NCBI GenBank assembly: GCA_023511455.1
Contig: JAIMBJ010000009.1
Coordinates: 1 to 64,000 of the forward strand
DNA: 64,000 nucleotides
From: Bacillota bacterium
Lineage (GTDB): Bacteria; Armatimonadota; HRBIN16
Reading direction: 5' to 3'
Shown here: positions 1-64,000 of the stretch, piece after piece
Position numbering within the stretch: the stretch's first letter is position 1
How the letters are laid out: the number at the start of each line of letters is the position of its first letter
Notes under the pieces: generated by a model
The model's input: only the letters and a program-made list of their open reading frames with translations
Told to the model about the DNA's origin: nothing
Database searches by the model: none
Translations under genes and position numbers: made by a program

Positions 1-330
1 CGTGTCTGAGTATATGCCCGCTGTGGGGGGGTAGCGGCTGGTAGCCCTTGACAAACAACATAGACTTCAGCATGACATAAAATCGTCTCCGCAGTCGTTG
101 AAAAATACATGGCCCGTCAGGTGCCCATCGCAACTGCGTAAGTCCTATTTTTATTACGCAGGTAGACTGCCGTAATTCCTTTTTTACGGCTTATGCGAAG
201 AGCAGGTTGCCTCTGGTGCTTTGGGCAAGACAGACCTGCTAACACGCGTGAACCTCATGTCTACTGGCGTGACATTGGATGAGATGGTACAACCAGGTGG
301 CAGGGGAACTGAAAAAGGGTGAGCTTGAGG
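1..330. other. Intergenic region without a supported gene
   Basis: No reading frame here looks like a known protein. The stretch holds two short tandem inverted repeats (listed separately) and a lone TTGACA hexamer at 48-53 with no convincing -10 partner. The left end is cut by the window, so the tail or leader of an outside gene cannot be excluded. Confidence 0.5.
134..190. repeat. Two tandem stem-loops
   Basis: CTGCGTAA (134-141) pairs with TTACGCAG (154-161) across a T-rich 12-base loop. GCCGTAA (169-175) pairs with TTACGGC (184-190) across an 8-base loop. Both stems have TAA/TTA next to the loop, and the arms are perfect. Neither is followed by a T-run, so simple terminators are not obvious. 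They could be operators or processing hairpins. Confidence 0.45.
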
Positions 331-1023
331 TTATCTAGCGAGAAACACTGGCACCACGATGTCCACAAACACGTTGTTGAGTGCGTGCATGAGAAGACAT
401 GGGTAAAGCGAACGATACCTCAGAAACAACCACGCCGGAAACATCGCCCAGACGAAGATATATACCATGAGCCCCGCACCATAGTAACCGTGGATGGCGG
501 CGAAAACGAGATTATGCACTAGCAAACCGAGAAAAGCACCCCACTGCTCATACAATACAGACAGAAGGTAACCGCGAAACAGCGTTTCCTCTAAAGCGGG
601 CACGCACAATACTCCCAGCACAAATACTGTCACCAAATCCTGTGGCGAGTGTGGATTCATGAAGTGTCGCCTGGTGGGGTCCCAGTAGTACGGAATACCA
701 ACCATATCGGTAAACGATTTAACCGGCACCCACAACGCGATAGCAAGCAGGGTACACGTCACAGCGGCGACAGTGCTGGACAGGCTCATCTGGCCTGTCC
801 AGCCAAGATGTTTCCACGTGAACCCTTCGTGCCCCAACAACCACGCTATCAGCCCAACGCCTGCTGCTGACCACAACACGTATACCAGCAGGGAGGCAAT
901 CGTTGGATCCAGATGCAATATGGGTGCCAGCTGCTGTGGTGGAAGTATTACCAACCTGGTGAGATAAGCACCTGCGAACCCGAGCAGAGTGAGAGGGAGG
1001 TAACGCGTTGGTAGTCGCTCCAT
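331..1023 (-). CDS. CPBP family intramembrane metalloprotease
   Basis: A roughly 230-residue hydrophobic protein with several membrane segments. It carries the CPBP (CAAX protease and bacteriocin-processing) motifs: EETLFRG, the EExxxR glutamate pair, and a later FAAIH histidine motif. Members are membrane-embedded metalloproteases or immunity-like proteins; the substrate is unknown here. ATG at 1023 is preferred over the in-frame GTG at 1026, because GGGGAG lies 7 bases before the ATG. It is monocistronic, with its own promoter at 1062-1089. Family assignment is firm; function is only generic. Confidence 0.85.
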   Translation of the reverse strand: MERLPTRYLPLTLLGFAGAYLTRLVILPPQQLAPILHLDPTIASLLVYVLWSAAGVGLIAWLLGHEGFTWKHLGWTGQMSLSSTVAAVTCTLLAIALWVPVKSFTDMVGIPYYWDPTRRHFMNPHSPQDLVTVFVLGVLCVPALEETLFRGYLLSVLYEQWGAFLGLLVHNLVFAAIHGYYGAGLMVYIFVWAMFPAWLFLRYRSLYPCLLMHALNNVFVDIVVPVFLAR

Positions 1024-1061
1024 CACATCGCTCCCCGCCTGCGAAGTGATATTTGGACCTT

Positions 1062-1089
1062 ATTTTACCACACTTTCGGGCAGATGCAA
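1062..1089 (-). promoter_or_regulatory. Promoter of the CPBP protease gene
   Basis: Read on the minus strand: TTGCAT (1084-1089), 16 bases, TAAAAT (1062-1067). It lies about 40 bases upstream of the start codon. Good match to a housekeeping sigma-70 promoter. Confidence 0.6.
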
Positions 1090-1402
1090 GAACGCATGCA
1101 GCTGCTCGGGATCCTGAGGGTGATTGGTTAGCACAGCAGGGTATCGCGTTAGAGACGCTGACTGGTGCGAGGCGGTGTGCTTTTGCGGACGGCACGGGTT
1201 TTGGGTATGCTGGGGTGTTTGTGTCGCAGTATTGGCGTGGGGACGCGTTGCGTCTGCAGTGTGCGCATGTGAAAGCGGCAGTGGTGGGTTACACGCAGGG
1301 GGGACGGTTATGGGTGTGGTGCAGTTGGTTGGGGATGGCAGCTTTTGTGGTGTTTATGGATACAGGATGTCTGCAGGATTTATCGAACACCCTCAGAGAT
1401 AC
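1090..1402. other. Intergenic stretch, no supported gene
   Basis: The plus strand from about 1180 to 1350 is unusually rich in G and T. Open frames across it (for example 1053-1406) resemble no protein family, lack a ribosome binding site and have odd composition. I see nothing else until the suf promoter. Confidence 0.4.
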
Positions 1403-1431
1403 TTGACTTTTTTGTAAGGATTAGCCATAAT
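1403..1431 (+). promoter_or_regulatory. Promoter of the suf operon
   Basis: TTGACT (1403-1408), 17 bases, CATAAT (1426-1431), ending 21 bases before the GTG start of the Rrf2 gene. This is the only strong promoter seen ahead of the cluster. By analogy with IscR and other Rrf2 proteins, the first gene product may repress here, but no operator palindrome was recognised. Confidence 0.65.
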
Positions 1432-1452
1432 ATGGGTGGAGGTTGAGAAGGG

Positions 1453-1971
1453 GTGAAAATCACCGCGCAAGAGGAATATGGACTGCGCTGCATCATGCAC
1501 CTCGCCCGCAAGCCGTTTGGCGAGACCGTGAATGTGCGCCAGATTGCGCAATATGAGGGGCTTTCCGTCGCCTACGTGGAGAAGCTGCTTTACCTGCTGA
1601 ACCGCGCAGGCTTGACCGAAAGCGTGCGAGGCGCACAGGGCGGCTACCGACTGGCTTACCCTGCCGACCAGATTACCCTTCGGCAGGTGCTGGACGCGCT
1701 GGGCGGGGTGTTGATTGCAGACTCGTTGTGCAGCCAGTTCTCAGGCGACCGCGAAATCTGCGTGCATCACGGCGGCTGCGAGCTCCATTCTGTGTGGAGC
1801 TTTGTCGCGGACTACCTGTCGGTGGTTTTCAACCGTATCACTCTGAAACACCTGGTGGAGGGAGAGGCACGTCCGCTGGTACCATCCATCCTTTCACGGA
1901 CGGACAACACAATCTCCCTCTCGGAACGCCAGCCAGCAGAAGTTATCCAAACATCGTCGGAGGGAAGATAA
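1453..1971 (+). CDS. Rrf2 family transcriptional regulator of the suf operon
   Basis: A 172-residue Rrf2 protein with an N-terminal winged helix (MKITAQEEYGLRCIMHLA, then a helix-turn-helix around residues 25-60). Three cysteines follow in the pattern C-x9-C-x5-C near residues 92-108. This resembles the Fe-S ligand cysteines of IscR-type members, although IscR has Cx5Cx5C. It starts at GTG after GAGAAGGGG. It is first in the operon, 6 bases before sufC, so it probably senses Fe-S status and controls the cluster (inference). The C-terminal tail of about 35 residues looks disordered. Confidence 0.88.
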   Translation: MKITAQEEYGLRCIMHLARKPFGETVNVRQIAQYEGLSVAYVEKLLYLLNRAGLTESVRGAQGGYRLAYPADQITLRQVLDALGGVLIADSLCSQFSGDREICVHHGGCELHSVWSFVADYLSVVFNRITLKHLVEGEARPLVPSILSRTDNTISLSERQPAEVIQTSSEGR

Positions 1972-1977
1972 AACACG

Positions 1978-2760
1978 ATGAGCCAGCAACCGCTTCTGGA
2001 GATTCGCGACTTACACGTTAGCGTGGACGGTAAAGAGATTCTGCGTGGAGTGGACCTCACCGTCAACCGCGGGGAGATCCACGCGCTGATGGGACGCAAC
2101 GGTTCGGGCAAAAGCACGCTCGCTGCCACTTTGATGGGACACCCGCGCTACGAGGTGACCAAAGGCGAGGTGCTGTTCGAGGGACAGAACCTGCTGGAGA
2201 TGGAGGTGGATGAGCGCGCCCGTGCGGGTATCTTTCTCGCCTTCCAGTATCCCGTTGCCATTCCTGGCGTGAGCGTGGCGAACTTCCTGCGCAGCGCGCT
2301 GAAGTCGCTGCGTGGTGAGGAGATGAGCGCACGGGAGTTCCGCAACGCCCTGAAAGAGGAGTTTCGCGCCCTGCACATGCCCGACAGCTTCGGGAGCCGA
2401 TACGTGAACGAAGGCTTCTCGGGCGGTGAGAAGAAGCGGCTCGAAATCGTGCAGATGGGCTTAATCAAGCCCAAGCTGGCGATTCTGGACGAGACCGACT
2501 CGGGGCTGGACATCGATGGGGTGCGCATCGTTTCCGAAAACGTCAACCGAATCGCTGGCGAGGATACGGGCGTCCTGCTCATCACGCACTACCAGCGCAT
2601 CCTGCGCTACATCCGTCCGCACTTCGTGCATGTGATGGTGAACGGGCGCATCATCCGCTCCGGCGATGAGAGCCTCGCACACGAGCTGGAGCAGCGCGGC
2701 TATGACTGGATCCTGCGAGAGCCAGGCGTCGAGGAGAAAACACTACAGGAGGTGGGTTAA
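1978..2760 (+). CDS. sufC: Fe-S cluster assembly ATPase SufC
   Basis: An ABC-type ATPase of 260 residues, the energy-coupling subunit of the SufBCD scaffold in the cytosol. Visible motifs are Walker [10 protein letters not shown] (39-47), the signature SGGEKK (148-153), Walker B LAILDE (167-172) and a late H-loop (LLITHYQR). Length is normal for SufC. sufB follows with its ATG immediately after the stop codon, which suggests tight translational coupling. Certain family assignment. Confidence 0.97.
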
Positions 2761-4173
2761 ATGGCAGCACCGCAGTCTTTGCTGGATGTCGGCACCGATT
2801 ACCAGTACGGTTTTCGCGATGAGATAGAGTACGTCTACAAGGCGGAGAAGGGTCTTAACCGCCGCGTGGTGGAGATGATTTCGCACTTCAAGGGCGAGCC
2901 AGATTGGATGCGCCAGTTCCGTCTGCGCGCCCTGGAGATATTCCTGAAGAAGCCAATGCCGACCTGGGGCAATACGCGGCTGCTGAGCGAAATCGACTTC
3001 GACGACATCTACTACTACATCAAACCCGCTGAGAAGCAGGGCAGGACGTGGGACGAGGTGCCCGAGCAGATTAAAAACACCTTCGAGAAGCTGGGTATCC
3101 CCGAGGCGGAACGCAAGTTCTTAGCGGGTGTCTCCGCGCAATACGAGTCGGAGGTGGTTTACCACTCCATCCGTGAAGACCTCGAGCGGCAAGGCGTTAT
3201 CTTCATGGACATGGACTCGGGCTTGCGCGAGTATCCCGATTTGGTGCGCCGCTGGTTCGGCAAGGTGATACCCCCCGCTGACAACAAGTTCGCTGCGCTC
3301 AACTCGGCGGTGTGGTCTGGCGGTTCGTTCATCTACGTTCCACCGGGGGTGCATGTGGAAATCCCACTGCAGGCGTATTTCCGTATCAACGCGGAGAATA
3401 TGGGGCAGTTCGAGCGCACCCTGATTATCGCCGACGAGGGCAGCCGCGTGCATTACATCGAGGGCTGCACCGCGCCCATCTACTCGACCGACTCGTTGCA
3501 CTCGGCGGTGGTGGAACTGGTGGCGCTGAAGGGCGCACACATCCGCTACACCACCGTGCAGAACTGGTCCAAAAACGTCTACAACCTGGTCACCAAGCGA
3601 GCAGTGGCTTACGAGGACGCTACCGTCGAGTGGGTGGACGGGAATCTGGGTTCCAAGCTCACGATGAAGTACCCGAGCGTCTATATGGTCGGTAAAGGCG
3701 CGCGCGGCGACATCCTGTCGGTAGCCTTCGCCGGTCCGGGGCAGCATCAGGACGCAGGCGCGAAGGTCGTCCATGCCGCGCCATACACTACGTCCACCGT
3801 CGTCTCCAAGTCCATCAGCAAGGGTGGCGGACGAACCACCTATCGCGGGCTGGTGCAGGTGGATGAGGGCGCGGTCGGTGTCAAGTGCAACGTGCGCTGC
3901 GACGCGCTGCTGCTGGATGAGTTCTCGCGTTCCGACACCTATCCCACCATGAATGTGAAAGAGGACGATGTGCGCATCGAGCACGAAGCTACCGTCAGCA
4001 AGGTGGGCGAGGAGCAGCTGTTCTACCTGATGAGCCGCGGACTGAGCGAGGAGGAAGCCACCACCATGATTATCAACGGTTTCTTCGAGCCGTTCGCGAA
4101 GGAGCTGCCACTGGAGTACGCGGTGGAGCTGAACCGTCTCATCGCTCTGGAGATGGAGGGTTCGGTCGGCTAA
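2761..4173 (+). CDS. sufB: Fe-S cluster assembly scaffold SufB
   Basis: A 470-residue SufB, the beta-helix scaffold subunit on which clusters are built together with SufC and SufD. The sequence is typical throughout, including the conserved [10 protein letters not shown] region and the C-terminal [11 protein letters not shown] motif shared with SufD. Full family length. Its TAA stop overlaps the next ATG by one base (TAATG at 4171-4175), so sufD is translationally coupled. Confidence 0.97.
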
Positions 4174-5501
4174 TGAAGGAGACTTTGACCACCACCAGCC
4201 CTGCGGGGCTGGAGTTGATAGAAGCCATCGGTCGGCACTTAGCGGAGCCGGAGTGGGCGGTGGCGCACCGGCGCGAGGCATGGCATCGCTTCCGGGAGAC
4301 GCCCACTCCCCCGCGCACGCACGAGCACTGGCGGCGCACCGACATCAGTCACTTGGTGCTGGAGGACATCGCGCCCGCCCTGCCCGCCGAGCATCGTTCG
4401 TTACCTGATTGGCTGGACGCCACTATCCACGGAGCCACTCGGCGTATCGGCGGCACGCTGGCTTTTCTGGATGGCACGCTGGTCTACGAGCGCGTCACCG
4501 ATAGCGTGCGCAAAGCGGGGGTGGTGTTCACCAGCTGGTCGCAGGCGGTGCAGCAACATCCCGACGTCATCCGCCGGGCTTTAGAGACCGTGGATTATGA
4601 CCCAGCCGATGAGAAATTCACCGCGATGGCGCGTGCCTACGCAACTGGCGGCACGGTGTTGATTGTGCCGCCCGGGGTGAAGGTGAGTCTTCCCCTCCAA
4701 GCGTTCTTTGCGGTGGAAGAGGCGCACGCGGTGTTCCCCCACACGCTGGTGATTCTGGAAGACGGTGCAAGCGTCACCTTACTGGACGGCATGGTCTCTC
4801 CAGACCTGTCCACGCGCACCTTCGGCAGCGGCGTGGCTGATCTGGTTCTCGGCGAAGGCGCAGAGCTCACCTATGTGCTGTTCCAGCAGTGGGGACAGGG
4901 TATGGAATACTTCCACCACCAGAGGGCAGTGCTGGGCAGGGATTCCCACCTCACCACCATTACCGTTGCTCTGGGTGCGTCGCTGAGCAAAGCCACCATA
5001 GAGTCTGTGCTGTGCTCTCCAGGCGCGGTCAGCGATATGCTGGGTGTGGTGTTCGGTGACGGTAACCAGCATTTCGACCACCACACGGTGCAGCTGCATA
5101 CCGTCGGCAATACCACCAGCGACCTGCTCTTCAAAGTCGCGCTGGACGAACAGGCATACTCCGCGTATAGCGGGTTGATACGCATCGATCCGGGCGCGCA
5201 GAAGGCAAACGCCTACCAGCGCAACGAAAATCTGGTGCTGAGCAGTTCGGCACACGCCGAAACGTTGCCCAATCTGGAGATTGAGGCAAACGATGTGCGC
5301 TGCACGCACGGCGCCACTGTTGCACCGGTAGATACAGAGCAAATGTTCTACCTGATGAGCCGAGGGATGCCACCGCGCGACGCGAAACGACTCATTGTGG
5401 AAGGCTTCTTACAGCCGGTGCTGGACCGCATCCCGGCGAAAAGCCTGCGCGAGATGGTCAGCGCGAAGGTGGATGAAAAGATTGCCCGCAGGAGGTTCTG
5501 A
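4173..5501 (+). CDS. sufD: Fe-S cluster assembly protein SufD
   Basis: A 442-residue paralogue of SufB with a divergent helical N terminus and the same beta-helix core, ending in the FYLMSRGMPPRDAKRLI motif. It completes the SufBCD complex. It starts at the overlapping TAATG junction with sufB and ends 8 bases before the Rieske ferredoxin gene. Assignment as SufD rather than a second SufB rests on position, size and the divergent N terminus. Confidence 0.95.
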   Translation: MKETLTTTSPAGLELIEAIGRHLAEPEWAVAHRREAWHRFRETPTPPRTHEHWRRTDISHLVLEDIAPALPAEHRSLPDWLDATIHGATRRIGGTLAFLDGTLVYERVTDSVRKAGVVFTSWSQAVQQHPDVIRRALETVDYDPADEKFTAMARAYATGGTVLIVPPGVKVSLPLQAFFAVEEAHAVFPHTLVILEDGASVTLLDGMVSPDLSTRTFGSGVADLVLGEGAELTYVLFQQWGQGMEYFHHQRAVLGRDSHLTTITVALGASLSKATIESVLCSPGAVSDMLGVVFGDGNQHFDHHTVQLHTVGNTTSDLLFKVALDEQAYSAYSGLIRIDPGAQKANAYQRNENLVLSSSAHAETLPNLEIEANDVRCTHGATVAPVDTEQMFYLMSRGMPPRDAKRLIVEGFLQPVLDRIPAKSLREMVSAKVDEKIARRRF

Positions 5502-5509
5502 GGACGGCG

Positions 5510-5839
5510 ATGCGCATCCGGGTAGCCAGCGTCTCGGAGGTGGGGGTCGGCAGGGCACTGGCTGTTGAGGTGGACGGCAGGCGGATAGCTCTCTGCCGAC
5601 CCTCTCCTGATGAGTTCTACGCGATCGACGATACCTGTTCCCACGCTCTGGCTTCGCTAAGCGAGGGCGAACTGATGGATTACGAGATCGAGTGCCCAAA
5701 GCACGGGGCGCACTTCGACATCCGAACCGGAGAGGCACTGACCCTTCCTGCCACGAAGCCGGTCAGGACCTACAACGTGGTTGTAGACGACGGTGAGATA
5801 CACATCGAACTGCCGGATGAGGAAACCGGTTCGGACTGA
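5510..5839 (+). CDS. Rieske [2Fe-2S] ferredoxin in the suf operon
   Basis: A 109-residue single-domain Rieske protein, like the ferredoxin components of dioxygenases and NirD-like proteins. The ligands are Cys43-x-His45 and Cys62-x2-His65 (CSH and CPKH). It has no signal peptide or membrane anchor, so it is cytosolic. It sits between sufD and sufS, as a Rieske gene does in several bacterial SUF clusters. It may supply electrons to, or receive a cluster from, the SUF machinery (inference). Confidence 0.92.
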   Translation: MRIRVASVSEVGVGRALAVEVDGRRIALCRPSPDEFYAIDDTCSHALASLSEGELMDYEIECPKHGAHFDIRTGEALTLPATKPVRTYNVVVDDGEIHIELPDEETGSD

Positions 5840-5861
5840 GACAGGTTAGGAGGTGGTTTCA

Positions 5862-7121
5862 ATGATGACATCCCTGCAAACGCAGTTAGAATACGACGTG
5901 GAGGCAATCCGTGCCGATTTCCCGATTTTACAACGGTGTGTCAACGGGCATCCACTCGTCTATCTGGACAACGCCGCGACATCCCAGAAGCCGCGCCAGG
6001 TCATCGACGCGCTGGTACGCTACTACGAGTTTACCAACGCCAACGTGCATCGCGGATTGCACACACTGGCGGAAGAAGCTACCGAAGCCTACGAGTCTGC
6101 TCGCGCGAAGGTGGCACGGTTCATCGGCGCGGAGCCGGAGAGCGTGGTGTTCACCCGCAACACCACCGAAGCGATTAATCTGGTGGCGTACGCCTGGGGG
6201 CTGGCAAACCTGAAAAGCGGCGACCGCGTCGTGCTGACCGAGATGGAACATCACTCCAACATCGTGCCCTGGCAGCTGATTGCTCGCCTCACGGGGGTAC
6301 AACTGCACTACGTTCCCTTCACACCAGAGGGCGAGCTGGACATGGAGGCTCTCGACGACGCGCTGAAGCTGGAACCGAAGCTGGTCACCATCGTCCACGT
6401 GTCCAACGTACTGGGCACGATGAACCCCGTGGAAGAGATTACCCGAAAGGCGCACGCAGTGGGCGCCAAGGTGCTGATTGATGGCGCACAGGCGGTTCCG
6501 CACAAGCCCGTCGATGTCGGCCAGATAGGCTGTGACTTCTACGCTTTTTCCGGGCACAAGATGCTGGCACCCACGGGTATCGGTGCGCTGTACGCTCGGC
6601 GCGAACTGCTGGAAGAGATGCCTCCCTTCTTGGGTGGAGGTAGCATGATCCGCCGCGTGACGCACCAGTTCAGCACGTGGGCAGACATCCCCACCAAGTT
6701 CGAAGCCGGAACACCCAACATCGCCGACGGGATTGCCTTCGGCGCGGCGGTGGACTACCTGCAACAGGTCGGTATGGAAGCCATCCAGCAGCATGAACAA
6801 CAACTCACGGCAGAGGCATTGCGCTTGCTGGAGGACGAAGAGGACATCGTCATTTACGGACCGCGCGATGCCCGGCGCCGCTGCGGGCTGGTCTCGTTTA
6901 ACTTCAAGCACGTCCACCCACACGACGTGGCGCAGATACTGGACGCACGCGGTATCGCTATCCGTGCCGGACATCACTGTTGCCAGCTGATAATGCGCCG
7001 ACTGGACCTCACCGCGACCGCACGCGCCAGCTTTTACCTGTATAATACGGTAGAGGAGATCCGTACATTTGTACAGGCGCTAGACGACGTCAGGAAGGTC
7101 TTTGGCAAATATGCTGGATGA
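5862..7121 (+). CDS. sufS: Cysteine desulfurase SufS
   Basis: A class V PLP-dependent aminotransferase-fold enzyme that takes sulfur from L-cysteine for Fe-S assembly. The PLP lysine is in SGHKM (about residue 233). The active-site cysteine is in RAGHHC (about 373), followed by a second cysteine. ATG 5862 is chosen over the upstream GTG at 5853, because AGGAGG (5848-5853) lies 8 bases before this ATG. Length (419) fits group II SufS. The 3' end overlaps sufU. Confidence 0.97.
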   Translation: MMTSLQTQLEYDVEAIRADFPILQRCVNGHPLVYLDNAATSQKPRQVIDALVRYYEFTNANVHRGLHTLAEEATEAYESARAKVARFIGAEPESVVFTRNTTEAINLVAYAWGLANLKSGDRVVLTEMEHHSNIVPWQLIARLTGVQLHYVPFTPEGELDMEALDDALKLEPKLVTIVHVSNVLGTMNPVEEITRKAHAVGAKVLIDGAQAVPHKPVDVGQIGCDFYAFSGHKMLAPTGIGALYARRELLEEMPPFLGGGSMIRRVTHQFSTWADIPTKFEAGTPNIADGIAFGAAVDYLQQVGMEAIQQHEQQLTAEALRLLEDEEDIVIYGPRDARRRCGLVSFNFKHVHPHDVAQILDARGIAIRAGHHCCQLIMRRLDLTATARASFYLYNTVEEIRTFVQALDDVRKVFGKYAG

Positions 7122-7530
7122 CGAACTCTACCGTGAAATCATTCTGGAGCACTATCACCATCCGCGTTACAAGGGTGCGCTGCCCGATGCTAACCTGACC
7201 GCCGAAGGGATGAACCCTTTGTGCGGCGACGAGCTCACGCTCTATTTAAAGACGGACGGCGACCGGATTGTGGAAGCACGTTTTGAGGGGCGAGGCTGTT
7301 CTATCAGCCAGGCGTCTGCTTCCATGCTGACGGAAGCGATACGCGGATTGACCCTGCAAGAGGCAAAGGTGCTGCAGGAGCGGGTCAAAGCCATGCTCAC
7401 AGGCGCACCGCACGAACCCTTCGACGAAGAGGATGACCTGAGCGCGTTAGAAGGGGTGAAAAACTACCCGGTGCGTATCAAGTGCGCTCTGCTGGCATGG
7501 ACGACTCTGGAGGAGATTCTCAGCAAATAA
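7111..7530 (+). CDS. sufU: SufU-type sulfur transfer / scaffold protein
   Basis: A 139-residue SufU/IscU-family protein. It has the three conserved cysteines (about Cys38, Cys63, Cys125) and the Asp two positions after the first (CGD). In Firmicutes this Zn-binding set accepts sulfur from SufS. ATG 7111 is preferred to TTG 7102 because of the position of AGGAAGG (7092-7098). It overlaps the sufS end by 11 bases. With SufU present, no SufE is needed, and none is seen. Confidence 0.95.
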   Translation: MLDDELYREIILEHYHHPRYKGALPDANLTAEGMNPLCGDELTLYLKTDGDRIVEARFEGRGCSISQASASMLTEAIRGLTLQEAKVLQERVKAMLTGAPHEPFDEEDDLSALEGVKNYPVRIKCALLAWTTLEEILSK

Positions 7531-7542
7531 CGGGAGCGCGGT

Positions 7543-7863
7543 ATGGCACTGACGCAAGAACAGGAAACGCAAATCCGTGAACGGCTGATGACCGTATACG
7601 ACCCGGAGCTGGGTATCGACATCATCAATCTGGGTCTGGTATATGGTATCGACAGGGATGACGAGGGCAACGTGCTTATCACCATGACGCTGACCAGCCC
7701 CGGCTGCCCCATCGGACCCATGCTGGAGGAGATGATTCGTGACCGGCTGTCCGAGTTGCCCTTTGTGAAGGAAACGTACGTGCAGCTGGTTTGGCAACCT
7801 CGCTGGGATCCGCGCGTCCACTGCAGTGAAGAGGCAAAGCTGGCGCTGGGCATCTGGGAGTAG
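7543..7863 (+). CDS. MIP18/DUF59 family Fe-S maturation protein (SufT/PaaD-like)
   Basis: A 106-residue DUF59 domain protein with the hallmark DPELG motif (20-24) and a TSPGCPIG segment carrying a conserved cysteine (about 55). Relatives (SufT, PaaD, eukaryotic MIP18) act late in Fe-S protein maturation. It is the last gene of the suf operon, 12 bases after sufU. It is followed after 41 bases by a convergent gene, so the operon ends here. Confidence 0.92.
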   Translation: MALTQEQETQIRERLMTVYDPELGIDIINLGLVYGIDRDDEGNVLITMTLTSPGCPIGPMLEEMIRDRLSELPFVKETYVQLVWQPRWDPRVHCSEEAKLALGIWE

Positions 7864-7904
7864 ACGCGCCCGCATCAGCGACTGTCTGCAGTGCAAGCGT
7901 TTGC

Positions 7905-9068
7905 TTAGTTTTTCAGCCGGGCGTACGCATCCAGAATGCACTGGTGCATGGGCATGTCGGCAGTGATGCCGGTCAGCCTTTCCAGTTCCGCGGAGACGCC
8001 CTCCTGCTCGATACGCTTCTGCAGTGCCACTGCGGATTCATCCTCGGGGTTGTCGTAAAGCAAAGCGGCGGCGATGACGATGCAAAGAGCCCTCGGTTCC
8101 ACGCCGTGCTCCCATAGCAGTCTTGCCGCCCCGACCAGTCGGTCGTCGGGGCGCAGCTTGCGCTCCGGATCACGCGCTACCCGTGCTACCGTGTCACCCA
8201 GTGCGACGCTTTCAAAACGACGGTACAGGTCCTGCACATGTTCCCGCATCTCTTCAGGGGTAAACCCGTGCTTGCGGACGAGAACCTCGCTCACCGCCTG
8301 CATGGCTTCATCCAGCACGGAACGTATCCATTCATCTTTCATCGCTTCATACACGTAGGTATAGCCCTTCAGCCATCCCAGGTACCCAAGCGTAGCGTGG
8401 GCAGCATTGTGCACGAACAGTTTGCGCTCCACATAACCTGCAAAGTTCTGCACCGGCTCCAGACCAACGATAGACGGAATCTCACCCTTTATTGCCCGCG
8501 CGTTCACCGGTAGCCTTTTATATGCTTCCACTTTGATCGTCAGCGGGTCCGCCCGCTTCTCTTCGGGGGTCATGACAGGCACCATTCGGCTCACCACGCA
8601 CAACACAAAACCGATTTGCGAGCGCACATACTCGTGCAGTTCAGCAGGTAAATGCTCCAGAACTTTTTCATACAATATCTGGTCTGCATCAATCTGGTTC
8701 TCGCAGATGAGAATGTTCAGGGGGAGAGAATCGGGACGCTGGCTGCGCAGAGCAATACCATATGCCAGCAAAGGCGCTACCTGATGGAGCGCATGGACAC
8801 CCACCGCGGTACAGGCAATGCCAGCGCGAGCTACCTCCTGTGCCACCTGTTGAACATCCTCACTGTGAACGGCGCGGATGTCCGTAATCTCTACCTCTTC
8901 TCCATTGTCTACGATGTGGATCACGTATTTCTTGCGGCGGTTAATCTCCTCCACCAGCGACGGCACAGCCTCTACAAAAACCACCTCATACCCGGACTCG
9001 TGAAACAGCTGAGCCGTGAAACCACGTCCGATGTTACCTGCACCGAACTGCACCGCAACGCGCTCCAT
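7905..9068 (-). CDS. mtlD: Mannitol-1-phosphate 5-dehydrogenase family protein
   Basis: A 387-residue member of the polyol dehydrogenase family with an N-terminal Rossmann fold (GAGNIGRG, residues 7-14) and the all-helical C-terminal domain. MtlD interconverts mannitol 1-phosphate and fructose 6-phosphate using NAD. No mannitol PTS genes are in the window, so the real substrate could be another hexitol phosphate. The start is ATG 9068 or the adjacent GTG 9071; GGGAGG precedes both. The GTG overlaps the stop of the cytidine deaminase gene, indicating an operon. Confidence 0.85.
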   Translation of the reverse strand: MERVAVQFGAGNIGRGFTAQLFHESGYEVVFVEAVPSLVEEINRRKKYVIHIVDNGEEVEITDIRAVHSEDVQQVAQEVARAGIACTAVGVHALHQVAPLLAYGIALRSQRPDSLPLNILICENQIDADQILYEKVLEHLPAELHEYVRSQIGFVLCVVSRMVPVMTPEEKRADPLTIKVEAYKRLPVNARAIKGEIPSIVGLEPVQNFAGYVERKLFVHNAAHATLGYLGWLKGYTYVYEAMKDEWIRSVLDEAMQAVSEVLVRKHGFTPEEMREHVQDLYRRFESVALGDTVARVARDPERKLRPDDRLVGAARLLWEHGVEPRALCIVIAAALLYDNPEDESAVALQKRIEQEGVSAELERLTGITADMPMHQCILDAYARLKN

Positions 9069-9070
9069 CA

Positions 9071-9511
9071 CTACGTTCCTCCCAGAATCAGCTCATCTTC
9101 GCTGGACACCCGCTGAGGCAGGCTAAAAGCATGTGGCAGCAGTTCACTGAAGCCGTACTCCTGCACGCCTGCCACCTCTTCGGAGGCACACCAGACTATC
9201 ACATCTTCGTCGGCGAACTCCGCCAGCACCTGCCTGCACGCGCCGCAGGGGGTGCCGCCATCCGGTGTGACCACTGCCAGCGCACGGATACGACGTGCCC
9301 CTTCGCTGACCGCACGGAATATCGCCACCCTCTCGGCGCAAACGGTGAGACCATAGCTGGCGTTTTCCACGTTCGCGCCGGTGTAGATGCGTCCGTCCTC
9401 ACCATAGACAGCGGCCCCCACCGCATAGCCCGAATAGGGTGCGTAGGCGTGGCGGCGTGCCTCTCGTGCCGCTGCCAGTAACTCTTCGCATATGTTCTGC
9501 CGGTTACTCAC
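9071..9511 (-). CDS. cdd: Cytidine deaminase
   Basis: A 146-residue homotetramer-type cytidine deaminase of pyrimidine salvage. Zinc and catalytic residues are visible as CAE (Cys58, Glu60) and PCGAC (Cys89, Cys92). It begins at GTG behind GGGAGAAAC. It is first in a two-gene unit with the mannitol-1-phosphate dehydrogenase gene, with a TATAAT box about 55 bases upstream. Confidence 0.95.
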   Translation of the reverse strand: MSNRQNICEELLAAAREARRHAYAPYSGYAVGAAVYGEDGRIYTGANVENASYGLTVCAERVAIFRAVSEGARRIRALAVVTPDGGTPCGACRQVLAEFADEDVIVWCASEEVAGVQEYGFSELLPHAFSLPQRVSSEDELILGGT

Positions 9512-9566
9512 AGTTTCTCCCTGCCTCCGTCTGCCCTCGTTCCATGGCGCCTGCTACTGTCCCGCT

Positions 9567-9572
9567 ATTATA
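9567..9572 (-). promoter_or_regulatory. -10 box of the cdd-mtlD unit
   Basis: On the minus strand TATAAT occupies 9572-9567, about 55 bases upstream of the cdd start. The -35 partner (TAAACA, 17 bases further up) is weak. Confidence 0.4.
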
Positions 9573-9631
9573 CTTTAGCCCGCAAAGGATGTTTACCCTG
9601 TTGCTGGAAAAAGTACACAGCAACTCTCTCA

Positions 9632-9727
9632 GGAGGCGAACCCGAAGAGATACGCAAAGCCATCCAGATTATCGAAGCGGCGTTTCGCTCGGCAGAAACA
9701 GGGCAGGCGGTGAAAATCGATCATTGA
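9632..9727 (+). pseudogene. C-terminal remnant of a Gfo/Idh/MocA dehydrogenase
   Basis: An open frame ending in TGA reads GGEPEEIRKAIQIIEAAFRS, then AETGQAVKIDH. This matches the usual last 25-30 residues of Gfo/Idh/MocA oxidoreductases (an EA.RSAETG..V ending). Nothing upstream in any frame continues the fold, and there is no start codon or ribosome binding site. I read it as the relic of a deleted gene. The rest of 9512-9774 holds only the cdd promoter. Confidence 0.55.
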
Positions 9728-9774
9728 CCGTCAGCCCCGAAATGGGAGCGCACCGCATCGGCTACCATTTGTTA

Positions 9775-11448
9775 CTATCTTGCGGTCATCTGCTGGATAG
9801 ACTCCATTGCCAGTTTGGCGGTATCGGAGCCGGGAGCAGCCTGAATCGCCCGTTGCCAGAGGTCTACTGCCCCCAGGCGGTCGCCGCGCCGGTATGCTTC
9901 CAGACCCAGCAGGTAAAGTTCCATTGCCAGTTGCTCGTTGCCACGCGGGCGTGGCGGAGGCTCAGGCGAAGAGCCATTCGGACGCACAGCGGGTGGTGGC
10001 GCAATCGGCGGGGCGACGTCCAGATTGCCTGAGTGCAAACGAGATACCTGATCCACCCTCTGGCGAGCGGCGGTGGAGTGCGGGTCATACTCCAGCGCTG
10101 TTTGGTAGTATTGCAACGCCAGGTCGGTTCGCCCCATTTGCAGAGCTTCGTCCCCCAGATGCACCAAACAGACCGCGGCGTTGCGCCCGGCTACCGCTCG
10201 AACGTCATCCGACCTTCCATTCTGGAACACGTTGACAAAACGTGCCAGTGCTTCCCGATAGTTGCCTGCCTGTGCCAGCTTCACCCCATCGCTCATCTGC
10301 GTGCTGAGCGCCTCCAGGCGCTGCAATTCCGCATAGCGCTCGTAGGCAATGTTGATGCCGTAAGCAATCAGCACAATGAGCAAACCGAGGAATAAGACCA
10401 GTATCATCTGCTTCATGGCTTCACTCTCCCTTGGCGACAACCAGGGCTCGCGTGGCTTGGGCAAGGGCGGCGGAGGCTTTTTCTGCACCTGAGGGAGCGA
10501 GGAAACCTGCCCCCCGGCTGACGCAGGGTTTGGCACCGGGTTCAGCAAGGGTGGTAACGAAGACGAGCCCGGTGACGCCACCGGAGGGGGCGAACCAATC
10601 ACAGGAGGCGGCGCGGGCATCACCAGCGAACCCGGCTCCATCGCCCGCTTCAAGTCCTCCGCCATCTCGCGCGCGGAGGAATAGCGGTCTATCGGACGCT
10701 TCGCCATCGCGCGCATCAGCACCCGCTCGATGCCATACGGCACTCCTGGGGGAGGCGTTGGCTCTTTGTGCATGATGTTATATGTAATGGTGACGATGCT
10801 CTCGCCGGTGAAAGGCTTGCGACCGGTGAGCATCTCATACAACACGACACCCATCGAGAAGATATCGGTGCGCGCGTCTATTTCGCCCCCCTCGATCTGC
10901 TCCGGCGACATGTAGCTGGGCGTGCCGAAAATCTGCCCGTCGATGGTGATGTTGGGTTCAAACACGATGCGGGCGATGCCGAAGTCGGTCAGCTTCACCA
11001 GCCCGTCCGGCAAAAGGTGGATGTTTTCGGGCTTGATGTCGCGATGCACCACCCCCATCCGATGAGCATGTTCCAGCGCGGCAAGCACCTGCAGGGTGAT
11101 GTCCACTGCCTCTTTCAGGGGGATTGCTCCCTGACGCTGCAGGCGTTCGCGCAGGTTCTCGCCCTCCAGATACTCCATCACGATGTAGTGGCGACCGTTC
11201 TCGACGCCAACCTCGTGGATGGTCACAATGTTGGGGTGGCTCAACCGTCCTGCCGCCTTCGCCTCGCGCAGGAAGCGGTTGATGCGCTCTTGTTTTTGCA
11301 CCTCGGTGACGCCTTCGGGCAGATTCAGCTCCTTAATCGCCACGCGCCGGCCCAGCTCGGGGTCTACCGCCTCCCACACGATGTCGTTGCTGCGGGCGAT
11401 TTCGCGTACAATCTGATATTTGCCCAGCGTGTTCACCGAGGTGTTCAT
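9775..11448 (-). CDS. Membrane Ser/Thr protein kinase with extracytoplasmic TPR region
   Basis: A Hanks-type kinase (residues about 10-270), a proline-rich linker, one membrane segment near 350-370 and a TPR-like C-terminal part. Catalytic features are Lys39 (VAIKE), HRDIKPEN (135-142), DFG (155-157) and GTPSYMSPEQ. The ATP loop is odd: where GxGxxG is expected the protein reads EIARSNDIVWEA, without glycines. It is last in an operon with PP2C, FHA and vWA genes, and probably phosphorylates the FHA partner or vWA protein (inference). Starts at ATG 11448, 3 bases after the PP2C stop. Confidence 0.93.
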   Translation of the reverse strand: MNTSVNTLGKYQIVREIARSNDIVWEAVDPELGRRVAIKELNLPEGVTEVQKQERINRFLREAKAAGRLSHPNIVTIHEVGVENGRHYIVMEYLEGENLRERLQRQGAIPLKEAVDITLQVLAALEHAHRMGVVHRDIKPENIHLLPDGLVKLTDFGIARIVFEPNITIDGQIFGTPSYMSPEQIEGGEIDARTDIFSMGVVLYEMLTGRKPFTGESIVTITYNIMHKEPTPPPGVPYGIERVLMRAMAKRPIDRYSSAREMAEDLKRAMEPGSLVMPAPPPVIGSPPPVASPGSSSLPPLLNPVPNPASAGGQVSSLPQVQKKPPPPLPKPREPWLSPRESEAMKQMILVLFLGLLIVLIAYGINIAYERYAELQRLEALSTQMSDGVKLAQAGNYREALARFVNVFQNGRSDDVRAVAGRNAAVCLVHLGDEALQMGRTDLALQYYQTALEYDPHSTAARQRVDQVSRLHSGNLDVAPPIAPPPAVRPNGSSPEPPPRPRGNEQLAMELYLLGLEAYRRGDRLGAVDLWQRAIQAAPGSDTAKLAMESIQQMTAR

Positions 11449-11451
11449 CCC

Positions 11452-12369
11452 TTACACCCAGCCTATCTGCCGTGCCTGCTCCCAGCTCAACAGTTCCAGA
11501 ATGTGCACCACCACTACCGTGACGTTATCCGAGCCGCCTTCTTCCAGCGCCATTTCCACCAGCCGCTGCGCCGCCGCCGACGGCGAGTGAGTGCGCACCA
11601 CATCCGCGATGCGGTCGTCGGGCACGTGCGTGGTCAGCCCATCGGTGCATAGCACCAGCCGGTCGCCCGCCTGCAAAGGCACGCGGTAGATGTCCGGTTC
11701 GAGCACCTCCATCCCGATGGAACGGGTAATGACGTTGCGATAGGGCGAATACTGTGCCTCCTCCGGCGACAGTAACCCCTGCCGCACCTGCTCCATCACG
11801 TAGGAATGGTCATCGGTGACTTGCTCGATGACCTCACCGCGCACCAGATAGCACCGGCTGTCGCCCACGTGCACAACGTGTGCCTCGCCTTCGCACAACG
11901 CTGCCGCCGTGAGCGTCGTGCCCATGCCTCGCCTGCCCGGGATGGACTGCGCCACCTCACGCACCAGCGCGTTCGCCGCCTGCACCGCTGTAAACAGAGC
12001 GGTGTTGATATCGGGCAGCTCCAAATCATAATACGCCTTCAGAAAGGTTTTCAGAGCCAGCTCGCTGGCGATTTGCCCTGCGCTGTGCCCGCCCATGCCG
12101 TCGCACACCGCATACACGCTGCCGCGTTCCGCCAGAAGCATGGGTTCTGTCGGCTCAAAAAAGTCATACTTGTCTTCGTTGTTCTCGCGCACGTTGCCCA
12201 GGTCGGTCTTCGCTCCGAACCGCACGAAGGGTACGATGTCCGGCTGTGCTTTTGGCTCACGCGGAGGCTGTGCCAGCACCTCGCTGCGCCGGAACTTGGC
12301 GGTAATCTCTACTTCGTCGTTCACCGATTGCCTGCTATGACTGCTCTGCATCTTCCGTTGCCTCTTCAC
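11452..12369 (-). CDS. PP2C-family Ser/Thr protein phosphatase
   Basis: A roughly 300-residue metal-dependent phosphatase. Motifs in order are DGMGGHSAGQ, GDSRCYLVR, LCTDGLTTHV and GGSDNVTVVVV, with the conserved metal-binding aspartates. It has no membrane segment, so it is cytosolic. An alternative start is the internal ATG at 12351. The 5' end overlaps the FHA gene by up to 35 bases, so the genes are coupled. It is the expected antagonist of the kinase encoded immediately downstream. Confidence 0.94.
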   Translation of the reverse strand: MKRQRKMQSSHSRQSVNDEVEITAKFRRSEVLAQPPREPKAQPDIVPFVRFGAKTDLGNVRENNEDKYDFFEPTEPMLLAERGSVYAVCDGMGGHSAGQIASELALKTFLKAYYDLELPDINTALFTAVQAANALVREVAQSIPGRRGMGTTLTAAALCEGEAHVVHVGDSRCYLVRGEVIEQVTDDHSYVMEQVRQGLLSPEEAQYSPYRNVITRSIGMEVLEPDIYRVPLQAGDRLVLCTDGLTTHVPDDRIADVVRTHSPSAAAQRLVEMALEEGGSDNVTVVVVHILELLSWEQARQIGWV

Positions 12370-13579
12370 TGACGGTCTCCGCGGTGTCGGCAGCCTCCTG
12401 CTCGATGACTGCGGACGGCTGTGCCGCCTCCAGATGGAAAGTCCCCTGCCCTATCTGCACCTTCACCCCGAAGGGCAATGGCGCGGCGACGTGCGGGATG
12501 AGTTTGGTATCGTCCACGAAGGTACCATTGGTGCTGCCCACGTCCTCGATGTTCACCAGGTCCGGCTCCACCAGCAAAATCGCGTGGTTGCCGGAAACGT
12601 AAGGGTCGGGTATGACGATGTGGTTGCTGGGTCTGCGCCCGATGGTGTACATGCCCGGCGACAGCGGTATGCGCATCGTGCCGTCGTCGCTGCACCAGTA
12701 AGCCACCACCTCCGCCTCTTCCTCCGCCTCCGGTACCCCAGCAAAATCCTCCTCCGCGGTTACCGTCAACGTTTGGGTCACCGGTGCGGAGGCGGCAAGG
12801 GTGGTCTCTGCTGCAGGCAGGGCAGGAGCCGCCCCCGGCATCCGCAGGGTCAACTTCGTCCCTCCAAAGGCGATTTCCGCGCCATCCACCAGCGGCACGG
12901 GTACCTGCGGGGTGAGCTTCTGCCCGTTCACAAAGGTGCCGTTGGTGCTACCCACGTCCTCGATGGTGACCGCGCCGTCCTGCACGACAATGCGTGCGTG
13001 GCTTCGTGAAACGCTGGGGTCGGAAAGCAAGACGTCGGCGTTCAACCTGCCTACCGTGTTGACGCCCGGACGCAGCGAATATACGCTCCCTGCCGCGTCC
13101 ACAAGCGTCGGCAACTCGGACTGCGGCAGCTCAGGCACCTCCTGCACGCCCTCTGCTCCCTCCAGCGCAAAGCCACACTCCTCGCAATAGCCATCGACCG
13201 CTGAAGTCTCGGTCTTGCACACTGGGCAGGTGACACGCAGCCCCATCTGCGTGCGCTGCACATCCGCAATCTGCTGGGTCGTCAGCATCTCCTGCGCGGG
13301 CATGCCGATAACGGTCGGTACCACCTCGGGAGCGGCGGCGGACGCCAGTGCGCTCACATCGGGGCGTGGACGGGCAATCGCCGCCTGTTTATCGTATTCC
13401 GCGCGCAGGTCCGGGTTGCTCAGCACCTCAAAAGCGCGGTTCAGCCGCGCGAATTTCTCCCGGTCCCACAGATACTGCTGTACGAGCTTGCGGTACTGCT
13501 CTCGAATCAGCTCATCGGAGGCATCGGGTGGTACCTCCAGCAGCGCGTACAGGTCTTCATGCGGGTCAAAGGTACTCAT
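12335..13579 (-). CDS. J-like / zinc-ribbon / double FHA domain protein
   Basis: A 414-residue adaptor. Residues 1-65 resemble a DnaJ J domain (LYALLEVPPDAS, then FARLNRAFEVLSNP), but the HPD motif that activates DnaK is replaced by QQY. A zinc ribbon follows (Cys118, Cys121, Cys132, Cys135). Two FHA domains sit at about 165-245 and 300-385, each with the GxxxxNxxxxxDxxVSxxHA pattern and a GSTNGTFV end. FHA domains bind phosphothreonine, so it likely reads the products of the neighbouring kinase. It overlaps the vWA gene by 4 bases. Confidence 0.9.
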   Translation of the reverse strand: MSTFDPHEDLYALLEVPPDASDELIREQYRKLVQQYLWDREKFARLNRAFEVLSNPDLRAEYDKQAAIARPRPDVSALASAAAPEVVPTVIGMPAQEMLTTQQIADVQRTQMGLRVTCPVCKTETSAVDGYCEECGFALEGAEGVQEVPELPQSELPTLVDAAGSVYSLRPGVNTVGRLNADVLLSDPSVSRSHARIVVQDGAVTIEDVGSTNGTFVNGQKLTPQVPVPLVDGAEIAFGGTKLTLRMPGAAPALPAAETTLAASAPVTQTLTVTAEEDFAGVPEAEEEAEVVAYWCSDDGTMRIPLSPGMYTIGRRPSNHIVIPDPYVSGNHAILLVEPDLVNIEDVGSTNGTFVDDTKLIPHVAAPLPFGVKVQIGQGTFHLEAAQPSAVIEQEAADTAETVSEEATEDAEQS

Positions 13580-14928
13580 GGTTGTTTACTCTTTCCCACC
13601 TCCAGCGAGTAAGCGGTTCCCATCAGCGTTTTCTCCACCACACTGGTGTCGGAGCCGAGTGCGGAGAGTGCTTGCTGTATCTCCTGCGCTTCCTGCAGCC
13701 TGCCCTGTCGAGTGAGCATCGCCATGGTACGCTCCAGCTCCTGTCGCACCTCCGCCGCAGAAAGCTGCTGAGTCTTTAAGCCCATCACCGTACGCTCCAG
13801 ATTGCGCGAGAGCTGCTGTATCTCTATCTCGCGCTGCACGCGCGGGTGGATGGCCTGTGGAATGCGCGAGACATCCTGCGTGAACTCCATGACCGCATCC
13901 GCCTCGATGCGTTCCACCCTGCCCGTGATGGTGTCGTCATACGCCAGCGCGACCTTCGCCACACGATATTTGCCCGGCGGGCGCATCTGCAGGTCGAACT
14001 CCACCAGCTGCGTGACCACTGCGCCCCGCTCGATGTCCACCTGTGGGATTTCCACCACCCTGCCCTGCACGTTGGGCTGCGCGCCATACACCTGCCGTGT
14101 CTGCGTGAAGCGCGGCAAGGTGAGTATCAGCCGGACGTTTTTCGCCACGACGGTCATCAGCAGCTCCAGCTCGCGCCGGAACACCTCGGGGATGAGTTCG
14201 GGGCGCTGGATATAGTAGTAGTTTCCGCCACTGCGCCGCGCGATGCCCGCCAGCAGCTCCTCGTTGAACTCGGGTCCAAAGCCCAGCACGGTGATGGTGA
14301 TGCCCCGTGCTTTCTGCTCCGCCGCCAGCTGCACGATAGACGCGAAATCTTTAATGCCCGATGTCGGCTCTCCGTCGGTGAACACCAGCACGCGCGTCAA
14401 TACCTGCTCACTCATCACCGCTGCCACCTGCTGGCAACCGACCAGCATCCCGTCGTACAGATTGGTCGTGTTGCCGATGTCTATGCGCTGGATATGCTCC
14501 TTGATGAGAGTCTTATTCACCACGCGCCGCGCGGGCATCACCACGTCTACGGTGTCCGAGAAGGTGATGATGGACAGGATATCGTTCTGGTCAAGCAGGT
14601 CGACCACATAGCCGCAGGCGCGCTTCACGTAGTCGATGGGTTCCCCCTCCATCGAACCGCTGCGGTCGATGACCAGACAGAGGTTCAGGGGCAGTCGCCT
14701 GCCCACACCCGCGCTGGTTCCGGTGATTTCCACCAGCAGGTGTTCCCGACCACCGTAGGCGTTGCCGACTTCCCGACCCAGCAGGCACTCCATCTGCAAC
14801 GCGCGCATGGGTGCGCCCATCACTGTGGGTGCCCCCGCGCCTACCTGCTGGGTGCGCTCACCGAAGGGAGAGATTTGCTGGGTCCGCTGAGTGCCGTATG
14901 GTTCGATGCGTTGCGTCAAATCCTCCAT
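13576..14928 (-). CDS. von Willebrand factor A domain protein
   Basis: About 450 residues with a vWA domain whose MIDAS motif DRSGSM is intact (Asp88, Ser90, Ser92), followed by a beta-rich region and a helical tail. The N terminus holds short TQR/TQQ-rich repeats (TQRIEPYG, TQQISPFG), possible threonine phosphorylation sites for the operon's kinase and FHA protein (inference). ATG 14928 has a G-rich ribosome site 5-6 bases upstream. The upstream ATG at 14985 has none. First gene of the four-gene signalling operon. Confidence 0.88.
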   Translation of the reverse strand: MEDLTQRIEPYGTQRTQQISPFGERTQQVGAGAPTVMGAPMRALQMECLLGREVGNAYGGREHLLVEITGTSAGVGRRLPLNLCLVIDRSGSMEGEPIDYVKRACGYVVDLLDQNDILSIITFSDTVDVVMPARRVVNKTLIKEHIQRIDIGNTTNLYDGMLVGCQQVAAVMSEQVLTRVLVFTDGEPTSGIKDFASIVQLAAEQKARGITITVLGFGPEFNEELLAGIARRSGGNYYYIQRPELIPEVFRRELELLMTVVAKNVRLILTLPRFTQTRQVYGAQPNVQGRVVEIPQVDIERGAVVTQLVEFDLQMRPPGKYRVAKVALAYDDTITGRVERIEADAVMEFTQDVSRIPQAIHPRVQREIEIQQLSRNLERTVMGLKTQQLSAAEVRQELERTMAMLTRQGRLQEAQEIQQALSALGSDTSVVEKTLMGTAYSLEVGKSKQP

Positions 14929-15093
14929 ATACTGCCCCCTTTCGCTTTCCGGACACGGTGCGTCGTTCGGTAGGACACCTATCATGACAATATCATGTAG
15001 CCGCCCGCTTTAAGGTACGCCAATCCACACGCAGTATAAAGCCTGCGACGACGGATGTGTTTTTGCATGGTTGCTTTACCACTAGCTTTTAGA

Positions 15094-15756
15094 CTAAAAC
15101 AGGGTGGTTTTGGGTTCCTTTTTGGCTTCGATCACCTTCTGTCGCGCGGCGGCGATGTCCTGAACCAGCAGCCGATAGTTCTGCTGGTAGCTTTCGCCTT
15201 CCTGGCGCAGGATGTATGCGGGATGAAGCGTCGCCATCGCGTATTTCGCATACTTGCAGGGGTACCAGATACCGCGTTCTTGGGTCATCTTAAAGTTCTT
15301 GTGGATTAACGTGTTAGCAGCAGGCGCACCCAGGCACACAATCACCAACGGCTGGATGATGCTTAACTGCAGGTCAAGCCACTTATGGCACGCGGCGATT
15401 TCGTCGGCATAGGGAGGACGGTTGCGCACACGCCCATTCTCCACGATGGAAGCACGGCACTTGATAACGTTACAGATATACACGTGTTTGCGGCTCAGCC
15501 CGTTCTCGCGTAACGCCTGGTCCAGCAATGCGCCCGCCCGTCCCACGAACGGACGACCGGTAGCGTCTTCGTGTTCGCCAGGTCCCTCGCCTACAAATAC
15601 TAGCGGCGCACGCGGGTTGCCTTCCCCAAACACCACATTCGTGCGGGTTTCCGCCAGACGACAGGCAGTGCATTGCAACGCCTGCTTGCGCACCTTCTCC
15701 AGTTCTTCCTCAGGGTTCTCCACGCCCCACAGGTCCAGTGTCAGTTCCATCGCCAT
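15094..15756 (-). CDS. Family 4 uracil-DNA glycosylase with Fe-S cluster
   Basis: A 220-residue UdgA-type enzyme that removes uracil from DNA, typical of thermophiles and many other bacteria. It shows the active-site motif GEGPGEHEDATGRPFVG (about 57-73). The likely 4Fe-4S ligands are Cys29, Cys32, Cys100 and Cys123. The start is ATG 15756 or 15750; a TTG at 15759 is less likely. The 5' end overlaps the HIT gene by about 47 bases, so the two are co-transcribed. Confidence 0.93.
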   Translation of the reverse strand: MAMELTLDLWGVENPEEELEKVRKQALQCTACRLAETRTNVVFGEGNPRAPLVFVGEGPGEHEDATGRPFVGRAGALLDQALRENGLSRKHVYICNVIKCRASIVENGRVRNRPPYADEIAACHKWLDLQLSIIQPLVIVCLGAPAANTLIHKNFKMTQERGIWYPCKYAKYAMATLHPAYILRQEGESYQQNYRLLVQDIAAARQKVIEAKKEPKTTLF

Positions 15757-16246
15757 CAAGCCGTCTCAAAGCGTCACAGAGTTTCGCATAGGTGTTTTCG
15801 AGACTATCGGGGATGACACGCACGTCTGCCAGCACCGGCATGAAGTTGGTGTCGCCGTTCCAGCGGGGCACGATGTGCCAGTGGATGTGGTCTTCGATGC
15901 CTGCCCCCGCCGCCCTGCCCACATTCACGCCGATATTGAAACCATCCGGATGGTATGCTTCTCGCAATAAGTTCACGCAGTGGCGCACGAATCGGGCGAT
16001 TTCCAGCAGTTCGGCGTCGGTGAGTGCGTTCATGTCCGCGGTGTGGCGGACGGGCGCGACCATCAGGTGGCCGTTGGTGTAGGGAAAGGCGTTCAGCATC
16101 GCGAAAGCATATTCCCCCCGGAACAGCACCATGCTGTCCGCAGATACCGGCTCGCGCGACTTCTGGCAGAACAGGCATCCCTCTGGCTTTTGGCGTGCCG
16201 ACGCGACATATTGCATCCGCCACGGCGCCCACAAACGTCCCGTCAT
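15710..16246 (-). CDS. HIT family protein (Ap4A phosphorylase-like)
   Basis: A 178-residue histidine-triad protein with the catalytic HIHWHIV motif (His120, His122, His124) and an N-terminal CLFC pair that probably binds zinc. The length and the GRLWAPWRMQY start are characteristic of the diadenosine tetraphosphate phosphorylase branch. Nucleotide hydrolysis or phosphorolysis is expected; the substrate is not provable here. AGGAG stands 7 bases before the ATG. Confidence 0.92.
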   Translation of the reverse strand: MTGRLWAPWRMQYVASARQKPEGCLFCQKSREPVSADSMVLFRGEYAFAMLNAFPYTNGHLMVAPVRHTADMNALTDAELLEIARFVRHCVNLLREAYHPDGFNIGVNVGRAAGAGIEDHIHWHIVPRWNGDTNFMPVLADVRVIPDSLENTYAKLCDALRRLDGDGTDTGPVGRGEP

Positions 16247-16273
16247 CCCATAACTCCTTGCAGATGTGCTTTC

Positions 16274-16302
16274 AGTTTACCGTATGCGGGCACGGGGGTC
16301 AA
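16274..16302 (-). promoter_or_regulatory. Promoter of the HIT-udg unit
   Basis: Minus strand: TTGACC (16297-16302), 17 bases, TAAACT (16274-16279), about 28 bases before the HIT start codon. Confidence 0.6.
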
Positions 16303-16345
16303 GGGGGCTATGTGGGAGGGGGCAGCTAGCGCACCCTGCGAGCCG

Positions 16346-17035
16346 CTAGTCGTCTCCGGTCGCCCCGAAGTTGCTCACCAGAATGCCGAAGTCAAACAGC
16401 GTTACCTCGTCGTCACCGTCTAAGTCTGCCTCCGCGCTCCAGTTGCTATCGCCAGGCATCGAACCGAATGCCGCCACCAGCGCGCCAAAGTCAAACAGCG
16501 TCACCTCGTTGTCCCCGTCGATGTCCCCATTCCACAACGAGAAGTCTGCCGTCGCCGCCCCGAACACCGACACCCCAGCCAGCGTCTGACGCAGCCAGTG
16601 CGACCCCTTCGCCGACAGGTCATACACCCCGTCTAACGGAGCCACCAACGAGTAGTCCCCCGATGCGTTCAGCGACAGCGTATGCACCTGCAGAGGCGTG
16701 ACACTGCCTGCGGCGCGAATCTGCAGCTCGACGGGAACCAGTGTCACATCACCTGCAAAGTCGCGCAGGGTGATCCTGCCCGAGAGAGTGGCATACCGCA
16801 CGAACCAGAAGCCGTCGGTGAGGTCGAAGTTACCCCCTGCGCGCAGCGGGTTTGCCCCGATGGCGACGGGTTGCCCGACGGTGCTGCCCAATGAGTAGTT
16901 GCCGCCGGTGCTGAAGGTGACGCCTCCCCCTGCGATAACGCCCCACGAGAGGTCATAACCGCCTCCCGATTGGGCAAGTGCCTGCACCGCCGTCAACGCG
17001 AGCAACGTCAGTGCGAGTAGCCCACGCCATCTCAT
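16346..17035 (-). CDS. Secreted protein with C-terminal beta module and dockerin-like repeats
   Basis: A 229-residue exported protein. The signal peptide is MRWRGLLALTLLALTAVQALAQ; an N-terminal beta region follows. Next comes a module GRITLRDFAGDVTL...YDLSAKGSHWL. Two calcium-loop repeats close the protein, DIDGDNEVTLFDFG and DLDGDDEVTLFDFG. The last two parts recur in the unrelated protein at 39097-41046. ATG 17035 is chosen because of the signal peptide, AAGGGAG upstream and the ATGA overlap with the preceding gene. Its role may be attachment or display outside the cell. No cohesin partner is visible. Confidence 0.82.
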   Translation of the reverse strand: MRWRGLLALTLLALTAVQALAQSGGGYDLSWGVIAGGGVTFSTGGNYSLGSTVGQPVAIGANPLRAGGNFDLTDGFWFVRYATLSGRITLRDFAGDVTLVPVELQIRAAGSVTPLQVHTLSLNASGDYSLVAPLDGVYDLSAKGSHWLRQTLAGVSVFGAATADFSLWNGDIDGDNEVTLFDFGALVAAFGSMPGDSNWSAEADLDGDDEVTLFDFGILVSNFGATGDD

Positions 17036-18276
17036 CGCTGCACTCCCTTGTTCGCGCCTGCTTGCTGGCGCGCTTGACGCTCCTGAATCGACTGCAGGCG
17101 TGCCTCCCACGCCTCGGCAGGGTCAATCCCGCCTGGCAGCGCCTCGTCCCACGAACGGTACACCTGGAAGGCGCGATGCTCTTTGCGCACGGCTTTCACT
17201 TCCCAGTCGAACTCGTAGTTGCCCCGCCCGTTGAGCAGTTCCGCCACCTCGATGCCGTCCAAGCTCTTGCGCACAACGCACAGCCCTTGAGAGTCGGGGG
17301 AGAGCGGCGTGAGTTGGACGGTCATGCCTTGCTCATCGGCGAGTTTGCGGAAGTGGTCGGGCAGTTCGATTCGGGCGCGCCCGTTCACAAGGCGAGCGGT
17401 GCCGCGCACATACATCGCGACTTCGGGACCTTCGATGTATCCGTACCAGATGTCGCGAGTCGCGTCCTCGGGGTCTGGTACGCAAAAGGCTTTTAGGTCG
17501 GCTCCCAGTACTCCATGCCCATCGCTATTGACATAGATACGTGCCTGCATGGCACCGGCGGCATCGTGAACGGCTATATAGCCATGGTTGGGCAAATCGC
17601 TAGGTACGGTTAGAACCACGTTGATGCTTCCGTTGGCTCCCAATGTTTCCACATCGCCCCAATACAAGCCCCCACCCGCGGCGCTTACGAGAGCCCGCAC
17701 GCGGCTCCAAGTCGGGTCCGTACCGCCGCCGAGCGAGAAGTAGCTCCCTCCGACATTCAGGTCGCCCGTCGTGCGGAGAGTGTCCCAGATGCCGATGATG
17801 CCGTTGCCGGGAATCTCCAAAGTGGCGGTGTTTGCTTGGCTTTGCCCGAATAGGTTGCCTGGCAGAATTTGAAACGTGGTGTGGTTATCGGGATTGGCAA
17901 AGTAGGCATTGCCAGCCACATGCAAGAGCGCCTGCGGATTGAGCGTGCTAATCCCAACATTGCCAGCGGACGTGATGTAAAGGTCCGGACCTCCCGTTGC
18001 ATCGCCGTAGAGCTTCAAGCCATTGTAGCCCATCAGCAGACCCAATCCGAAAATGCCGGAATCATTGGCAAGACGAATATTACCGTCAACGTGCAATCGC
18101 TCCGCAGGGCTGCTCGTGCCAATGCCGACACGCCCGTTGCCCAGAATGGTCATCACCTCGCTGCCCGCGGGCGCGTTCAAGAACGAGAAGCGGTTGGTGG
18201 CGTTGTGCAGGTGAAGCCGAAACTGGGCAGGTCCGACGCCGAAGCCCATCACATCGTTGTACCCGTGCCCTGCCAA
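17032..18276 (-). CDS. C-terminal part of a frameshifted secreted tail-fibre-like protein
   Basis: The frame opens inside a segment (AGHGYNDVMGFG) that looks like the direct continuation of the 18249-18782 frame. It holds repeats of the GNGRVGIGTSSPAERLHVDG type common in tail-fibre-like and surface proteins. After these comes a well-formed C-terminal domain (DLKAFCVPDPEDATRDIWYGYIEGPEVAMYVRG...). The TTG at its head has no ribosome site, so I do not think it is an independent gene. It ends with an ATGA overlap to the next gene. Confidence 0.75.
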   Translation of the reverse strand: MAGHGYNDVMGFGVGPAQFRLHLHNATNRFSFLNAPAGSEVMTILGNGRVGIGTSSPAERLHVDGNIRLANDSGIFGLGLLMGYNGLKLYGDATGGPDLYITSAGNVGISTLNPQALLHVAGNAYFANPDNHTTFQILPGNLFGQSQANTATLEIPGNGIIGIWDTLRTTGDLNVGGSYFSLGGGTDPTWSRVRALVSAAGGGLYWGDVETLGANGSINVVLTVPSDLPNHGYIAVHDAAGAMQARIYVNSDGHGVLGADLKAFCVPDPEDATRDIWYGYIEGPEVAMYVRGTARLVNGRARIELPDHFRKLADEQGMTVQLTPLSPDSQGLCVVRKSLDGIEVAELLNGRGNYEFDWEVKAVRKEHRAFQVYRSWDEALPGGIDPAEAWEARLQSIQERQARQQAGANKGVQR

Positions 18277-18782
18277 ATCGCCAGCTTCGTGTTGGCGTTA
18301 TCGCCACCTAACGACAGGCGGGCAAATGGGCTGTTTGTGCCAATCCCGACATTCCCGTCGTTGTAGAAGATATTGCTGCCTGCCGTCTGCCACGGGCGCT
18401 GCGAAGAACCTGACGAGCCAGCATACACCGCGTACGGTGTCGGGTTGACCTTCACGCGCGGTGACAGCGTGGTGTAACTGCCAGAACCTGCTGGACGCAC
18501 CGCAATCTGCAGGAAGCGGTCATTGCCGTCCCACACGTGGCCGAAGTCCAGCAACACGGTAAACAGCCCGTGTTGCACGGAAACGCCGGTGCGAGTAAGC
18601 GTAGAACCCACCTGCGAGCCTCCAGAAGCCGCCGTCCAGAGGCTGAACTGCAAGTCGTAGCTGCCGTTCGCGGGGATGCCCGAAGTTTTGAGCATTCCCT
18701 GATAGGTGAAAGATTGCGCCATGATGCTCCCGCTGCAACACAGAAGCAGGGAGAGCATCAGCGCCGTGCGCAGGTTACGCAT
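18249..18782 (-). CDS. N-terminal part of a frameshifted secreted tail-fibre-like protein
   Basis: Begins at ATG 18782 behind AAGGAGG with a signal peptide (MRNLRTALMLSLLLCCSG...MAQ). A domain starting FTYQGMLKTSGIPANGSYDL follows, as seen at the N terminus of many secreted proteins with GIGT repeats. The frame collapses near 18263, after KLAIWQG. One extra G in the GGG run there would give KLAIWQGHGYNDV and join it to the 17032-18276 frame. The intact protein would be about 580 residues. Confidence 0.78.
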   Translation of the reverse strand: MRNLRTALMLSLLLCCSGSIMAQSFTYQGMLKTSGIPANGSYDLQFSLWTAASGGSQVGSTLTRTGVSVQHGLFTVLLDFGHVWDGNDRFLQIAVRPAGSGSYTTLSPRVKVNPTPYAVYAGSSGSSQRPWQTAGSNIFYNDGNVGIGTNSPFARLSLGGDNANTKLAIWQGTGTTM

Positions 18783-18910
18783 GGATGAAACCCTCCTTTT
18801 TGGAAAGAATATGGTCAACGAGAGGTGAAGGCTTCCGTGAGGGCAGACAGTGGGCAGTCTGGGGTATCTCCGCCCTTCTTGGTCGTCATCACTTCGGATT
18901 GACTGTGGGA

Positions 18911-18940
18911 ATGTTAGCATAGATAAACGCCGTTTGTCAA
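18911..18940 (-). promoter_or_regulatory. Promoter of the secreted tail-fibre-like gene
   Basis: Minus strand: TTGACA (18935-18940), 18 bases, TAACAT (18911-18916). The implied leader is about 120 bases. The region 18783-19041 between the two divergent genes holds nothing else I recognise. Confidence 0.55.
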
Positions 18941-19041
18941 GGAGTTTTTGGGATGGGGGTTAAAAAATTGGGTTGCGTTGGCAACAGGAACCTGTCTGTC
19001 TGTAACGAACCCAAAGTTAGTCCAACGTGCGGAGGACGCCG

Positions 19042-22000
19042 ATGAAACGCTGGGCAGCATGGACACTCTTTTTCCTGTGGGGAGTTCCCGTGATGAGCCA
19101 AACCGTCGTGCCAGAATTGGACCCCAACGAGACGCCAGGACAACGCCCCTACGAGATGGTGTGGGCGAACCGCACCGAGCCTGCCCCACCAACCCTCACC
19201 TTCGAGAACCTTCAGGGCTGGACGATGGAGGTCAGCAATGGCGCAGAAGCCATCCTGCAGATCAGCCGGGCGCAAAACGTGTGGAACCGCCCTGTGGCGA
19301 AACTTCGCTACAGGGGAAACGGACAGAGTAACTCCGCCCCACGCGTGGTCATGAACCCGCCGCAACCAGTGCCGGTTCCAGAGGAGGCAAACTGCGTGGA
19401 GCTCTGGGTGTACGGCAACCGCTGGAGCTGGGAGAACCCGCCGGACACACCCCCGGTGGAGATTATCGTCGTGCTGCGCGATAGCACCGGCAACGAACAT
19501 GCCGTGCAGGTCGCCAGAGTGGAGTGGAAGGAGTGGTGGTTGCTGCACCGCAAGCTGCCCGCCGGACTGCAACCGCCTGCCTATCTGGCGCGTATCGAGG
19601 TCAACGGCGGCTGGCAGCCCGAGTGGCGGGAGATTTTTCTGGACTCGATGCGCTTCTACCGCGAGGAGCTGCGCCCGCTGCAGTTCGCGCCGCGCCCCAA
19701 ACGCAACCTGACGCTTTTTGAGGGACAGTCGCCCGGTGCGAACACGGGACCGGGCAAACTACCCTTCCCCACCCGCGAAATGACCATCCTGCCCATGCAC
19801 TTCAGCGGCGCGTTTCAGGGGGGAGTGCGGCGAGAGGACGCCAACCGATACGCTTTCCTGTACGAAGGAAAAGACGGCACACTGGTTTACCGCTTCGACG
19901 CCACCAGAGGGCTGAACGGCATCCGCGCGGCATGGAACGGCAGAGCGGTGCAGAACATTGCCGAAGCAGCCGTGCGCTTCGGGCAGGATACGGTAGAGCC
20001 CGCCCTGACGAAAGTGCGCCAGCAGGGCGGTGTTGTCACCGCTGAGTACTCCGACGGCACGACCCTGCGCCTGCAAATCGTACAGAAGTCGCTGATTATA
20101 GACGTCATCAACCGGTCGGGCAAAGCCACCGACCTGCACTTTGGGCAGTTCACCAACGTGCAACAGCCGCGTGCGATGTACATCCCCTACATCACCTACG
20201 GTAGCTCTCACCCCACGGTGTTGCTCTCGCGTGCGGGTAACCGCTGGGTGTTCACGTCGCTGTGGCTGGACTGGTACCGTTCCAACGGCTCGGAACCGTA
20301 TGGTGCGGAGTACGCCGCGGGCGAGGTGGCACGCATTAACGGAGGCGTGCGCTACCATCCCAAAACCGACGGCACGCGCAACCCGATGTTCGAACGGCTG
20401 TTTCTTACCGTCTCGCCGATGCTGGAGGAGGTGTTGCCCACCATCGCCAACCCAGTGGGATTGCACGCCCATCTGGCGGTGGACAGGCTGTGGCAGGAGA
20501 CATGGGGACCTGCCGACTACGAACAGGAGATGAAGCGCAGCCGCAGGCTCCGCGCCTATGGTATCGAGAAGCTGATTCAGTGCAATCACGAAATCACGTG
20601 GCGCGATGGCGGCGAGAGCTTTACCCTGCGTACCCGTGCTGCGCCGCGTAAGGGGGGTGATGATGCGCTCAAACGCTTCGTGGCGCACCAGCGGTCGCTG
20701 GGGTGGTTCAGCGGGCTATACACCAACTACTGCGACTTCGCCCCCGTGAACGAATACTGGAACCCCGACTTCGTGCAGCGACAGTCCGACGGCGAATGGC
20801 GACCCGCCTGGCCGCGCAACTGGGCGCTCAAGCCGCTCAAGGCGGTGGAGTTCGATTCGGTGCTTGCCCCGCAAATCAAGGCGAAATATAATCCCAACAG
20901 CGCATACACCGACGTGCATACCGCCGTGCCGCCATGGGGCTACAACGACTACGACGCCCGCGTGCCCGGTGCGGGAACCTTCGCGCAGACCTTCTACGCC
21001 TACGGTGAGCTGCTGCGCAACGACTCACGAGTGTATGGAGGTCCCATCTTCTCGGAAGGCACCTACCAGTGGATGTATGCGGGACTGGCGGACGGCAACT
21101 ATGCGCTGGCATACAACAACCGTCCACTTGCGGTGGAACCGCTGCTGCCCGTGTTCGACCTCTACCAGATTCACACCAAAGAGTGCGACATCGGCATGGC
21201 GTGGACATCGTGGTTCTGCGATGCCATCCCCAACTGGCGCGCGCCAGAGAACCTCGACCGCGCCATCGACCGTTTCTTGCTGCATACCCTCGCCTACGGG
21301 CATATCGGCTGGCTGGTGGAGGAAGAGCACGGCATCGAGCGCACCTGCCGTTCCTACTACATGCTGCAGCAGGTGCAGGCGCGGTATGGGCTAATCGCTC
21401 CGCAACGCATCGCCTACTGGGACGGAAGCAAGCTGGTGAGCGTCTCGGAGGCGGTCATTCGCGATTTGCCCCGCACACGCCGACAGCTGTATGTGGAGTA
21501 TCCCAACGGGCTGAAGCTGTGGCTGAACGACCACCCCTCCGAAGAGTGGAAGGTGGCTATCGGCTCGCGAACGTTCGTCCTGCCGCCTGCGGGCTGGCTT
21601 GCATACCAGAAAGATGCCCTGCTGAGCTACTCCGCGCTGGTGGACGGACGCAAGGTCGACTACCTGCGCAGCGACGCCTACATCTATCTGGACGGGCGCG
21701 GAGAGTTCTTCACCACGCCAGAAGCCGCGTCGGATGGAGGACTGGCAATCACCCGCCCTGCGCCCAACCGCTTGCAGGTCATCCACATCAGCGGAAAGCA
21801 GCCGTTCTACATCCGTCGTCCCTATGGGGTACGTGGCAGGCTGGTATCATGCCGCGTTTATGATGTGGAGGGCAACCCGTTGTCCGCTCCTGTCGTGCGA
21901 GATAGCGGCCAGATGACGTGGATTGAGCCTGTCCCGAACGCCGTAGGCTACGTGCTGGAGTTCTCTGGTAAGCAGACCTGGAGCATCGACGCGGAACGAG

Positions 22001-23031
22001 CGGAGGTGATAGCGGGCGGCAGCGTGCAGGTCAAAGCACAGGGGATTGCCCAGGTGCAGTGGCAGGTAGAAAACGGGAAGTATTTAGGGGGCTTCGTTCG
22101 CGCGGATAGCGATTTGCAACCGGGTGACACGGTGGCGGTGCGGGCGCAAGCGGGCAACGAGACGCGCGAAATGCTGCTGCGCGTGGTGGAACCCGTGCGC
22201 TGGCGGTGGGAAACGGGAGGCTGGCAAGACCCCACGCGCCTGCTCCTGCGACCAGTATGGCGCATGAAACCCAAAGCTGGGGAGAAGTTGAGCCTCGAAC
22301 TGAGCGCATCGGGAGGCTGGCGTATCTCGCCCCAGTCGATCAGCGCAGAAGGCGGTAAACTCCCCGCGCAGATAGACCTTCAGGTAGAAACGGACGCCCC
22401 TGCTGGAGCAGAATCCGTGCTGAACATTACCCTCCGCAACGGTATTACCCCTCACCGCACTGCGCTCCGCCTGCGCGTGGTGGAGACGCAGCCCGTGGTG
22501 GCGGATTTGATTAACGCCGTTGACAGGTGGGGCATCGCACGTCGTGGCGAGAAAGAGATGCCAGACCCCGGCGGAACCGGCGCGGTTTACTACACGGGCG
22601 ACCTGCCAGTGGGCGGTTTGACAAAGAAGGGGGTTTTCATGCACCCGCCGTATATGGGTGGCGTCGGGTATGCGTGGGCGGAGTTGAAGCCGCTCACCCT
22701 GCCGAACCAGCCCTGTCGGTTCCACAGCTTCATCGGCATTCGCGATGGCGGTGCGCCCAGCGACGGAGTGTGGTTCCGTCTCGAACTCATTGATGCACAA
22801 GGCAAGGTGCATCGGCTGGCGGAAGGCACTGGCGTCCAGGGTTCGTGGCGTGAACTGCAGGCAGACCTGTCGCCGTTTGCCGGTCAGACGGTGCGCCTGC
22901 GCCTGATTGCCGATGTGGGACCGAACGATGACTCCACAGCCGACTGGGCATCCTGGGGTGAACCCGTCATCATACTGGCATCGCCAGTCAAAGTCATCGA
23001 AGCACGTAAAGAGGAGGTCTCCAGCCGCTAA
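19042..23031 (+). CDS. Large secreted glycoside-hydrolase-like protein
   Basis: A 1329-residue protein with a signal peptide (MKRWAAWTLFFLWGVPVMSQ). An N-terminal beta domain (to about 230) is followed by a beta-sandwich region. A barrel-like central part has many aromatic and acidic residues (LYTNYCDFAPVNEYWNP; GGPIFSEGTYQWMYAG). The C-terminal 150 residues resemble an NPCBM-type carbohydrate-binding domain. I could not fix a GH family; the barrel recalls clan members such as GH101. ATG 19042 has GGAGGA 5 bases upstream. It is first in a likely operon with the next two genes. Confidence 0.6.
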   Translation: MKRWAAWTLFFLWGVPVMSQTVVPELDPNETPGQRPYEMVWANRTEPAPPTLTFENLQGWTMEVSNGAEAILQISRAQNVWNRPVAKLRYRGNGQSNSAPRVVMNPPQPVPVPEEANCVELWVYGNRWSWENPPDTPPVEIIVVLRDSTGNEHAVQVARVEWKEWWLLHRKLPAGLQPPAYLARIEVNGGWQPEWREIFLDSMRFYREELRPLQFAPRPKRNLTLFEGQSPGANTGPGKLPFPTREMTILPMHFSGAFQGGVRREDANRYAFLYEGKDGTLVYRFDATRGLNGIRAAWNGRAVQNIAEAAVRFGQDTVEPALTKVRQQGGVVTAEYSDGTTLRLQIVQKSLIIDVINRSGKATDLHFGQFTNVQQPRAMYIPYITYGSSHPTVLLSRAGNRWVFTSLWLDWYRSNGSEPYGAEYAAGEVARINGGVRYHPKTDGTRNPMFERLFLTVSPMLEEVLPTIANPVGLHAHLAVDRLWQETWGPADYEQEMKRSRRLRAYGIEKLIQCNHEITWRDGGESFTLRTRAAPRKGGDDALKRFVAHQRSLGWFSGLYTNYCDFAPVNEYWNPDFVQRQSDGEWRPAWPRNWALKPLKAVEFDSVLAPQIKAKYNPNSAYTDVHTAVPPWGYNDYDARVPGAGTFAQTFYAYGELLRNDSRVYGGPIFSEGTYQWMYAGLADGNYALAYNNRPLAVEPLLPVFDLYQIHTKECDIGMAWTSWFCDAIPNWRAPENLDRAIDRFLLHTLAYGHIGWLVEEEHGIERTCRSYYMLQQVQARYGLIAPQRIAYWDGSKLVSVSEAVIRDLPRTRRQLYVEYPNGLKLWLNDHPSEEWKVAIGSRTFVLPPAGWLAYQKDALLSYSALVDGRKVDYLRSDAYIYLDGRGEFFTTPEAASDGGLAITRPAPNRLQVIHISGKQPFYIRRPYGVRGRLVSCRVYDVEGNPLSAPVVRDSGQMTWIEPVPNAVGYVLEFSGKQTWSIDAERAEVIAGGSVQVKAQGIAQVQWQVENGKYLGGFVRADSDLQPGDTVAVRAQAGNETREMLLRVVEPVRWRWETGGWQDPTRLLLRPVWRMKPKAGEKLSLELSASGGWRISPQSISAEGGKLPAQIDLQVETDAPAGAESVLNITLRNGITPHRTALRLRVVETQPVVADLINAVDRWGIARRGEKEMPDPGGTGAVYYTGDLPVGGLTKKGVFMHPPYMGGVGYAWAELKPLTLPNQPCRFHSFIGIRDGGAPSDGVWFRLELIDAQGKVHRLAEGTGVQGSWRELQADLSPFAGQTVRLRLIADVGPNDDSTADWASWGEPVIILASPVKVIEARKEEVSSR

Positions 23032-23049
23032 GCTAATCCTGATAAAGAG

Positions 23050-24354
23050 ATGACTTCCCGATGTGTGCAAATAGACCCCTTCCTGGGGCGGTACTACGCG
23101 AACCGCAGTGCGGAGAGTATCGCGGAAGAGATTGCCGCCAACGGCTTTCAGGGTGTGCAATATATCGTCACGCGCGACAGCCGGGTGAACCGCGACCTGC
23201 TGAACGCGCTGCGCCGGCGCAGGATACACGTGGACTACACCACCTTCGGCAACGGCACTTACGACACCACCGACCTGCCGGACGGCTGGCAACAGTGGCG
23301 CATGGTCACCCGCCAGCCCATGAACGATGGCTATACCCGCCTGTGCCTGAATCACCCGGAATACCGCCGCTGGAAGAAAGCACGAATCGCTTCCGTGCTT
23401 CGCCAGTATCCCTTCAATGGGGTACATATCATGGAACCCTTCTGGCCCGAATACCCGGGTCCCACCGCTCCCGCATACGCCTGCCTGTGCGAACGATGCC
23501 GCTCGTTGTTCTCGCAGATGTATCATGCCGAACAACCGCCGGACTTCACCGACGAAGCGCACCCTCGCTTCTGGCGTACTCAGCAGGAACTCTACGCAAA
23601 GTGGGTGGAGTTTCGCGTCAAAAGCCACACGGACTTCTTGAACGACCTGCTGAACGGCGATGGAGGCATCCGCGAAACGCATCCCCGTATTCCGGTTACG
23701 GTCTGGATACTCGCCATCGACGTGCCGGACCCGGTGCGCTTTGTGCAGGAAGTACATGGTCAGGACATCGCAGAGGTGGTTCGGCAGGTACGCCCTGATG
23801 CCGTTTGCCTGCAAACCCACTGGCCCGACTGGCTCAAAGAAAATCTGCCCCCCGATTACGTGAAAGCCTACCAGCCGCTGGTGCGCGCGGCGCGTGCTGT
23901 CCGCCCCGATTTACCGATGATGATACAGGCGGACATCGGCTCGCAACCGCAGAATCGCCGATCGTGGCAGTGGATTGACGCATTTCGGAAGGCGTGCGCT
24001 GCCATCGGTGTGCACAGCACCACCCTTTACGAATACATGCTGGGTATGTATATTTACGCCGAGCCGCCCAGAGTGGTGAAGGCAATGCGTACGGGCAAGA
24101 GTGCCGTCCTGTTAGTTTTCAACAAACGACTGGACGCTCAAAGTGCAGCAAAAAAGAGCCGCTATACCTTTATCCCACCTTTGCCGATAAGCCGTACGGA
24201 GGTGGACGGCAACCTGGTGCGCCTGTATACTGCGCCAATGCAAGCAGGCAAGCGCTATCACCTGACGATACGGGACATCTCTGACGACCCATCTACCCGC
24301 TGGCTACCTGATACTCCTGCGGTCAAACTTCAGGAGCAAACGATTACCCTATGA
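23050..24354 (+). CDS. Putative TIM-barrel hydrolase with C-terminal Ig-like domain
   Basis: A 434-residue protein without a signal peptide. Residues 1-340 look like an alpha/beta barrel of the glycosidase type (GFQGVQYIV, FNGVHIMEPFWPEYPG, VCLQTHWPDW). A CxxC pair (CERC) may bind metal. The last 90 residues resemble a bacterial Ig-like SbsA/CopC-type domain (LLVFNKRLDAQS...LVRLYTAPMQAGKRYHL). Not recognised as a named family. It lies 18 bases after the large sugar-active gene and overlaps the next by 4 bases, which suggests work on the same glycan. Confidence 0.55.
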   Translation: MTSRCVQIDPFLGRYYANRSAESIAEEIAANGFQGVQYIVTRDSRVNRDLLNALRRRRIHVDYTTFGNGTYDTTDLPDGWQQWRMVTRQPMNDGYTRLCLNHPEYRRWKKARIASVLRQYPFNGVHIMEPFWPEYPGPTAPAYACLCERCRSLFSQMYHAEQPPDFTDEAHPRFWRTQQELYAKWVEFRVKSHTDFLNDLLNGDGGIRETHPRIPVTVWILAIDVPDPVRFVQEVHGQDIAEVVRQVRPDAVCLQTHWPDWLKENLPPDYVKAYQPLVRAARAVRPDLPMMIQADIGSQPQNRRSWQWIDAFRKACAAIGVHSTTLYEYMLGMYIYAEPPRVVKAMRTGKSAVLLVFNKRLDAQSAAKKSRYTFIPPLPISRTEVDGNLVRLYTAPMQAGKRYHLTIRDISDDPSTRWLPDTPAVKLQEQTITL

Positions 24355-25478
24355 AAACGGAACGAGGTCAGGTTCCAGTCTCCAACCGACGAAGAGTGCT
24401 GATACTGAATGCCACTTATGCCATAGGGGGGGCGGAGCGCATCCTGCAACTGCTTGCCCTGCAACTTGGCTCGCGGCTCGACGTGCACGTGTGCTCACTC
24501 TATCAACCCGGCGAGATTGGCGAACAGATGCGAGAGGCAGGAATACCTTTCCACGCGATCAATGGACGTTCACGCACCGACTGGCGTGTGCTTCCGCGTT
24601 TCCTCAGCCTGCTGCGGCGGATTCGCCCCGAGGTTCTACTCACCGTAGACGCCCCTGTTGCGGTGCTGTATGCGGTTCTGGTCAAAAGGCTAAAAATCGT
24701 GCGCAAGCTGGTCATCGCGGTACATTCCTTTGGCAAGACCAAACGCACCCGCGAGATGGCGTTTGCCCGTCGCTTTGCCGCCGGAGCCACCGACACCCTC
24801 ATTGCGCTCGCGGAGAGCCACCGCCGGTTCCTGCTGGAACAGGAAGGCTGGCAGGCGCGCGAAGTGGTGGTCATCCCCAACGGTGCGGACCTGCAGCGTT
24901 TCACACCCGACGGCAACAACCTGCGCCAGCAGTGGGCATTATCTCCGGAGACGCCCGCCTTTGGAGTGGTGGCAGGACTGCGCCCGGAGAAAAACCTGTT
25001 TCGCTTTCTGCGAGTGGCTCAGCAGGTGCTGTCTGTCTTGCCGGAATCTCGTGCGTTCGTGGTGGGCGATGGGGAACTGCGTCATGACTTGCAGACATCC
25101 AGCCAGCGGATGGAGTGTGCCTCGCGTATCGTTTTTACGGGTGCGTTACATGACATCCCCGCTGTGTGGCGCAGTCTGGATGTGGCAGTACTCACCTCTG
25201 ATACTGAGGTTTTGCCGATGACGCTGATCGAAGCCGCTGCGTGCGCCGTGCCTGCGGTCAGCACCGACGTGGGAGCCGTGCGCGACGTGGTGCTGGACGG
25301 GCAGACGGGCTTTGTCGTACCAGTGGAGGACGAAGCCGCACTGGCAGAGCGTATCCTGTATCTGCTGCAACACCCCGAAGAGCGACGGACGATGGGCAAA
25401 CGCGCCCGCCAGCACGCAGAAGCCAACTTCGACCTCCATCAAATGGTAGATCGCTACGCACAGGTGCTATCCCTTTGA
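24351..25478 (+). CDS. GT4-type glycosyltransferase
   Basis: A 375-residue GT-B fold enzyme of family 4/group 1. Features are YAIGGAERIL near the N terminus, the nucleotide-sugar region VVAGLRPEKNLFRFL and the E-x7-E motif EVLPMTLIEA around residue 288. A transfer reaction from an activated sugar to a cell-surface glycan or lipid is likely; the acceptor is unknown. ATGA overlap with the preceding gene. Confidence 0.88.
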   Translation: MKTERGQVPVSNRRRVLILNATYAIGGAERILQLLALQLGSRLDVHVCSLYQPGEIGEQMREAGIPFHAINGRSRTDWRVLPRFLSLLRRIRPEVLLTVDAPVAVLYAVLVKRLKIVRKLVIAVHSFGKTKRTREMAFARRFAAGATDTLIALAESHRRFLLEQEGWQAREVVVIPNGADLQRFTPDGNNLRQQWALSPETPAFGVVAGLRPEKNLFRFLRVAQQVLSVLPESRAFVVGDGELRHDLQTSSQRMECASRIVFTGALHDIPAVWRSLDVAVLTSDTEVLPMTLIEAAACAVPAVSTDVGAVRDVVLDGQTGFVVPVEDEAALAERILYLLQHPEERRTMGKRARQHAEANFDLHQMVDRYAQVLSL

Positions 25479-25504
25479 CTTCCTCTCCCCTCTGGTGGTA
25501 ATAT
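25475..25504 (+). promoter_or_regulatory. Promoter of secA
   Basis: TTGACT (25475-25480), 18 bases, TAATAT (25499-25504), overlapping the end of the glycosyltransferase gene. The implied leader is about 90 bases. Confidence 0.55.
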
Positions 25505-25601
25505 CTACGTGTGAAACCGTCGTATGTAAGGATGCGGAAAACACCGACAATCATTACTGCAAACCGATGCTGGTGCCTCGCACGCGCCGAAGGAGTACGC
25601 T

Positions 25602-28600
25602 ATGCGATTTCTGCTGAACCTGTTCGATAGCAACGAACGCGATATCCGACGCTACCGCAAGGTTGTGGAGAGAATTAACGCGCTGGAGGACAGTATCGCC
25701 CAGCTGAGCAACGAACAGCTGCGCGCCAAGACAGACGAGTTTCGCAACCGTCTAGCAAAGGGCGAGACATTGGACGACCTGCTGCCCGAAGCCTTTGCGG
25801 TGGTACGGGAAGCCTCCAAACGCACCCTCAAGATGCGCCATTTTGATGTTCAGCTCATCGGTGGGATGGTACTGCACGATGGGCGTATTGCCGAGATGAA
25901 AACCGGTGAGGGAAAGACGCTGGTGGCAACCCTGCCCATCTATCTCAATGCGCTGGAAGGCAAAGGCGTACACCTCGTCACCGCGAACGACTACCTGGCG
26001 CGACGTGATGCGGTGTGGATGGGACCCATCTATCACTTCCTGGGCATGAGCGTGGGCGTGATTCAGGGGCAAAGCCCCGAAACAGGCGAAATCGGCGGCT
26101 CCTACATCTATACGCCCGGCTATCAGGCTCCCGACCCACGCTATACGCACCTCAAAGAGTGCCACCGCAAAGAGGCGTATCTGGCAGACATCACCTACGG
26201 CACGAACAACGAATTCGGGTTCGACTACCTGCGCGATAACATGGCGTTCTCTATCGAGGATGTGGTGCAGCGCGAGCTGAACTACGCCATCGTGGACGAG
26301 GTAGACAGCATCCTGATCGACGAGGCGCGTACTCCCCTCATCATCTCGGGTTATGCCGGAGAATCCACCGACCTCTACTACCGCGTGGACCGCGTGGTGC
26401 GCTATCTGCAGCCGGGACGCGACTACACGCTGGAAGAGAAGCAGAAAATCGTGACCCTCACCGAAGAGGGCATTCAGCGGGTGGAACAGGGGCTGGGTGT
26501 AAAAAACCTCGCTGAAGACCCCGACCTGATGCACCACGTCAATGCGGCACTGAAAGCACACACCATCTTCAAGCGCGATGTGGACTATGTGGTGCGCGAT
26601 GGCGAGATTATCATCGTGGACGAGTTTACCGGACGTCTGATGTTCGGACGGCGTTACTCCGACGGCTTGCACCAGGCCATCGAGGCAAAGGAAGGCGTGC
26701 CCATCCGCCAGGAAAACCAGACGCTGGCGACCATTACTTTCCAGAACTACTTCCGACTTTACAAGAAGCTGGCGGGGATGACCGGTACCGCCAAAACGGA
26801 GGAAGACGAGTTCCGCAAGATTTACGGTCTGGACGTGGTGGTGGTTCCGACCAACAAGCCGATGATCCGTATTGACCACCCGGATGTCATCTATAAAACG
26901 GAAGAGGCGAAGTTCCGGGGCATCGCCACCGAGATACTGCGCCTGTATGTCAAACAACAGCCGGTGCTGGTGGGCACGCGATCCATCGAGATGTCTGAGA
27001 AGGTGAGTGACCGCCTGCGCCCCGACCGGCTGAAACTGCTGTGCTTGATTCACATCCTGCGTGATGAGATCGACAAACGCAAAGAGATATCTAACGAGAA
27101 GAAGAAAGAGTATCGCGCCCTGCTGAACCGCCGCCTGGACGAGCTCAGCCTGAGCGCACTCACGCCGCTGGCTCGCGAGCTGGGCGTCGTGCCCGACATG
27201 AATCTGCCCGAAAACCTGCAACGCGCTATCCAGCTCATTGGGGCGCCGCCCGAAAACGTGGAGTATCTCAAAGAGGCGTTCGCGCACGGCGTGCCCCACA
27301 ACGTACTGAACGCCAAGTACCACGAGAAAGAGGCTATCATCATCGCCGAGGCGGGGCGCAAGGGAGCGGTTACCGTCGCCACCAACATGGCGGGACGAGG
27401 CGTGGACATTATTCTTGGCGGTAGCATCGCCCCTCAGCAGGCACAGGAGGGCGAGGAGGTGGACGAAGAGGCGGAAGAGCAATGGCGCTCCTTCCGGCGA
27501 GGACGCGCCCTTCCACCGCCCCCTCTGAACGAGGCAGAGCGCTCCAAAGCCGCCGAAGAGGTGCGCAAGCTGGGAGGACTGTTCATCCTCGGTACCGAGC
27601 GACACGAGTCGCGCCGCATCGACAACCAGCTACGCGGCCGTTCGGGGCGACAGGGCGACCCCGGCGAGTCGCGCTTCTACGTCTCGCTGGAGGACGAGCT
27701 GTGGAGGCGTTTCGGCGATCCATCCAAACAGCGTCTGCTTGCGATGTGGGAAGAGAGCGAAGCGGTAGACGTCAAGCTCCTCTCCCGCCTGATAGAGAAG
27801 GCGCAAAAGAAAGTAGAAGCATATAACTTCGAAATCCGCAAGCACGTGCTGCAATACGATGAAGTGATGAACGAACAGCGCCGCGTCGTCTACAGCGAGC
27901 GACGGCGCATTCTGGAGGGACACCCACTTACCGCCACCATCCATGGCTTTGTCCGCGATAAGGTGGAAGAATCGGTGATGATGTTCACCCTGCAGGATAC
28001 ACGTCAGGCGGAGGTGGACGCGGAAGGTCTGTTCCGCCGCCTGGAAGAGCTGTTCGGCATCTCTCGCTGGCTCACCGTAGATGACATCAGATCGCAGCCG
28101 GCAGACCAGCTGGTGGACTACCTGCAGGAAGTCGCCCTGAACGCTTACGCGCAGCGCGAAGAAGAGCTCGGCTCGGAGCTGATGCGTTCGCTGGAGCGAT
28201 GGGTCATGCTGCGCGTCATCAACGACAAGTGGATGGAGCATCTTGCCAACATGGACTACCTGCGCGAGGGCATTGGCTTGCGCGGCTACGCCCAGCAGGA
28301 TCCGCTGGTCGCCTACAAGAAAGAGGCTTACGAGATGTTCCAGCACATGCTGGCATCGATTCAGGAAGATGTCATCCGCTGGATGTACCACGTGCAGGTC
28401 GCTCCGCCCCAGCCCCAACCAACCGTGCAGGTGACCAGCATGTCGGGCGCAGGAAGCACGCCAGCCGCAGCGGAGGGCAACGGTGCTGCACGCCCAGCCG
28501 CACGCGCCGCCGTCGCGACGGCGGTTAAAACCCAGAAAGTGGGGCGCAATGACCCCTGCCCCTGCGGTAGCGGCAAAAAGTATAAGAAGTGCTGTATGAA

Positions 28601-28619
28601 CAAGCAGGTACCGAGCTAG
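25602..28619 (+). CDS. secA: Preprotein translocase ATPase SecA
   Basis: A 1005-residue SecA, the motor of Sec-dependent export. Seen are Walker A GEGKT (about 102-106), the [13 protein letters not shown] box, the [13 protein letters not shown] and [18 protein letters not shown] motifs, and a C-terminal zinc SEC-C motif ([13 protein letters not shown]). It is longer than E. coli SecA (901). An insertion of about 90 residues separates EKVSDRL from [12 protein letters not shown], and shorter ones lie in NBD1 and after the LGG motif. Such inserts occur in several deep-branching phyla. Essential housekeeping gene. Confidence 0.98.
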
Positions 28620-28623
28620 CGTA

Positions 28624-28650
28624 CAGGGGCGACCCGCAGGGTTGCCCCTG
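28624..28650. terminator. Bidirectional hairpin between secA and the DUF4380 gene
   Basis: CAGGGGCGACCC (28624-28635) pairs with GGGTTGCCCCTG (28639-28650) with one G-T wobble and a 3-base loop. It sits between two convergent genes, so a transcription stop for both is likely. No T-run follows. It belongs to a group of similar GGGGC hairpins in this window. Confidence 0.55.
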
Positions 28651-28669
28651 CACCGGTGTCAGGATACGT

Positions 28670-29629
28670 CTACCTGCCTCGCACAAACTCCGCGAGGTCC
28701 TCCGGCGACTGCCTTTCGGGCGGAATGCGATACAGCTCCCATGTGACCTCCAAGGAGATGCTCTCCCCCCTGCGCAGCACCTTCAACGGTGAGGTGAACT
28801 CCAGCTCGATATAGGGTATCTCATCGGTGTTCGAGAAGATTTGCGCATGGTCGCCCGGACGAAACTCCGCCAGGCTCGCGATGGGAGAACGATGCACCAC
28901 CAGATACGGTGCTTTGAACCATGCCAGAATCTCCGCGTCACAACCCAGCTTCACCGGCACATCCGGTGGGCGTTCCGGCAGCAAAATGTCCTTCCCCAGC
29001 CGGCGAATCGCCTTCCAGGGTTCCTCACGGAAAAGTTTGAACCCTTCGCTCAGTGTGGTGTCCGGATGCAGACGCGCCAGCATCACATCGGGCAGAGGCA
29101 GTTGCGCCACCACCCACGCCGCCACGGGGAAATCCGCCCCGTCGCGCAGCTTCTCCAGGCGCGTCAGGATATGCACCCGCGTGCCGGACGGCTCCAGACG
29201 AATCTCGCGCACGACGCGCACGCCGTATCCAGCTACCAGTGGAGAAGTCAGGCGAATGATGTTGCCCTCTAATACCTCCGCCTGATGAGGCACCTGGTCG
29301 GTCGCCGAGGGCGGGGGCCATCCCCTGCCAGTGCGCATCTCCCACTCATCCTGAGGCCATATCCACGCCTTGTCGCCACCGTGATTGGGCCATTCACCGG
29401 GCCGAACCGGTGTGCCCTCGGTGGCAGGATTGACCCAGAGAGTGTTCGGCTCGCCGACGAACCCATAGTGCATGATACGCGCCAGCGAAGGCACGATAAC
29501 AACTTCCACCGTGCCGTTGGACAGGCGATAACAGTCCTGCCAGCCCTTATAAGACACCCGTTCGATGTGTTGCGCCCACACCCCAGTAGATGCGATGAGC
29601 GCACAAAGCGTTAAAAGGATTCTCCACAT
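28670..29629 (-). CDS. Secreted DUF4380 domain protein
   Basis: A 319-residue exported protein with signal peptide MWRILLTLCALIASTGVWAQ, the rest forming one DUF4380 domain (beta-sandwich like aldose epimerase or mutarotase folds). The domain's function is unproven. The N-terminal HIERVSYKGWQDCYRLSNG and the NHGGDKAWIWPQDEW segment are family hallmarks. ATG 29629 is chosen for the signal peptide and for GGAGGAG 6 bases upstream, not the longer frame to 29719. Monocistronic with its own promoter. Confidence 0.82.
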   Translation of the reverse strand: MWRILLTLCALIASTGVWAQHIERVSYKGWQDCYRLSNGTVEVVIVPSLARIMHYGFVGEPNTLWVNPATEGTPVRPGEWPNHGGDKAWIWPQDEWEMRTGRGWPPPSATDQVPHQAEVLEGNIIRLTSPLVAGYGVRVVREIRLEPSGTRVHILTRLEKLRDGADFPVAAWVVAQLPLPDVMLARLHPDTTLSEGFKLFREEPWKAIRRLGKDILLPERPPDVPVKLGCDAEILAWFKAPYLVVHRSPIASLAEFRPGDHAQIFSNTDEIPYIELEFTSPLKVLRRGESISLEVTWELYRIPPERQSPEDLAEFVRGR

Positions 29630-29709
29630 CAATGACTCCTCCAGCAGATGGTTAAAGGAAAAGTCACCCGGCGCGGCAACACCTGTTGGCGCCGCTGCAG
29701 CCCGCAGTA

Positions 29710-29738
29710 TATATAGCATTTTCCCCGATATGCTGCAA
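29710..29738 (-). promoter_or_regulatory. Promoter of the DUF4380 gene
   Basis: Minus strand: TTGCAG (29733-29738), 17 bases, TATATA (29710-29715). The leader between it and the ATG contains an imperfect GC-rich inverted repeat at 29669-29694. Confidence 0.5.
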
Positions 29739-29794
29739 CTGTCAGAGCAACAGCTGGATTTGTTTTCCGCATCCCGTTACCTTTCACGTACCTG

Positions 29795-29824
29795 TTGCGT
29801 CTAACAATCGGCGAACGGTACACT
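29795..29824 (+). promoter_or_regulatory. Possible promoter of the collagen-like gene
   Basis: TTGCGT (29795-29800), 18 bases, TACACT (29819-29824). Moderate match, about 110 bases upstream of the start codon. Apart from this and the DUF4380 promoter, 29630-29936 shows nothing. Confidence 0.35.
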
Positions 29825-29936
29825 AATGATGAAAACCGTTGCCGGCTAAAGGCAGGAAAAGCGTTCGCCGTTGCCGAAGAGTGCACACCAGTAAGGCTCT
29901 CTTGGCGTGAAACGAAGAACGAAGGGGAGGAATTAG

Positions 29937-30941
29937 ATGATGAGCATGGCAGGCTTGCTCCGAAGAAGCGGAGTAGCAGGCGTCGTTGTGGTCGCTTGCC
30001 TGGTGGGGTTCATCAACCCGGCACATGCCATCGAACGCCAGTTCCTTGGCATCCGCATGTTGTCCAAGGTGCAGACCGTGCTGGCACGGTTCGGCAACCC
30101 CACGCAGGTTACGGTAGGACAGGTTGCTTACAATTTGCCGGGACAGCAGGCAGGCATGGTGGGTATGGCAGGTATGCCCGGACGTGCGGGGCTGGCAGGC
30201 GCACCCGGTCTGCCTGGAGCACCCGGAATGGCTGGCTTCACGGGTACACCAGGTGTGCCCGGTATGCCGCCGTACGGTGGCTTCGGCGGGATGCCGCCGA
30301 TGGCCGGTATGGGTGCGATGGGTGGACGACCGGGCATGGGAGCATTCGGCAGAGGCGCTGGCTTCGATGACGAAGAAGGCATGGCAATGACCGGTGGACC
30401 AATGATGGGTGGTCCCATGATGGGAGGTCCGATGATCGGCGCCCCGACCTCAGGTGCACCCGGTTTGCCAGGACTACCGGGCGGCATTGGTGCTCCTGCT
30501 CGCCCTGGTATGCCCTCGATGCCCGGTACTCCGGCAATGCCCGGAATGCCCGGAATGGCTGGCATGGGCGGTACTCCCGCAGGCGTTGGTCTGCCATCCG
30601 TTGGACTGCGCACGACGCCGGGCGGTATGATGTATGAGCAGGAAACCACCTTGATTTACGAGCGACCGGGCGGCGTGATTTACGAGTTTCTGGTGAACAA
30701 GGACGGCTACGTGGTGCAGGCGAAGGCGATTGGCTATGAGGATAAGTCGGGCCTGGCTCGTACGTCGCGAGGCATCAAGCTCGGCGATACCTACCAGAAG
30801 GTCGTCGCCGTGTACGGCTGGCCCAAGGAACACCAGAACATGGGAACCACCCTGTACGTCCGGTATCCCAACCACCATGTCGCGTTCCAGTTCTACGACA
30901 ACAAGGTGGTCTCCATCATCGTCGCGGCGATGGAGCAGTAA
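29937..30941 (+). CDS. Exported Gly/Met/Pro-rich collagen-like protein
   Basis: A 334-residue protein: signal peptide (1-31, ending AHA), a short folded segment (32-65), about 150 residues of Gly-X-Y-like sequence (68-222), then a folded C-terminal part (225-334). The repeat is rich in Met and Pro (GMAGMPGRAGLAGAPG; MMGGPMMGGPM). The segments FLGIRMLSKVQTVLARFGNP and RGIKLGDTYQKVVAVYGWP look like two halves or copies of a BamE/SmpA-like hairpin, with the repeat inserted between them. GGGGAGG lies 7 bases before the ATG. Function unknown; periplasmic or envelope location expected. Confidence 0.8.
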   Translation: MMSMAGLLRRSGVAGVVVVACLVGFINPAHAIERQFLGIRMLSKVQTVLARFGNPTQVTVGQVAYNLPGQQAGMVGMAGMPGRAGLAGAPGLPGAPGMAGFTGTPGVPGMPPYGGFGGMPPMAGMGAMGGRPGMGAFGRGAGFDDEEGMAMTGGPMMGGPMMGGPMIGAPTSGAPGLPGLPGGIGAPARPGMPSMPGTPAMPGMPGMAGMGGTPAGVGLPSVGLRTTPGGMMYEQETTLIYERPGGVIYEFLVNKDGYVVQAKAIGYEDKSGLARTSRGIKLGDTYQKVVAVYGWPKEHQNMGTTLYVRYPNHHVAFQFYDNKVVSIIVAAMEQ

Positions 30942-31005
30942 CCGAATATCTTGGTGCTCCGCTACACGGAGTGAACAGGAGCCAGCCTGATGGAGGAAGG
31001 TGTCT

Positions 31006-32814
31006 GTGGCATCACGCGCCAGTGCAGACCTGGACGAAATTCGTGCGCGCAGCGACATCGTAGAAGTGGTCTCGCAGTACGTGGCGCTGAAGCGAACGGG
31101 CAAAAACTTCAAGGGATTGTGCCCGTTCCATGCCGAAAAGACACCTTCCTTTACCGTTAATCCGTCCCTGCAACGCTGGCGTTGCTTCGGCTGTGGACTG
31201 TATGGCGACGTATTCGATTTCATCATGCGCATCGAAAACGTCACCTTTGTGGAAGCAGCCCGACTGCTCGCCGAGCGGCTGGGGCTGGAGTTCCACACTA
31301 CCGGCTCCTCCGCTGCCCAGCAACAAAAAGACCGCCGAGAACAGATTCTGCAGGTGAATCAGCTCGCCGCGCAGTTTTTCCGCGACATGCTGAAACGCTA
31401 TCCCCTGCCCCAGCGCGTGCTGCAACAGCGCGGGGTTACTCCCGAAACTCAGGAGCGTTTCGGCATTGGCTACGCTCCTCCTGAATGGTCCGCGCTCACC
31501 AACCTCATCAAGGCAAAAAAGATACCGCTGACCATCGCGGCGGAAGCAGGGCTCATCGTGCAGGGCGAGAGTGGCGAATACTACGACCGCTTCCGCGACC
31601 GCCTCATGTTCCCGATTTGGGACCGACAGGGGCGCGTGGTTGCCTTTGGGGGACGTGCATTGGGCGATGCCACGCCCAAGTACCTCAACAGCCCTGAAAC
31701 GCCCCTCTTCCGCAAAAGCCGCACTATCTACGCCCTGCATCTTGCCAGAGAACGCATGATGGCAGAGCGCACCGCCCTCTTGCTGGAGGGTTATATGGAC
31801 GTGGTCGCCGCCCATCAGGCAGGTTTCACTCACGCCATTGCCAGCATGGGTACCTCCCTGACCGAAGAACAGATAGGCATCCTCTCCCGCCTGGTGTCGC
31901 GCGTGATTGTGGTGTACGACTCGGACAACGCGGGCATCGAAGCGGCAAAACGCGCGGCGGAGATACTGCAGCAGCACAACATGGAGGTGCTGGTCGCCCG
32001 CCTGCCAGACGGCGAGGACCCGGACAGCCTGCTACGTCGCCTGGGTGCCTCTGCCCTGCAGGAGTGCATCGACAAAGCGGAGCCGCTGACCGCCTTCCTT
32101 CTGCACAATCTCCAGCGCCGATACGATATGCAAACCGTCGAGGGTAGAATGAAAGTGCTGAAGGAGGCGATACCGATACTGGCAGCAATACCATCGGGCA
32201 TCGAGCAAGATAGATACATTACCCAGCTGGCGCCGCTACATCCCGCCTATTTTTCAAATCCCAGTAAACCTGAGGAGCTGATTCGGCGGGAAGTGGAACG
32301 ATTCTTGCGTTATAAGCAAATGGAGGGCAAGAAAGAGCAGACTGCGCAGGATACCCCTGCGGTAACGGAGGTGGAAGAGCCTTTCCCGTTCGGGGTGGTT
32401 CGTGCAGAAAGTGCGCTCCTGCGGGGTATACTTTCAGAGGAGTGGCGAAAGCTGGTACTGGAAATCGCTCAGGCGGACGATTTGGTCAGCGACGCTGCCA
32501 AGCAGTTCTTCGAGTTGGTAAGGCGTGCGTGGGAAGCGGGTATGGAACTGCATCGCCCGTCACTGCTTTCTGCGCTGAGCGACCCGCGCCTGCGAGAGAT
32601 GGTCGCAACAAGGCTACAACTGGAGGAACCTTTAAACGAGCAGGTGTTGCGCGATTCGGCGTCCTTCCTGCAACGCTGGCACAAACGCACCCGACAGGTG
32701 CAGATTTCGGCACAACTCGCGCAGGATTTCTCGCCGAATAGCGTGAATTATCAAGAGTACCAAAGGCTCATCGCCGAGCTACACTCCGACGCGCAGCGCA
32801 ACCGAAGGGAGTGA
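31006..32814 (+). CDS. dnaG: DNA primase DnaG
   Basis: A 602-residue primase making RNA primers at the replication fork. The N-terminal CHC2 zinc finger has Cys39, His42, Cys60, Cys63. A TOPRIM core follows ([30 protein letters not shown]) and then a helicase-interacting C-terminal domain. GTG 31006 is favoured, since GGAGG (30992-30996) lies 9 bases before it and only 3 before GTG 31000. It is followed at once by rpoD, the classic macromolecular synthesis arrangement. Confidence 0.96.
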
Positions 32815-32822
32815 GTCCAGAC

Positions 32823-33938
32823 GTGGAGATGGAACATATCCACGAAAACGGGCACATGCGGAAGCTCGTCCAGCAAGGCAAAGATAGGGGCTACGTGAGC
32901 TCCGAAGAGCTGAGCGATGTTCTCTCCGAGATGGATGTGGACGCGGACGAGCTGGAGCAGATGCTGGAGTTCCTCGATGTCGAGGGCATTCAGGTGGTAG
33001 ACGCCGTTAAAGACCTGCCCCTGATGGAAGAGGGCTACGATATCGGTGCCTCCGTTAAAGATTACGAGCTTGCCGACCAGGAAATCGCGCAACTGGAAGG
33101 TATCCCTCTCGACGACTCGGTTCGCATGTGGTTGCGCGAAATCGGGAAGACGCCCCTGCTGACCCCCGAAGAAGAACAACACCTCGCACGCCTGGTCGCT
33201 CAGGGGGATGAAGAAGCCAAACGCAAACTCACCCTCGCCAACCTGCGCCTCGTGGTCTCTATTGCCAAACGCTACAGCGGACGTGGTATGGCGTTCTCCG
33301 ACCTCATTCAGGAGGGTAATCTGGGTTTGATACGAGCAGTGGAGAAATTCGACTACCGCAGGGGCTACAAATTCAGCACATACGCCACGTGGTGGATTCG
33401 GCAGGCAATCACTCGCGCCATTGCCGATCAGGCCCGTACCATCCGCATCCCTGTGCACATGGTGGAAACCATTAACCGCCTGATGAAACGACGCAGCCAT
33501 CTGGAACAACAGTTAGGACGCACCCCCACTCCCGAAGAGCTTGCGGAAGACATGGGCATCTCGGTAGACAAGGTGAATGAGATTATTCGCATCGCGCCGG
33601 AACCGCTGTCGCTGGACACTCCCGTGGGTGAAGAGGAAGACAGCCATCTGATGGACTTTATCGAGGATGATAACTGTGACTCCCCCACCGAAGCCGCCGA
33701 CCGCAGTCTGCTGCGCGACCGTATCGAGGAGGCATTGCGCGTGCTGACCGACCGCGAGCGCGAGGTCATTAAGATGCGCTTTGGGCTCATCGACGGGATG
33801 CCCCACACCCTCGAGGAGGTTGGAAGGCACTTTAACGTCACGCGCGAGCGCATCCGCCAGATTGAGGCTAAAGCCATCAAGAAGCTGCGCAACCGGAATA
33901 ACTGCAAGAAACTCCGCGACTACTCCAGTGGTTTGTAG
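32823..33938 (+). CDS. rpoD: Primary RNA polymerase sigma factor RpoD/SigA
   Basis: A sigma-70 group 1 factor of about 371 residues. It has a region 1.1-like N terminus, region 1.2 ([16 protein letters not shown]) and region 2 ([31 protein letters not shown]). Region 4.2 ends in [18 protein letters not shown]. It should direct transcription from the TTGACA/TATAAT promoters listed here. Possible starts are GTG 32811, GTG 32823 and ATG 32829; the AAGGGAG position favours 32823. It is co-transcribed with dnaG. Confidence 0.96.
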
Positions 33939-33941
33939 GGA

Positions 33942-34457
33942 ATGCCTTCCGGAAGGGTTCACGACGCGATTACCATCGTCACCGCCGCTGCCTCGGTGCC
34001 AGTTATCGCCCATCTGCACCCTTCGCCCGACTGGACCTCGGTGGGAGTGGGTGTTGGCGCGTACCTGTTTTCGGGCCTCGCGCTGTCACCTGACCTGGAC
34101 GTGAACTCCCGCGCCTACCGTCGCTGGGGCATGTTCCGTTTCTTCTGGCTTCCCTATCAGATACTGGTGCCCCACCGTCACTGGCTGTCGCACAGCTGGC
34201 TACTGGGCCCCCTGCTACGTGCACTCTACTTTTTCGCAATGCTGTACCTGCTGTTGCGACTTGGCATGAACGCCATCGACCTGTGGATAGTGCCCATCAA
34301 CCAGTCGGAGATACTGCGCGCGCTGGAGCGAGAACTGCGCCTGGGACTGCAGTCTCATGTCACCTGGGCACAATCTGCACTTATCGGTTTAATCGCGGGA
34401 GGTATCGTGCACTCCCTCACCGATGGCTTCGTTACGTGGTTCAAGAGGACGCTGTAG
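33942..34457 (+). CDS. DUF2227 family membrane metal-binding protein
   Basis: A 171-residue protein with several membrane helices and a histidine/aspartate-rich set (GRVHD, SPDLDV, PHRHWLSHSW) typical of DUF2227 proteins, which are annotated as putative metal-binding. It starts 3 bases after the rpoD stop. Function unproven. Confidence 0.8.
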   Translation: MPSGRVHDAITIVTAAASVPVIAHLHPSPDWTSVGVGVGAYLFSGLALSPDLDVNSRAYRRWGMFRFFWLPYQILVPHRHWLSHSWLLGPLLRALYFFAMLYLLLRLGMNAIDLWIVPINQSEILRALERELRLGLQSHVTWAQSALIGLIAGGIVHSLTDGFVTWFKRTL

Positions 34458-34462
34458 GAGCG

Positions 34463-35254
34463 ATGGAAGCCGTCACCCATCTGAAACACCCCGCGTTCCG
34501 CGCCGCGTGCCGACTGACCGAATCTGCGCCGCGCGAAGCAGAACACCGCTTCCTGATGGAAGGCGCGCTCCAGATTGCCAAAGCGCTGCACGCTCCCCTG
34601 CGTCCACTGGAGGTCTACATCAAGGAGGCGACAGAACCAGACCTGCTTGCCCGTTGCGAGCAGGCCGGCATCCCCGTCTACTCGGTCAGCAAGGGGCTGT
34701 TCCACCGACTGCTGGTCAGCGGCTACGAGACCAGCACGACCGCCGTCGCGGTGATGCCCTGGTGGAACCTGACACTCGACGAGATTTGTGCTGGGCGTGA
34801 GGGCCTAGTGCTGGTGGCAGAGCGTATCCAGGACCCGCGTAATCTCGGGATGCTCATCCGCACTGCCGATGCGGCGCAGGCACGCGCTCTGGTGCTGGCG
34901 TCGCCCCTTGCCGACCCCTACAGCCGCGCCTGCGTGCGCTGCACCACTGGCAGCATCGCCTTTCTGCCTGTTGTCTCCTGCTTTAGCAGCACGCAGGTCA
35001 TCGAGGCATTCCGCAGATACGGCTGGCGGCAGATTGGTTCCAGCGCGCACGCCCACCATCTGCTGTGGAAGGAGGACCTGAAGCCACCCTTCTGCCTGTG
35101 GGTGGGCAACGAGGAAACGGGCTTGCTTCCCGAAACGCGTGAGGCGATGGACACACTGATACGCATCCCCATGGGCGGCGGAGCGCAATCGCTGAATGTG
35201 GCAGTAGCGGCGGGGATACTGTTGTTCGAGGCGGTCAGGCAGCAGAGCCTGTAG
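34463..35254 (+). CDS. SpoU/TrmH family RNA 2'-O-ribose methyltransferase
   Basis: A 263-residue SPOUT-fold enzyme: an N-terminal L30e-like substrate-binding domain, then motifs LVAERIQDPRNLGMLIRTADA, LWVGNEETGL and IPMGGGAQSLNVAVAAGI that form the knot and bind S-adenosylmethionine. It likely methylates rRNA or tRNA; the target cannot be told. ATG 34463 follows TAGGAG and lies 5 bases after the DUF2227 stop. A longer open frame upstream is not used. Confidence 0.93.
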   Translation: MEAVTHLKHPAFRAACRLTESAPREAEHRFLMEGALQIAKALHAPLRPLEVYIKEATEPDLLARCEQAGIPVYSVSKGLFHRLLVSGYETSTTAVAVMPWWNLTLDEICAGREGLVLVAERIQDPRNLGMLIRTADAAQARALVLASPLADPYSRACVRCTTGSIAFLPVVSCFSSTQVIEAFRRYGWRQIGSSAHAHHLLWKEDLKPPFCLWVGNEETGLLPETREAMDTLIRIPMGGGAQSLNVAVAAGILLFEAVRQQSL

Positions 35255-35344
35255 CAGGAACTCCACAGAAAAACGCTGTGCCGTGCAGGAACACCCCTCT
35301 TTTCGCGCGAAGGCAGAATCAACACCATTGTCTGGAGGAGAGAG

Positions 35345-36310
35345 ATGGCTGTTCGCATTGGCTTTTTCGGGTGTGGAGGTATTGCCGGCGCGCACTTCAA
35401 CGCGCTTTCGCAAATACCCGAGGCACAACCGGTCGCTTTCTGTGATATCGACCCGTCTCGCGCCGAGGCGGCGGCGCAGCGATTTGGGGGAAAGGCTTAT
35501 ACCGACTGGAAACAGATGCTGGATAGTGAGAAACTGGACGCGCTGTATGTGTGTGTGCCACCCCACGCACACGTCGGAGCAGAGGAGGCTGCCGCCGAGC
35601 GCGGCATCCACCTGTTTGTCGAGAAACCCGTTGCCAGAACTCTGGAAAAGGCAAAAGCGATTGAAGCGGCGATTGCCAAATCGGGCGTCATCAGCAGCGT
35701 GGGCTACCACTTCCGCTACATGGCAACCACCCAGAAAGCACGCGAGCTGTTGGAAGGCAAAACGGTTGGCATGGTCATCGGCTGGTGGATGGGCGGGATG
35801 CCCGGCGTGGCGTGGTGGCGGGTCATGGAGCAGTCTGGCGGACAGTTCGTGGAGCAGACCACGCACATCGTCGACCTTGCCCGCTATCTCGTGGGCGACA
35901 TTGTGGAAGTGTACGCGCTGATGACCAACCGCAAGCTGCACAGGGAGGTAGAAAACTACAGCGTGTATGACGTGGGGGCGGTGGCGGTGAAGTTCGCGAA
36001 CGGTGTCATCGGCGCGATCCACAACACCTGCCTGCTGAACATGGGCTGGCGCGTGGGGCTGGAAATTGTAACCCCTGACCTGGTGGTGGAAACCGACTGG
36101 GGCAGCGTGAAAGCCACTGAGCCGGGCAAGGTGACCACCTATCAGCTGAGCAGTAACCCCTACTTGGAAGAGAACAGGGTATTTATTCACGCCATTCTCA
36201 CCGGCGACCGTTCGGCAATCCGCAGCACCTATGCCGACGCGGTGAAGACTCTTGCCGTCACGCTGGCGGCGAATCGCTCCGCAGAGACCGGACAACCCGA
36301 GACCGTTTAG
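35345..36310 (+). CDS. Gfo/Idh/MocA family oxidoreductase
   Basis: A 321-residue NAD(P)-dependent dehydrogenase. The Rossmann motif is GFFGCGGIAGAH, the EKPVA segment follows near 98, and the C-terminal half is a beta-sheet domain. Such enzymes oxidise sugars or polyols. It is followed after 10 bases by an alpha-L-fucosidase gene, so a deoxy-sugar or a released hexose derivative is a reasonable substrate (inference). GGAGGAGAG precedes the ATG. Confidence 0.9.
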   Translation: MAVRIGFFGCGGIAGAHFNALSQIPEAQPVAFCDIDPSRAEAAAQRFGGKAYTDWKQMLDSEKLDALYVCVPPHAHVGAEEAAAERGIHLFVEKPVARTLEKAKAIEAAIAKSGVISSVGYHFRYMATTQKARELLEGKTVGMVIGWWMGGMPGVAWWRVMEQSGGQFVEQTTHIVDLARYLVGDIVEVYALMTNRKLHREVENYSVYDVGAVAVKFANGVIGAIHNTCLLNMGWRVGLEIVTPDLVVETDWGSVKATEPGKVTTYQLSSNPYLEENRVFIHAILTGDRSAIRSTYADAVKTLAVTLAANRSAETGQPETV

Positions 36311-36320
36311 GAGGCGCACG

Positions 36321-37553
36321 ATGCCAGAAGAGACACCCGAACAGAGAGAACAGCGACTGAAGTGGTTTCGAGAGGCACGCTTCGGTATGTTCATCCACTG
36401 GGGCCTGTACTCGCAGCTGGGCAGGCACGAGTGGGTGATGAACCGCGAGCGCATCCCTATCGAAGAGTACGAGAAGTTAGCAGACACCTGGAAGCCCAAG
36501 CCCTACCCCGCCCGCTGGTGGGCACGACTGGCAAAGCTGGCGGGAATGCGCTATATGGTGATGACCACCAAGCACCATGAAGGCTTCTGCCTGTTCGACA
36601 CGCAGTACACCGACTACAACGCGGTGAAGCGCGGGCCTAGGCGCGACCTGGTGGCAGAGTTCGTCGAAGCCGCCCGCGCCGAGGGGTTGAAAGTGGGCTT
36701 TTACTACTCCCTGATGGACTGGCACCATCCCGATGGCGCGCGGTGCAAACACGACGAAGCCGCCCGCAGGCGGTTTGTGGAGTTCACGCACGGCATCGTG
36801 CGCGAGCTGATGACCAACTACGGCAAGATCGACATCATGTGGTACGATGTGAACTGGCCGCTGACCGCTGAGGAATGGGAAGCGGAGAAGATGAACCGCA
36901 TGGTGCGCGAGCTGCAGCCGCACATCATCATTAACAACCGTTCTGGTCTGCCCGAAGATTTCGGCACTCCCGAACAGCACATCACCCCGGAAAAGGGCGG
37001 GCGCATGTGGGAGGCGTGCATGACCTTCAACGAGAGCTGGGGTTACACGCCCATCGATACCCGCTGGAAGGACGCCTGGCAGATTGTGGGGATGCTTCGA
37101 CAGGTGGCGGCAGGCGGCGGCAACCTGTTGCTGAACATCGGTCCCGCACCCGACGGCAGTGTGCCCGAAGTGTGCGAGCAGGAGCTGCTGAAGGTGGGCA
37201 GGTGGCTGCAGGAATACGGTCCTTCCGTCTACGACGCCACCGACCCCATGCAGCAGGAGTGGATGATTACCGGCGCGTTCACCCGCAAGGGGCAAACGCT
37301 GTACTACCACTGCAACCGCTGGCCGGGCAGCGAGCTAGCGATAGGCGGTCTGCAGTGTAAGGTGCTTCGGGCGCGCCTGATGAACGGGCCTGAAGTGGCT
37401 TTCACGCAGACGGAGAACCGCCTGGTGCTGCACGGCTTGCCCGAAACCCCGCCCAACCCCCTCTGCACCGTCATCGAGATGGAGGTAGAAGGCGAGCCCA
37501 AACAGGTGTTGAGTGCGGGTTATGTGCTGATTGAAGACGACCCGTGGCGGTAG
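36321..37553 (+). CDS. GH29 alpha-L-fucosidase
   Basis: A 410-residue glycoside hydrolase of family 29. It begins with the hallmark WFREARFGMFIHWGLYS and continues with YMVMTTKHHEGFCLFDT. It has a likely nucleophile aspartate in DIMWYDVNW. No signal peptide is seen, so it appears cytosolic and would act on imported oligosaccharides. ATG 36321 follows TAGGAGG, 10 bases after the dehydrogenase stop. Confidence 0.92.
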   Translation: MPEETPEQREQRLKWFREARFGMFIHWGLYSQLGRHEWVMNRERIPIEEYEKLADTWKPKPYPARWWARLAKLAGMRYMVMTTKHHEGFCLFDTQYTDYNAVKRGPRRDLVAEFVEAARAEGLKVGFYYSLMDWHHPDGARCKHDEAARRRFVEFTHGIVRELMTNYGKIDIMWYDVNWPLTAEEWEAEKMNRMVRELQPHIIINNRSGLPEDFGTPEQHITPEKGGRMWEACMTFNESWGYTPIDTRWKDAWQIVGMLRQVAAGGGNLLLNIGPAPDGSVPEVCEQELLKVGRWLQEYGPSVYDATDPMQQEWMITGAFTRKGQTLYYHCNRWPGSELAIGGLQCKVLRARLMNGPEVAFTQTENRLVLHGLPETPPNPLCTVIEMEVEGEPKQVLSAGYVLIEDDPWR

Positions 37554-37582
37554 GTCGCGCCCATGCACCCGTCCTCACAGTG

Positions 37583-37622
37583 AGCGAACGGGGGCACGTC
37601 ACCCGTGCCCCCGCGATTCGCT
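37583..37622. terminator. Long hairpin downstream of the fucosidase gene
   Basis: AGCGAA (37583) pairs with TTCGCT (ending 37622). Inside it CGGGGGCAC (37589-37597) pairs with GTGCCCCCG (37605-37613) over a 7-base loop. Probably stops the upstream operon, although no T-run follows. Confidence 0.5.
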
Positions 37623-37630
37623 GATGTCGC

Positions 37631-37810
37631 CGCAGGCTTTAGCCTGCGCCTGTCCGAACGGCTCGGCAGGAGCCTCGCCATTCACCGGAAGCAGATGGTA
37701 GCCCGCCATTAAGGGAACCTGACGATTCGGAGATTGTTCGCTTCGCGGAGAATGACGTTTTCTGGTCACCCTGAGCGCACGGGAAGGGTCTCGGAGATTG
37801 CTCGCCTCGT
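37631..37810. repeat. Dispersed-repeat debris in the gap before the PhyH gene
   Basis: CGCAGGCT-TT-AGCCTGCG is a perfect palindrome at 37631-37648. At 37730-37756 and 37765-37792 lie imperfect inverted arms of a GAGATT..TCGC..AATGAC / GTCACCCTGAGCG..AAGGGTCTC type. A partial third copy (GGAGATTGCTCGCCTCG) starts at 37793. This sequence style occurs as dispersed non-coding repeats in many bacterial genomes. No gene is present in 37554-37960. Confidence 0.5.
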
Positions 37811-37901
37811 TCAAGGCGACAGCTTTTCGGTTTTATGCGGTCAGGGACACTGTAACGCCAGCCTTTTTGCAGTATGCTACACGGTATCCCCGAGATGCCC
37901 T

Positions 37902-37930
37902 TGCATCCGTTTGTTTAGCATGGTAAAATA
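37902..37930 (+). promoter_or_regulatory. Promoter of the PhyH dioxygenase gene
   Basis: TTGCAT (37902-37907), 17 bases, TAAAAT (37925-37930), 30 bases before the start codon. Confidence 0.65.
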
Positions 37931-37960
37931 CAAAAAATCCGCTATGGGGGTGCAAACACG

Positions 37961-38785
37961 ATGCTGTCTGACCAGGATGTTCGCTTTTTTCACGAAAACG
38001 GCTATCTCCCGGCGCGTCCGCTGCTGACCGAAGAGGAGGTCTCCCGACTGCGTGAGCGGTTTTACGCTCTGCTGGAAGGCAAATCCACCAAAAAGCCCGA
38101 AGCCATGCGCAACCTGTACGGCGATGAAGAGCGCGTGGTCATCCAGATAGTGAACGCCTGGGAGGCGGACGAGGAGTTCTACCGTTACCTGTTCCACCCG
38201 AAGCTCACGGAGGCGGTGGCGAAACTGATGAATACCGACACGGTGCGCGTGTGGCACGACCAGATACAGTACAAGCCTCCCTACAAGGGCGGACCCACGA
38301 TATGGCATCAGGACCATCCCTACTGGCCCGTGTTGCAACCGCCCGACCTCGTCAGTGCGTGGCTCGCCCTCGAGGATGCCGACGTGGAGAACGGCTGTAT
38401 GCACGTGGTGCCGCGCAGCCACCGGTGGGGCAAGTATGACGAGGGCACGGTCGGCATTCGGGAGGACAACTGGGGACCGGCGCATGACCCGTCGTTTGTG
38501 CCGCCTGGCGAGACCGTCGAGGTAGTGCCCTGTCCGGTGAAGGCAGGGGAGGTCATGTTCCACCACTGTTTGACCTGGCACGGAACCCCGCCCAATCACA
38601 GCCCGCGGGGGCGACCCGGCTTCGCCGTGCATTACATGCCCGGACACACCCGCTACGAGCCGACACGAGGACATCTGATCGAGCATCGGATCACCGTGAA
38701 ACCGGGTGAAATCCTGCAAGGGGACTATTTCCCCGTGGTCTGGCAAAATGGTCCGGTAAATCCGCCGCCCCGACCGGAGGGGTAA
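37961..38785 (+). CDS. Phytanoyl-CoA dioxygenase (PhyH) family protein
   Basis: A 274-residue Fe(II)/2-oxoglutarate-dependent dioxygenase. The iron ligands are visible as WHQD (His116, Asp118) and the distal histidine in LTWHGTPPN (His207), followed by a conserved arginine for 2-oxoglutarate. Bacterial members hydroxylate varied small molecules; the substrate here is unknown. Monocistronic, with a strong promoter and a hairpin just downstream. Confidence 0.88.
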   Translation: MLSDQDVRFFHENGYLPARPLLTEEEVSRLRERFYALLEGKSTKKPEAMRNLYGDEERVVIQIVNAWEADEEFYRYLFHPKLTEAVAKLMNTDTVRVWHDQIQYKPPYKGGPTIWHQDHPYWPVLQPPDLVSAWLALEDADVENGCMHVVPRSHRWGKYDEGTVGIREDNWGPAHDPSFVPPGETVEVVPCPVKAGEVMFHHCLTWHGTPPNHSPRGRPGFAVHYMPGHTRYEPTRGHLIEHRITVKPGEILQGDYFPVVWQNGPVNPPPRPEG

Positions 38786-38794
38786 CGGGTTTTC

Positions 38795-38823
38795 AGGGGC
38801 GGGAGGAACATCATCCCGCCCCT
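38795..38823. terminator. Hairpin downstream of the PhyH gene
   Basis: AGGGGCGGGA (38795-38804) pairs perfectly with TCCCGCCCCT (38814-38823) over a 9-base loop, 10 bases after the stop codon. Likely terminator, member of the window's GGGGC hairpin group. Confidence 0.55.
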
Positions 38824-38944
38824 TGCGCCTGTCTTACACGCTGAGCATCATTGACCACCAAGGCACAAAGTTGTCTTAGCGCGCTGTACGCCCCAGGGGG
38901 GTCTCTGGAGTCATCGGATGGGCTACATTGTATGCAGACACAAA

Positions 38945-39041
38945 TGGCGGAGAGTCCGGGATTCGAACCCGGGGTAGAGGCTTTAGATGCCCCTACAACC
39001 GCTTAGCAGGCGGCCGCTTTCGACCACTCAGCCAACTCTCC
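38945..39041 (-). tRNA. tRNA-Ser (GCT anticodon)
   Basis: Read on the minus strand, the acceptor stem GGAGAGT pairs with ACTCTCC, followed by discriminator G and an encoded CCA (38945-38947). A long type II variable arm and the TTCGAATC T-loop are present. The anticodon loop reads CTGCTAA, giving GCT for AGC/AGU codons. Without CCA the gene is 38948-39041. Confidence 0.97.
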
Positions 39042-39051
39042 GCACGGTGCT

Positions 39052-39080
39052 ATTATAGCACAAGTGTCGCAAGGAAGCAA
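39052..39080 (-). promoter_or_regulatory. Promoter of the tRNA-Ser gene
   Basis: Minus strand: TTGCTT (39075-39080), 17 bases, TATAAT (39052-39057), ending 10 bases before the tRNA. Confidence 0.65.
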
Positions 39081-39096
39081 GGGGTACTGGTATGCG

Positions 39097-41046
39097 TCAG
39101 CCCTCACCCACTTCTCCAAAGCACTTCACCAGCACTCCAAAATCAAACAGGCTCACTTCCCCATCGCCGTCCAGGTCGGCGTTTGGGTTCCAGTGTGCGT
39201 CGCCCGGCATGCTGCCAAACGCCTGCACCAGTGCGCCAAAGTCAAACAGCGTGACCTCATTATCTCCATCGATATCCCCATTCACCAGTTCCACATTCAC
39301 CACCGCACCGGGTAGCGACACACCGCGCACCACCTGCTGCAGCCAGTGCGCGCCCCGAACGGCGACATCGTACATACCCGCGGGTATATTCGTTTCGTAG
39401 ACCACCTCAAACTCGCCATGCACGGAGAGCGGCAGTCTTCCCTGCCAGACCGTTACTCCCGTGCGATTGCGTATCTGAACCTGCACCTCCTGGCAGCGGT
39501 ATTCGCCCGTGTAATCGCCCAGCGTCACCCTGCCAAGTAGCATCGGCTGCGCCACAAGAGAGAAATTATCCACATCCAGAGTGGTCGTCGCGACAGGCCA
39601 GTAGAGTCCACACCATGTCCACAAGGTGAGCCGTTGACCCGTCGGCACAACAGTCGTATCCACCCTGCGCCACGCAAAGGAAGGCACGCTGGTGGAAAGC
39701 AGCCACACAATGCCGGGGTTGGTGGGGTCGGTGCTTCCGCTCAGGTCGTAACCTATCCGGAACTCCTGTCCGGCGCCCGGGTCGTTCGTGCCAGCGGACA
39801 GATAGTCGAACGTCAGACGATAGGGCACGCCGGGCACCACCTCCACCACCTGATACACTCCTCCGCGAAAGGACTGCCCGGCTATCTGCCCGCTGATAAT
39901 ACGCTGTGCGCTGCCCGGCACCCCGCCCACCTGCCAGAAGTGCGCGCTACCTGGCCAAAGCGGGTTGACCGTGCCCGCGTCCCAGGTGTTCCACCCGTTG
40001 GCAACGGTCTCCCCGGAGATGTTTGTAAAGCCCAGTTCGAAGTCCCCGTTCAGCACGGGGTTGCGCAGCGAGCGCGGTTTGTTCGCAATCACATCCGCCA
40101 GCCACTGCGCAATCGGCTCGACGTCAAACGACCACCAGCCGCTGGGGTCACCGATTTGAAATAGAGTCACTCCCAGCACATAGGGGTCTTTCTTCAGCTC
40201 GCTGTCATACCACAGCAACCACTTCTGGAACTTCGCCGCGTCGCCCCGGGCACGCCAGCCGTCTTGATTGGGGTTGCCTGCGCGGTCAATGCCACCCTCG
40301 GTCAGAATCATCGGCAGGTTCGCCAGGTCGGGATGCCGCTCCCGCAGATACTCGTAGAAGATGCGATACCGCAGGCTAAACCAGTATTCAACGGTAGGGT
40401 CTGTCGTGTAGTCGATGGAGTACGAATGGTAGCTCCACGCCCCGTTGAACCGCTTCGCCGCGCGCAGCGCGGGCAGAAACGCCTCGAGCTTGGCGCGGAT
40501 TTCACTGATGTTGCCGCCCGGATTGCCAACAGGGATGCTCCCCACGCACGGGCGAAAACCCGCCTGCGCGATGCGCTCTGCCAGTCGCTCCCAGAACCTG
40601 CCGAACCACCGCGCGCCCTCCACACTCTCCCAGCAGGGAGTGTTCTCGCACTCGTTGGGCCCCTCCAGAAAATCGACCAACCGACGGTCCGATGCCGATA
40701 GCGCGTCCATGGCGGGGCGCAGCACGCGGTTCCAGAAGTCATCCGCGCTTTGCACAGGGTCATCCTCCAGCCGGTAGCGCAAGCCGGACGTCCGCTCCCA
40801 TACCCGCACCACCACCAGCCCTTTCGGATGCCGTCGTTTATAATCGCGCATCGCCTCGCGCATTCCCGCCGACGCCTGCGGGTCCAGCACTTTAATCACC
40901 GTGGGTTTGGCGGCGATAATACGCTTCGCCCCTTCGGTGTAGCTGCCGATGAGATGAATACTCAGTTTGCTCACGCACTGGTCAGATTGCGCGAACGCCA
41001 GCGCGCTCAGCCCCACCAGCAGCACTCCCCACAGCCATCGCCTCAT
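39097..41046 (-). CDS. Secreted glycosidase-like protein with dockerin-like C terminus
   Basis: A 649-residue exported protein. The signal peptide is MRRWLWGVLLVGLSALAFAQ. A barrel-like domain (about 25-330; LVDFLEGPNECENTPCW, MILTEGG with candidate acid/base and nucleophile glutamates) recalls clan GH-A. A CBM4/9-like beta-sandwich follows (about 335-515; NPVLNGDFELGF). It ends in the same beta module and two calcium loops (DIDGDNEVTLFDFG, DLDGDGEVSLFDFG) as the protein at 16346-17035. Probably degrades an extracellular polysaccharide while tethered or assembled by the tail (inference). Confidence 0.72.
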   Translation of the reverse strand: MRRWLWGVLLVGLSALAFAQSDQCVSKLSIHLIGSYTEGAKRIIAAKPTVIKVLDPQASAGMREAMRDYKRRHPKGLVVVRVWERTSGLRYRLEDDPVQSADDFWNRVLRPAMDALSASDRRLVDFLEGPNECENTPCWESVEGARWFGRFWERLAERIAQAGFRPCVGSIPVGNPGGNISEIRAKLEAFLPALRAAKRFNGAWSYHSYSIDYTTDPTVEYWFSLRYRIFYEYLRERHPDLANLPMILTEGGIDRAGNPNQDGWRARGDAAKFQKWLLWYDSELKKDPYVLGVTLFQIGDPSGWWSFDVEPIAQWLADVIANKPRSLRNPVLNGDFELGFTNISGETVANGWNTWDAGTVNPLWPGSAHFWQVGGVPGSAQRIISGQIAGQSFRGGVYQVVEVVPGVPYRLTFDYLSAGTNDPGAGQEFRIGYDLSGSTDPTNPGIVWLLSTSVPSFAWRRVDTTVVPTGQRLTLWTWCGLYWPVATTTLDVDNFSLVAQPMLLGRVTLGDYTGEYRCQEVQVQIRNRTGVTVWQGRLPLSVHGEFEVVYETNIPAGMYDVAVRGAHWLQQVVRGVSLPGAVVNVELVNGDIDGDNEVTLFDFGALVQAFGSMPGDAHWNPNADLDGDGEVSLFDFGVLVKCFGEVGEG

Positions 41047-41173
41047 GGTAAGTCCTCCGTTTCAGACGCTTTCGCTAACATTTTAACCCTGCGCAACCGA
41101 TAACGCAATACCTGATTCCACACCATCACGCCCGAAAGGGTACAATCATACGGACGTTTAGAGAGGAGAAGAT

Positions 41174-42538
41174 ATGTCGGAACTGCTGGTGCGTTCGTAT
41201 CGTGGGCTGGTTATCGCCCGCGTCGAGCCGGGCAGCCTCGCCGAGGAGATGGGTCTGCGACCGGGCGATGCGGTGCTATCGGTGAACGGCAGGCGTGTGA
41301 TGGACACGCTGGACTACCGCTTCCACGCCACTGAGCCATACGTGGAGCTGACCATCCTGCGCGGTGAGGAAAGGCTTACTCTGGCTGTCGAGAAGGAACC
41401 GTACGACCTGCTGGGGGTGGAGTTCGAAAACGACCTTTCGGACAAGATACACACCTGCAACAACAAGTGCGTCTTCTGTTTCATCCATCAGATGCCCAAG
41501 GGGATGCGCCGCTCGCTTTACCTGAGGGATGATGACTTTCGGCTCTCGTTTATGTACGGTAACTACGTGACGCTGACCAACGTGAGCGAGGAGGAGTTCC
41601 AGCGCATTCTCGAACAGAAGCTGACGCCGATGTACGTTTCCGTACACGCCACCGACCCCGAGTTACGGGCGCGGCTGCTGGGAAAGCGTGAGCCGACGCC
41701 CATCCTGCCCATTTTACAACGGCTTCATGACGGCGGCATCGACGTGCACGCCCAAATCGTGCTGTGCCCGGGCTGGAACGATGGCGACGCCCTGCGCCAG
41801 ACACTGTACGAGCTGGCATTGCTGCATCCCACCATCAGCGGCAGGCGGGCAGGCACGCTGTCGGTGGCGATTGTGCCGGTAGGGCTAACCCGGTTTCGCG
41901 ACAGGCTCACGCCGCTCACTGCACCCGACCGGGCATATGCCCAAAGGTTTATTTGCGAAGTGCGCGCACTGGAACGGCAATTCCGCCAACGCCTGGGTAC
42001 GCGCTTCGCCTTCCTGTCCGATGAGTGGTTCTTCCTGGCAGAGCACCCCATTCCCGGTCGGCGGTATTACGAGGACTTCCCGCAGCTGGAGGACGGCGTG
42101 GGCACGGTCAGGCTGTTTCTCGACCGCGCGTATGATGTAGCCCGCCGCCTGCCAGAGCAACTGGCTCACCCTGTTCAGATGACTCTGGTCACCGGTGAAC
42201 TGCCAGCGCAGGTGATTCACCACTTCGCACGCACGCTGCAACGCGTACAGGGAGTGGAACTGAACGTCTGCGTGGTCAAAAACCGCTTCTTTGGGGGGAC
42301 GGTGAGCGTGGCGGGCTTGCTGACTGCGCAGGACATCGCCGACGCGCTGGGGCAGTTCCCCACCTATCCAACGGTAGTGCTGCCTTCTATCTGCTTGCGG
42401 GACAACACACTGTTTCTGGACGACGTAACGGTAGAGCAGTTTGAAGCGCAGATTGGGCGCAGGGTCATCGTGGTGGAACCGCATCCGGCAGCGCTTTGGC
42501 GAGCAATCCGCCGTTCTCAAAGCAAATGGTCGGGGTGA
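41174..42538 (+). CDS. PDZ / radical SAM DUF512 protein
   Basis: A 454-residue protein with an N-terminal PDZ-like domain (LVIARVEPGSLAEEMGLRPGD, to about 75). A radical SAM-like core follows, with CNNKCVFC (Cys95, Cys99, Cys102), and the C-terminal DUF512 domain. The family is widespread and often conserved near ribosome-biogenesis genes, but its reaction is unknown. GAGAGGAG precedes the ATG. The last four codons and the stop overlap the 3' end of the opposite-strand tRNA-Pro gene. Confidence 0.9.
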   Translation: MSELLVRSYRGLVIARVEPGSLAEEMGLRPGDAVLSVNGRRVMDTLDYRFHATEPYVELTILRGEERLTLAVEKEPYDLLGVEFENDLSDKIHTCNNKCVFCFIHQMPKGMRRSLYLRDDDFRLSFMYGNYVTLTNVSEEEFQRILEQKLTPMYVSVHATDPELRARLLGKREPTPILPILQRLHDGGIDVHAQIVLCPGWNDGDALRQTLYELALLHPTISGRRAGTLSVAIVPVGLTRFRDRLTPLTAPDRAYAQRFICEVRALERQFRQRLGTRFAFLSDEWFFLAEHPIPGRRYYEDFPQLEDGVGTVRLFLDRAYDVARRLPEQLAHPVQMTLVTGELPAQVIHHFARTLQRVQGVELNVCVVKNRFFGGTVSVAGLLTAQDIADALGQFPTYPTVVLPSICLRDNTLFLDDVTVEQFEAQIGRRVIVVEPHPAALWRAIRRSQSKWSG

Positions 42539-42603
42539 GCGGACTTGAACCGCTGACCTCCTGGCCCCCATCCAGGCGCGCTACCAAACTGCGCCACACC
42601 CCG
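42527..42603 (-). tRNA. tRNA-Pro (GGG anticodon)
   Basis: Minus strand: acceptor stem CGGGGTG pairs with CACCCCG, then discriminator A and an encoded CCA (42527-42529). The anticodon stem CCTGG/CCAGG holds loop ATGGGGG, giving GGG for CCC/CCU codons. The T-loop TTCAAGT is normal. Its 3' end overlaps the DUF512 coding sequence. Confidence 0.96.
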
Positions 42604-42616
42604 ACCGTGCGCTACT

Positions 42617-42646
42617 ATTATATCAATGTTGCCTCGCGCCTGTCAA
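42617..42646 (-). promoter_or_regulatory. Promoter of the tRNA-Pro gene
   Basis: Minus strand: perfect TTGACA (42641-42646), 18 bases, perfect TATAAT (42617-42622), 13 bases from the tRNA. The best consensus promoter in the window. Confidence 0.75.
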
Positions 42647-42662
42647 GCCGAGTAGAACCCTC

Positions 42663-42691
42663 TTGATTTGGTTATGCGCATAATGTAAACT
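42663..42691 (+). promoter_or_regulatory. Promoter of the HAD hydrolase gene
   Basis: TTGATT (42663-42668), 17 bases, TAAACT (42686-42691), 32 bases before the GTG start and divergent from the tRNA-Pro promoter. Confidence 0.55.
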
Positions 42692-42723
42692 ATAGCCAGC
42701 CAGGTTGTTGAGGAGGGACGACA

Positions 42724-43569
42724 GTGCGGCTCTTGCCGGGAACGCATATCGAAATCATACGGGATGATATCCCGCGCGGGCATATCCGCTTCGCGCTGTT
42801 CGACTTCGATGGAACGCTTTCCCTCATCCGCGAGGGATGGCAACAGGTCATGGTGCCGATGATGGTGGAGGTGCTTCTGCGCGAAACCAGCACGACCGAG
42901 ACGCCGGAGGAGCTTACTCGCATCGTGCGCGAGTTCGTCGACCGACTGACGGGCAAGCAGACCATCTACCAGATGATTCAGTTGTGCGAGGAGATTGAAA
43001 AGCGCGGCGGCAAACCGCGCGACCCGCTGGAGTACAAATGGGAGTATTTGCATCGCCTGTGGGAGCGCATCAAGCACCGGGTGGAAGGCTTGAAGAACGG
43101 CACCATTCCCCCCGACGAGATGCTGGTTCCCGGATCGCGCGACCTTCTGGAGAACCTGAAGCGGCGTGGTGTGCGGATGTATCTCGCCAGCGGCACCGAC
43201 GAGGTGTACGTGCTGGACGAAGCCGCGGCGTTGAAAATAGACCATTACTTTGAGGGCATCCACGGCGCCATCGATGATTACAAACGCTTCTCCAAGGCGA
43301 TGGTCATCCAGCACATCATCGAGACACATTCCCTGTCGGGCAAGGAGTTTGCCGGTTTTGGAGACGGCTTCGTCGAGATTGAGAACACGAAGGCGGTGGG
43401 CGGTATCGCCGTCGGCGTGGCTTCCGACGAGGTTCGCAAAGAGGGAGTGAACGAGTGGAAGCGCAACCGCCTGATTGGCGCGGGCGCGGACATCATCGTA
43501 CCCGAGTTCCGCGAGCAGGAGAAACTGGTCGCATACCTGTTTGGGGAGTGGGGCTCGGACTCAAGCTGA
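42724..43569 (+). CDS. HAD superfamily hydrolase
   Basis: A 281-residue phosphatase-like protein. Motif I is FDFDGT (Asp27, Asp29), then a large helical cap, motif II LASGT, a conserved lysine region and motif IV GFGDGFVEIENTK. Its substrate is probably a small phosphorylated metabolite. GTG start behind AGGAGGG. It is near, and on the same strand as, the DHS-like/PfkB pair at 45.1-47.1 kb, with one opposite-strand gene between. Its 3' end overlaps that convergent gene by 9 bases. Confidence 0.85.
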   Translation: MRLLPGTHIEIIRDDIPRGHIRFALFDFDGTLSLIREGWQQVMVPMMVEVLLRETSTTETPEELTRIVREFVDRLTGKQTIYQMIQLCEEIEKRGGKPRDPLEYKWEYLHRLWERIKHRVEGLKNGTIPPDEMLVPGSRDLLENLKRRGVRMYLASGTDEVYVLDEAAALKIDHYFEGIHGAIDDYKRFSKAMVIQHIIETHSLSGKEFAGFGDGFVEIENTKAVGGIAVGVASDEVRKEGVNEWKRNRLIGAGADIIVPEFREQEKLVAYLFGEWGSDSS

Positions 43570-45042
43570 AACCTTTATCTCCACCACCGTCTCTCCAAGC
43601 GCTAAATGGGCTTCAAAGCACGGTCGCGGTTCGCCCCTCATCGTTCTTACTACACCAGGTACGTTCGCTTCCACTGGCTTGCTAGTCCAAGTCACCGGCA
43701 AGGGCAGATAGAGTGAAGCCTCCACCGCTGAACTGCCGCCAAAGTCATACACCACTCGGTTGGACGCAGCGGTCATGGTATAGCAAATGTGGCAACCGGT
43801 CACTGTGGTGTCTATCTGCGCGAATGCCCAATCTTCAGGGAAGGCAGGGCGGATGGACACCCTTTGGAAACCGGGCTCCAGCGGGCGGATGCCAAATAGC
43901 GTTTCGATGACGGCGATATTGAAACACGCGGAGGTGGTCGAGTAGCCGCTTCGTGGCGGTATGAAGTAGTTTTGCGCCTCGCCAGTGTCGGGGTCATAAT
44001 GCTCCCACACTTCGTCGTCCTGTGCGATGCGGTGCGCCAGTTGCTGGATGGCGCGATATATCAGAGACGGCTTTTCCAGTTCACGCAGCCCGAGGCAGTA
44101 ATGCGCAAAAGGTTCCTGCCAGCTGCGCGGAAACCACCAGGCGTTGGTCCACGCCCCGCGATAGGACGGGTAGGCATAGGGCGCGGGAAACCGATGGGCG
44201 AGGTGTGGTAGCAGGAAGTCTACGCTCGGTTGCATCTGCTCTGCCGACAGCACGCGGTAAGCCAGCGGTGCGAACACGTTATCCGTCATCAGGCACAGGT
44301 CTTCCTTGCCCGTGACGCGGTAGCGATACTTCCCCGTGGCGAAGTCGCGCAATGCGAAATAGAAGCCATCCGCGCTGCGAAACCGCTGTACCTGCTCCCG
44401 CAGACGTTCGGCTCGCTCGCGGAAGTATCTTGCCGATTCGCTGTCGCTGCGGGCATGAGCCAGGTGTTCCAGCTGCTGGAGCACAAACAGCAGGTTTGTG
44501 CCGTGATAGAAGCAGTACGCCTTACCCGGGTCGGTGTTAGCCGGCTCGCCGATGGAGGTGACGAAGTAGTACATGGCGGTATGGGTGATACCTGTATCCG
44601 CTTCGTCGAAGACCGAAAACAGCGTCTGCACGATGCGACGCAGGTGCTGGCTGTCGAGCGAGGTATCGGCGGTATACAGATACCCCAGCGCGACCTGCAA
44701 CAGCCACCAGATATAGTAGTGATGATAGTCATCCGCGTGCGGGGCGGCGAGGTGGCGTTGCTCCACCCCGTCGGGCGTGAAAGCCGCTGACAGGATGGTG
44801 CGCGTCGTCTGCGAGAGAAACTCGTCATCGGGTTCGATGTACCGTGCCGCCCACACCAGCCAGCGGTTATCGCGCGGGTCCTGCGCCGCCGGGCACTGTT
44901 CGTCGATACCATAGCCGCAGACGCCCGGCGCCCAGCTTTCGGCGCGGTCGGCAGTGACCTTGTAGCGTTGCAGAAAACCGCTCAGACGCGAAAAGGTCGC
45001 GTCGATAGGACTATCGGGTGTGCGAATCGTGCAAAATGCCAT
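43561..45042 (-). CDS. Six-hairpin (alpha/alpha)6 glycosidase-like protein
   Basis: A 493-residue protein with the repeated helical-hairpin pattern of (alpha/alpha)6 barrel glycosidases. It shows an aromatic/acidic active-site style (HYYIWWLLQVALGYL; GAWTNAWWFPRSWQEPFAHY; EHYDPDTGEAQ) and a C-terminal beta domain as in GH78/GH63/trehalase-like proteins. No signal peptide. The exact GH family is unresolved. ATG 45042 follows AGGGGGAG by 7 bases and replaces a longer frame to 45096. Confidence 0.68.
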   Translation of the reverse strand: MAFCTIRTPDSPIDATFSRLSGFLQRYKVTADRAESWAPGVCGYGIDEQCPAAQDPRDNRWLVWAARYIEPDDEFLSQTTRTILSAAFTPDGVEQRHLAAPHADDYHHYYIWWLLQVALGYLYTADTSLDSQHLRRIVQTLFSVFDEADTGITHTAMYYFVTSIGEPANTDPGKAYCFYHGTNLLFVLQQLEHLAHARSDSESARYFRERAERLREQVQRFRSADGFYFALRDFATGKYRYRVTGKEDLCLMTDNVFAPLAYRVLSAEQMQPSVDFLLPHLAHRFPAPYAYPSYRGAWTNAWWFPRSWQEPFAHYCLGLRELEKPSLIYRAIQQLAHRIAQDDEVWEHYDPDTGEAQNYFIPPRSGYSTTSACFNIAVIETLFGIRPLEPGFQRVSIRPAFPEDWAFAQIDTTVTGCHICYTMTAASNRVVYDFGGSSAVEASLYLPLPVTWTSKPVEANVPGVVRTMRGEPRPCFEAHLALGETVVEIKVSA

Positions 45043-45056
45043 CGGCGTTCTCCCCC

Positions 45057-45085
45057 TTGCAGTGCCACAACGGACGTGGTAGAAT
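45057..45085 (+). promoter_or_regulatory. Promoter of the DHS-like / kinase pair
   Basis: TTGCAG (45057-45062), 17 bases, TAGAAT (45080-45085), 31 bases before the GTG start. Confidence 0.55.
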
Positions 45086-45115
45086 AGCGCACGCAAGGAG
45101 GTTCAGCGTATCACC

Positions 45116-46090
45116 GTGCCCTATCCGACCTTTGACCGTTCGCAGCTGAAGTTGCGCCCGCTCGCCGAGCGGGTGCATGATTTATCGCTCGATTCGTTCT
45201 ACGCGCTGGATGACCCAGTTCCTGCCTACGACGCGCCCGGCTTTGACACGCTGGCACAGCGCGTGGCCTCTGCCCGCCGCCGCGGGAGACCGGTCATCCT
45301 GATGATGGGTGCGCATGTCATCCGCGCTGGGGTGAGTCGCTTCTTGATTGACCTGATGGAGCGAGGCATCCTGACGCACATCGCCATGAACGGGGCAGGA
45401 CCCATCCACGACTTCGAACTCGCCCTTATCGGCAAGACCACCGAGAGCGTCGCCCACTACATTCGGCTGGGGCAGTTCGGCTTGTGGGAGGAGACAGGGC
45501 GAATCAACGAGGCTGCCAAAGACGCCTACCGCGAAGGCATCGGCTTCGGCGAGGCGATTGGGCGCATGATTGCCGACGGCGACTTCCCCCACAAGGACAT
45601 TAGCGTGCTGGCGGCGGGTTATCGCCTGCGCGTACCTGTCACCGTCCACATCGGCATCGGCTACGACATCATCCACGAGCATCCCAACTGCGACGGCGCG
45701 GCGCTGGGGGCGGCGTCCTACACCGATTTTCTGGTCTTCGCGCACACGGTGTCGCAACTGGAGGGTGGGGTGATGATGGCGTTCGGGTCGGCGGTGATGG
45801 CGCCGGAAGTGTACCTCAAGGCGTTGTCGATGGCGCGCAATGTGGCGCATCAGGAGGGACGGGAGATCAGGCACTTTACCACAGCGGTATTTGACCTCAT
45901 TCCGCTGGAAGGTGACATCCATCAGGAAGCACCCAAAACCGACCCGCGCTATTACTACCGCCCGTGGAAAACCATTCTGGTGCGCACTGTTGCGGACGGC
46001 GGCGAGAGCTTTTACTTCTGTGGCGACCATCGGGTCACGATACCCAACCTGTATCACCGCATCCTGCGCCATCTGGAGGATAACGCATGA
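45116..46090 (+). CDS. Deoxyhypusine-synthase-like protein of unknown function
   Basis: A 324-residue protein resembling the deoxyhypusine synthase fold (RPVILMMGAHVIRAGVSRFL, then IDLMERGILTHIAMNGAGPI, with a later HIGIGYDIIHEHPN). Authentic deoxyhypusine synthase modifies eIF5A with spermidine. That partner does not exist in bacteria, and the usual active-site lysine context was not found. It may use NAD for another reaction. Start GTG 45116; AAGGAGG is rather far (14 bases), but no better start exists. ATGA overlap with the downstream PfkB kinase. Confidence 0.62.
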   Translation: MPYPTFDRSQLKLRPLAERVHDLSLDSFYALDDPVPAYDAPGFDTLAQRVASARRRGRPVILMMGAHVIRAGVSRFLIDLMERGILTHIAMNGAGPIHDFELALIGKTTESVAHYIRLGQFGLWEETGRINEAAKDAYREGIGFGEAIGRMIADGDFPHKDISVLAAGYRLRVPVTVHIGIGYDIIHEHPNCDGAALGAASYTDFLVFAHTVSQLEGGVMMAFGSAVMAPEVYLKALSMARNVAHQEGREIRHFTTAVFDLIPLEGDIHQEAPKTDPRYYYRPWKTILVRTVADGGESFYFCGDHRVTIPNLYHRILRHLEDNA

Positions 46091-47124
46091 CCGAAGAGCG
46101 ATTGCGGCAGATACTCAGTCGCTTCCCCGATCAGAAGGTGCTGATTGTGGGGGACTTCTTCCTCGACCATTACCTGATTATCGACCGCGCGCTCAGCGAG
46201 GTGTCGCTTGAAACGGGGCTGGAGGCGTATCAGGTCGTGGAGATACGCAACAGCCCGGGCGCGGGCGGTACCGTTGCCAATAACCTGCGTGCACTGGAAG
46301 TGCAGACCTACGCGCTGACCGTCATCGGGCAGGATGGTCTCGGTCACGACCTGCTGCACGAGCTGCGTGTGCGTGGCGTGAACGTGGACGGTGTGCTGCA
46401 ACATCCCACCCGCTTCACCCCGACGTACACCAAACCGATGGTGCGCGAGCGAGATGGCACGGTGCACGAGATGAACCGACTGGACATCAAGAACCGCACA
46501 CCCCTGCAGCCGGAGTGGGAAGAGCGTTTACTTTCGCTGCTGCGTGGTATGGTGCCGGAGATGGATGGCGTCATCGTGGCAGACCAGGTGGAAGAGCGTA
46601 ACTGCGGGGTGGTGACCGACCGGGTGCGCGAAGAGGTGTGTCGTCTGGCGAGGCAGTATTCGCAGAAAGTCTTCTTCGCCGACTCGCGCGCACGCATCGG
46701 CGAGTACCACAGTCTCTTTATCAAGCCCAACCAGCGCGAGGCGATGCGCGTCTTCCGGCCTGATTGGGAAGGAACCTGCACCATCGAGCAGGCGCGTGAG
46801 GTCGGGGTGAAACTCTCGAAGCGCACCGGCAAGCCCGTGTTTCTCACAGTGGGCGAGCAGGGCGTACTGGTGATAGATGGAGAAAACGTCACTCACGTGC
46901 CCGCCGTACCGGTAAAGGGCGAAATAGACATCGTGGGGGCTGGTGACAGTACCTCCGCAGGCACGGTGAGCGCGTTGTGCAGCGGCGCCAATCTGGTGGA
47001 AGCGGCACAGGTCGGGCAGCTGGTGGCATCTATCACGGTGCAGCAGATTGGCACCACGGGCGTTGCCACGCGCGAACAGGTACTGCGGCGGCTGCATGAG
47101 GCAACGCAATGGGGGTGGGCTTAA
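46087..47124 (+). CDS. PfkB family sugar kinase (RfaE1/HldE-kinase-like)
   Basis: A 345-residue ribokinase-fold kinase: substrate-side motif PGAGGTVANNLRALE near 58-72 and the ATP-side catalytic VGAGDSTSAG near residue 285. The N-terminal pattern (VLIVGDFFLDHYL) resembles the heptose-phosphate kinase domain of HldE/RfaE. No nucleotidyltransferase domain is attached. It is translationally coupled to the DHS-like gene and ends in a 4-base convergent overlap with the next gene. Confidence 0.85.
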   Translation: MTEERLRQILSRFPDQKVLIVGDFFLDHYLIIDRALSEVSLETGLEAYQVVEIRNSPGAGGTVANNLRALEVQTYALTVIGQDGLGHDLLHELRVRGVNVDGVLQHPTRFTPTYTKPMVRERDGTVHEMNRLDIKNRTPLQPEWEERLLSLLRGMVPEMDGVIVADQVEERNCGVVTDRVREEVCRLARQYSQKVFFADSRARIGEYHSLFIKPNQREAMRVFRPDWEGTCTIEQAREVGVKLSKRTGKPVFLTVGEQGVLVIDGENVTHVPAVPVKGEIDIVGAGDSTSAGTVSALCSGANLVEAAQVGQLVASITVQQIGTTGVATREQVLRRLHEATQWGWA

Positions 47125-47984
47125 AATCGCCCCAAATACACCATCATCAGGTTAATCACCGCCAGGGGGATACCTATCCCCCACCCCACGCGCAGCGTCC
47201 AGCGCCACGTCATGCGGGCAGTGATGCTGTCTATCACTATCACCACGAAATAACTGCCTAACGCCAGAGCCGCCCCCACCCACAGATTATTCGCCCAGAG
47301 CAGTGCCGTCATGCCCAGCAGCAGCACCAGCTCGTACCAGTGCGTCAGCTCGATAACCCCCAGATAGGGTCCCGAGAACTCGGTGAGGATTCCGCGTACA
47401 ATCTCCTGATGCGCGTGATGGGACGAGGAGATATCGAACGGCGACTTGTTCATCTTCATCGCCAGCACCAGTATCTGGGTCACCGCAAACAGCGGCAGTG
47501 TCAACAGCAACGGCTGTTCCATCTTGAAGATGTCGCGCACCATGAAACTGCCTGTCGCCAGATACACCCCCACCACAAATAGCGCAAGGAGGGGCTCGTA
47601 GCTCAGCAGTAAAAGCAGCTCGCGGTATGCCCCCAGCTGACTGTACGGTGAACGCACGCTGAACGCACCAAGTATCAACGACACACTGCCCAGCGCCAGC
47701 ACAAACAGCAGCACCAGTAGGTCCTGCCCCAGCACCAGCATCACCACGCTGAGCACCACCGAGGTGAGATACAGGTAAACGCTCACCAGCTGCATCTTCG
47801 TGGAAACCAGCGCGTCCTTAGAAAAAAGCTTGATGAGGTCATAGAATGGCTGCACGACAGGAGGTCCGACCCGACCCTGCATGCGTGCGCTCAGCTTGCG
47901 GTCTATTCCCATCAACAAGCCCCCCACCAGCGGGGCGACAACCAGCGTTCCCAGAATAACCAGCGGTGTATACCAGTCGATCAA
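47121..47984 (-). CDS. Complex I subunit H-like protein (EchB/HyfC/NuoH family)
   Basis: A 287-residue polytopic membrane protein of the NuoH/HycD/EchB family that joins the membrane arm to the hydrophilic arm of energy-converting complexes. Conserved cytosolic segments are ARMQGRVGPPVVQPFYDLIKLF, SYEPLL and MNKSPFDISSSHHAHQEIV. Start TTG overlaps the stop of the NuoL-like gene (TTGA). No NuoB, C, D or I partner lies in the window. Confidence 0.85.
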   Translation of the reverse strand: MIDWYTPLVILGTLVVAPLVGGLLMGIDRKLSARMQGRVGPPVVQPFYDLIKLFSKDALVSTKMQLVSVYLYLTSVVLSVVMLVLGQDLLVLLFVLALGSVSLILGAFSVRSPYSQLGAYRELLLLLSYEPLLALFVVGVYLATGSFMVRDIFKMEQPLLLTLPLFAVTQILVLAMKMNKSPFDISSSHHAHQEIVRGILTEFSGPYLGVIELTHWYELVLLLGMTALLWANNLWVGAALALGSYFVVIVIDSITARMTWRWTLRVGWGIGIPLAVINLMMVYLGRF

Positions 47985-49897
47985 AGCACAGCCACCCCAA
48001 ACATCGCGAGAATGAGTGCCACAGAAACCGCGTTGATCCAGCGGCTATGGCGGGACTCGCCGAAGAAGTACTCGAAGTAGTGTCCCCCCACCACCACTTC
48101 CTCCATCTCGTCACCTGCGGAGCGGAAGCGTACATCCGGAACCTCCTCCACGTGTTCACCACATAGGTATGGCGGTGCCACCTCGCTGCGGCGTACGCGA
48201 ATGAACAGCAGGGGCAGCATCACCGCCAGCACCAGCACTGCAAAGAGAAGCAGTACCGGAAACCATCCCGCTTCGGTCGCCACCGGCAAATCGGAGGAGA
48301 ACCCCGCGCTGCCGTAGTAACGCGCCACCGCAGGAACCACCAGCCGATTCAACACCTCAGCCACCAGCAGGCTGAACACCATCGCGCCCACCGTCAGCAA
48401 AAGAAGCGTGCCCCCGTACAACGGATGCAATCGCTCGACCCGCAGCGGCGGATTGCCAGGTGAAACGCTTAACAGCTTGCCCACCCACTTCGTCCAGAAC
48501 ATCACCGTGAAGGTGCTGCCGATGACGAACATCACCGTTGCCACCGGTAACTTCACGGACGACTCGATAGCCGCCCATTTGGCTATCAGCACCCCAAAGG
48601 GAGGCAACAGCATCGAGGCAATGCCGATAACCGTCACCAATGTGGTCAGCGGCATCTTGGCGAAAAGCCCTTCCATCTGCTCGATGTCACGGCTTCCGAT
48701 GCCGCTCTCGATGACGCCAGCAGCCATGAATAGCAAAGCCTTCGAGATGGCATGGAAGATAATCAGCATGACCGCCGCCGACAGCGCCATCGAGGTATTC
48801 AACCCGGCGCAGGCGATAATCAAGCCGAGATTCGAGACGGTGGAATACGCCAGCACACGCTTGGCGTTCTGCTGACTGATAGCCAGCATCGCCGCTGCCA
48901 CGAAGGTGAAACCGCCAATCAGTGCCACCAGATAACCCGGATAGGTATCCCGAAAGGCGGGAGCAAAGCGCACCACCAGGTACACTCCTGCCTTGACCAT
49001 CGTGCTGGAGTGCAGCAGTGCAGAGACCGGCGTGGGTGCCACCATTGCCCCTAAAAGCCACCCATGGAACGGCATCTGTGCTGACTTAGTAAACCCCGAG
49101 AGGCACAGGAAGGCAATAGGAAGTACCACCCCCGCCGAACCGACGTGCCCCTCCACGATTTCGCGCATGGACAGCGTGTGTACCTGATGGTAAATCAACA
49201 CCATTGCCAGCAACAGGCTGGCTCCGCCGATCAGGTTCATCCACAACGCCCGATACGCGCTCTCCCATGCCTGTTCGGTATCGTCATGGGCAATGAGCAA
49301 GAAACAGCACAGCGTGGTGACCTCCCAGAAGAAGAAAAGCCAGTAAAGACTGTTCGCCAGCAACAGACCGTTCATCGCGCCCAGAAACACCAGCAAAAGC
49401 AGGAAAAAGCGTGGCTGTCTGCTCTTTGCCAGATGCAGGTGCTCCTCGTGCTCCGCCATATAAGGAATACTGTAAATGACTACCGCCGAACCGATGATAC
49501 CGACAATCAATAACATCGTAATGGTGAGCCAGTCGGTGGCGAATAGCGGACGCACATCTGCAGATGCCTTCAGCCCCAGTTCCAGATAAGCCAGCAACAC
49601 CGCTTGCAGGAGCACAAGCCCCATGATGAGCAGGTTCTTCCGCTTCCACCCATACAGGAAAAACACAACCAGCAGCAAGACATCAGCCAGAGTCACGATA
49701 ACGTGCCAGATATGGGAACCCGGGCTGTACTCCAGCGTGCCGAGTGCAAAAGCCAGCAACGTGAGGGTAATCAAAAGAAGAGAGGTGAGCAGAATAAGCG
49801 CATTTCGCACAGGATGCGAGGAAGTGATGTAACACAGCACGCCTGCAAACACAGGCAGGAGAATCAGGCTACCTGTCAACCAGCCCGCTAATTCCAT
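47981..49897 (-). CDS. Proton antiporter-type subunit (EchA/HyfB/NuoL family)
   Basis: A 638-residue membrane protein with about 16 segments and the antiporter core of NuoL/M/N and Mrp proteins (GFTKSAQMPFHGWLLGAMVAPTPVSALLHSSTMVKAGVYL, shown by its key residues Lys and His near 255-290). The C terminus carries the PPYLCGEH stretch typical of the hydrogenase-linked HyfB/EchA branch. Pairs with the NuoH-like gene in a two-gene unit. Promoter is an extended -10 upstream. Confidence 0.86.
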   Translation of the reverse strand: MELAGWLTGSLILLPVFAGVLCYITSSHPVRNALILLTSLLLITLTLLAFALGTLEYSPGSHIWHVIVTLADVLLLVVFFLYGWKRKNLLIMGLVLLQAVLLAYLELGLKASADVRPLFATDWLTITMLLIVGIIGSAVVIYSIPYMAEHEEHLHLAKSRQPRFFLLLLVFLGAMNGLLLANSLYWLFFFWEVTTLCCFLLIAHDDTEQAWESAYRALWMNLIGGASLLLAMVLIYHQVHTLSMREIVEGHVGSAGVVLPIAFLCLSGFTKSAQMPFHGWLLGAMVAPTPVSALLHSSTMVKAGVYLVVRFAPAFRDTYPGYLVALIGGFTFVAAAMLAISQQNAKRVLAYSTVSNLGLIIACAGLNTSMALSAAVMLIIFHAISKALLFMAAGVIESGIGSRDIEQMEGLFAKMPLTTLVTVIGIASMLLPPFGVLIAKWAAIESSVKLPVATVMFVIGSTFTVMFWTKWVGKLLSVSPGNPPLRVERLHPLYGGTLLLLTVGAMVFSLLVAEVLNRLVVPAVARYYGSAGFSSDLPVATEAGWFPVLLLFAVLVLAVMLPLLFIRVRRSEVAPPYLCGEHVEEVPDVRFRSAGDEMEEVVVGGHYFEYFFGESRHSRWINAVSVALILAMFGVAVL

Positions 49898-49943
49898 TCA
49901 AAACTCCCGGCACTTATAAGACAACGGCTCGTATTCCCTACCC

Positions 49944-49952
49944 ATTATATCA
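49944..49952 (-). promoter_or_regulatory. Extended -10 promoter of the EchA/EchB-like unit
   Basis: Minus strand reads TGA-TATAAT at 49952-49944, an extended -10 element 47 bases before the start codon. No good -35 hexamer is seen. Confidence 0.45.
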
Positions 49953-50006
49953 CAACATCGGCGCATGTTCCCAGAAAAAGACACACCTGCCCACTCCGCA
50001 GCGCAT

Positions 50007-50035
50007 TTGACTTCCGCACAATATTGGGATATTAT
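50007..50035 (+). promoter_or_regulatory. Promoter of the GlmL/MutL-like gene
   Basis: TTGACT (50007-50012), 17 bases, TATTAT (50030-50035), about 60 bases before the ATG. Confidence 0.65.
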
Positions 50036-50093
50036 TACCGTTGGATTCTGATGGTTTCCTAAAGACCACCCTGGTTCAGGAGTAGCGTTTGAT

Positions 50094-51869
50094 ATGCCGG
50101 AAATCCGTTCTATCCTTGCAACAGACTGCGGGAGTACCACGACAAAAGCGATACTGATCGAGAAAAAACCGGAGGGCTATCGCCTGATTGCCCGAGGTGA
50201 AGCCCCCACCACCGTCGAAGCCCCCTTCGATGACGTCACGGTTGGTGTGCTGAACGCGGTGCGCGAGCTGGAGGAGCTCACGGGAAGAACCTTCATCCGC
50301 GATGGCAGAATACTCACGCCCCAAATAGACGAGTGCACCGGTGTGGATGCTTACCTGTCCACCTCCAGCGCGGGTGGCGGTCTACAGATGACCGTTGCCG
50401 GCGTGGTAAAGGTCATGTCGGCGGAAAGCGCGCAACGTGCCGCGCTGGGTGCGGGCGCGATTATCATGGATGTGATTGCCGTCGATGACGGGCGCAAGGA
50501 CTACGAAAAAGTACAGCGTATCCGGCAGCTGCGCCCCGACATGATTCTGATGTCCGGTGGAACCGATGGAGGCACGGTGACCCATCTGGTTGAGCTGGCG
50601 GAGATGCTGGTGGCGGCAGACCCGCGCCCGCGGCTGGGCGGCATGCGTTTACCTGTTATCTTCGCAGGCAACAAAGACGCTCGCGACCCGGTGAAACAGC
50701 TGCTGGACGGCAAGGTAGACCTGCGCATCGTGGATAACCTGCGCCCCACTCTGGAACGCGAGAATCTGGGGCCTGCCCGCGAAGCCATCCACGAGCTGTT
50801 CCTCGAACACGTGATGCAACAGGCGCCCGGTTACAGCAAACTGCTCAGCTGGACGAGTGCGGACATCATGTCCACTCCCAACGCCGTGGGCAAAATCATG
50901 CAGACCATCGCAGAAATGCGCGGTATCAACATCCTTGGGGTGGACATCGGCGGCGCGACCACCGACGTCTTCTCGGTGTTCAACGGCATCTACAACCGCA
51001 CGGTGAGCGCAAACCTCGGCATGAGCTACTCTATCTGCAATGTGCTGGTGGAAACGGGCGTGCCAAACATCCGTCGGTGGCTTCCCTTCGAGATGGACGA
51101 GCGCGACCTGCGTAACCGCCTGCGCAACAAGATGATTCGTCCCACCACCATCCCGCAAACGCTGGAAGACCTGTATGTGGAGCAGGCTGTGGCACGGGAA
51201 GCCTTGCGTCTCGCCTTCGAACACCATAAATCGCTGGCTCGCGGACTGAAAGGTATTCAGCAGCAGCGTACCATCGGCGAGGCGCTGAGCCAGGAAGACA
51301 CAGGCAAGACGCTGGTCAACATGATGGAACTGAACATGCTGGTGGGCAGTGGCGGTGTGCTGAGCCATGCTCCGCGGCGGGCGCAGGCTGCTCTCATGAT
51401 GATGGACGCTTACCAGCCCGAAGGGGTCACCATGCTCACGGTGGACTCCATCTTCATGATGCCGCAGCTGGGCGTGTTGTCCCAAATCCACCCCGAAGCG
51501 GCGACGGAGGTCTTCGAGCGCGACTGTCTGGTGATTCTGGGCACGTGTATCGCCCCCGCAGGGACCACCAAAGACGGCGACGAGGTATGCACTCTCCGCA
51601 TCGGAGGCGAAACCCATCAACTGCGTTTCGGCGAGCTGCGCGTCTTCCCGCTGAACGAGGGCGAGAAGATAGAGGTGGAGATACGCCCGACCCGCGCTTT
51701 CGACGTCGGAGCAGGTAGAGGCAAACCGTTAACCGTTACCGCAGAAGGCGGTGTGGTGGGCTTGATTGTGGATTGCCGTGGGCGACCACTTGCCCTCCCC
51801 GCGCGCGACCACGAGCGCATCGCCAAACTGCAGACATGGCTGAAGGCGATGGGGCTACCAACGGTGTAA
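50094..51869 (+). CDS. GlmL/MutL family ASKHA ATPase
   Basis: A 591-residue protein of the GlmL (methylaspartate mutase accessory MutL) family. An N-terminal phosphate loop DCGSTTTKA (11-19) and a second one, VDIGGATTDVFSV, make it an actin-like ATPase. GlmL proteins are encoded beside B12-dependent glutamate mutase or ornithine aminomutase genes, where they are thought to help the enzyme. No mutase or B12 gene is in this window. CAGGAG lies 11 bases before the ATG. Confidence 0.85.
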   Translation: MPEIRSILATDCGSTTTKAILIEKKPEGYRLIARGEAPTTVEAPFDDVTVGVLNAVRELEELTGRTFIRDGRILTPQIDECTGVDAYLSTSSAGGGLQMTVAGVVKVMSAESAQRAALGAGAIIMDVIAVDDGRKDYEKVQRIRQLRPDMILMSGGTDGGTVTHLVELAEMLVAADPRPRLGGMRLPVIFAGNKDARDPVKQLLDGKVDLRIVDNLRPTLERENLGPAREAIHELFLEHVMQQAPGYSKLLSWTSADIMSTPNAVGKIMQTIAEMRGINILGVDIGGATTDVFSVFNGIYNRTVSANLGMSYSICNVLVETGVPNIRRWLPFEMDERDLRNRLRNKMIRPTTIPQTLEDLYVEQAVAREALRLAFEHHKSLARGLKGIQQQRTIGEALSQEDTGKTLVNMMELNMLVGSGGVLSHAPRRAQAALMMMDAYQPEGVTMLTVDSIFMMPQLGVLSQIHPEAATEVFERDCLVILGTCIAPAGTTKDGDEVCTLRIGGETHQLRFGELRVFPLNEGEKIEVEIRPTRAFDVGAGRGKPLTVTAEGGVVGLIVDCRGRPLALPARDHERIAKLQTWLKAMGLPTV

Positions 51870-51908
51870 TCCTGGCGGTCACGATGTGATGTGAACCCTC
51901 ATTCCCGC

Positions 51909-51937
51909 GCCCCTCTCCCGCCGTGTGGGAGAGGGGC
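51909..51937. terminator. Perfect 11-bp hairpin between convergent genes
   Basis: GCCCCTCTCCC (51909-51919) pairs exactly with GGGAGAGGGGC (51927-51937) over a 7-base loop. It separates the GlmL gene from the convergent 51945-52325 gene and probably ends both transcripts. Confidence 0.55.
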
Positions 51938-51944
51938 GACAGGC

Positions 51945-52325
51945 TCAGGCAACCGCACTCACAGGCATCGCCTCTTCGCACTCCATGGTGCTGGCAGAGA
52001 CGCGCGTGTTGAAGTGACCATCCTGCAGGCGTATAACGACCACCGCCTCGTTGGGGAAATCCCACAGGATGACAGCCTCGTCCTCTTCACGCTGCAGCCA
52101 CTGCACCTCGCTCAGGCGCGTCATCAGGTAATAGCGATGCGCGTTCTCATCCCAGACCGGTATCAGCACGGCGGAACCCACCGCCTGACTGTACAGGTCG
52201 TAAATGCCTTCGTAATCGTGGCGCTGGGCGTAATCCAGCAGGGCTTCCTGTTGCTTCACCAGCCCGTGATGTACCAGTTCGTTTTCGCGGAGCTCCAGCA
52301 ACGGCTCGATATCTCGCCGAATCAT
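51945..52325 (-). CDS. Hypothetical protein
   Basis: A 126-residue soluble protein, rich in acidic and aromatic residues, without signal or membrane segment. The first third looks helical (LLELRENELVHHGLVKQQEAL), the rest beta-rich (YYLMTRLSEVQWLQ; AVVVIRLQDGHF). I do not recognise the family; the fold could be a SnoaL/NTF2-like cone, but this is a guess. ATG 52325 has GGAGG 8 bases upstream. It lies divergent to a Pho-box-like operator. Confidence 0.6.
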   Translation of the reverse strand: MIRRDIEPLLELRENELVHHGLVKQQEALLDYAQRHDYEGIYDLYSQAVGSAVLIPVWDENAHRYYLMTRLSEVQWLQREEDEAVILWDFPNEAVVVIRLQDGHFNTRVSASTMECEEAMPVSAVA

Positions 52326-52367
52326 CCCTGACACCTCCGTCTGGTTGTTCCGTACCCCTTGCGTCGC

Positions 52368-52421
52368 TTAACAAACCTTTAACACTTCTGTAACATCTGC
52401 TTAACTTGCCTGAAGTAGGAT
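52368..52421 (+). promoter_or_regulatory. Pho-box-like operator with downstream -10
   Basis: Four hexamers, TTAACA (52368), TTAACA (52379), GTAACA (52390) and TTAACT (52401), are spaced exactly 11 bases apart. A TAGGAT -10 follows at 52416-52421. The last two repeats cover the place of the -35. The pattern matches binding sites of PhoB/PhoP-type OmpR-family response regulators. It should activate the prepilin-like gene that starts at 52454, and may also affect the divergent gene. Confidence 0.65.
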
Positions 52422-52453
52422 AAAGGCAGCGAACCTGATAAGGAGGACATGTC

Positions 52454-53281
52454 ATGAAACGCAACGCCTTTACCCTGATCGAGCTGCTGGTGGTCATCGC
52501 GATTATCGCGATACTGGCAGCCATCCTGTTCCCTGTCTTCTCACAGGCGCGCGCGAAGGCACGCGCGGCGAGCTGCCTCAGCAACACCCGCCAGCTGGGT
52601 ACCGCCATGCGCATGTACGCGCAGGACTACGACGGCTACTTCGTGTTCAACTGGTGGGAGTGGCACATCCCCCTGCAGCCCTACATCAAGAGCTGGGACA
52701 TTTTCGTCTGCCCGCAGTCCGCAGCGCCCAAACCGCAGATGATTGAGTTTACCGCCGACGACAACTGCTACACCTGGGGCGACGACCCTCCGTACGTGAA
52801 GCTGGTTGGCACCTTCCCCGGCAATGTGCCGGCCAACGTGCGCACCGCGCGAGGATGCTCGAAGCCCGCGCCCATCATCTACGGCAACTACTCGAAGAAC
52901 GAAGAGCTGATTGCCAACTACGGCTACTACCGCACCAGCTACAGCGGCTATGAGCACAACGAGGCGCAATGGGAGACCACCGCCGACCTGATTATCATCG
53001 CCGAGTCGCGCAGCGGGTCTGAAGATGTGCCACCCGACACCAACCCGTATAGCCCGAACAATGCCTCCTATATCGAGCCAGGCGGCACCACGTGGAACGA
53101 GGTGTTCGACCACCTGTCGGGGCGACACAACGGCGGCATCAACTGCACCTTCGCCGACGGACACGCCAAGTGGTACCGCTATGAGTGGTTCAAGACCTAT
53201 GAAGGACGCTTTGCCATCAGCCCGCCGATGGCACGGCTATGGCGCGATGGACAGTTAACCGACGACCAGCGATGGCCATAA
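52454..53281 (+). CDS. Prepilin-like secreted protein (type II pseudopilin N terminus)
   Basis: A 275-residue protein with a prepilin leader and hydrophobic helix ([20 protein letters not shown]; cleavage expected before Phe6). A large C-terminal domain contains [23 protein letters not shown] and ends with [16 protein letters not shown], the H-x9-DG type motif. Many such single pseudopilin-like proteins are encoded in Armatimonadota and Planctomycetes; their role is unknown. AGGAGG lies 7 bases upstream. Likely co-transcribed with the lipoprotein gene after it. Confidence 0.92.
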
Positions 53282-53296
53282 GCAGGAGAATACCCG

Positions 53297-53485
53297 ATGA
53301 GCTTGCCCTCACCGAAAATACTGGTTTTGACGGTGACCCTCCTGACTGCGACAGTGCTGAGCAGCTGCGCGGACAAGCCGGGTCCTCCCCCTGGCGCGCC
53401 GCCAGCCACGATTAACCAGCAGGACACCCAGCAAACGCCGCCTACCTACGGTCAAACACGGGAAGAGCAGAAAGAAGGGCAGTAG
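53297..53485 (+). CDS. Small lipoprotein
   Basis: A 62-residue peptide with a lipoprotein signal (ILVLTVTLLTATVLSSC, lipobox LSSC). The short mature part, rich in Pro, Gln and Thr, is probably unstructured. It starts 15 bases after the prepilin-like gene with AGGAG upstream, so it shares that operon and its Pho-box-like control. Function unknown. Confidence 0.72.
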   Translation: MSLPSPKILVLTVTLLTATVLSSCADKPGPPPGAPPATINQQDTQQTPPTYGQTREEQKEGQ

Positions 53486-53565
53486 GCTCGCGTGTGGGTG
53501 GACTGTGTTGTTCGCCCTGCTGCTGTGTGCCGCGACGCACACGGGCAGGGCTTTTGTGCTTCTAA

Positions 53566-53664
53566 CCGTCAGGATACGGTCTGCTGGTGGGCATTAGAGG
53601 CAACCCAGTGGCGCAGTGGGGCAGCACTGGCAACCCGTATCGCTATGCGGGGGCATGGGGCTAG
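53566..53664 (+). pseudogene. Fragment of an RHS/YD-repeat protein
   Basis: An open frame ending in TAG encodes GYGLLVGIRGNPVAQWGSTG followed by NPYRYAGAWG. The NPYRYAG.WG ending is characteristic of RHS/YD-repeat cores. No start codon, ribosome site or longer repeat region surrounds it. It is probably a relic of a larger deleted gene. The rest of 53486-53693 has only a hairpin. Confidence 0.5.
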
Positions 53665-53672
53665 CGATGATA

Positions 53673-53693
53673 GGGCAGACACAAGGTCTGCCC
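53673..53693. terminator. Hairpin at the end of the GH51-like gene
   Basis: GGGCAGAC (53673-53680) pairs with GTCTGCCC (53686-53693) over loop ACAAG, abutting the stop codon of the minus-strand gene. Part of the window's GGGGC/GGGC hairpin group. Confidence 0.5.
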
Positions 53694-55664
53694 CTACGTT
53701 TCTCGTGCTGAAGACACGCTGAGCGCCGCCATTGAGTGCGGTGGTAACTCCACGGTGAACGTCCTGCCCACCTTCCCCAAAGACACGCGAACTACCCGCA
53801 CCGCATTGGGATTGCTCTCGTTGGTGGCGTCTACGCGCTCGCCGCTCAGCACCCAGAGCATTGCTCCACGCGGCGCGAATCCCTCTACTCGAACCTCCAC
53901 TTTCAAAGGCAGGCGCAGGTGCTTGTTCATTAGCATCGCGTACACCGTACCGCGCCCCCGTCGGCTGGCGATAGCGGACAGGTAAGGCACGGCAGGGAAA
54001 GCACGCGGCAACATCTCCTGTATCTGCACTCCCCGATACCACGCCTTCCCTGTAACCGCTCCCCCTCCCTCCAGCCGACGCGCCAGCACTTCTACCTCGC
54101 GGGTGTCGGCAAGCGTGCGATAGTCTACCTCCACCAGCGTCCAGTCGTGCGTGCCGGTGACTTCGGGGGTAATCGCGGCGGAGCGAGTTGCCAGCCAGCC
54201 GCGTGCGTCGCCAATCTGGAAACACGCGCCGCGACTCGACGTCAGCCACTCCGTTTTCACCCAGCCCCGCAGGCGGTACAGCGTGTTGGGTTTGGCAGGC
54301 AACACGAGCCGCGCGTGATAGTAGTTGATGTCCTCGTCGCCTGTGAACTCCACCGCCAGCACCCCGCCTTCCAGTCGCTGCACCACACCCTGCACTGGGG
54401 TGATGCGCCAGTCGCCGGCTGACTCCAGCGGCTTGCCGACCGGTCCCCCACGATGCCCCCTGCCTTGGGCCGGCATAACCCCGTATCCGCCATCCACTTC
54501 AAATCGGGGACTGTCCACCTCTACCCGTATCAGTTCGTCCCCGAAATGGTGGTGGTACAGCTCGAACGGATAGTATTGCGGACGCTTTACCAGCCGCTCG
54601 CCCAGATGCGTGTAGCCTTTCACCATTCCCCAGTACTCGTTGCTGAACTGCCAGAAGTTCGCCATCAGGATACGGTTTTTCGGGTTCAGGAACACCCGCA
54701 GCATCTCGGCGTTCAGCACCGCGTTGCCCAGAGTGTGCCGATACGGCACGGGCTTCTCCTGAACGAAATGCCCGTTGAACTCGGTGACGGCGATGGGCAC
54801 GTTGTCTCTGCCGGTGGTCTCGCGTAGCAGGCGGCGCAGGTCGTCGTAATACGCCTGAATCTGGTCGGGGCTGGCGAACGCGAGAGCGAAGAGCTCCTCC
54901 GCATCGGGTATCCCATCTTCGCGCGAGTACAGGGGGATGTAGCTGTGGTGGATGACGAAATCCACCTCCCTGCCGATAATCTGCAACACGGGACGCGCCC
55001 ACTCGTCCAGTCGCGGGAAGCCCGTAGCCACCACCGCCCCAAGCCTGATACGCTCATCCACTGCCTTCATCGCCCTGCGGTACTGCAGATAGTTCTGCGC
55101 GTACCCGGTGGGCGACATCTTTCGCTCCCGGTGGTCTCCGTGTTCGGTCTCGTTGCCGTACTCGAACCACCGCACATCCCACGAGCCCGGATGCCCATCC
55201 TTTGCCCGCAGTTGCGCCCATGGTTTCCCCGGTCTGGCAGGGGCATTGAGATACTCTACCAAATCGGCGGCATCCTGCGCCGTGCCGTAGTAGTCGGCAA
55301 GGGTGATGAGCGGTACCGCCCCCATCGCCTGACAGCAAAGCAGAAATTCTGGCAAGCCGAACTGTTGTTCTGGGCGGCTCTCCAGAGGTCCTACCGTTTT
55401 CTTCCAGTCAAACAGATGCACGCCGCAGCCGCCCGGATAGCGCGCCACGCTCAAGCCGATGTTCTTCGCCAGCGCGACCATCTCAGGTACAGGACGCCTG
55501 CGCTCCGGGTTCCAGATACCTGCCCCTCTATCGTGATAGACCGGCTCCGCCCAGGGCCATGCTCCCTTCTGGTAACCCAGCATATTGTTGCCGAACACCC
55601 ACCGGTTCACTTTCCCGGCGGGTCTTTCTGCGTACAATGTCACTCGTGCTTGCAGTGCGGGCAT
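53694..55664 (-). CDS. GH51-like alpha-L-arabinofuranosidase family protein
   Basis: A 656-residue clan GH-A enzyme. It has the substrate-site RYPGG motif, an acid/base glutamate in WFEYGNE and a probable nucleophile glutamate in AVTEFNGH. After the barrel come a beta-sandwich (about 400-560, CBM-like) and a C-terminal beta domain. No signal peptide, so probably cytosolic. Arabinose-containing oligosaccharides are the family substrate, though divergence leaves the specificity open. ATG 55664 follows GGAGG by 7 bases. Confidence 0.8.
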   Translation of the reverse strand: MPALQARVTLYAERPAGKVNRWVFGNNMLGYQKGAWPWAEPVYHDRGAGIWNPERRRPVPEMVALAKNIGLSVARYPGGCGVHLFDWKKTVGPLESRPEQQFGLPEFLLCCQAMGAVPLITLADYYGTAQDAADLVEYLNAPARPGKPWAQLRAKDGHPGSWDVRWFEYGNETEHGDHRERKMSPTGYAQNYLQYRRAMKAVDERIRLGAVVATGFPRLDEWARPVLQIIGREVDFVIHHSYIPLYSREDGIPDAEELFALAFASPDQIQAYYDDLRRLLRETTGRDNVPIAVTEFNGHFVQEKPVPYRHTLGNAVLNAEMLRVFLNPKNRILMANFWQFSNEYWGMVKGYTHLGERLVKRPQYYPFELYHHHFGDELIRVEVDSPRFEVDGGYGVMPAQGRGHRGGPVGKPLESAGDWRITPVQGVVQRLEGGVLAVEFTGDEDINYYHARLVLPAKPNTLYRLRGWVKTEWLTSSRGACFQIGDARGWLATRSAAITPEVTGTHDWTLVEVDYRTLADTREVEVLARRLEGGGAVTGKAWYRGVQIQEMLPRAFPAVPYLSAIASRRGRGTVYAMLMNKHLRLPLKVEVRVEGFAPRGAMLWVLSGERVDATNESNPNAVRVVRVSLGKVGRTFTVELPPHSMAALSVSSARET

Positions 55665-55795
55665 CTCAACGCCTCCAGCAAGTCTCTTCTGCTGCATTCA
55701 TCATAAACTCGCCCGCGCGTTGGCGTCAAGCAACGGAGCAGGAAACCGGCCAGCAAACAGCGTATCCACATCCCACACGGGAGGGACGGTGAAAG

Positions 55796-57661
55796 ATGTG
55801 CTTCGCCTATCTCATCGTTTGGGGAGGTCTCGTGCTGATGACACAGACGTTGGCTGACGAGCAGTCCGTCGAGTTACACCGAACACGCTACACCGGGGTA
55901 GACGCTGGTCTTACCTTCTCAGAGGTAGAACATCCTCAGGAAGATTGGCAGCCCTGTGCGCCAACCATTGAGGAGCAAGCGTCGGGGTTTATCCCCTTCA
56001 CACGCCCCGAAACCTACGACATCCGACCGTGGAGCCGACCGCGTGAGAATGAGCGTGTCCGCGAGCTCACCTGCTTCCTGGCAAAGGGAGAAACAACCGG
56101 CGTGTGGTTTGCCATATATGCGCTGGAGCCACTGCAGCGGGTGCAGGTGGAAGTGGCTGGTTCTCAAAACGGCATCACAGTCAGCCCGTACTATGCGCAT
56201 TTCTGGGCGCAACGCTACGACTGGAAAAGCGGGCGATACTACATTATTCCGGAACTGTTGCTTCAGATGGAGGGCGGACGCGCGCAGTTCCCTGCAGCCG
56301 GAGGCATTCTCGAGTGGCGCGACCTGAACGTGCCCCAGGCCGAAACCTGCCTGTTCTGGCTACGGGTAACCGCATCGCAAGACGTTAGCGACGGGCAATA
56401 CACGGTCGACGTGGTAATCCGTTCCGCACAGAAGCAGCCTCTCCACCTTCCGTTACGGATAACGGTGTACCCCTTCCGCCTGCAGAAACCACCCGACAAA
56501 CGCTGGCTGATGTATAGCGATAGTTATCTGCTGGGACAGATGTCCGATGAGCAGCTGCTCGCCGTCTTAAAGCACATGCAGGAGTACGGCATCGATGGAT
56601 TGACCGAGCTGCCTATTGGTGAGATAGACATCTCGGCGCTCGCGCAGGGAGTCGTTCGTTACAATCCCGAGCCCTTGTTGCGGTGGCATCGGCTGCTCCA
56701 ACAGGCGGGTCTGCGCGGACCGCACACCATCGGCACCTTCATCGAAGAACAGGTTGTCGCGCAGCTGGGCATCCAGGCAGACCTGAACCGCGAGTGGCCC
56801 CAGCCTTTACGGGAAGCCATGCAGAACATCGCGCGAACGGTGGTGAAGACGCTCGAGCCACATGGCATGGACTGGCTGTTTTATGCATGGGACGAGCCGA
56901 CGGCAGATAACGTCCGCGCCATCGAGCAGTATCGGAACTGGCGTGAAGGTGGCGCACGCACTTACGTCACCGTTGCCCGAGATGCATACCTTGCTGCAGC
57001 GCGATGGTTGACCCACCCTTGCTTCGCGACCGACGTCATTAACCTTCCCAACGGCGCAGAGTGGGCACGCAGACAGTGCCGAAGAGGCCAGCAACAGTTC
57101 TACTGGTACGGCAGCGGGTGCTACCTGTTCCAGGAAGGACGGATGCTGCCGAACCGGTACTTAGCAGGCTGGCTATTCTGGAAGACCAAAGCGGATGGGC
57201 AGGTGTCCTGGACGTTTTTACGTCCCCATCTTGACCCCTTCAACGACTTCGACGGCTTTCAGGTCAACAGCGTCGAACCAAAGGACCAGTGCACGCTTTA
57301 TCCCCTATTCACGCGCCCGAATGACCCCGCCAGTATCGCAGGCATTATCCCGACAATACAGTGGGAAGCGCTTCGAGAAGGGGTGCAAGACTATTGCTAC
57401 CTGTATACCCTTCGCAACACAATTGCCTACGCGCGCCGCATGGTTCGTGGCAAGAAGAGCGCGTGGGCGCAACGGGTGCGGCAAGCAGCCTCAGAAGGCG
57501 AGCAGACGCTTTCTAGGGTGGAGCAGATGATTCCCTGGCCACACACACCGAGAGGGCTTGGCTTGGGAGAAGTGAACTGCACGAATGCTGACCTGCAGAA
57601 GGCGCGGCTCGAGTTGGGCGATGCCATCGCGCGGGTAGCACGGGCATTGCAAGGTCAATAG
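55796..57661 (+). CDS. Secreted DUF4091 / GH123-like protein
   Basis: A 621-residue protein with a probable signal sequence (MCFAYLIVWGGLVLMTQTLA). An N-terminal beta domain is followed by a barrel whose LFYAWDEPTADN acid pair suits a GH123-like catalytic site. The C-terminal DUF4091 segment is IQWEALREGVQDYCYLYTL. GH123 enzymes cleave N-acetylgalactosamine linkages, but DUF4091 relatives are mostly uncharacterised. GGGAGGG precedes the ATG. Confidence 0.75.
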   Translation: MCFAYLIVWGGLVLMTQTLADEQSVELHRTRYTGVDAGLTFSEVEHPQEDWQPCAPTIEEQASGFIPFTRPETYDIRPWSRPRENERVRELTCFLAKGETTGVWFAIYALEPLQRVQVEVAGSQNGITVSPYYAHFWAQRYDWKSGRYYIIPELLLQMEGGRAQFPAAGGILEWRDLNVPQAETCLFWLRVTASQDVSDGQYTVDVVIRSAQKQPLHLPLRITVYPFRLQKPPDKRWLMYSDSYLLGQMSDEQLLAVLKHMQEYGIDGLTELPIGEIDISALAQGVVRYNPEPLLRWHRLLQQAGLRGPHTIGTFIEEQVVAQLGIQADLNREWPQPLREAMQNIARTVVKTLEPHGMDWLFYAWDEPTADNVRAIEQYRNWREGGARTYVTVARDAYLAAARWLTHPCFATDVINLPNGAEWARRQCRRGQQQFYWYGSGCYLFQEGRMLPNRYLAGWLFWKTKADGQVSWTFLRPHLDPFNDFDGFQVNSVEPKDQCTLYPLFTRPNDPASIAGIIPTIQWEALREGVQDYCYLYTLRNTIAYARRMVRGKKSAWAQRVRQAASEGEQTLSRVEQMIPWPHTPRGLGLGEVNCTNADLQKARLELGDAIARVARALQGQ

Positions 57662-57681
57662 TCTGAGGCGCCATTCAGTTA

Positions 57682-57703
57682 AGGGGCGGAGGAATCCGCC
57701 CCT
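57682..57703. terminator. Hairpin between convergent DUF4091 and Gfo/Idh genes
   Basis: AGGGGCGGA (57682-57690) pairs with TCCGCCCCT (57695-57703) over a GGAA tetraloop. Suited to stop both transcripts. Confidence 0.55.
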
Positions 57704-57723
57704 GTCACCACAGGCTTCATCAC

Positions 57724-58794
57724 CTACTGCCTAGGTTGTGGTCTTATCTCCCCCCGTTCTATCAGGTGCACCAGCGGGTTGTCGGTGATGGTGAGCGGCA
57801 GGTCCACCCGCCCACGTCGTCGCACCGACTCGTAGCAGGCGAAGATAATCTCGGTGGCGTTGAGCGCGTTGCGGGCGCACAACTCGGACTCGCGCCCTTC
57901 GCGCAGGGCAGCAACGATGTCCGCAATCGCACGCTCGATGAAGCCCGGACCGTGCATATCCTCGTTACCGCAATCGACAGTCTCCCATTCGCCCCTTCCG
58001 AAGCGGCGGTAGCGCAACGCTGGCGCGCCCGGCTCCATGCTGCCCAGTTCAATAACTCCTTCGCTGCCGATAATGCGGTGATGTGCGCCCACAAAGCCAG
58101 CACCAATGCCCGTGGATGCCATGCCCCAAACGCCGTTGCGGTACTTCCACTGGGCAAACGCCTGATTCTCGTTGTGCGTGCCAAAGATAAGGTTCTCCGT
58201 GCGGTAGTCTATCTGGGCGATGACCCACTCCGCCAGAGTCTCGTTATTGAAGTAGTTGCACATGTCGAAGTTATGTGTGCCATAGTCATACAGGTTACCC
58301 GCCCCGAACTCCACACTGACCAGCCGCCCGACCACGCCTTCGTCCAGGAGCTGTTTCGCCATGCGGAAGGGTTTGCCAAAGCGCCGCTGGTGGTTGAAGG
58401 TCAGCCGCACGCCACGCCGTTCGCACTCCTGCGCCATCAGCCGTGCCGCGCCCCACGTGTAGTCCATCGGCTTCTCGCAGTGGATGGCTTTCACTCCCGC
58501 TACCGCGCAGTCGATCACCAGCTCGGCGTGCGTCATGGGCCAGGTACAGATGCTCACGATGTCCAGCTGTTCTTTCTCCAGCATCTCCCTGTGGCTGGTG
58601 TAGACTCTGGTGATACCGTAGGCGGCAGCAAAAGCACGCGCGTTCTCTTCCACGATGTCCGCACACGCCACCAGTTCGCAATCGGAAATCAGTTGGTAGG
58701 CGTCTGCATGGGCATACGCCATTGCGAACCCCAAGGGACCGGCACGCTCCGGTTTACGCCCCGTGCCAATGAATCCAACCCGAAACTTCGACAC
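57724..58794 (-). CDS. Gfo/Idh/MocA family oxidoreductase
   Basis: A 356-residue NAD(P)-dependent dehydrogenase with GFIGTGRKPERAG at the N terminus, CEKPMDYTW near 100 and a typical C-terminal sheet domain. GTG start behind AGGAGGAC. It lies beside GH51- and DUF4091-type genes and probably handles a sugar or inositol they release (inference). It is not closely similar to the copy at 35345-36310. Confidence 0.9.
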   Translation of the reverse strand: MSKFRVGFIGTGRKPERAGPLGFAMAYAHADAYQLISDCELVACADIVEENARAFAAAYGITRVYTSHREMLEKEQLDIVSICTWPMTHAELVIDCAVAGVKAIHCEKPMDYTWGAARLMAQECERRGVRLTFNHQRRFGKPFRMAKQLLDEGVVGRLVSVEFGAGNLYDYGTHNFDMCNYFNNETLAEWVIAQIDYRTENLIFGTHNENQAFAQWKYRNGVWGMASTGIGAGFVGAHHRIIGSEGVIELGSMEPGAPALRYRRFGRGEWETVDCGNEDMHGPGFIERAIADIVAALREGRESELCARNALNATEIIFACYESVRRRGRVDLPLTITDNPLVHLIERGEIRPQPRQ

Positions 58795-58889
58795 GTCTGT
58801 CCTCCTGATGATGTGGTGTGACGCATCGATGTTAGATGCGAACGCAGGGGTTTCCTACAATAATCGGCGTGGTGCAGGAGAGTACATTC

Positions 58890-59564
58890 CTATCGATACG
58901 GCCGCCCGCATGGACAATCGACTTCTGTCGCCTCGTCGTCCGGCATGCCACAAAACATTGATGGAAGTTCCTTGGGACAGGACAGGTCGCTGATGAGGTC
59001 CCAGGGTGGGCGAATGATAAGATAAGTACCATCCGAAAGCCGAAAACACCGGAGGCCGACTTTCTTCGTGCGTACTGCGCCGTCAGTACGCACTAGCAAC
59101 ACGTCCCCCTCGAAGGAGTTTTTGGCATACAGCCGCCCCCCGCATGGCGTGCCGTGTAGCACGCAGTAGAATACACCGTGATGGGGGTCGTGTCGGCGCA
59201 ATATCTCGATATTCTTAGCCGAGTTGATGTCATCACTCAAGAGGTAAAAATAGCTCACGGGCGCAGACAACCGCTTCGTTGCATGTGGGGATGCCCCGGC
59301 GAAATGGTCGAGGGGACACGTGAACACCTGTTTGTTGCGCACGTAGGGGAATATCTGCACGATGCTTGCAGGATAGGTATCTTCGTGGTCCTCGCGATAC
59401 ATGCTCCAGGCGAGATGAAGCTGATGTAGATTGTTGATGCACGAAACGGTAAGCGAGCGTTTCCGCACTGCGGTCAGTGCTGGTAGTAGCAGAGCAACCA
59501 GCACAACGATGATTGCCAGCACGACAAGCAGTTCCAACAGTGTAAATGCTTTCTTTGTAATCAT
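58890..59564 (-). CDS. Prepilin-like secreted protein
   Basis: A 224-residue protein with a type II pseudopilin start (MITKKAFTLLELLVVLAIIV; cleavage before Phe7) and a NNLHQLHLAWSMYREDHEDTYP segment like that of the copy at 52454. The rest is cysteine-containing and divergent, and the H-x9-DG ending is absent. It ends a minus-strand unit that begins with an ECF sigma factor and overlaps the preceding gene by 4 bases. Base composition looks less GC-rich than in the neighbours. Confidence 0.85.
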   Translation of the reverse strand: MITKKAFTLLELLVVLAIIVVLVALLLPALTAVRKRSLTVSCINNLHQLHLAWSMYREDHEDTYPASIVQIFPYVRNKQVFTCPLDHFAGASPHATKRLSAPVSYFYLLSDDINSAKNIEILRRHDPHHGVFYCVLHGTPCGGRLYAKNSFEGDVLLVRTDGAVRTKKVGLRCFRLSDGTYLIIRPPWDLISDLSCPKELPSMFCGMPDDEATEVDCPCGRPYR

Positions 59565-60043
59565 TGGCGCAACCTCTGTGCCAGCATGTCAGAAAGAGCA
59601 ACAAGCTGCCACGTCACCCATAAAGCGCTTAGCAGGGACACGATGTCATCCAGAGCCATCACCAAAATACTCCAATCCGCGACAAAGTTCACTCCGCGCC
59701 CCACAACGACACCGATTCCAGTAACAACGAAATTAAAGCCACGCCGCCTCTTTGTTCGTATTCGGGCATCTTGGGTGGACGTATGTATCCAGTAGGCAAC
59801 CAAGCCGATCACAGCTCCCACGACAGCTGCTTTATTCCAAATATGGGGAGGGGGAACAAAGACGAAACTCACTGGCATCCCCACCAAGGCGCGTGGCTGG
59901 TTAAAGAGCTCCGAAGCCACCCAATCACGGAACAACTGGAACAGCCGGAACACCACATATCCGGCGTACTGGCCGACCATACCGGCAACCAGCGCGCACA
60001 GACCGCCTTCCAAGATACGCGATGGCTCCCTTGCCGTGAGCAT
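59561..60043 (-). CDS. Unknown membrane protein
   Basis: A 160-residue protein with about four hydrophobic segments (ILEGGLCALVAGMVGQYAGY; AAVVGAVIGLVAYWI; and two near the C terminus). I do not recognise it. ATG 60043 is chosen because GGAGGGG stands 9 bases upstream; longer frames to 60100 lack one. It lies between a broken Cys-rich gene and a prepilin gene and overlaps the latter by 4 bases, so a role in assembling or exporting those products is possible. Confidence 0.65.
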   Translation of the reverse strand: MLTAREPSRILEGGLCALVAGMVGQYAGYVVFRLFQLFRDWVASELFNQPRALVGMPVSFVFVPPPHIWNKAAVVGAVIGLVAYWIHTSTQDARIRTKRRRGFNFVVTGIGVVVGRGVNFVADWSILVMALDDIVSLLSALWVTWQLVALSDMLAQRLRQ

Positions 60044-60066
60044 TTTGCCACTCCCCTCCTTCGAAC

Positions 60067-60536
60067 CTACGGACATTGCTCCGGTGTTACCGGCGTACAA
60101 TAGATTTGGGACCGGCTACGTGGACATGGAGGTTCAGGCGTCGCTTCCTGCTCGTAACAGCAGTCCCATGGTTGCCATTGTCCGCAAGTAACAAGAAAGT
60201 AGTTGTCCATCACCCACCAGCATTTGTTGCGTTTCCTGAGATAGTCTGCCCTACTGCCCCACCAGCCGTCGCAGTCACTATTGACTACGCGCTGTCACCA
60301 AGTATCATCCGTTCGATAATCAGAACCGCCCGGTGGGCAAGTGATAATTATGTACGTCGGCATGATGAGGCTCATCGCCCACCTAAATGGGTCGTTTACC
60401 ACAGACATGCTGGCTGTGCCGCTACATCCCTCGCTAAATGTGTAGTTCCGGTAGATCGCCGTCCCTGCCAGAAGAGGAATCCCCCCGCAACTACCATAAG
60501 GAGAAGTATCGCTCTTGTCAGCACCAGGCGAAGCAT
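60067..60536 (-). pseudogene. Broken gene for a small Cys/Trp-rich exported protein
   Basis: A strong GGAGGT site lies 8 bases before ATG 60536, which begins MLRLVLTRAILLLMVVAGG, a signal-like helix. After a run of six G the reading frame must shift by one to continue sensibly (IPLLAGTAIYRNYTFSEGC...). A TGA at 60295-60297 then interrupts it. Beyond the TGA the same frame stays open for 75 codons with eight cysteines (CGQWQPWDCCYEQE; YCTPVTPEQCP) and stops at 60067. Pseudogene, sequence error or recoded gene; no family recognised. Confidence 0.5.
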
Positions 60537-61077
60537 GATCATGCACCTCCTTGGTTTTGTTTTCCGTATTATTAATCTCCCGTGAAGCCAAAATAGTTTC
60601 AATAGTTTCACAAGTATGCAAATCCTTGCGCAAACTTGCAATAGTTCTGTAGTAGCGTGTCTTGACTGTATTCTCGTTGCAAGAGAGAAGTTTGCCTATT
60701 TCGGCAAACGTGTAACCCTCAAGCACCTTCATCACGATAATTGTTCTCTGCTCATGGGACAGATGCTGTAACAAGTCTGCTATCTCCACCTCGAGGATGC
60801 CGCTAGGCCCCGTTGCAGGCAACGGAACCTGCTCCACGTACCGCTGCAAGAACGAACGCGCCCGCATATCAGCATAGTAGTCAGATAGAGCCGCCTTTAG
60901 AAGACGCGAGAGCAGGTGAATCTGCAGCGGGGTATCATCCCAAGGTGCTACCCCGCGCACTTGAAAATAGGAAATCGCAACTTCCTGGCATAAATCCTCA
61001 ATATCGTCATACTTTACGCCCGACCTGCGCAAGATAGCCTGCACACGCTGTCGCCATAAGGTTTCCGAGACTTGCAT
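60295..61077 (-). CDS. ECF-type RNA polymerase sigma factor
   Basis: A sigma-70 family factor of the ECF group. Region 2 is IEDLCQEVAISYFQVRG with the following helix, and region 4 is LQHLSHEQRTIIVMKVLEGYTFAEIGKLLSCNENTVKTRYYR. ATG 61077 follows GGGAGG by 8 bases. The sigma fold ends near residue 180. The last 80 residues of the open frame overlap the broken Cys-rich gene, so the native C terminus may be shorter. It probably controls its own downstream membrane and prepilin genes. No anti-sigma factor is recognised. Confidence 0.85.
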   Translation of the reverse strand: MQVSETLWRQRVQAILRRSGVKYDDIEDLCQEVAISYFQVRGVAPWDDTPLQIHLLSRLLKAALSDYYADMRARSFLQRYVEQVPLPATGPSGILEVEIADLLQHLSHEQRTIIVMKVLEGYTFAEIGKLLSCNENTVKTRYYRTIASLRKDLHTCETIETILASREINNTENKTKEVHDHASPGADKSDTSPYGSCGGIPLLAGTAIYRNYTFSEGCSGTASMSVVNDPFRWAMSLIMPTYIIITCPPGGSDYRTDDTW

Positions 61078-61327
61078 TTGGTTCGCCTCCCTCAATAATG
61101 GGGCAAGTGACCATCGTCCACCGTCTGCTGAGAGAAGTGACCGGTTCAATCCCCCACGAAGAACTCCCACGGCTAGTCCAGGAAGAAGGTTACTCTTGCA
61201 TTATAAAGGTTCACTACCGAACGCATTGTTTCCTTTCCATTTCACAAAATACAACCGAACAATCCTCGCATACGGTATGCCCCTGTCCTCGAATCTTGTA
61301 TGGTAAAATGAAATCTAGAAGAAGCTC
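61078..61327. other. Divergent intergenic region
   Basis: Lies between the sigma factor and deacetylase genes. It contains a TATAAT on the minus strand (61200-61205) that could serve the sigma gene, without a good -35. An open frame at 61098-61331 (plus) is not supported by codon style or a ribosome site. Confidence 0.35.
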
Positions 61328-62146
61328 ATGAGATGGACTGCCGCTATCATAGGGGCGCTGAATGTGGTGCTCGCGGTTGCCGTCGCCGGGCTTTGGTGGA
61401 GGCAGCTGCATCAGCCTGTGGAGCCATCCGCGAGCGACGGCGTTCCCTACGATGTCCAGCAGATGCTCGACCAGTTTCGCACTTACAAAATGTATCATGG
61501 CAACCCCGCACGCAAATGGATTGCCCTCACCTTTGATGACGGACCCCATCCTTATCACACGCCTGTTCTTCTGAAGACCCTGCGCCAGCTCCATGTACGC
61601 GCCACCTTTTTCGTGGTTGGCAGGAACGTGGACCGTTACCCCGAGCTGGTACGCCAGATGGTGGAAGACGGGCATGGGGTGGAAAACCACACGTACAACC
61701 ACCTGCGCCTGAGCCAGATGCCTCTGGGGATTGTCCATGAAGAGATAGAGGCGGGCGCAGCAGCGATATGGCGCGCCACAAGACGCGTCCCGCGCTTCGT
61801 GCGTCCACCGGGCGGCATGACCAACCATGCCGTGCGGCAGGTTGCCCAGTTCGGTGGCTACGTCACGGTCATGTGGACAGACGACCCTGCCGATTATGAA
61901 CGCCCTCCGGTAGAAACGCTCAGACAGCGGCTGTTCGCGCACGCAAGACCGGGCAGTATCATCCTGCTGCACGAGAAAGTCCCGCAGACGGTGCAGGTGC
62001 TTCCCGAGTTTGTCGCGGAAATGCGTCGGCGAGGCTACCAGTGCGTGACCGTCGAGGAGATGTGGAAGGATATGCAACGGTCGGTGCTGCAGATGGCTTC
62101 TTATGAGCGCGGCGGTTTGCCGTCGCCTCTTTTGGGGGGTTCCTGA
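61328..62146 (+). CDS. Polysaccharide deacetylase (NodB domain), membrane-anchored
   Basis: A 272-residue carbohydrate esterase family 4 protein with an N-terminal membrane anchor (about 5-22). The NodB domain has TFDDGPH (catalytic Asp70, metal Asp71), HTYNH (His121, His125 metal ligands), RPPGG and a late LLHEK histidine. It removes acetyl groups from peptidoglycan, chitin oligomers or exopolysaccharide outside the membrane; the target is not known. Confidence 0.92.
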   Translation: MRWTAAIIGALNVVLAVAVAGLWWRQLHQPVEPSASDGVPYDVQQMLDQFRTYKMYHGNPARKWIALTFDDGPHPYHTPVLLKTLRQLHVRATFFVVGRNVDRYPELVRQMVEDGHGVENHTYNHLRLSQMPLGIVHEEIEAGAAAIWRATRRVPRFVRPPGGMTNHAVRQVAQFGGYVTVMWTDDPADYERPPVETLRQRLFAHARPGSIILLHEKVPQTVQVLPEFVAEMRRRGYQCVTVEEMWKDMQRSVLQMASYERGGLPSPLLGGS

Positions 62147-62319
62147 GCATACAGTTCCGACAGCTCGGCAAACAGATTGCGTTCCACTTCCGACCGCTCC
62201 TTTTCATCGTACTCCTCGATACGCTTCTCCAGCAGTCGCGCCAGCCTTACCACTCGCCACACCAGCATCACGATGACCAGTCCACCCAGCACCCAGATCA
62301 GCACGCGCAATACGTCCAT
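62101..62319 (-). CDS. Small membrane protein with charged C-terminal helix
   Basis: A 72-residue protein: one membrane helix (VLRVLIWVLGGLVIVMLVW) then a highly charged helix (LLEKRIEEYDEKERSEVERN), probably coiled coil. GGGAGGTG precedes the ATG. It follows ruvC by 6 bases, so it belongs to the M16-ruvC unit. The 3' end overlaps the convergent deacetylase gene by 46 bases. Function unknown. Confidence 0.7.
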   Translation of the reverse strand: MDVLRVLIWVLGGLVIVMLVWRVVRLARLLEKRIEEYDEKERSEVERNLFAELSELYAQEPPKRGDGKPPRS

Positions 62320-62325
62320 TGCGGG

Positions 62326-62823
62326 TCACCTCCCACGCGCTTCCAGTCCCTTCGCCCATGCGCTGTGCGCATGGCACAATGCAACCGCCAGTGCGTCAGC
62401 AGCATCGTCGGGCTTGGGCGTCGCGGAGAGTCCCAACAGTCTGGTCACCATATACTGAATCTGCTTTTTCTCCGCGCCCCCGTAGCCCACCACCGCCGTC
62501 TTCACCTGCAACGGAGTGTACTCTACCCACTCGATGCCTCGCTGCGCCGCCGCCAGTAGAATCACCCCAATCGTGCGCCCCACACTCAGCGCAGTGGTCT
62601 CGTTGCGGTTGAAGAACAGCCGTTCCGTCACCACCACATCCGGTTGATACTCATCCAGCAGACGGCAGACCTCTTCGTAGATGCGTTGCAGTCTGCGCGG
62701 CGCGGCGAGATTTGCAGGCGTAGTGATACAACCGAAGGTCATCACGGTAACCTTTTGCCCTTCCTGCTGCAAGACGCCGTAGCCCGTAATCGCGGTACCC
62801 GGGTCGAAACCCACTATGACCAT
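62326..62823 (-). CDS. ruvC: Crossover junction endodeoxyribonuclease RuvC
   Basis: A 165-residue Holliday junction resolvase. Starts MVIVGFDPGTAITGYGVL with the first catalytic Asp, then the conserved VVTERLFFNRNETTA and the acidic C-terminal motif KPDDAADALAVALCH. Length is normal. ATG 62823 lies 9 bases after AAGGGG and just downstream of the M16 gene stop; an upstream GTG (62841) is less likely. RuvA and RuvB are not in the window. Confidence 0.96.
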   Translation of the reverse strand: MVIVGFDPGTAITGYGVLQQEGQKVTVMTFGCITTPANLAAPRRLQRIYEEVCRLLDEYQPDVVVTERLFFNRNETTALSVGRTIGVILLAAAQRGIEWVEYTPLQVKTAVVGYGGAEKKQIQYMVTRLLGLSATPKPDDAADALAVALCHAHSAWAKGLEARGR

Positions 62824-62837
62824 CCTTTTGATCCCCT

Positions 62838-64000
62838 TCACCGTGCCTGCAGCCGTTCTGCCTGTGCTGCCAGCTTTACCAGCTTCTTGCCGTCCCCCAC
62901 TACCAGAACATGTAATCGGTCAAGATGCACGTACTTTCGCGCCGCGTGAAGCACGTCCTGAGCCGTAACCGCCTCTACTCGCTGGATGTAGGTGTCGTAG
63001 GTATCGCGCGGCAGACCGTGTATCTCCAGTAACATCTGCGCGACCACCGCATCGTGTGCTGTTGGGAAGCGGAAGACGAAGGAGTTGACCAGGCTCTCCT
63101 TCGCCTGCTGCAGCTCTTCCTGGCCGGGCGGTTCTTCGGTCAAGCGGCGCGCCTGCTCCTTCATCAGCCGGATTACCTCTTCTGCCGACTCGCTTTTGGT
63201 CTGGCACCCCATCACGAATAGCCCCACCGGGTTGGCTGGTGCGAAGCTGCTCCACACCGCGTAAGCCAGCCCTCGCCGGTCACGTATCTCCTGGGTGAGA
63301 CGCGAGGTGAAGGAGCCGCCCAGAATGTAGTTCAGCACATCCAGCGCGGCGCGCTCCGCTACACCGCGAGGCACTCCCAGATGCCCCACGCGCACGTGCG
63401 CCTGCTCCGCCTGCTTCGCGATGAAGCCTGTGACGGCGTTCCGTTCTTTGGGTAACGGCACGACGGGCAATCGGGGTTGGGAACCGTTCCAGTTGCCCAA
63501 CAACCGGCGTATCTCCTGCAGGACTGCATCACGCTGGACATCGCCCGTGACGGCAATCCATAGGTTGCGGGGCGTTACCAGCCTTCGGTGCCATTCCAGC
63601 AGGTCACGGCGGGTAATCTTTTGCACCGTCTGCACAGAAGGTAACCTTCCCAGCGGATGGTTCACCCCGTACACCAGTCCGGCGAACTCCCTGCTGGCGA
63701 TGCCCGCGATATCGTCGTTACGCCGTCGGATTTCCTCTACCGTACGCGCCTTCGCCAGGTTCACCTGCTCCTTGCGAAACGCCGGGGTTCGCACCAGCTC
63801 CGCCAGCAGGCTCAATCCTTTGCGCCAGTCCCGTGCCAGTGTGGAAAGGGAGATGCTCATCGTATCTCCCTCATCGGCAACGTCCAGTATCGCCGCCATA
63901 TCCTCAATCGCCGTGTGGAACGCCTCTGGCGAACGGGCAACTGTTCCGCCGTTGCGCCATGCCCGTGCGAAGACGATGCTCAGCCCTGCCTTCTCTGCGG
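62838..64000 (-). CDS. M16 family zinc peptidase, N-terminally cut by the window
   Basis: At least 387 residues of an M16 (insulinase/mitochondrial processing peptidase-like) protein; the frame stays open to the window edge. The visible part is the C-terminal half (ARAWRNGGTVARSPEAFHTA, LVTPRNLWIAVTGDV, LGGSFTSRLTQEIRDRRGLAYAVWSSF). The first domain and any HxxEH zinc motif lie outside, so activity cannot be judged. It may be the inactive partner of a second M16 protein. Confidence 0.85.
   Translation of the reverse strand, partial: AEKAGLSIVFARAWRNGGTVARSPEAFHTAIEDMAAILDVADEGDTMSISLSTLARDWRKGLSLLAELVRTPAFRKEQVNLAKARTVEEIRRRNDDIAGIASREFAGLVYGVNHPLGRLPSVQTVQKITRRDLLEWHRRLVTPRNLWIAVTGDVQRDAVLQEIRRLLGNWNGSQPRLPVVPLPKERNAVTGFIAKQAEQAHVRVGHLGVPRGVAERAALDVLNYILGGSFTSRLTQEIRDRRGLAYAVWSSFAPANPVGLFVMGCQTKSESAEEVIRLMKEQARRLTEEPPGQEELQQAKESLVNSFVFRFPTAHDAVVAQMLLEIHGLPRDTYDTYIQRVEAVTAQDVLHAARKYVHLDRLHVLVVGDGKKLVKLAAQAERLQAR

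Follow-up and report, generated by a model that had tools for sequence, protein, structure and literature searches.

Introduction

The PhoP box of Bacillus subtilis is composed of two to four TT(A/C/T)ACA units repeated at about 11 bp. Phosphate control may also extend to protein export, as in Pseudomonas, where the Hxc type II secretion system, which exports alkaline phosphatase, is Pho-controlled. A PHO box has been defined as two 11-nt direct-repeat units (PMC4415409), and the cyanobacterial Pho box, which belongs to the SphS-SphR system, consists of at least three tandem CTTAACCT units separated by 3-bp linkers (PMC1906773).

Genomes of Planctomycetota, Armatimonadota and their relatives each encode dozens of prepilin-like proteins of the H-X9-DG/DUF1559 type, which have no known function. 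DUF1559 is a domain of unknown function, the expression of which is stress-dependent in Rhodopirellula; the genome of Rhodopirellula baltica contains 74 DUF1559 genes (PMC2754498). Here we describe a repeat array located upstream of one such gene in a stretch of 64,000 nucleotides of armatimonadotal DNA (hereafter the window). Judging from its sequence and from the genes that share it, the array is very probably the operator of a phosphate-starvation (Pho) promoter for a prepilin-like protein and a small lipoprotein.

Results and Discussion

Organization of the promoter

Direct reading of the sequence revealed four repeats of the TTAACA type with a start-to-start spacing of exactly 11 bp (starts at 52368, 52379, 52390 and 52401), which lead into the -10 element TAGGAT (Table 1). 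The first-pass annotation of the window had reported this arrangement and called the repeats 'exact', a description that holds for the spacing but not for the sequences, two of which are TTAACA and two of which are variants. It had also noted the lack of a normal -35 element, and indeed the usual position (52393-52398) is occupied by ACATCT, which is not TTGACA-like. Two features define a Pho box, namely at least two direct repeats at an 11-bp period and the location of the repeats near the -10 in place of the -35, and both are found in the window array.

Table 1. Features of the prepilin promoter region and other genes of the window
Feature	Position	Strand	Remarks
Divergent gene, 129 aa	51945..52334	-	on the other side of the promoter; array points away from it
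Pho-box unit 1, TTAACA	52368..52373	+	invariant or nearly so in genus orthologues
Pho-box unit 2, TTAACA	52379..52384	+	TTAA(C) kept in orthologues
Pho-box unit 3, GTAACA	52390..52395	+	most degenerate of the four; in orthologues only AA never varies
Pho-box unit 4, TTAACT	52401..52406	+	TTAA invariant in orthologues
-10 element, TAGGAT	52416..52421	+	starts 15 nt past the start of unit 4; TA invariant in orthologues
Ribosome-binding site, AAGGAGGA	52440..52447	+	kept in orthologues
Prepilin-like protein, 275 aa	52454..53281	+	ATG at 52454; N-terminal methylation motif, N-terminal part of DUF1559, C-terminal H-X9-DG motif
Small lipoprotein, 62 aa	53297..53485	+	15 bp downstream of the prepilin gene
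Second prepilin-like protein, 224 aa	58890..59564	-	without Pho box

The promoter had been assigned to the PhoB/PhoP type. The array is best read as a Pho box, but its sequence is that of the Bacillus PhoP and cyanobacterial SphR boxes (TTAACA and CTTAACCT, respectively) and not that of Escherichia coli PhoB. With the B. subtilis PhoP box it shares TTAACA units arranged head-to-tail, the 11-bp period and the dispensability of a -35 element, whereas the organism belongs to another phylum. With the SphR box, arrays of this kind share the TTAAC core, the 11-bp period, the presence of at least three units and the position before pst and phosphatase genes; unlike in the SphR box, about half of the arrays have the start of the last repeat at a fixed distance of 15 nt from the -10, and prepilin-like genes rank among the most frequent targets.

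Distribution of the array in the genome

The four-unit pattern matched the window once, and no match was obtained in 100 dinucleotide shuffles of the window, even when three mismatches were allowed. A search of the 3.85-Mb genome for four KTAAC units at an 11-bp period (three mismatches at most) yielded just three distinct places: the window site on contig C9 and one site each on contigs C59 and C2. All three are located upstream of prepilin-like genes, with 13-54 nt between the start of the last unit and the start codon of the longest open frame. A weight matrix trained exclusively on other species scored the three sites at 51.7 (window), 47.5 (C59) and 34.3 bits (C2), the next independent site at 17.6 bits and the best site in shuffled sequence at ∼7 bits (about 0.4 Mb scanned, both strands counted). 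In another scan, the pattern was built from the window and pstS sites together; since it was designed from both, their perfect scores are circular and only the lack of other strong matches is informative.

A shorter version of the box, made up of a pair of exact TTAACA units with TAGACT at 15 nt, precedes a prepilin gene on contig C22, which lies directly 3' of a beta-propeller phytase gene; the phytase gene itself has no clear box upstream. The genome contains 31 matches to H-X9-DG, and no box was found before the remaining paralogues with a readable upstream region. Because only about four of the 31 paralogues carry it, the Pho box is not the driver of the whole H-X9-DG class, contrary to what the first-pass annotation had suggested.

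The pst operon and the phylum-wide pattern

If the array were a Pho box, it would be expected upstream of the phosphate uptake genes of the same genome, as the first reading of the window had already pointed out. The pstS gene, the identity of which was confirmed by TIGR00975, is immediately preceded by TTAAAA-n5-TTAACA-n9-TACGATAA, i.e. by two units in 11-bp phase, and its -10 element, TACGAT, is positioned at the same 15-nt offset as that of the window promoter. Six species of the genus have the two-unit box before pstS (G000, which is the genome studied here, G001, G002, G003, G005 and G009). Two further congeners have a full array upstream of a porin gene that is in turn followed by pstS; the porin is Porin_O_P (Pfam) in G006. 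The pst operon (L071, G000:C27:28000-44500) has the gene order DUF3187 protein, pstS, pstC, pstA, pstB, a 513-aa gene and phoU.

Searches across the phylum extended this picture. Of 45 arrays, 23 have TANNNT at offset 15 and at most six have it at any other offset tested (background 0.7%), a result that is independent of how the arrays were gathered, because the -10 formed no part of the search for the 45 arrays. When three TTAA units at 11 bp were combined with TANNNT at 15 nt, 119 sites were retrieved in 48 of 201 phylum genomes; in the same 201 genomes the reversed pattern gave four sites and a 10-bp period one. Prepilin-like genes lie downstream of at least 34 of the 111 sites that could be classified, for which the probability is below 1e-20, taking an assumed 2-4% share of such genes. 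Genes downstream of the 111 sites also included PstS (all seven candidates were confirmed as PF12849), PF04185 and PF01663 phosphoesterases and an OprD-type porin. Other arrays in the phylum lie upstream of an alkaline phosphatase gene and of a Porin_O_P gene that is itself followed by pstS, and one genome has an array before a gene for a PhoB-like regulator. The box thus also stands before pst and phosphatase genes of the genome or lineage, as is characteristic of a Pho box.

Short A/T-rich words at helical spacing are easy to over-read, and the repeats might in principle be a chance or structural feature (A/T-phased bending) that involves no regulator. We consider this extremely improbable in view of the empty shuffles, the nearly empty reversed and 10-bp controls, the fixed -10 offset, the conservation of the footprint and the strong tie to particular gene classes.

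Conservation of the locus

Orthologues of the window gene are 90-95% identical over 275 aa, and the nearest relatives that bear a name are assemblies assigned to Armatimonadota/Chthonomonadia, for example Bacterium HR16 and Chthonomonadia bacterium Ch118. In the alignment of the upstream regions, little or no variation is seen in the TTAA cores, in the AA of unit 3 or in the TA of the -10, in contrast to the spacers, which drift. In one assembly (L131) the array is retained though the region 5' of it is quite different. The loss of the array from homologous loci would have counted against the Pho reading; it is present in all genus orthologues found, as well as in a homologue from another family of the phylum (G033, L051). 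Planctomycete prepilins collected by similarity have no box. On a tree of boxed and unboxed prepilins, 20 changes of box state were counted against 34 in shuffles, which indicates clustering but is weak evidence, because the boxed sequences were gathered by their box.

The candidate regulator

The genome encodes one response regulator of the OmpR type, located at G000:C10 (L200, 5463-6140), and a gene for a PAS-HisKA kinase is adjacent to it. The best model for the regulator is PhoB (269.6 bits, under the equivalog cut-off of 296.2), and for the kinase PnpS/PhoR (PnpS, 366 bits, under the equivalog cut-off of 400); since both score below these cut-offs, the names PhoB and PnpS are not certified. 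RegX3 is the best PDB match of the regulator. The systems SenX3-RegX3, PhoR-PhoB and PnpS-PnpR provide the best sequence matches of the pair, from which it differs in the sub-threshold scores, in its location away from pst and in the absence of an array upstream of the regulator gene. As it is the single OmpR-type regulator of the genome, alternative regulators for the window array are unlikely.

That same regulator might bind the array as a general one, concerned with the envelope or stress like MtrA, WalR or RpaB, with phosphate as one output among others. Such a role would fit with its being the only OmpR-type regulator, with the missed PhoB cut-off and the WalR/YycF, MtrA and RpaB models close behind PhoB, and with the many boxed genes that encode surface proteins. 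However, the best models of both partners are phosphate ones (PhoB and PnpS/PhoR), and most targets other than prepilins that could be identified in the genus and phylum either serve phosphate uptake or are phosphatases, which makes a general regulator unlikely.

On the favoured reading, that of a Pho promoter, phosphate scarcity would lead the PnpS/PhoR-like kinase to phosphorylate the PhoB/RegX3-like regulator. The four direct repeats, the last of which starts 15 nt before the -10, take the place of the -35; dimers of the regulator would bind them head-to-tail along the same face, and RNA polymerase would be recruited without a -35, turning on the genes for the prepilin-like protein and the small lipoprotein.

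Related arrays with other targets

From the content of the regulon we infer that phosphate is the signal. The module alone does not prove this, because related arrays precede nitrogen or other genes. GTAAC/GAAAC-type arrays with an 11-bp period and the -10 at 15 nt are located before glnA, glnB and amtB in other lineages of Armatimonadota (L060 in G024, L046 in G011 and L065 in G013), and these are probably GlnR-like nitrogen boxes. The window array might likewise be a target of a nitrogen-responsive OmpR-type regulator acting on GTAAC/GAAAC units at 11 bp, given that the period and offset are equal and that one window unit is GTAACA. A GlnR box consists of alternating GTnAC and GAAAC units before nitrogen genes. 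The distant arrays are G-first, in contrast to the window array, which has three T-first units and no GAAAC, and the window site was accordingly rejected as a GlnR box. Furthermore, the genome has one OmpR-type regulator and its box precedes pstS, and the glnB upstream regions of the genus are without a phased TTAAC box. A nitrogen box at this position is thus very unlikely.

The glnB upstream regions (L330-L337) contain a different element, a conserved TTAAG pair with a 10- or 11-bp period located ∼25 nt before TAGAATATA. Two units located close to glnB (C4:85796) were considered as a further site of the regulon and rejected, as the expected offset lacks a -10 and the spacing is 10 bp in several congeners; the full sequence of the 854-aa gene beside them gave no grounds for regarding the product as a phosphatase.

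TTAAG-type arrays (TTAAn-n6-TTTAAG), again with the -10 at 15 nt, occur in several genomes of family f7 (L236, L276, L279, L285, L291, L292, L294, L298, L299, L301 and L312), where they precede genes for a family of large membrane proteins (FIANRASGPPRLELSA) and for small lipoproteins (EKCPVAGCWF). They probably represent a second OmpR-type regulon, not related to phosphate. In other lineages, different regulators probably make use of the same 11-bp scaffold. At L040 (G047:C27:353-467) a minisatellite of about ten tandem GTAACTCTCCC/GTAACTCTCTC copies, with an 11-bp period, imitates the box.

The prepilin-like protein and the small lipoprotein

The 275-aa protein matches Pfam families PF07963 and PF07596, and NCBIfam models TIGR02532 and TIGR04294 above cut-off; all the features by which the DUF1559/H-X9-DG prepilin-like family is recognised were found in it. 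Its AlphaFold2 model (pLDDT 64, moderate confidence) combines a beta head with a long N-terminal helix (residues 8-58). In the PDB, the top three fold matches of the model are type IV pilins, with only the helix matched and E values above 0.2, which are not significant. The protein was also considered as the type II secretion pseudopilin GspG and rejected, since TIGR01710 gave 31 bits against a cut-off of 88.85, with the N-terminal helix alone being matched.

The gene for the small lipoprotein is probably located on the same transcript as the prepilin gene, and it is kept 3' of the latter in six of the eight genus loci examined. The lipoprotein had no match in Pfam or NCBIfam; it has a conserved tail, CADKPGPPPGAPPATINQQ...PPTYGQTREEQKEGQ.

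Phosphatase neighbours and possible role of the prepilin

Boxed prepilin genes are often followed by phosphatase-type genes: PF04185 phosphoesterases (C2 of this genome and L077), a phytase (L323), a purple acid phosphatase (L258) and a metallophosphatase (L322). At L256, L259 and L281 the products are beta-propeller proteins similar to the N-terminal portion of PF04185 enzymes and incomplete at the end of the stretch. No phosphatase was present among nine genes located 3' of unboxed paralogues in the genome. The comparison involves ten genes against nine, and because the sample is small and the boxed neighbours were hand-picked, the association is a lead and not proof.

Once synthesized, the prepilin might enter the membrane and be processed by a prepilin peptidase, and it could be a surface or pseudopilus component that helps to export or hold phosphate-scavenging enzymes. 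This suggestion comes from the fact that boxed prepilins repeatedly adjoin secreted phosphatases or phytase, whereas the unboxed paralogues of this genome do not. There is a resemblance to Pseudomonas Hxc in that pilin-like proteins under phosphate control, here predicted from sequence, are encoded next to phosphatase genes; unlike in Hxc, the H-X9-DG prepilins occur singly and no secretion operon is linked to them, so the mechanistic link is only suggested.

A Pho-regulated prepilin may serve something else, such as a structural or adhesive appendage of starved cells or the uptake of DNA as a phosphorus source. This alternative concerns the last and least certain step of the explanation and overlaps with the assignment of the array to a Pho promoter. 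The window operon has no phosphatase alongside, just the lipoprotein, and the C59 operon is likewise without one; moreover, the resemblance of the protein model to type IV pilins is confined to the N-terminal helix. Set against this are the phosphatase or phytase genes that adjoin boxed prepilins elsewhere, including those on C2 and C22 of this genome. We therefore regard a role other than export as a serious possibility.

Implications

What appears to be new with respect to the literature searched is the placement of H-X9-DG/DUF1559 prepilins in a predicted Pho-type regulon, as we found no report there of DUF1559-type prepilin genes as Pho targets; the box itself matches known kinds. A Pho box is thereby proposed for Armatimonadota, a poorly studied phylum for which none was found described in that literature. 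More tentatively, and rather doubtfully at present, dedicated H-X9-DG subfamilies of Armatimonadota might be phosphate-starvation proteins that export or display the secreted phosphatases and phytases with which they are paired, and the class as a whole might consist of nutrient-specific surface adaptors, with each paralogue in its own regulon. For a class of proteins without known function, the sequence-level link of particular prepilin subfamilies to a predicted phosphate regulon and to secreted phosphatases suggests under which growth condition, and with which regulator and partner enzymes, such a protein can be tested.
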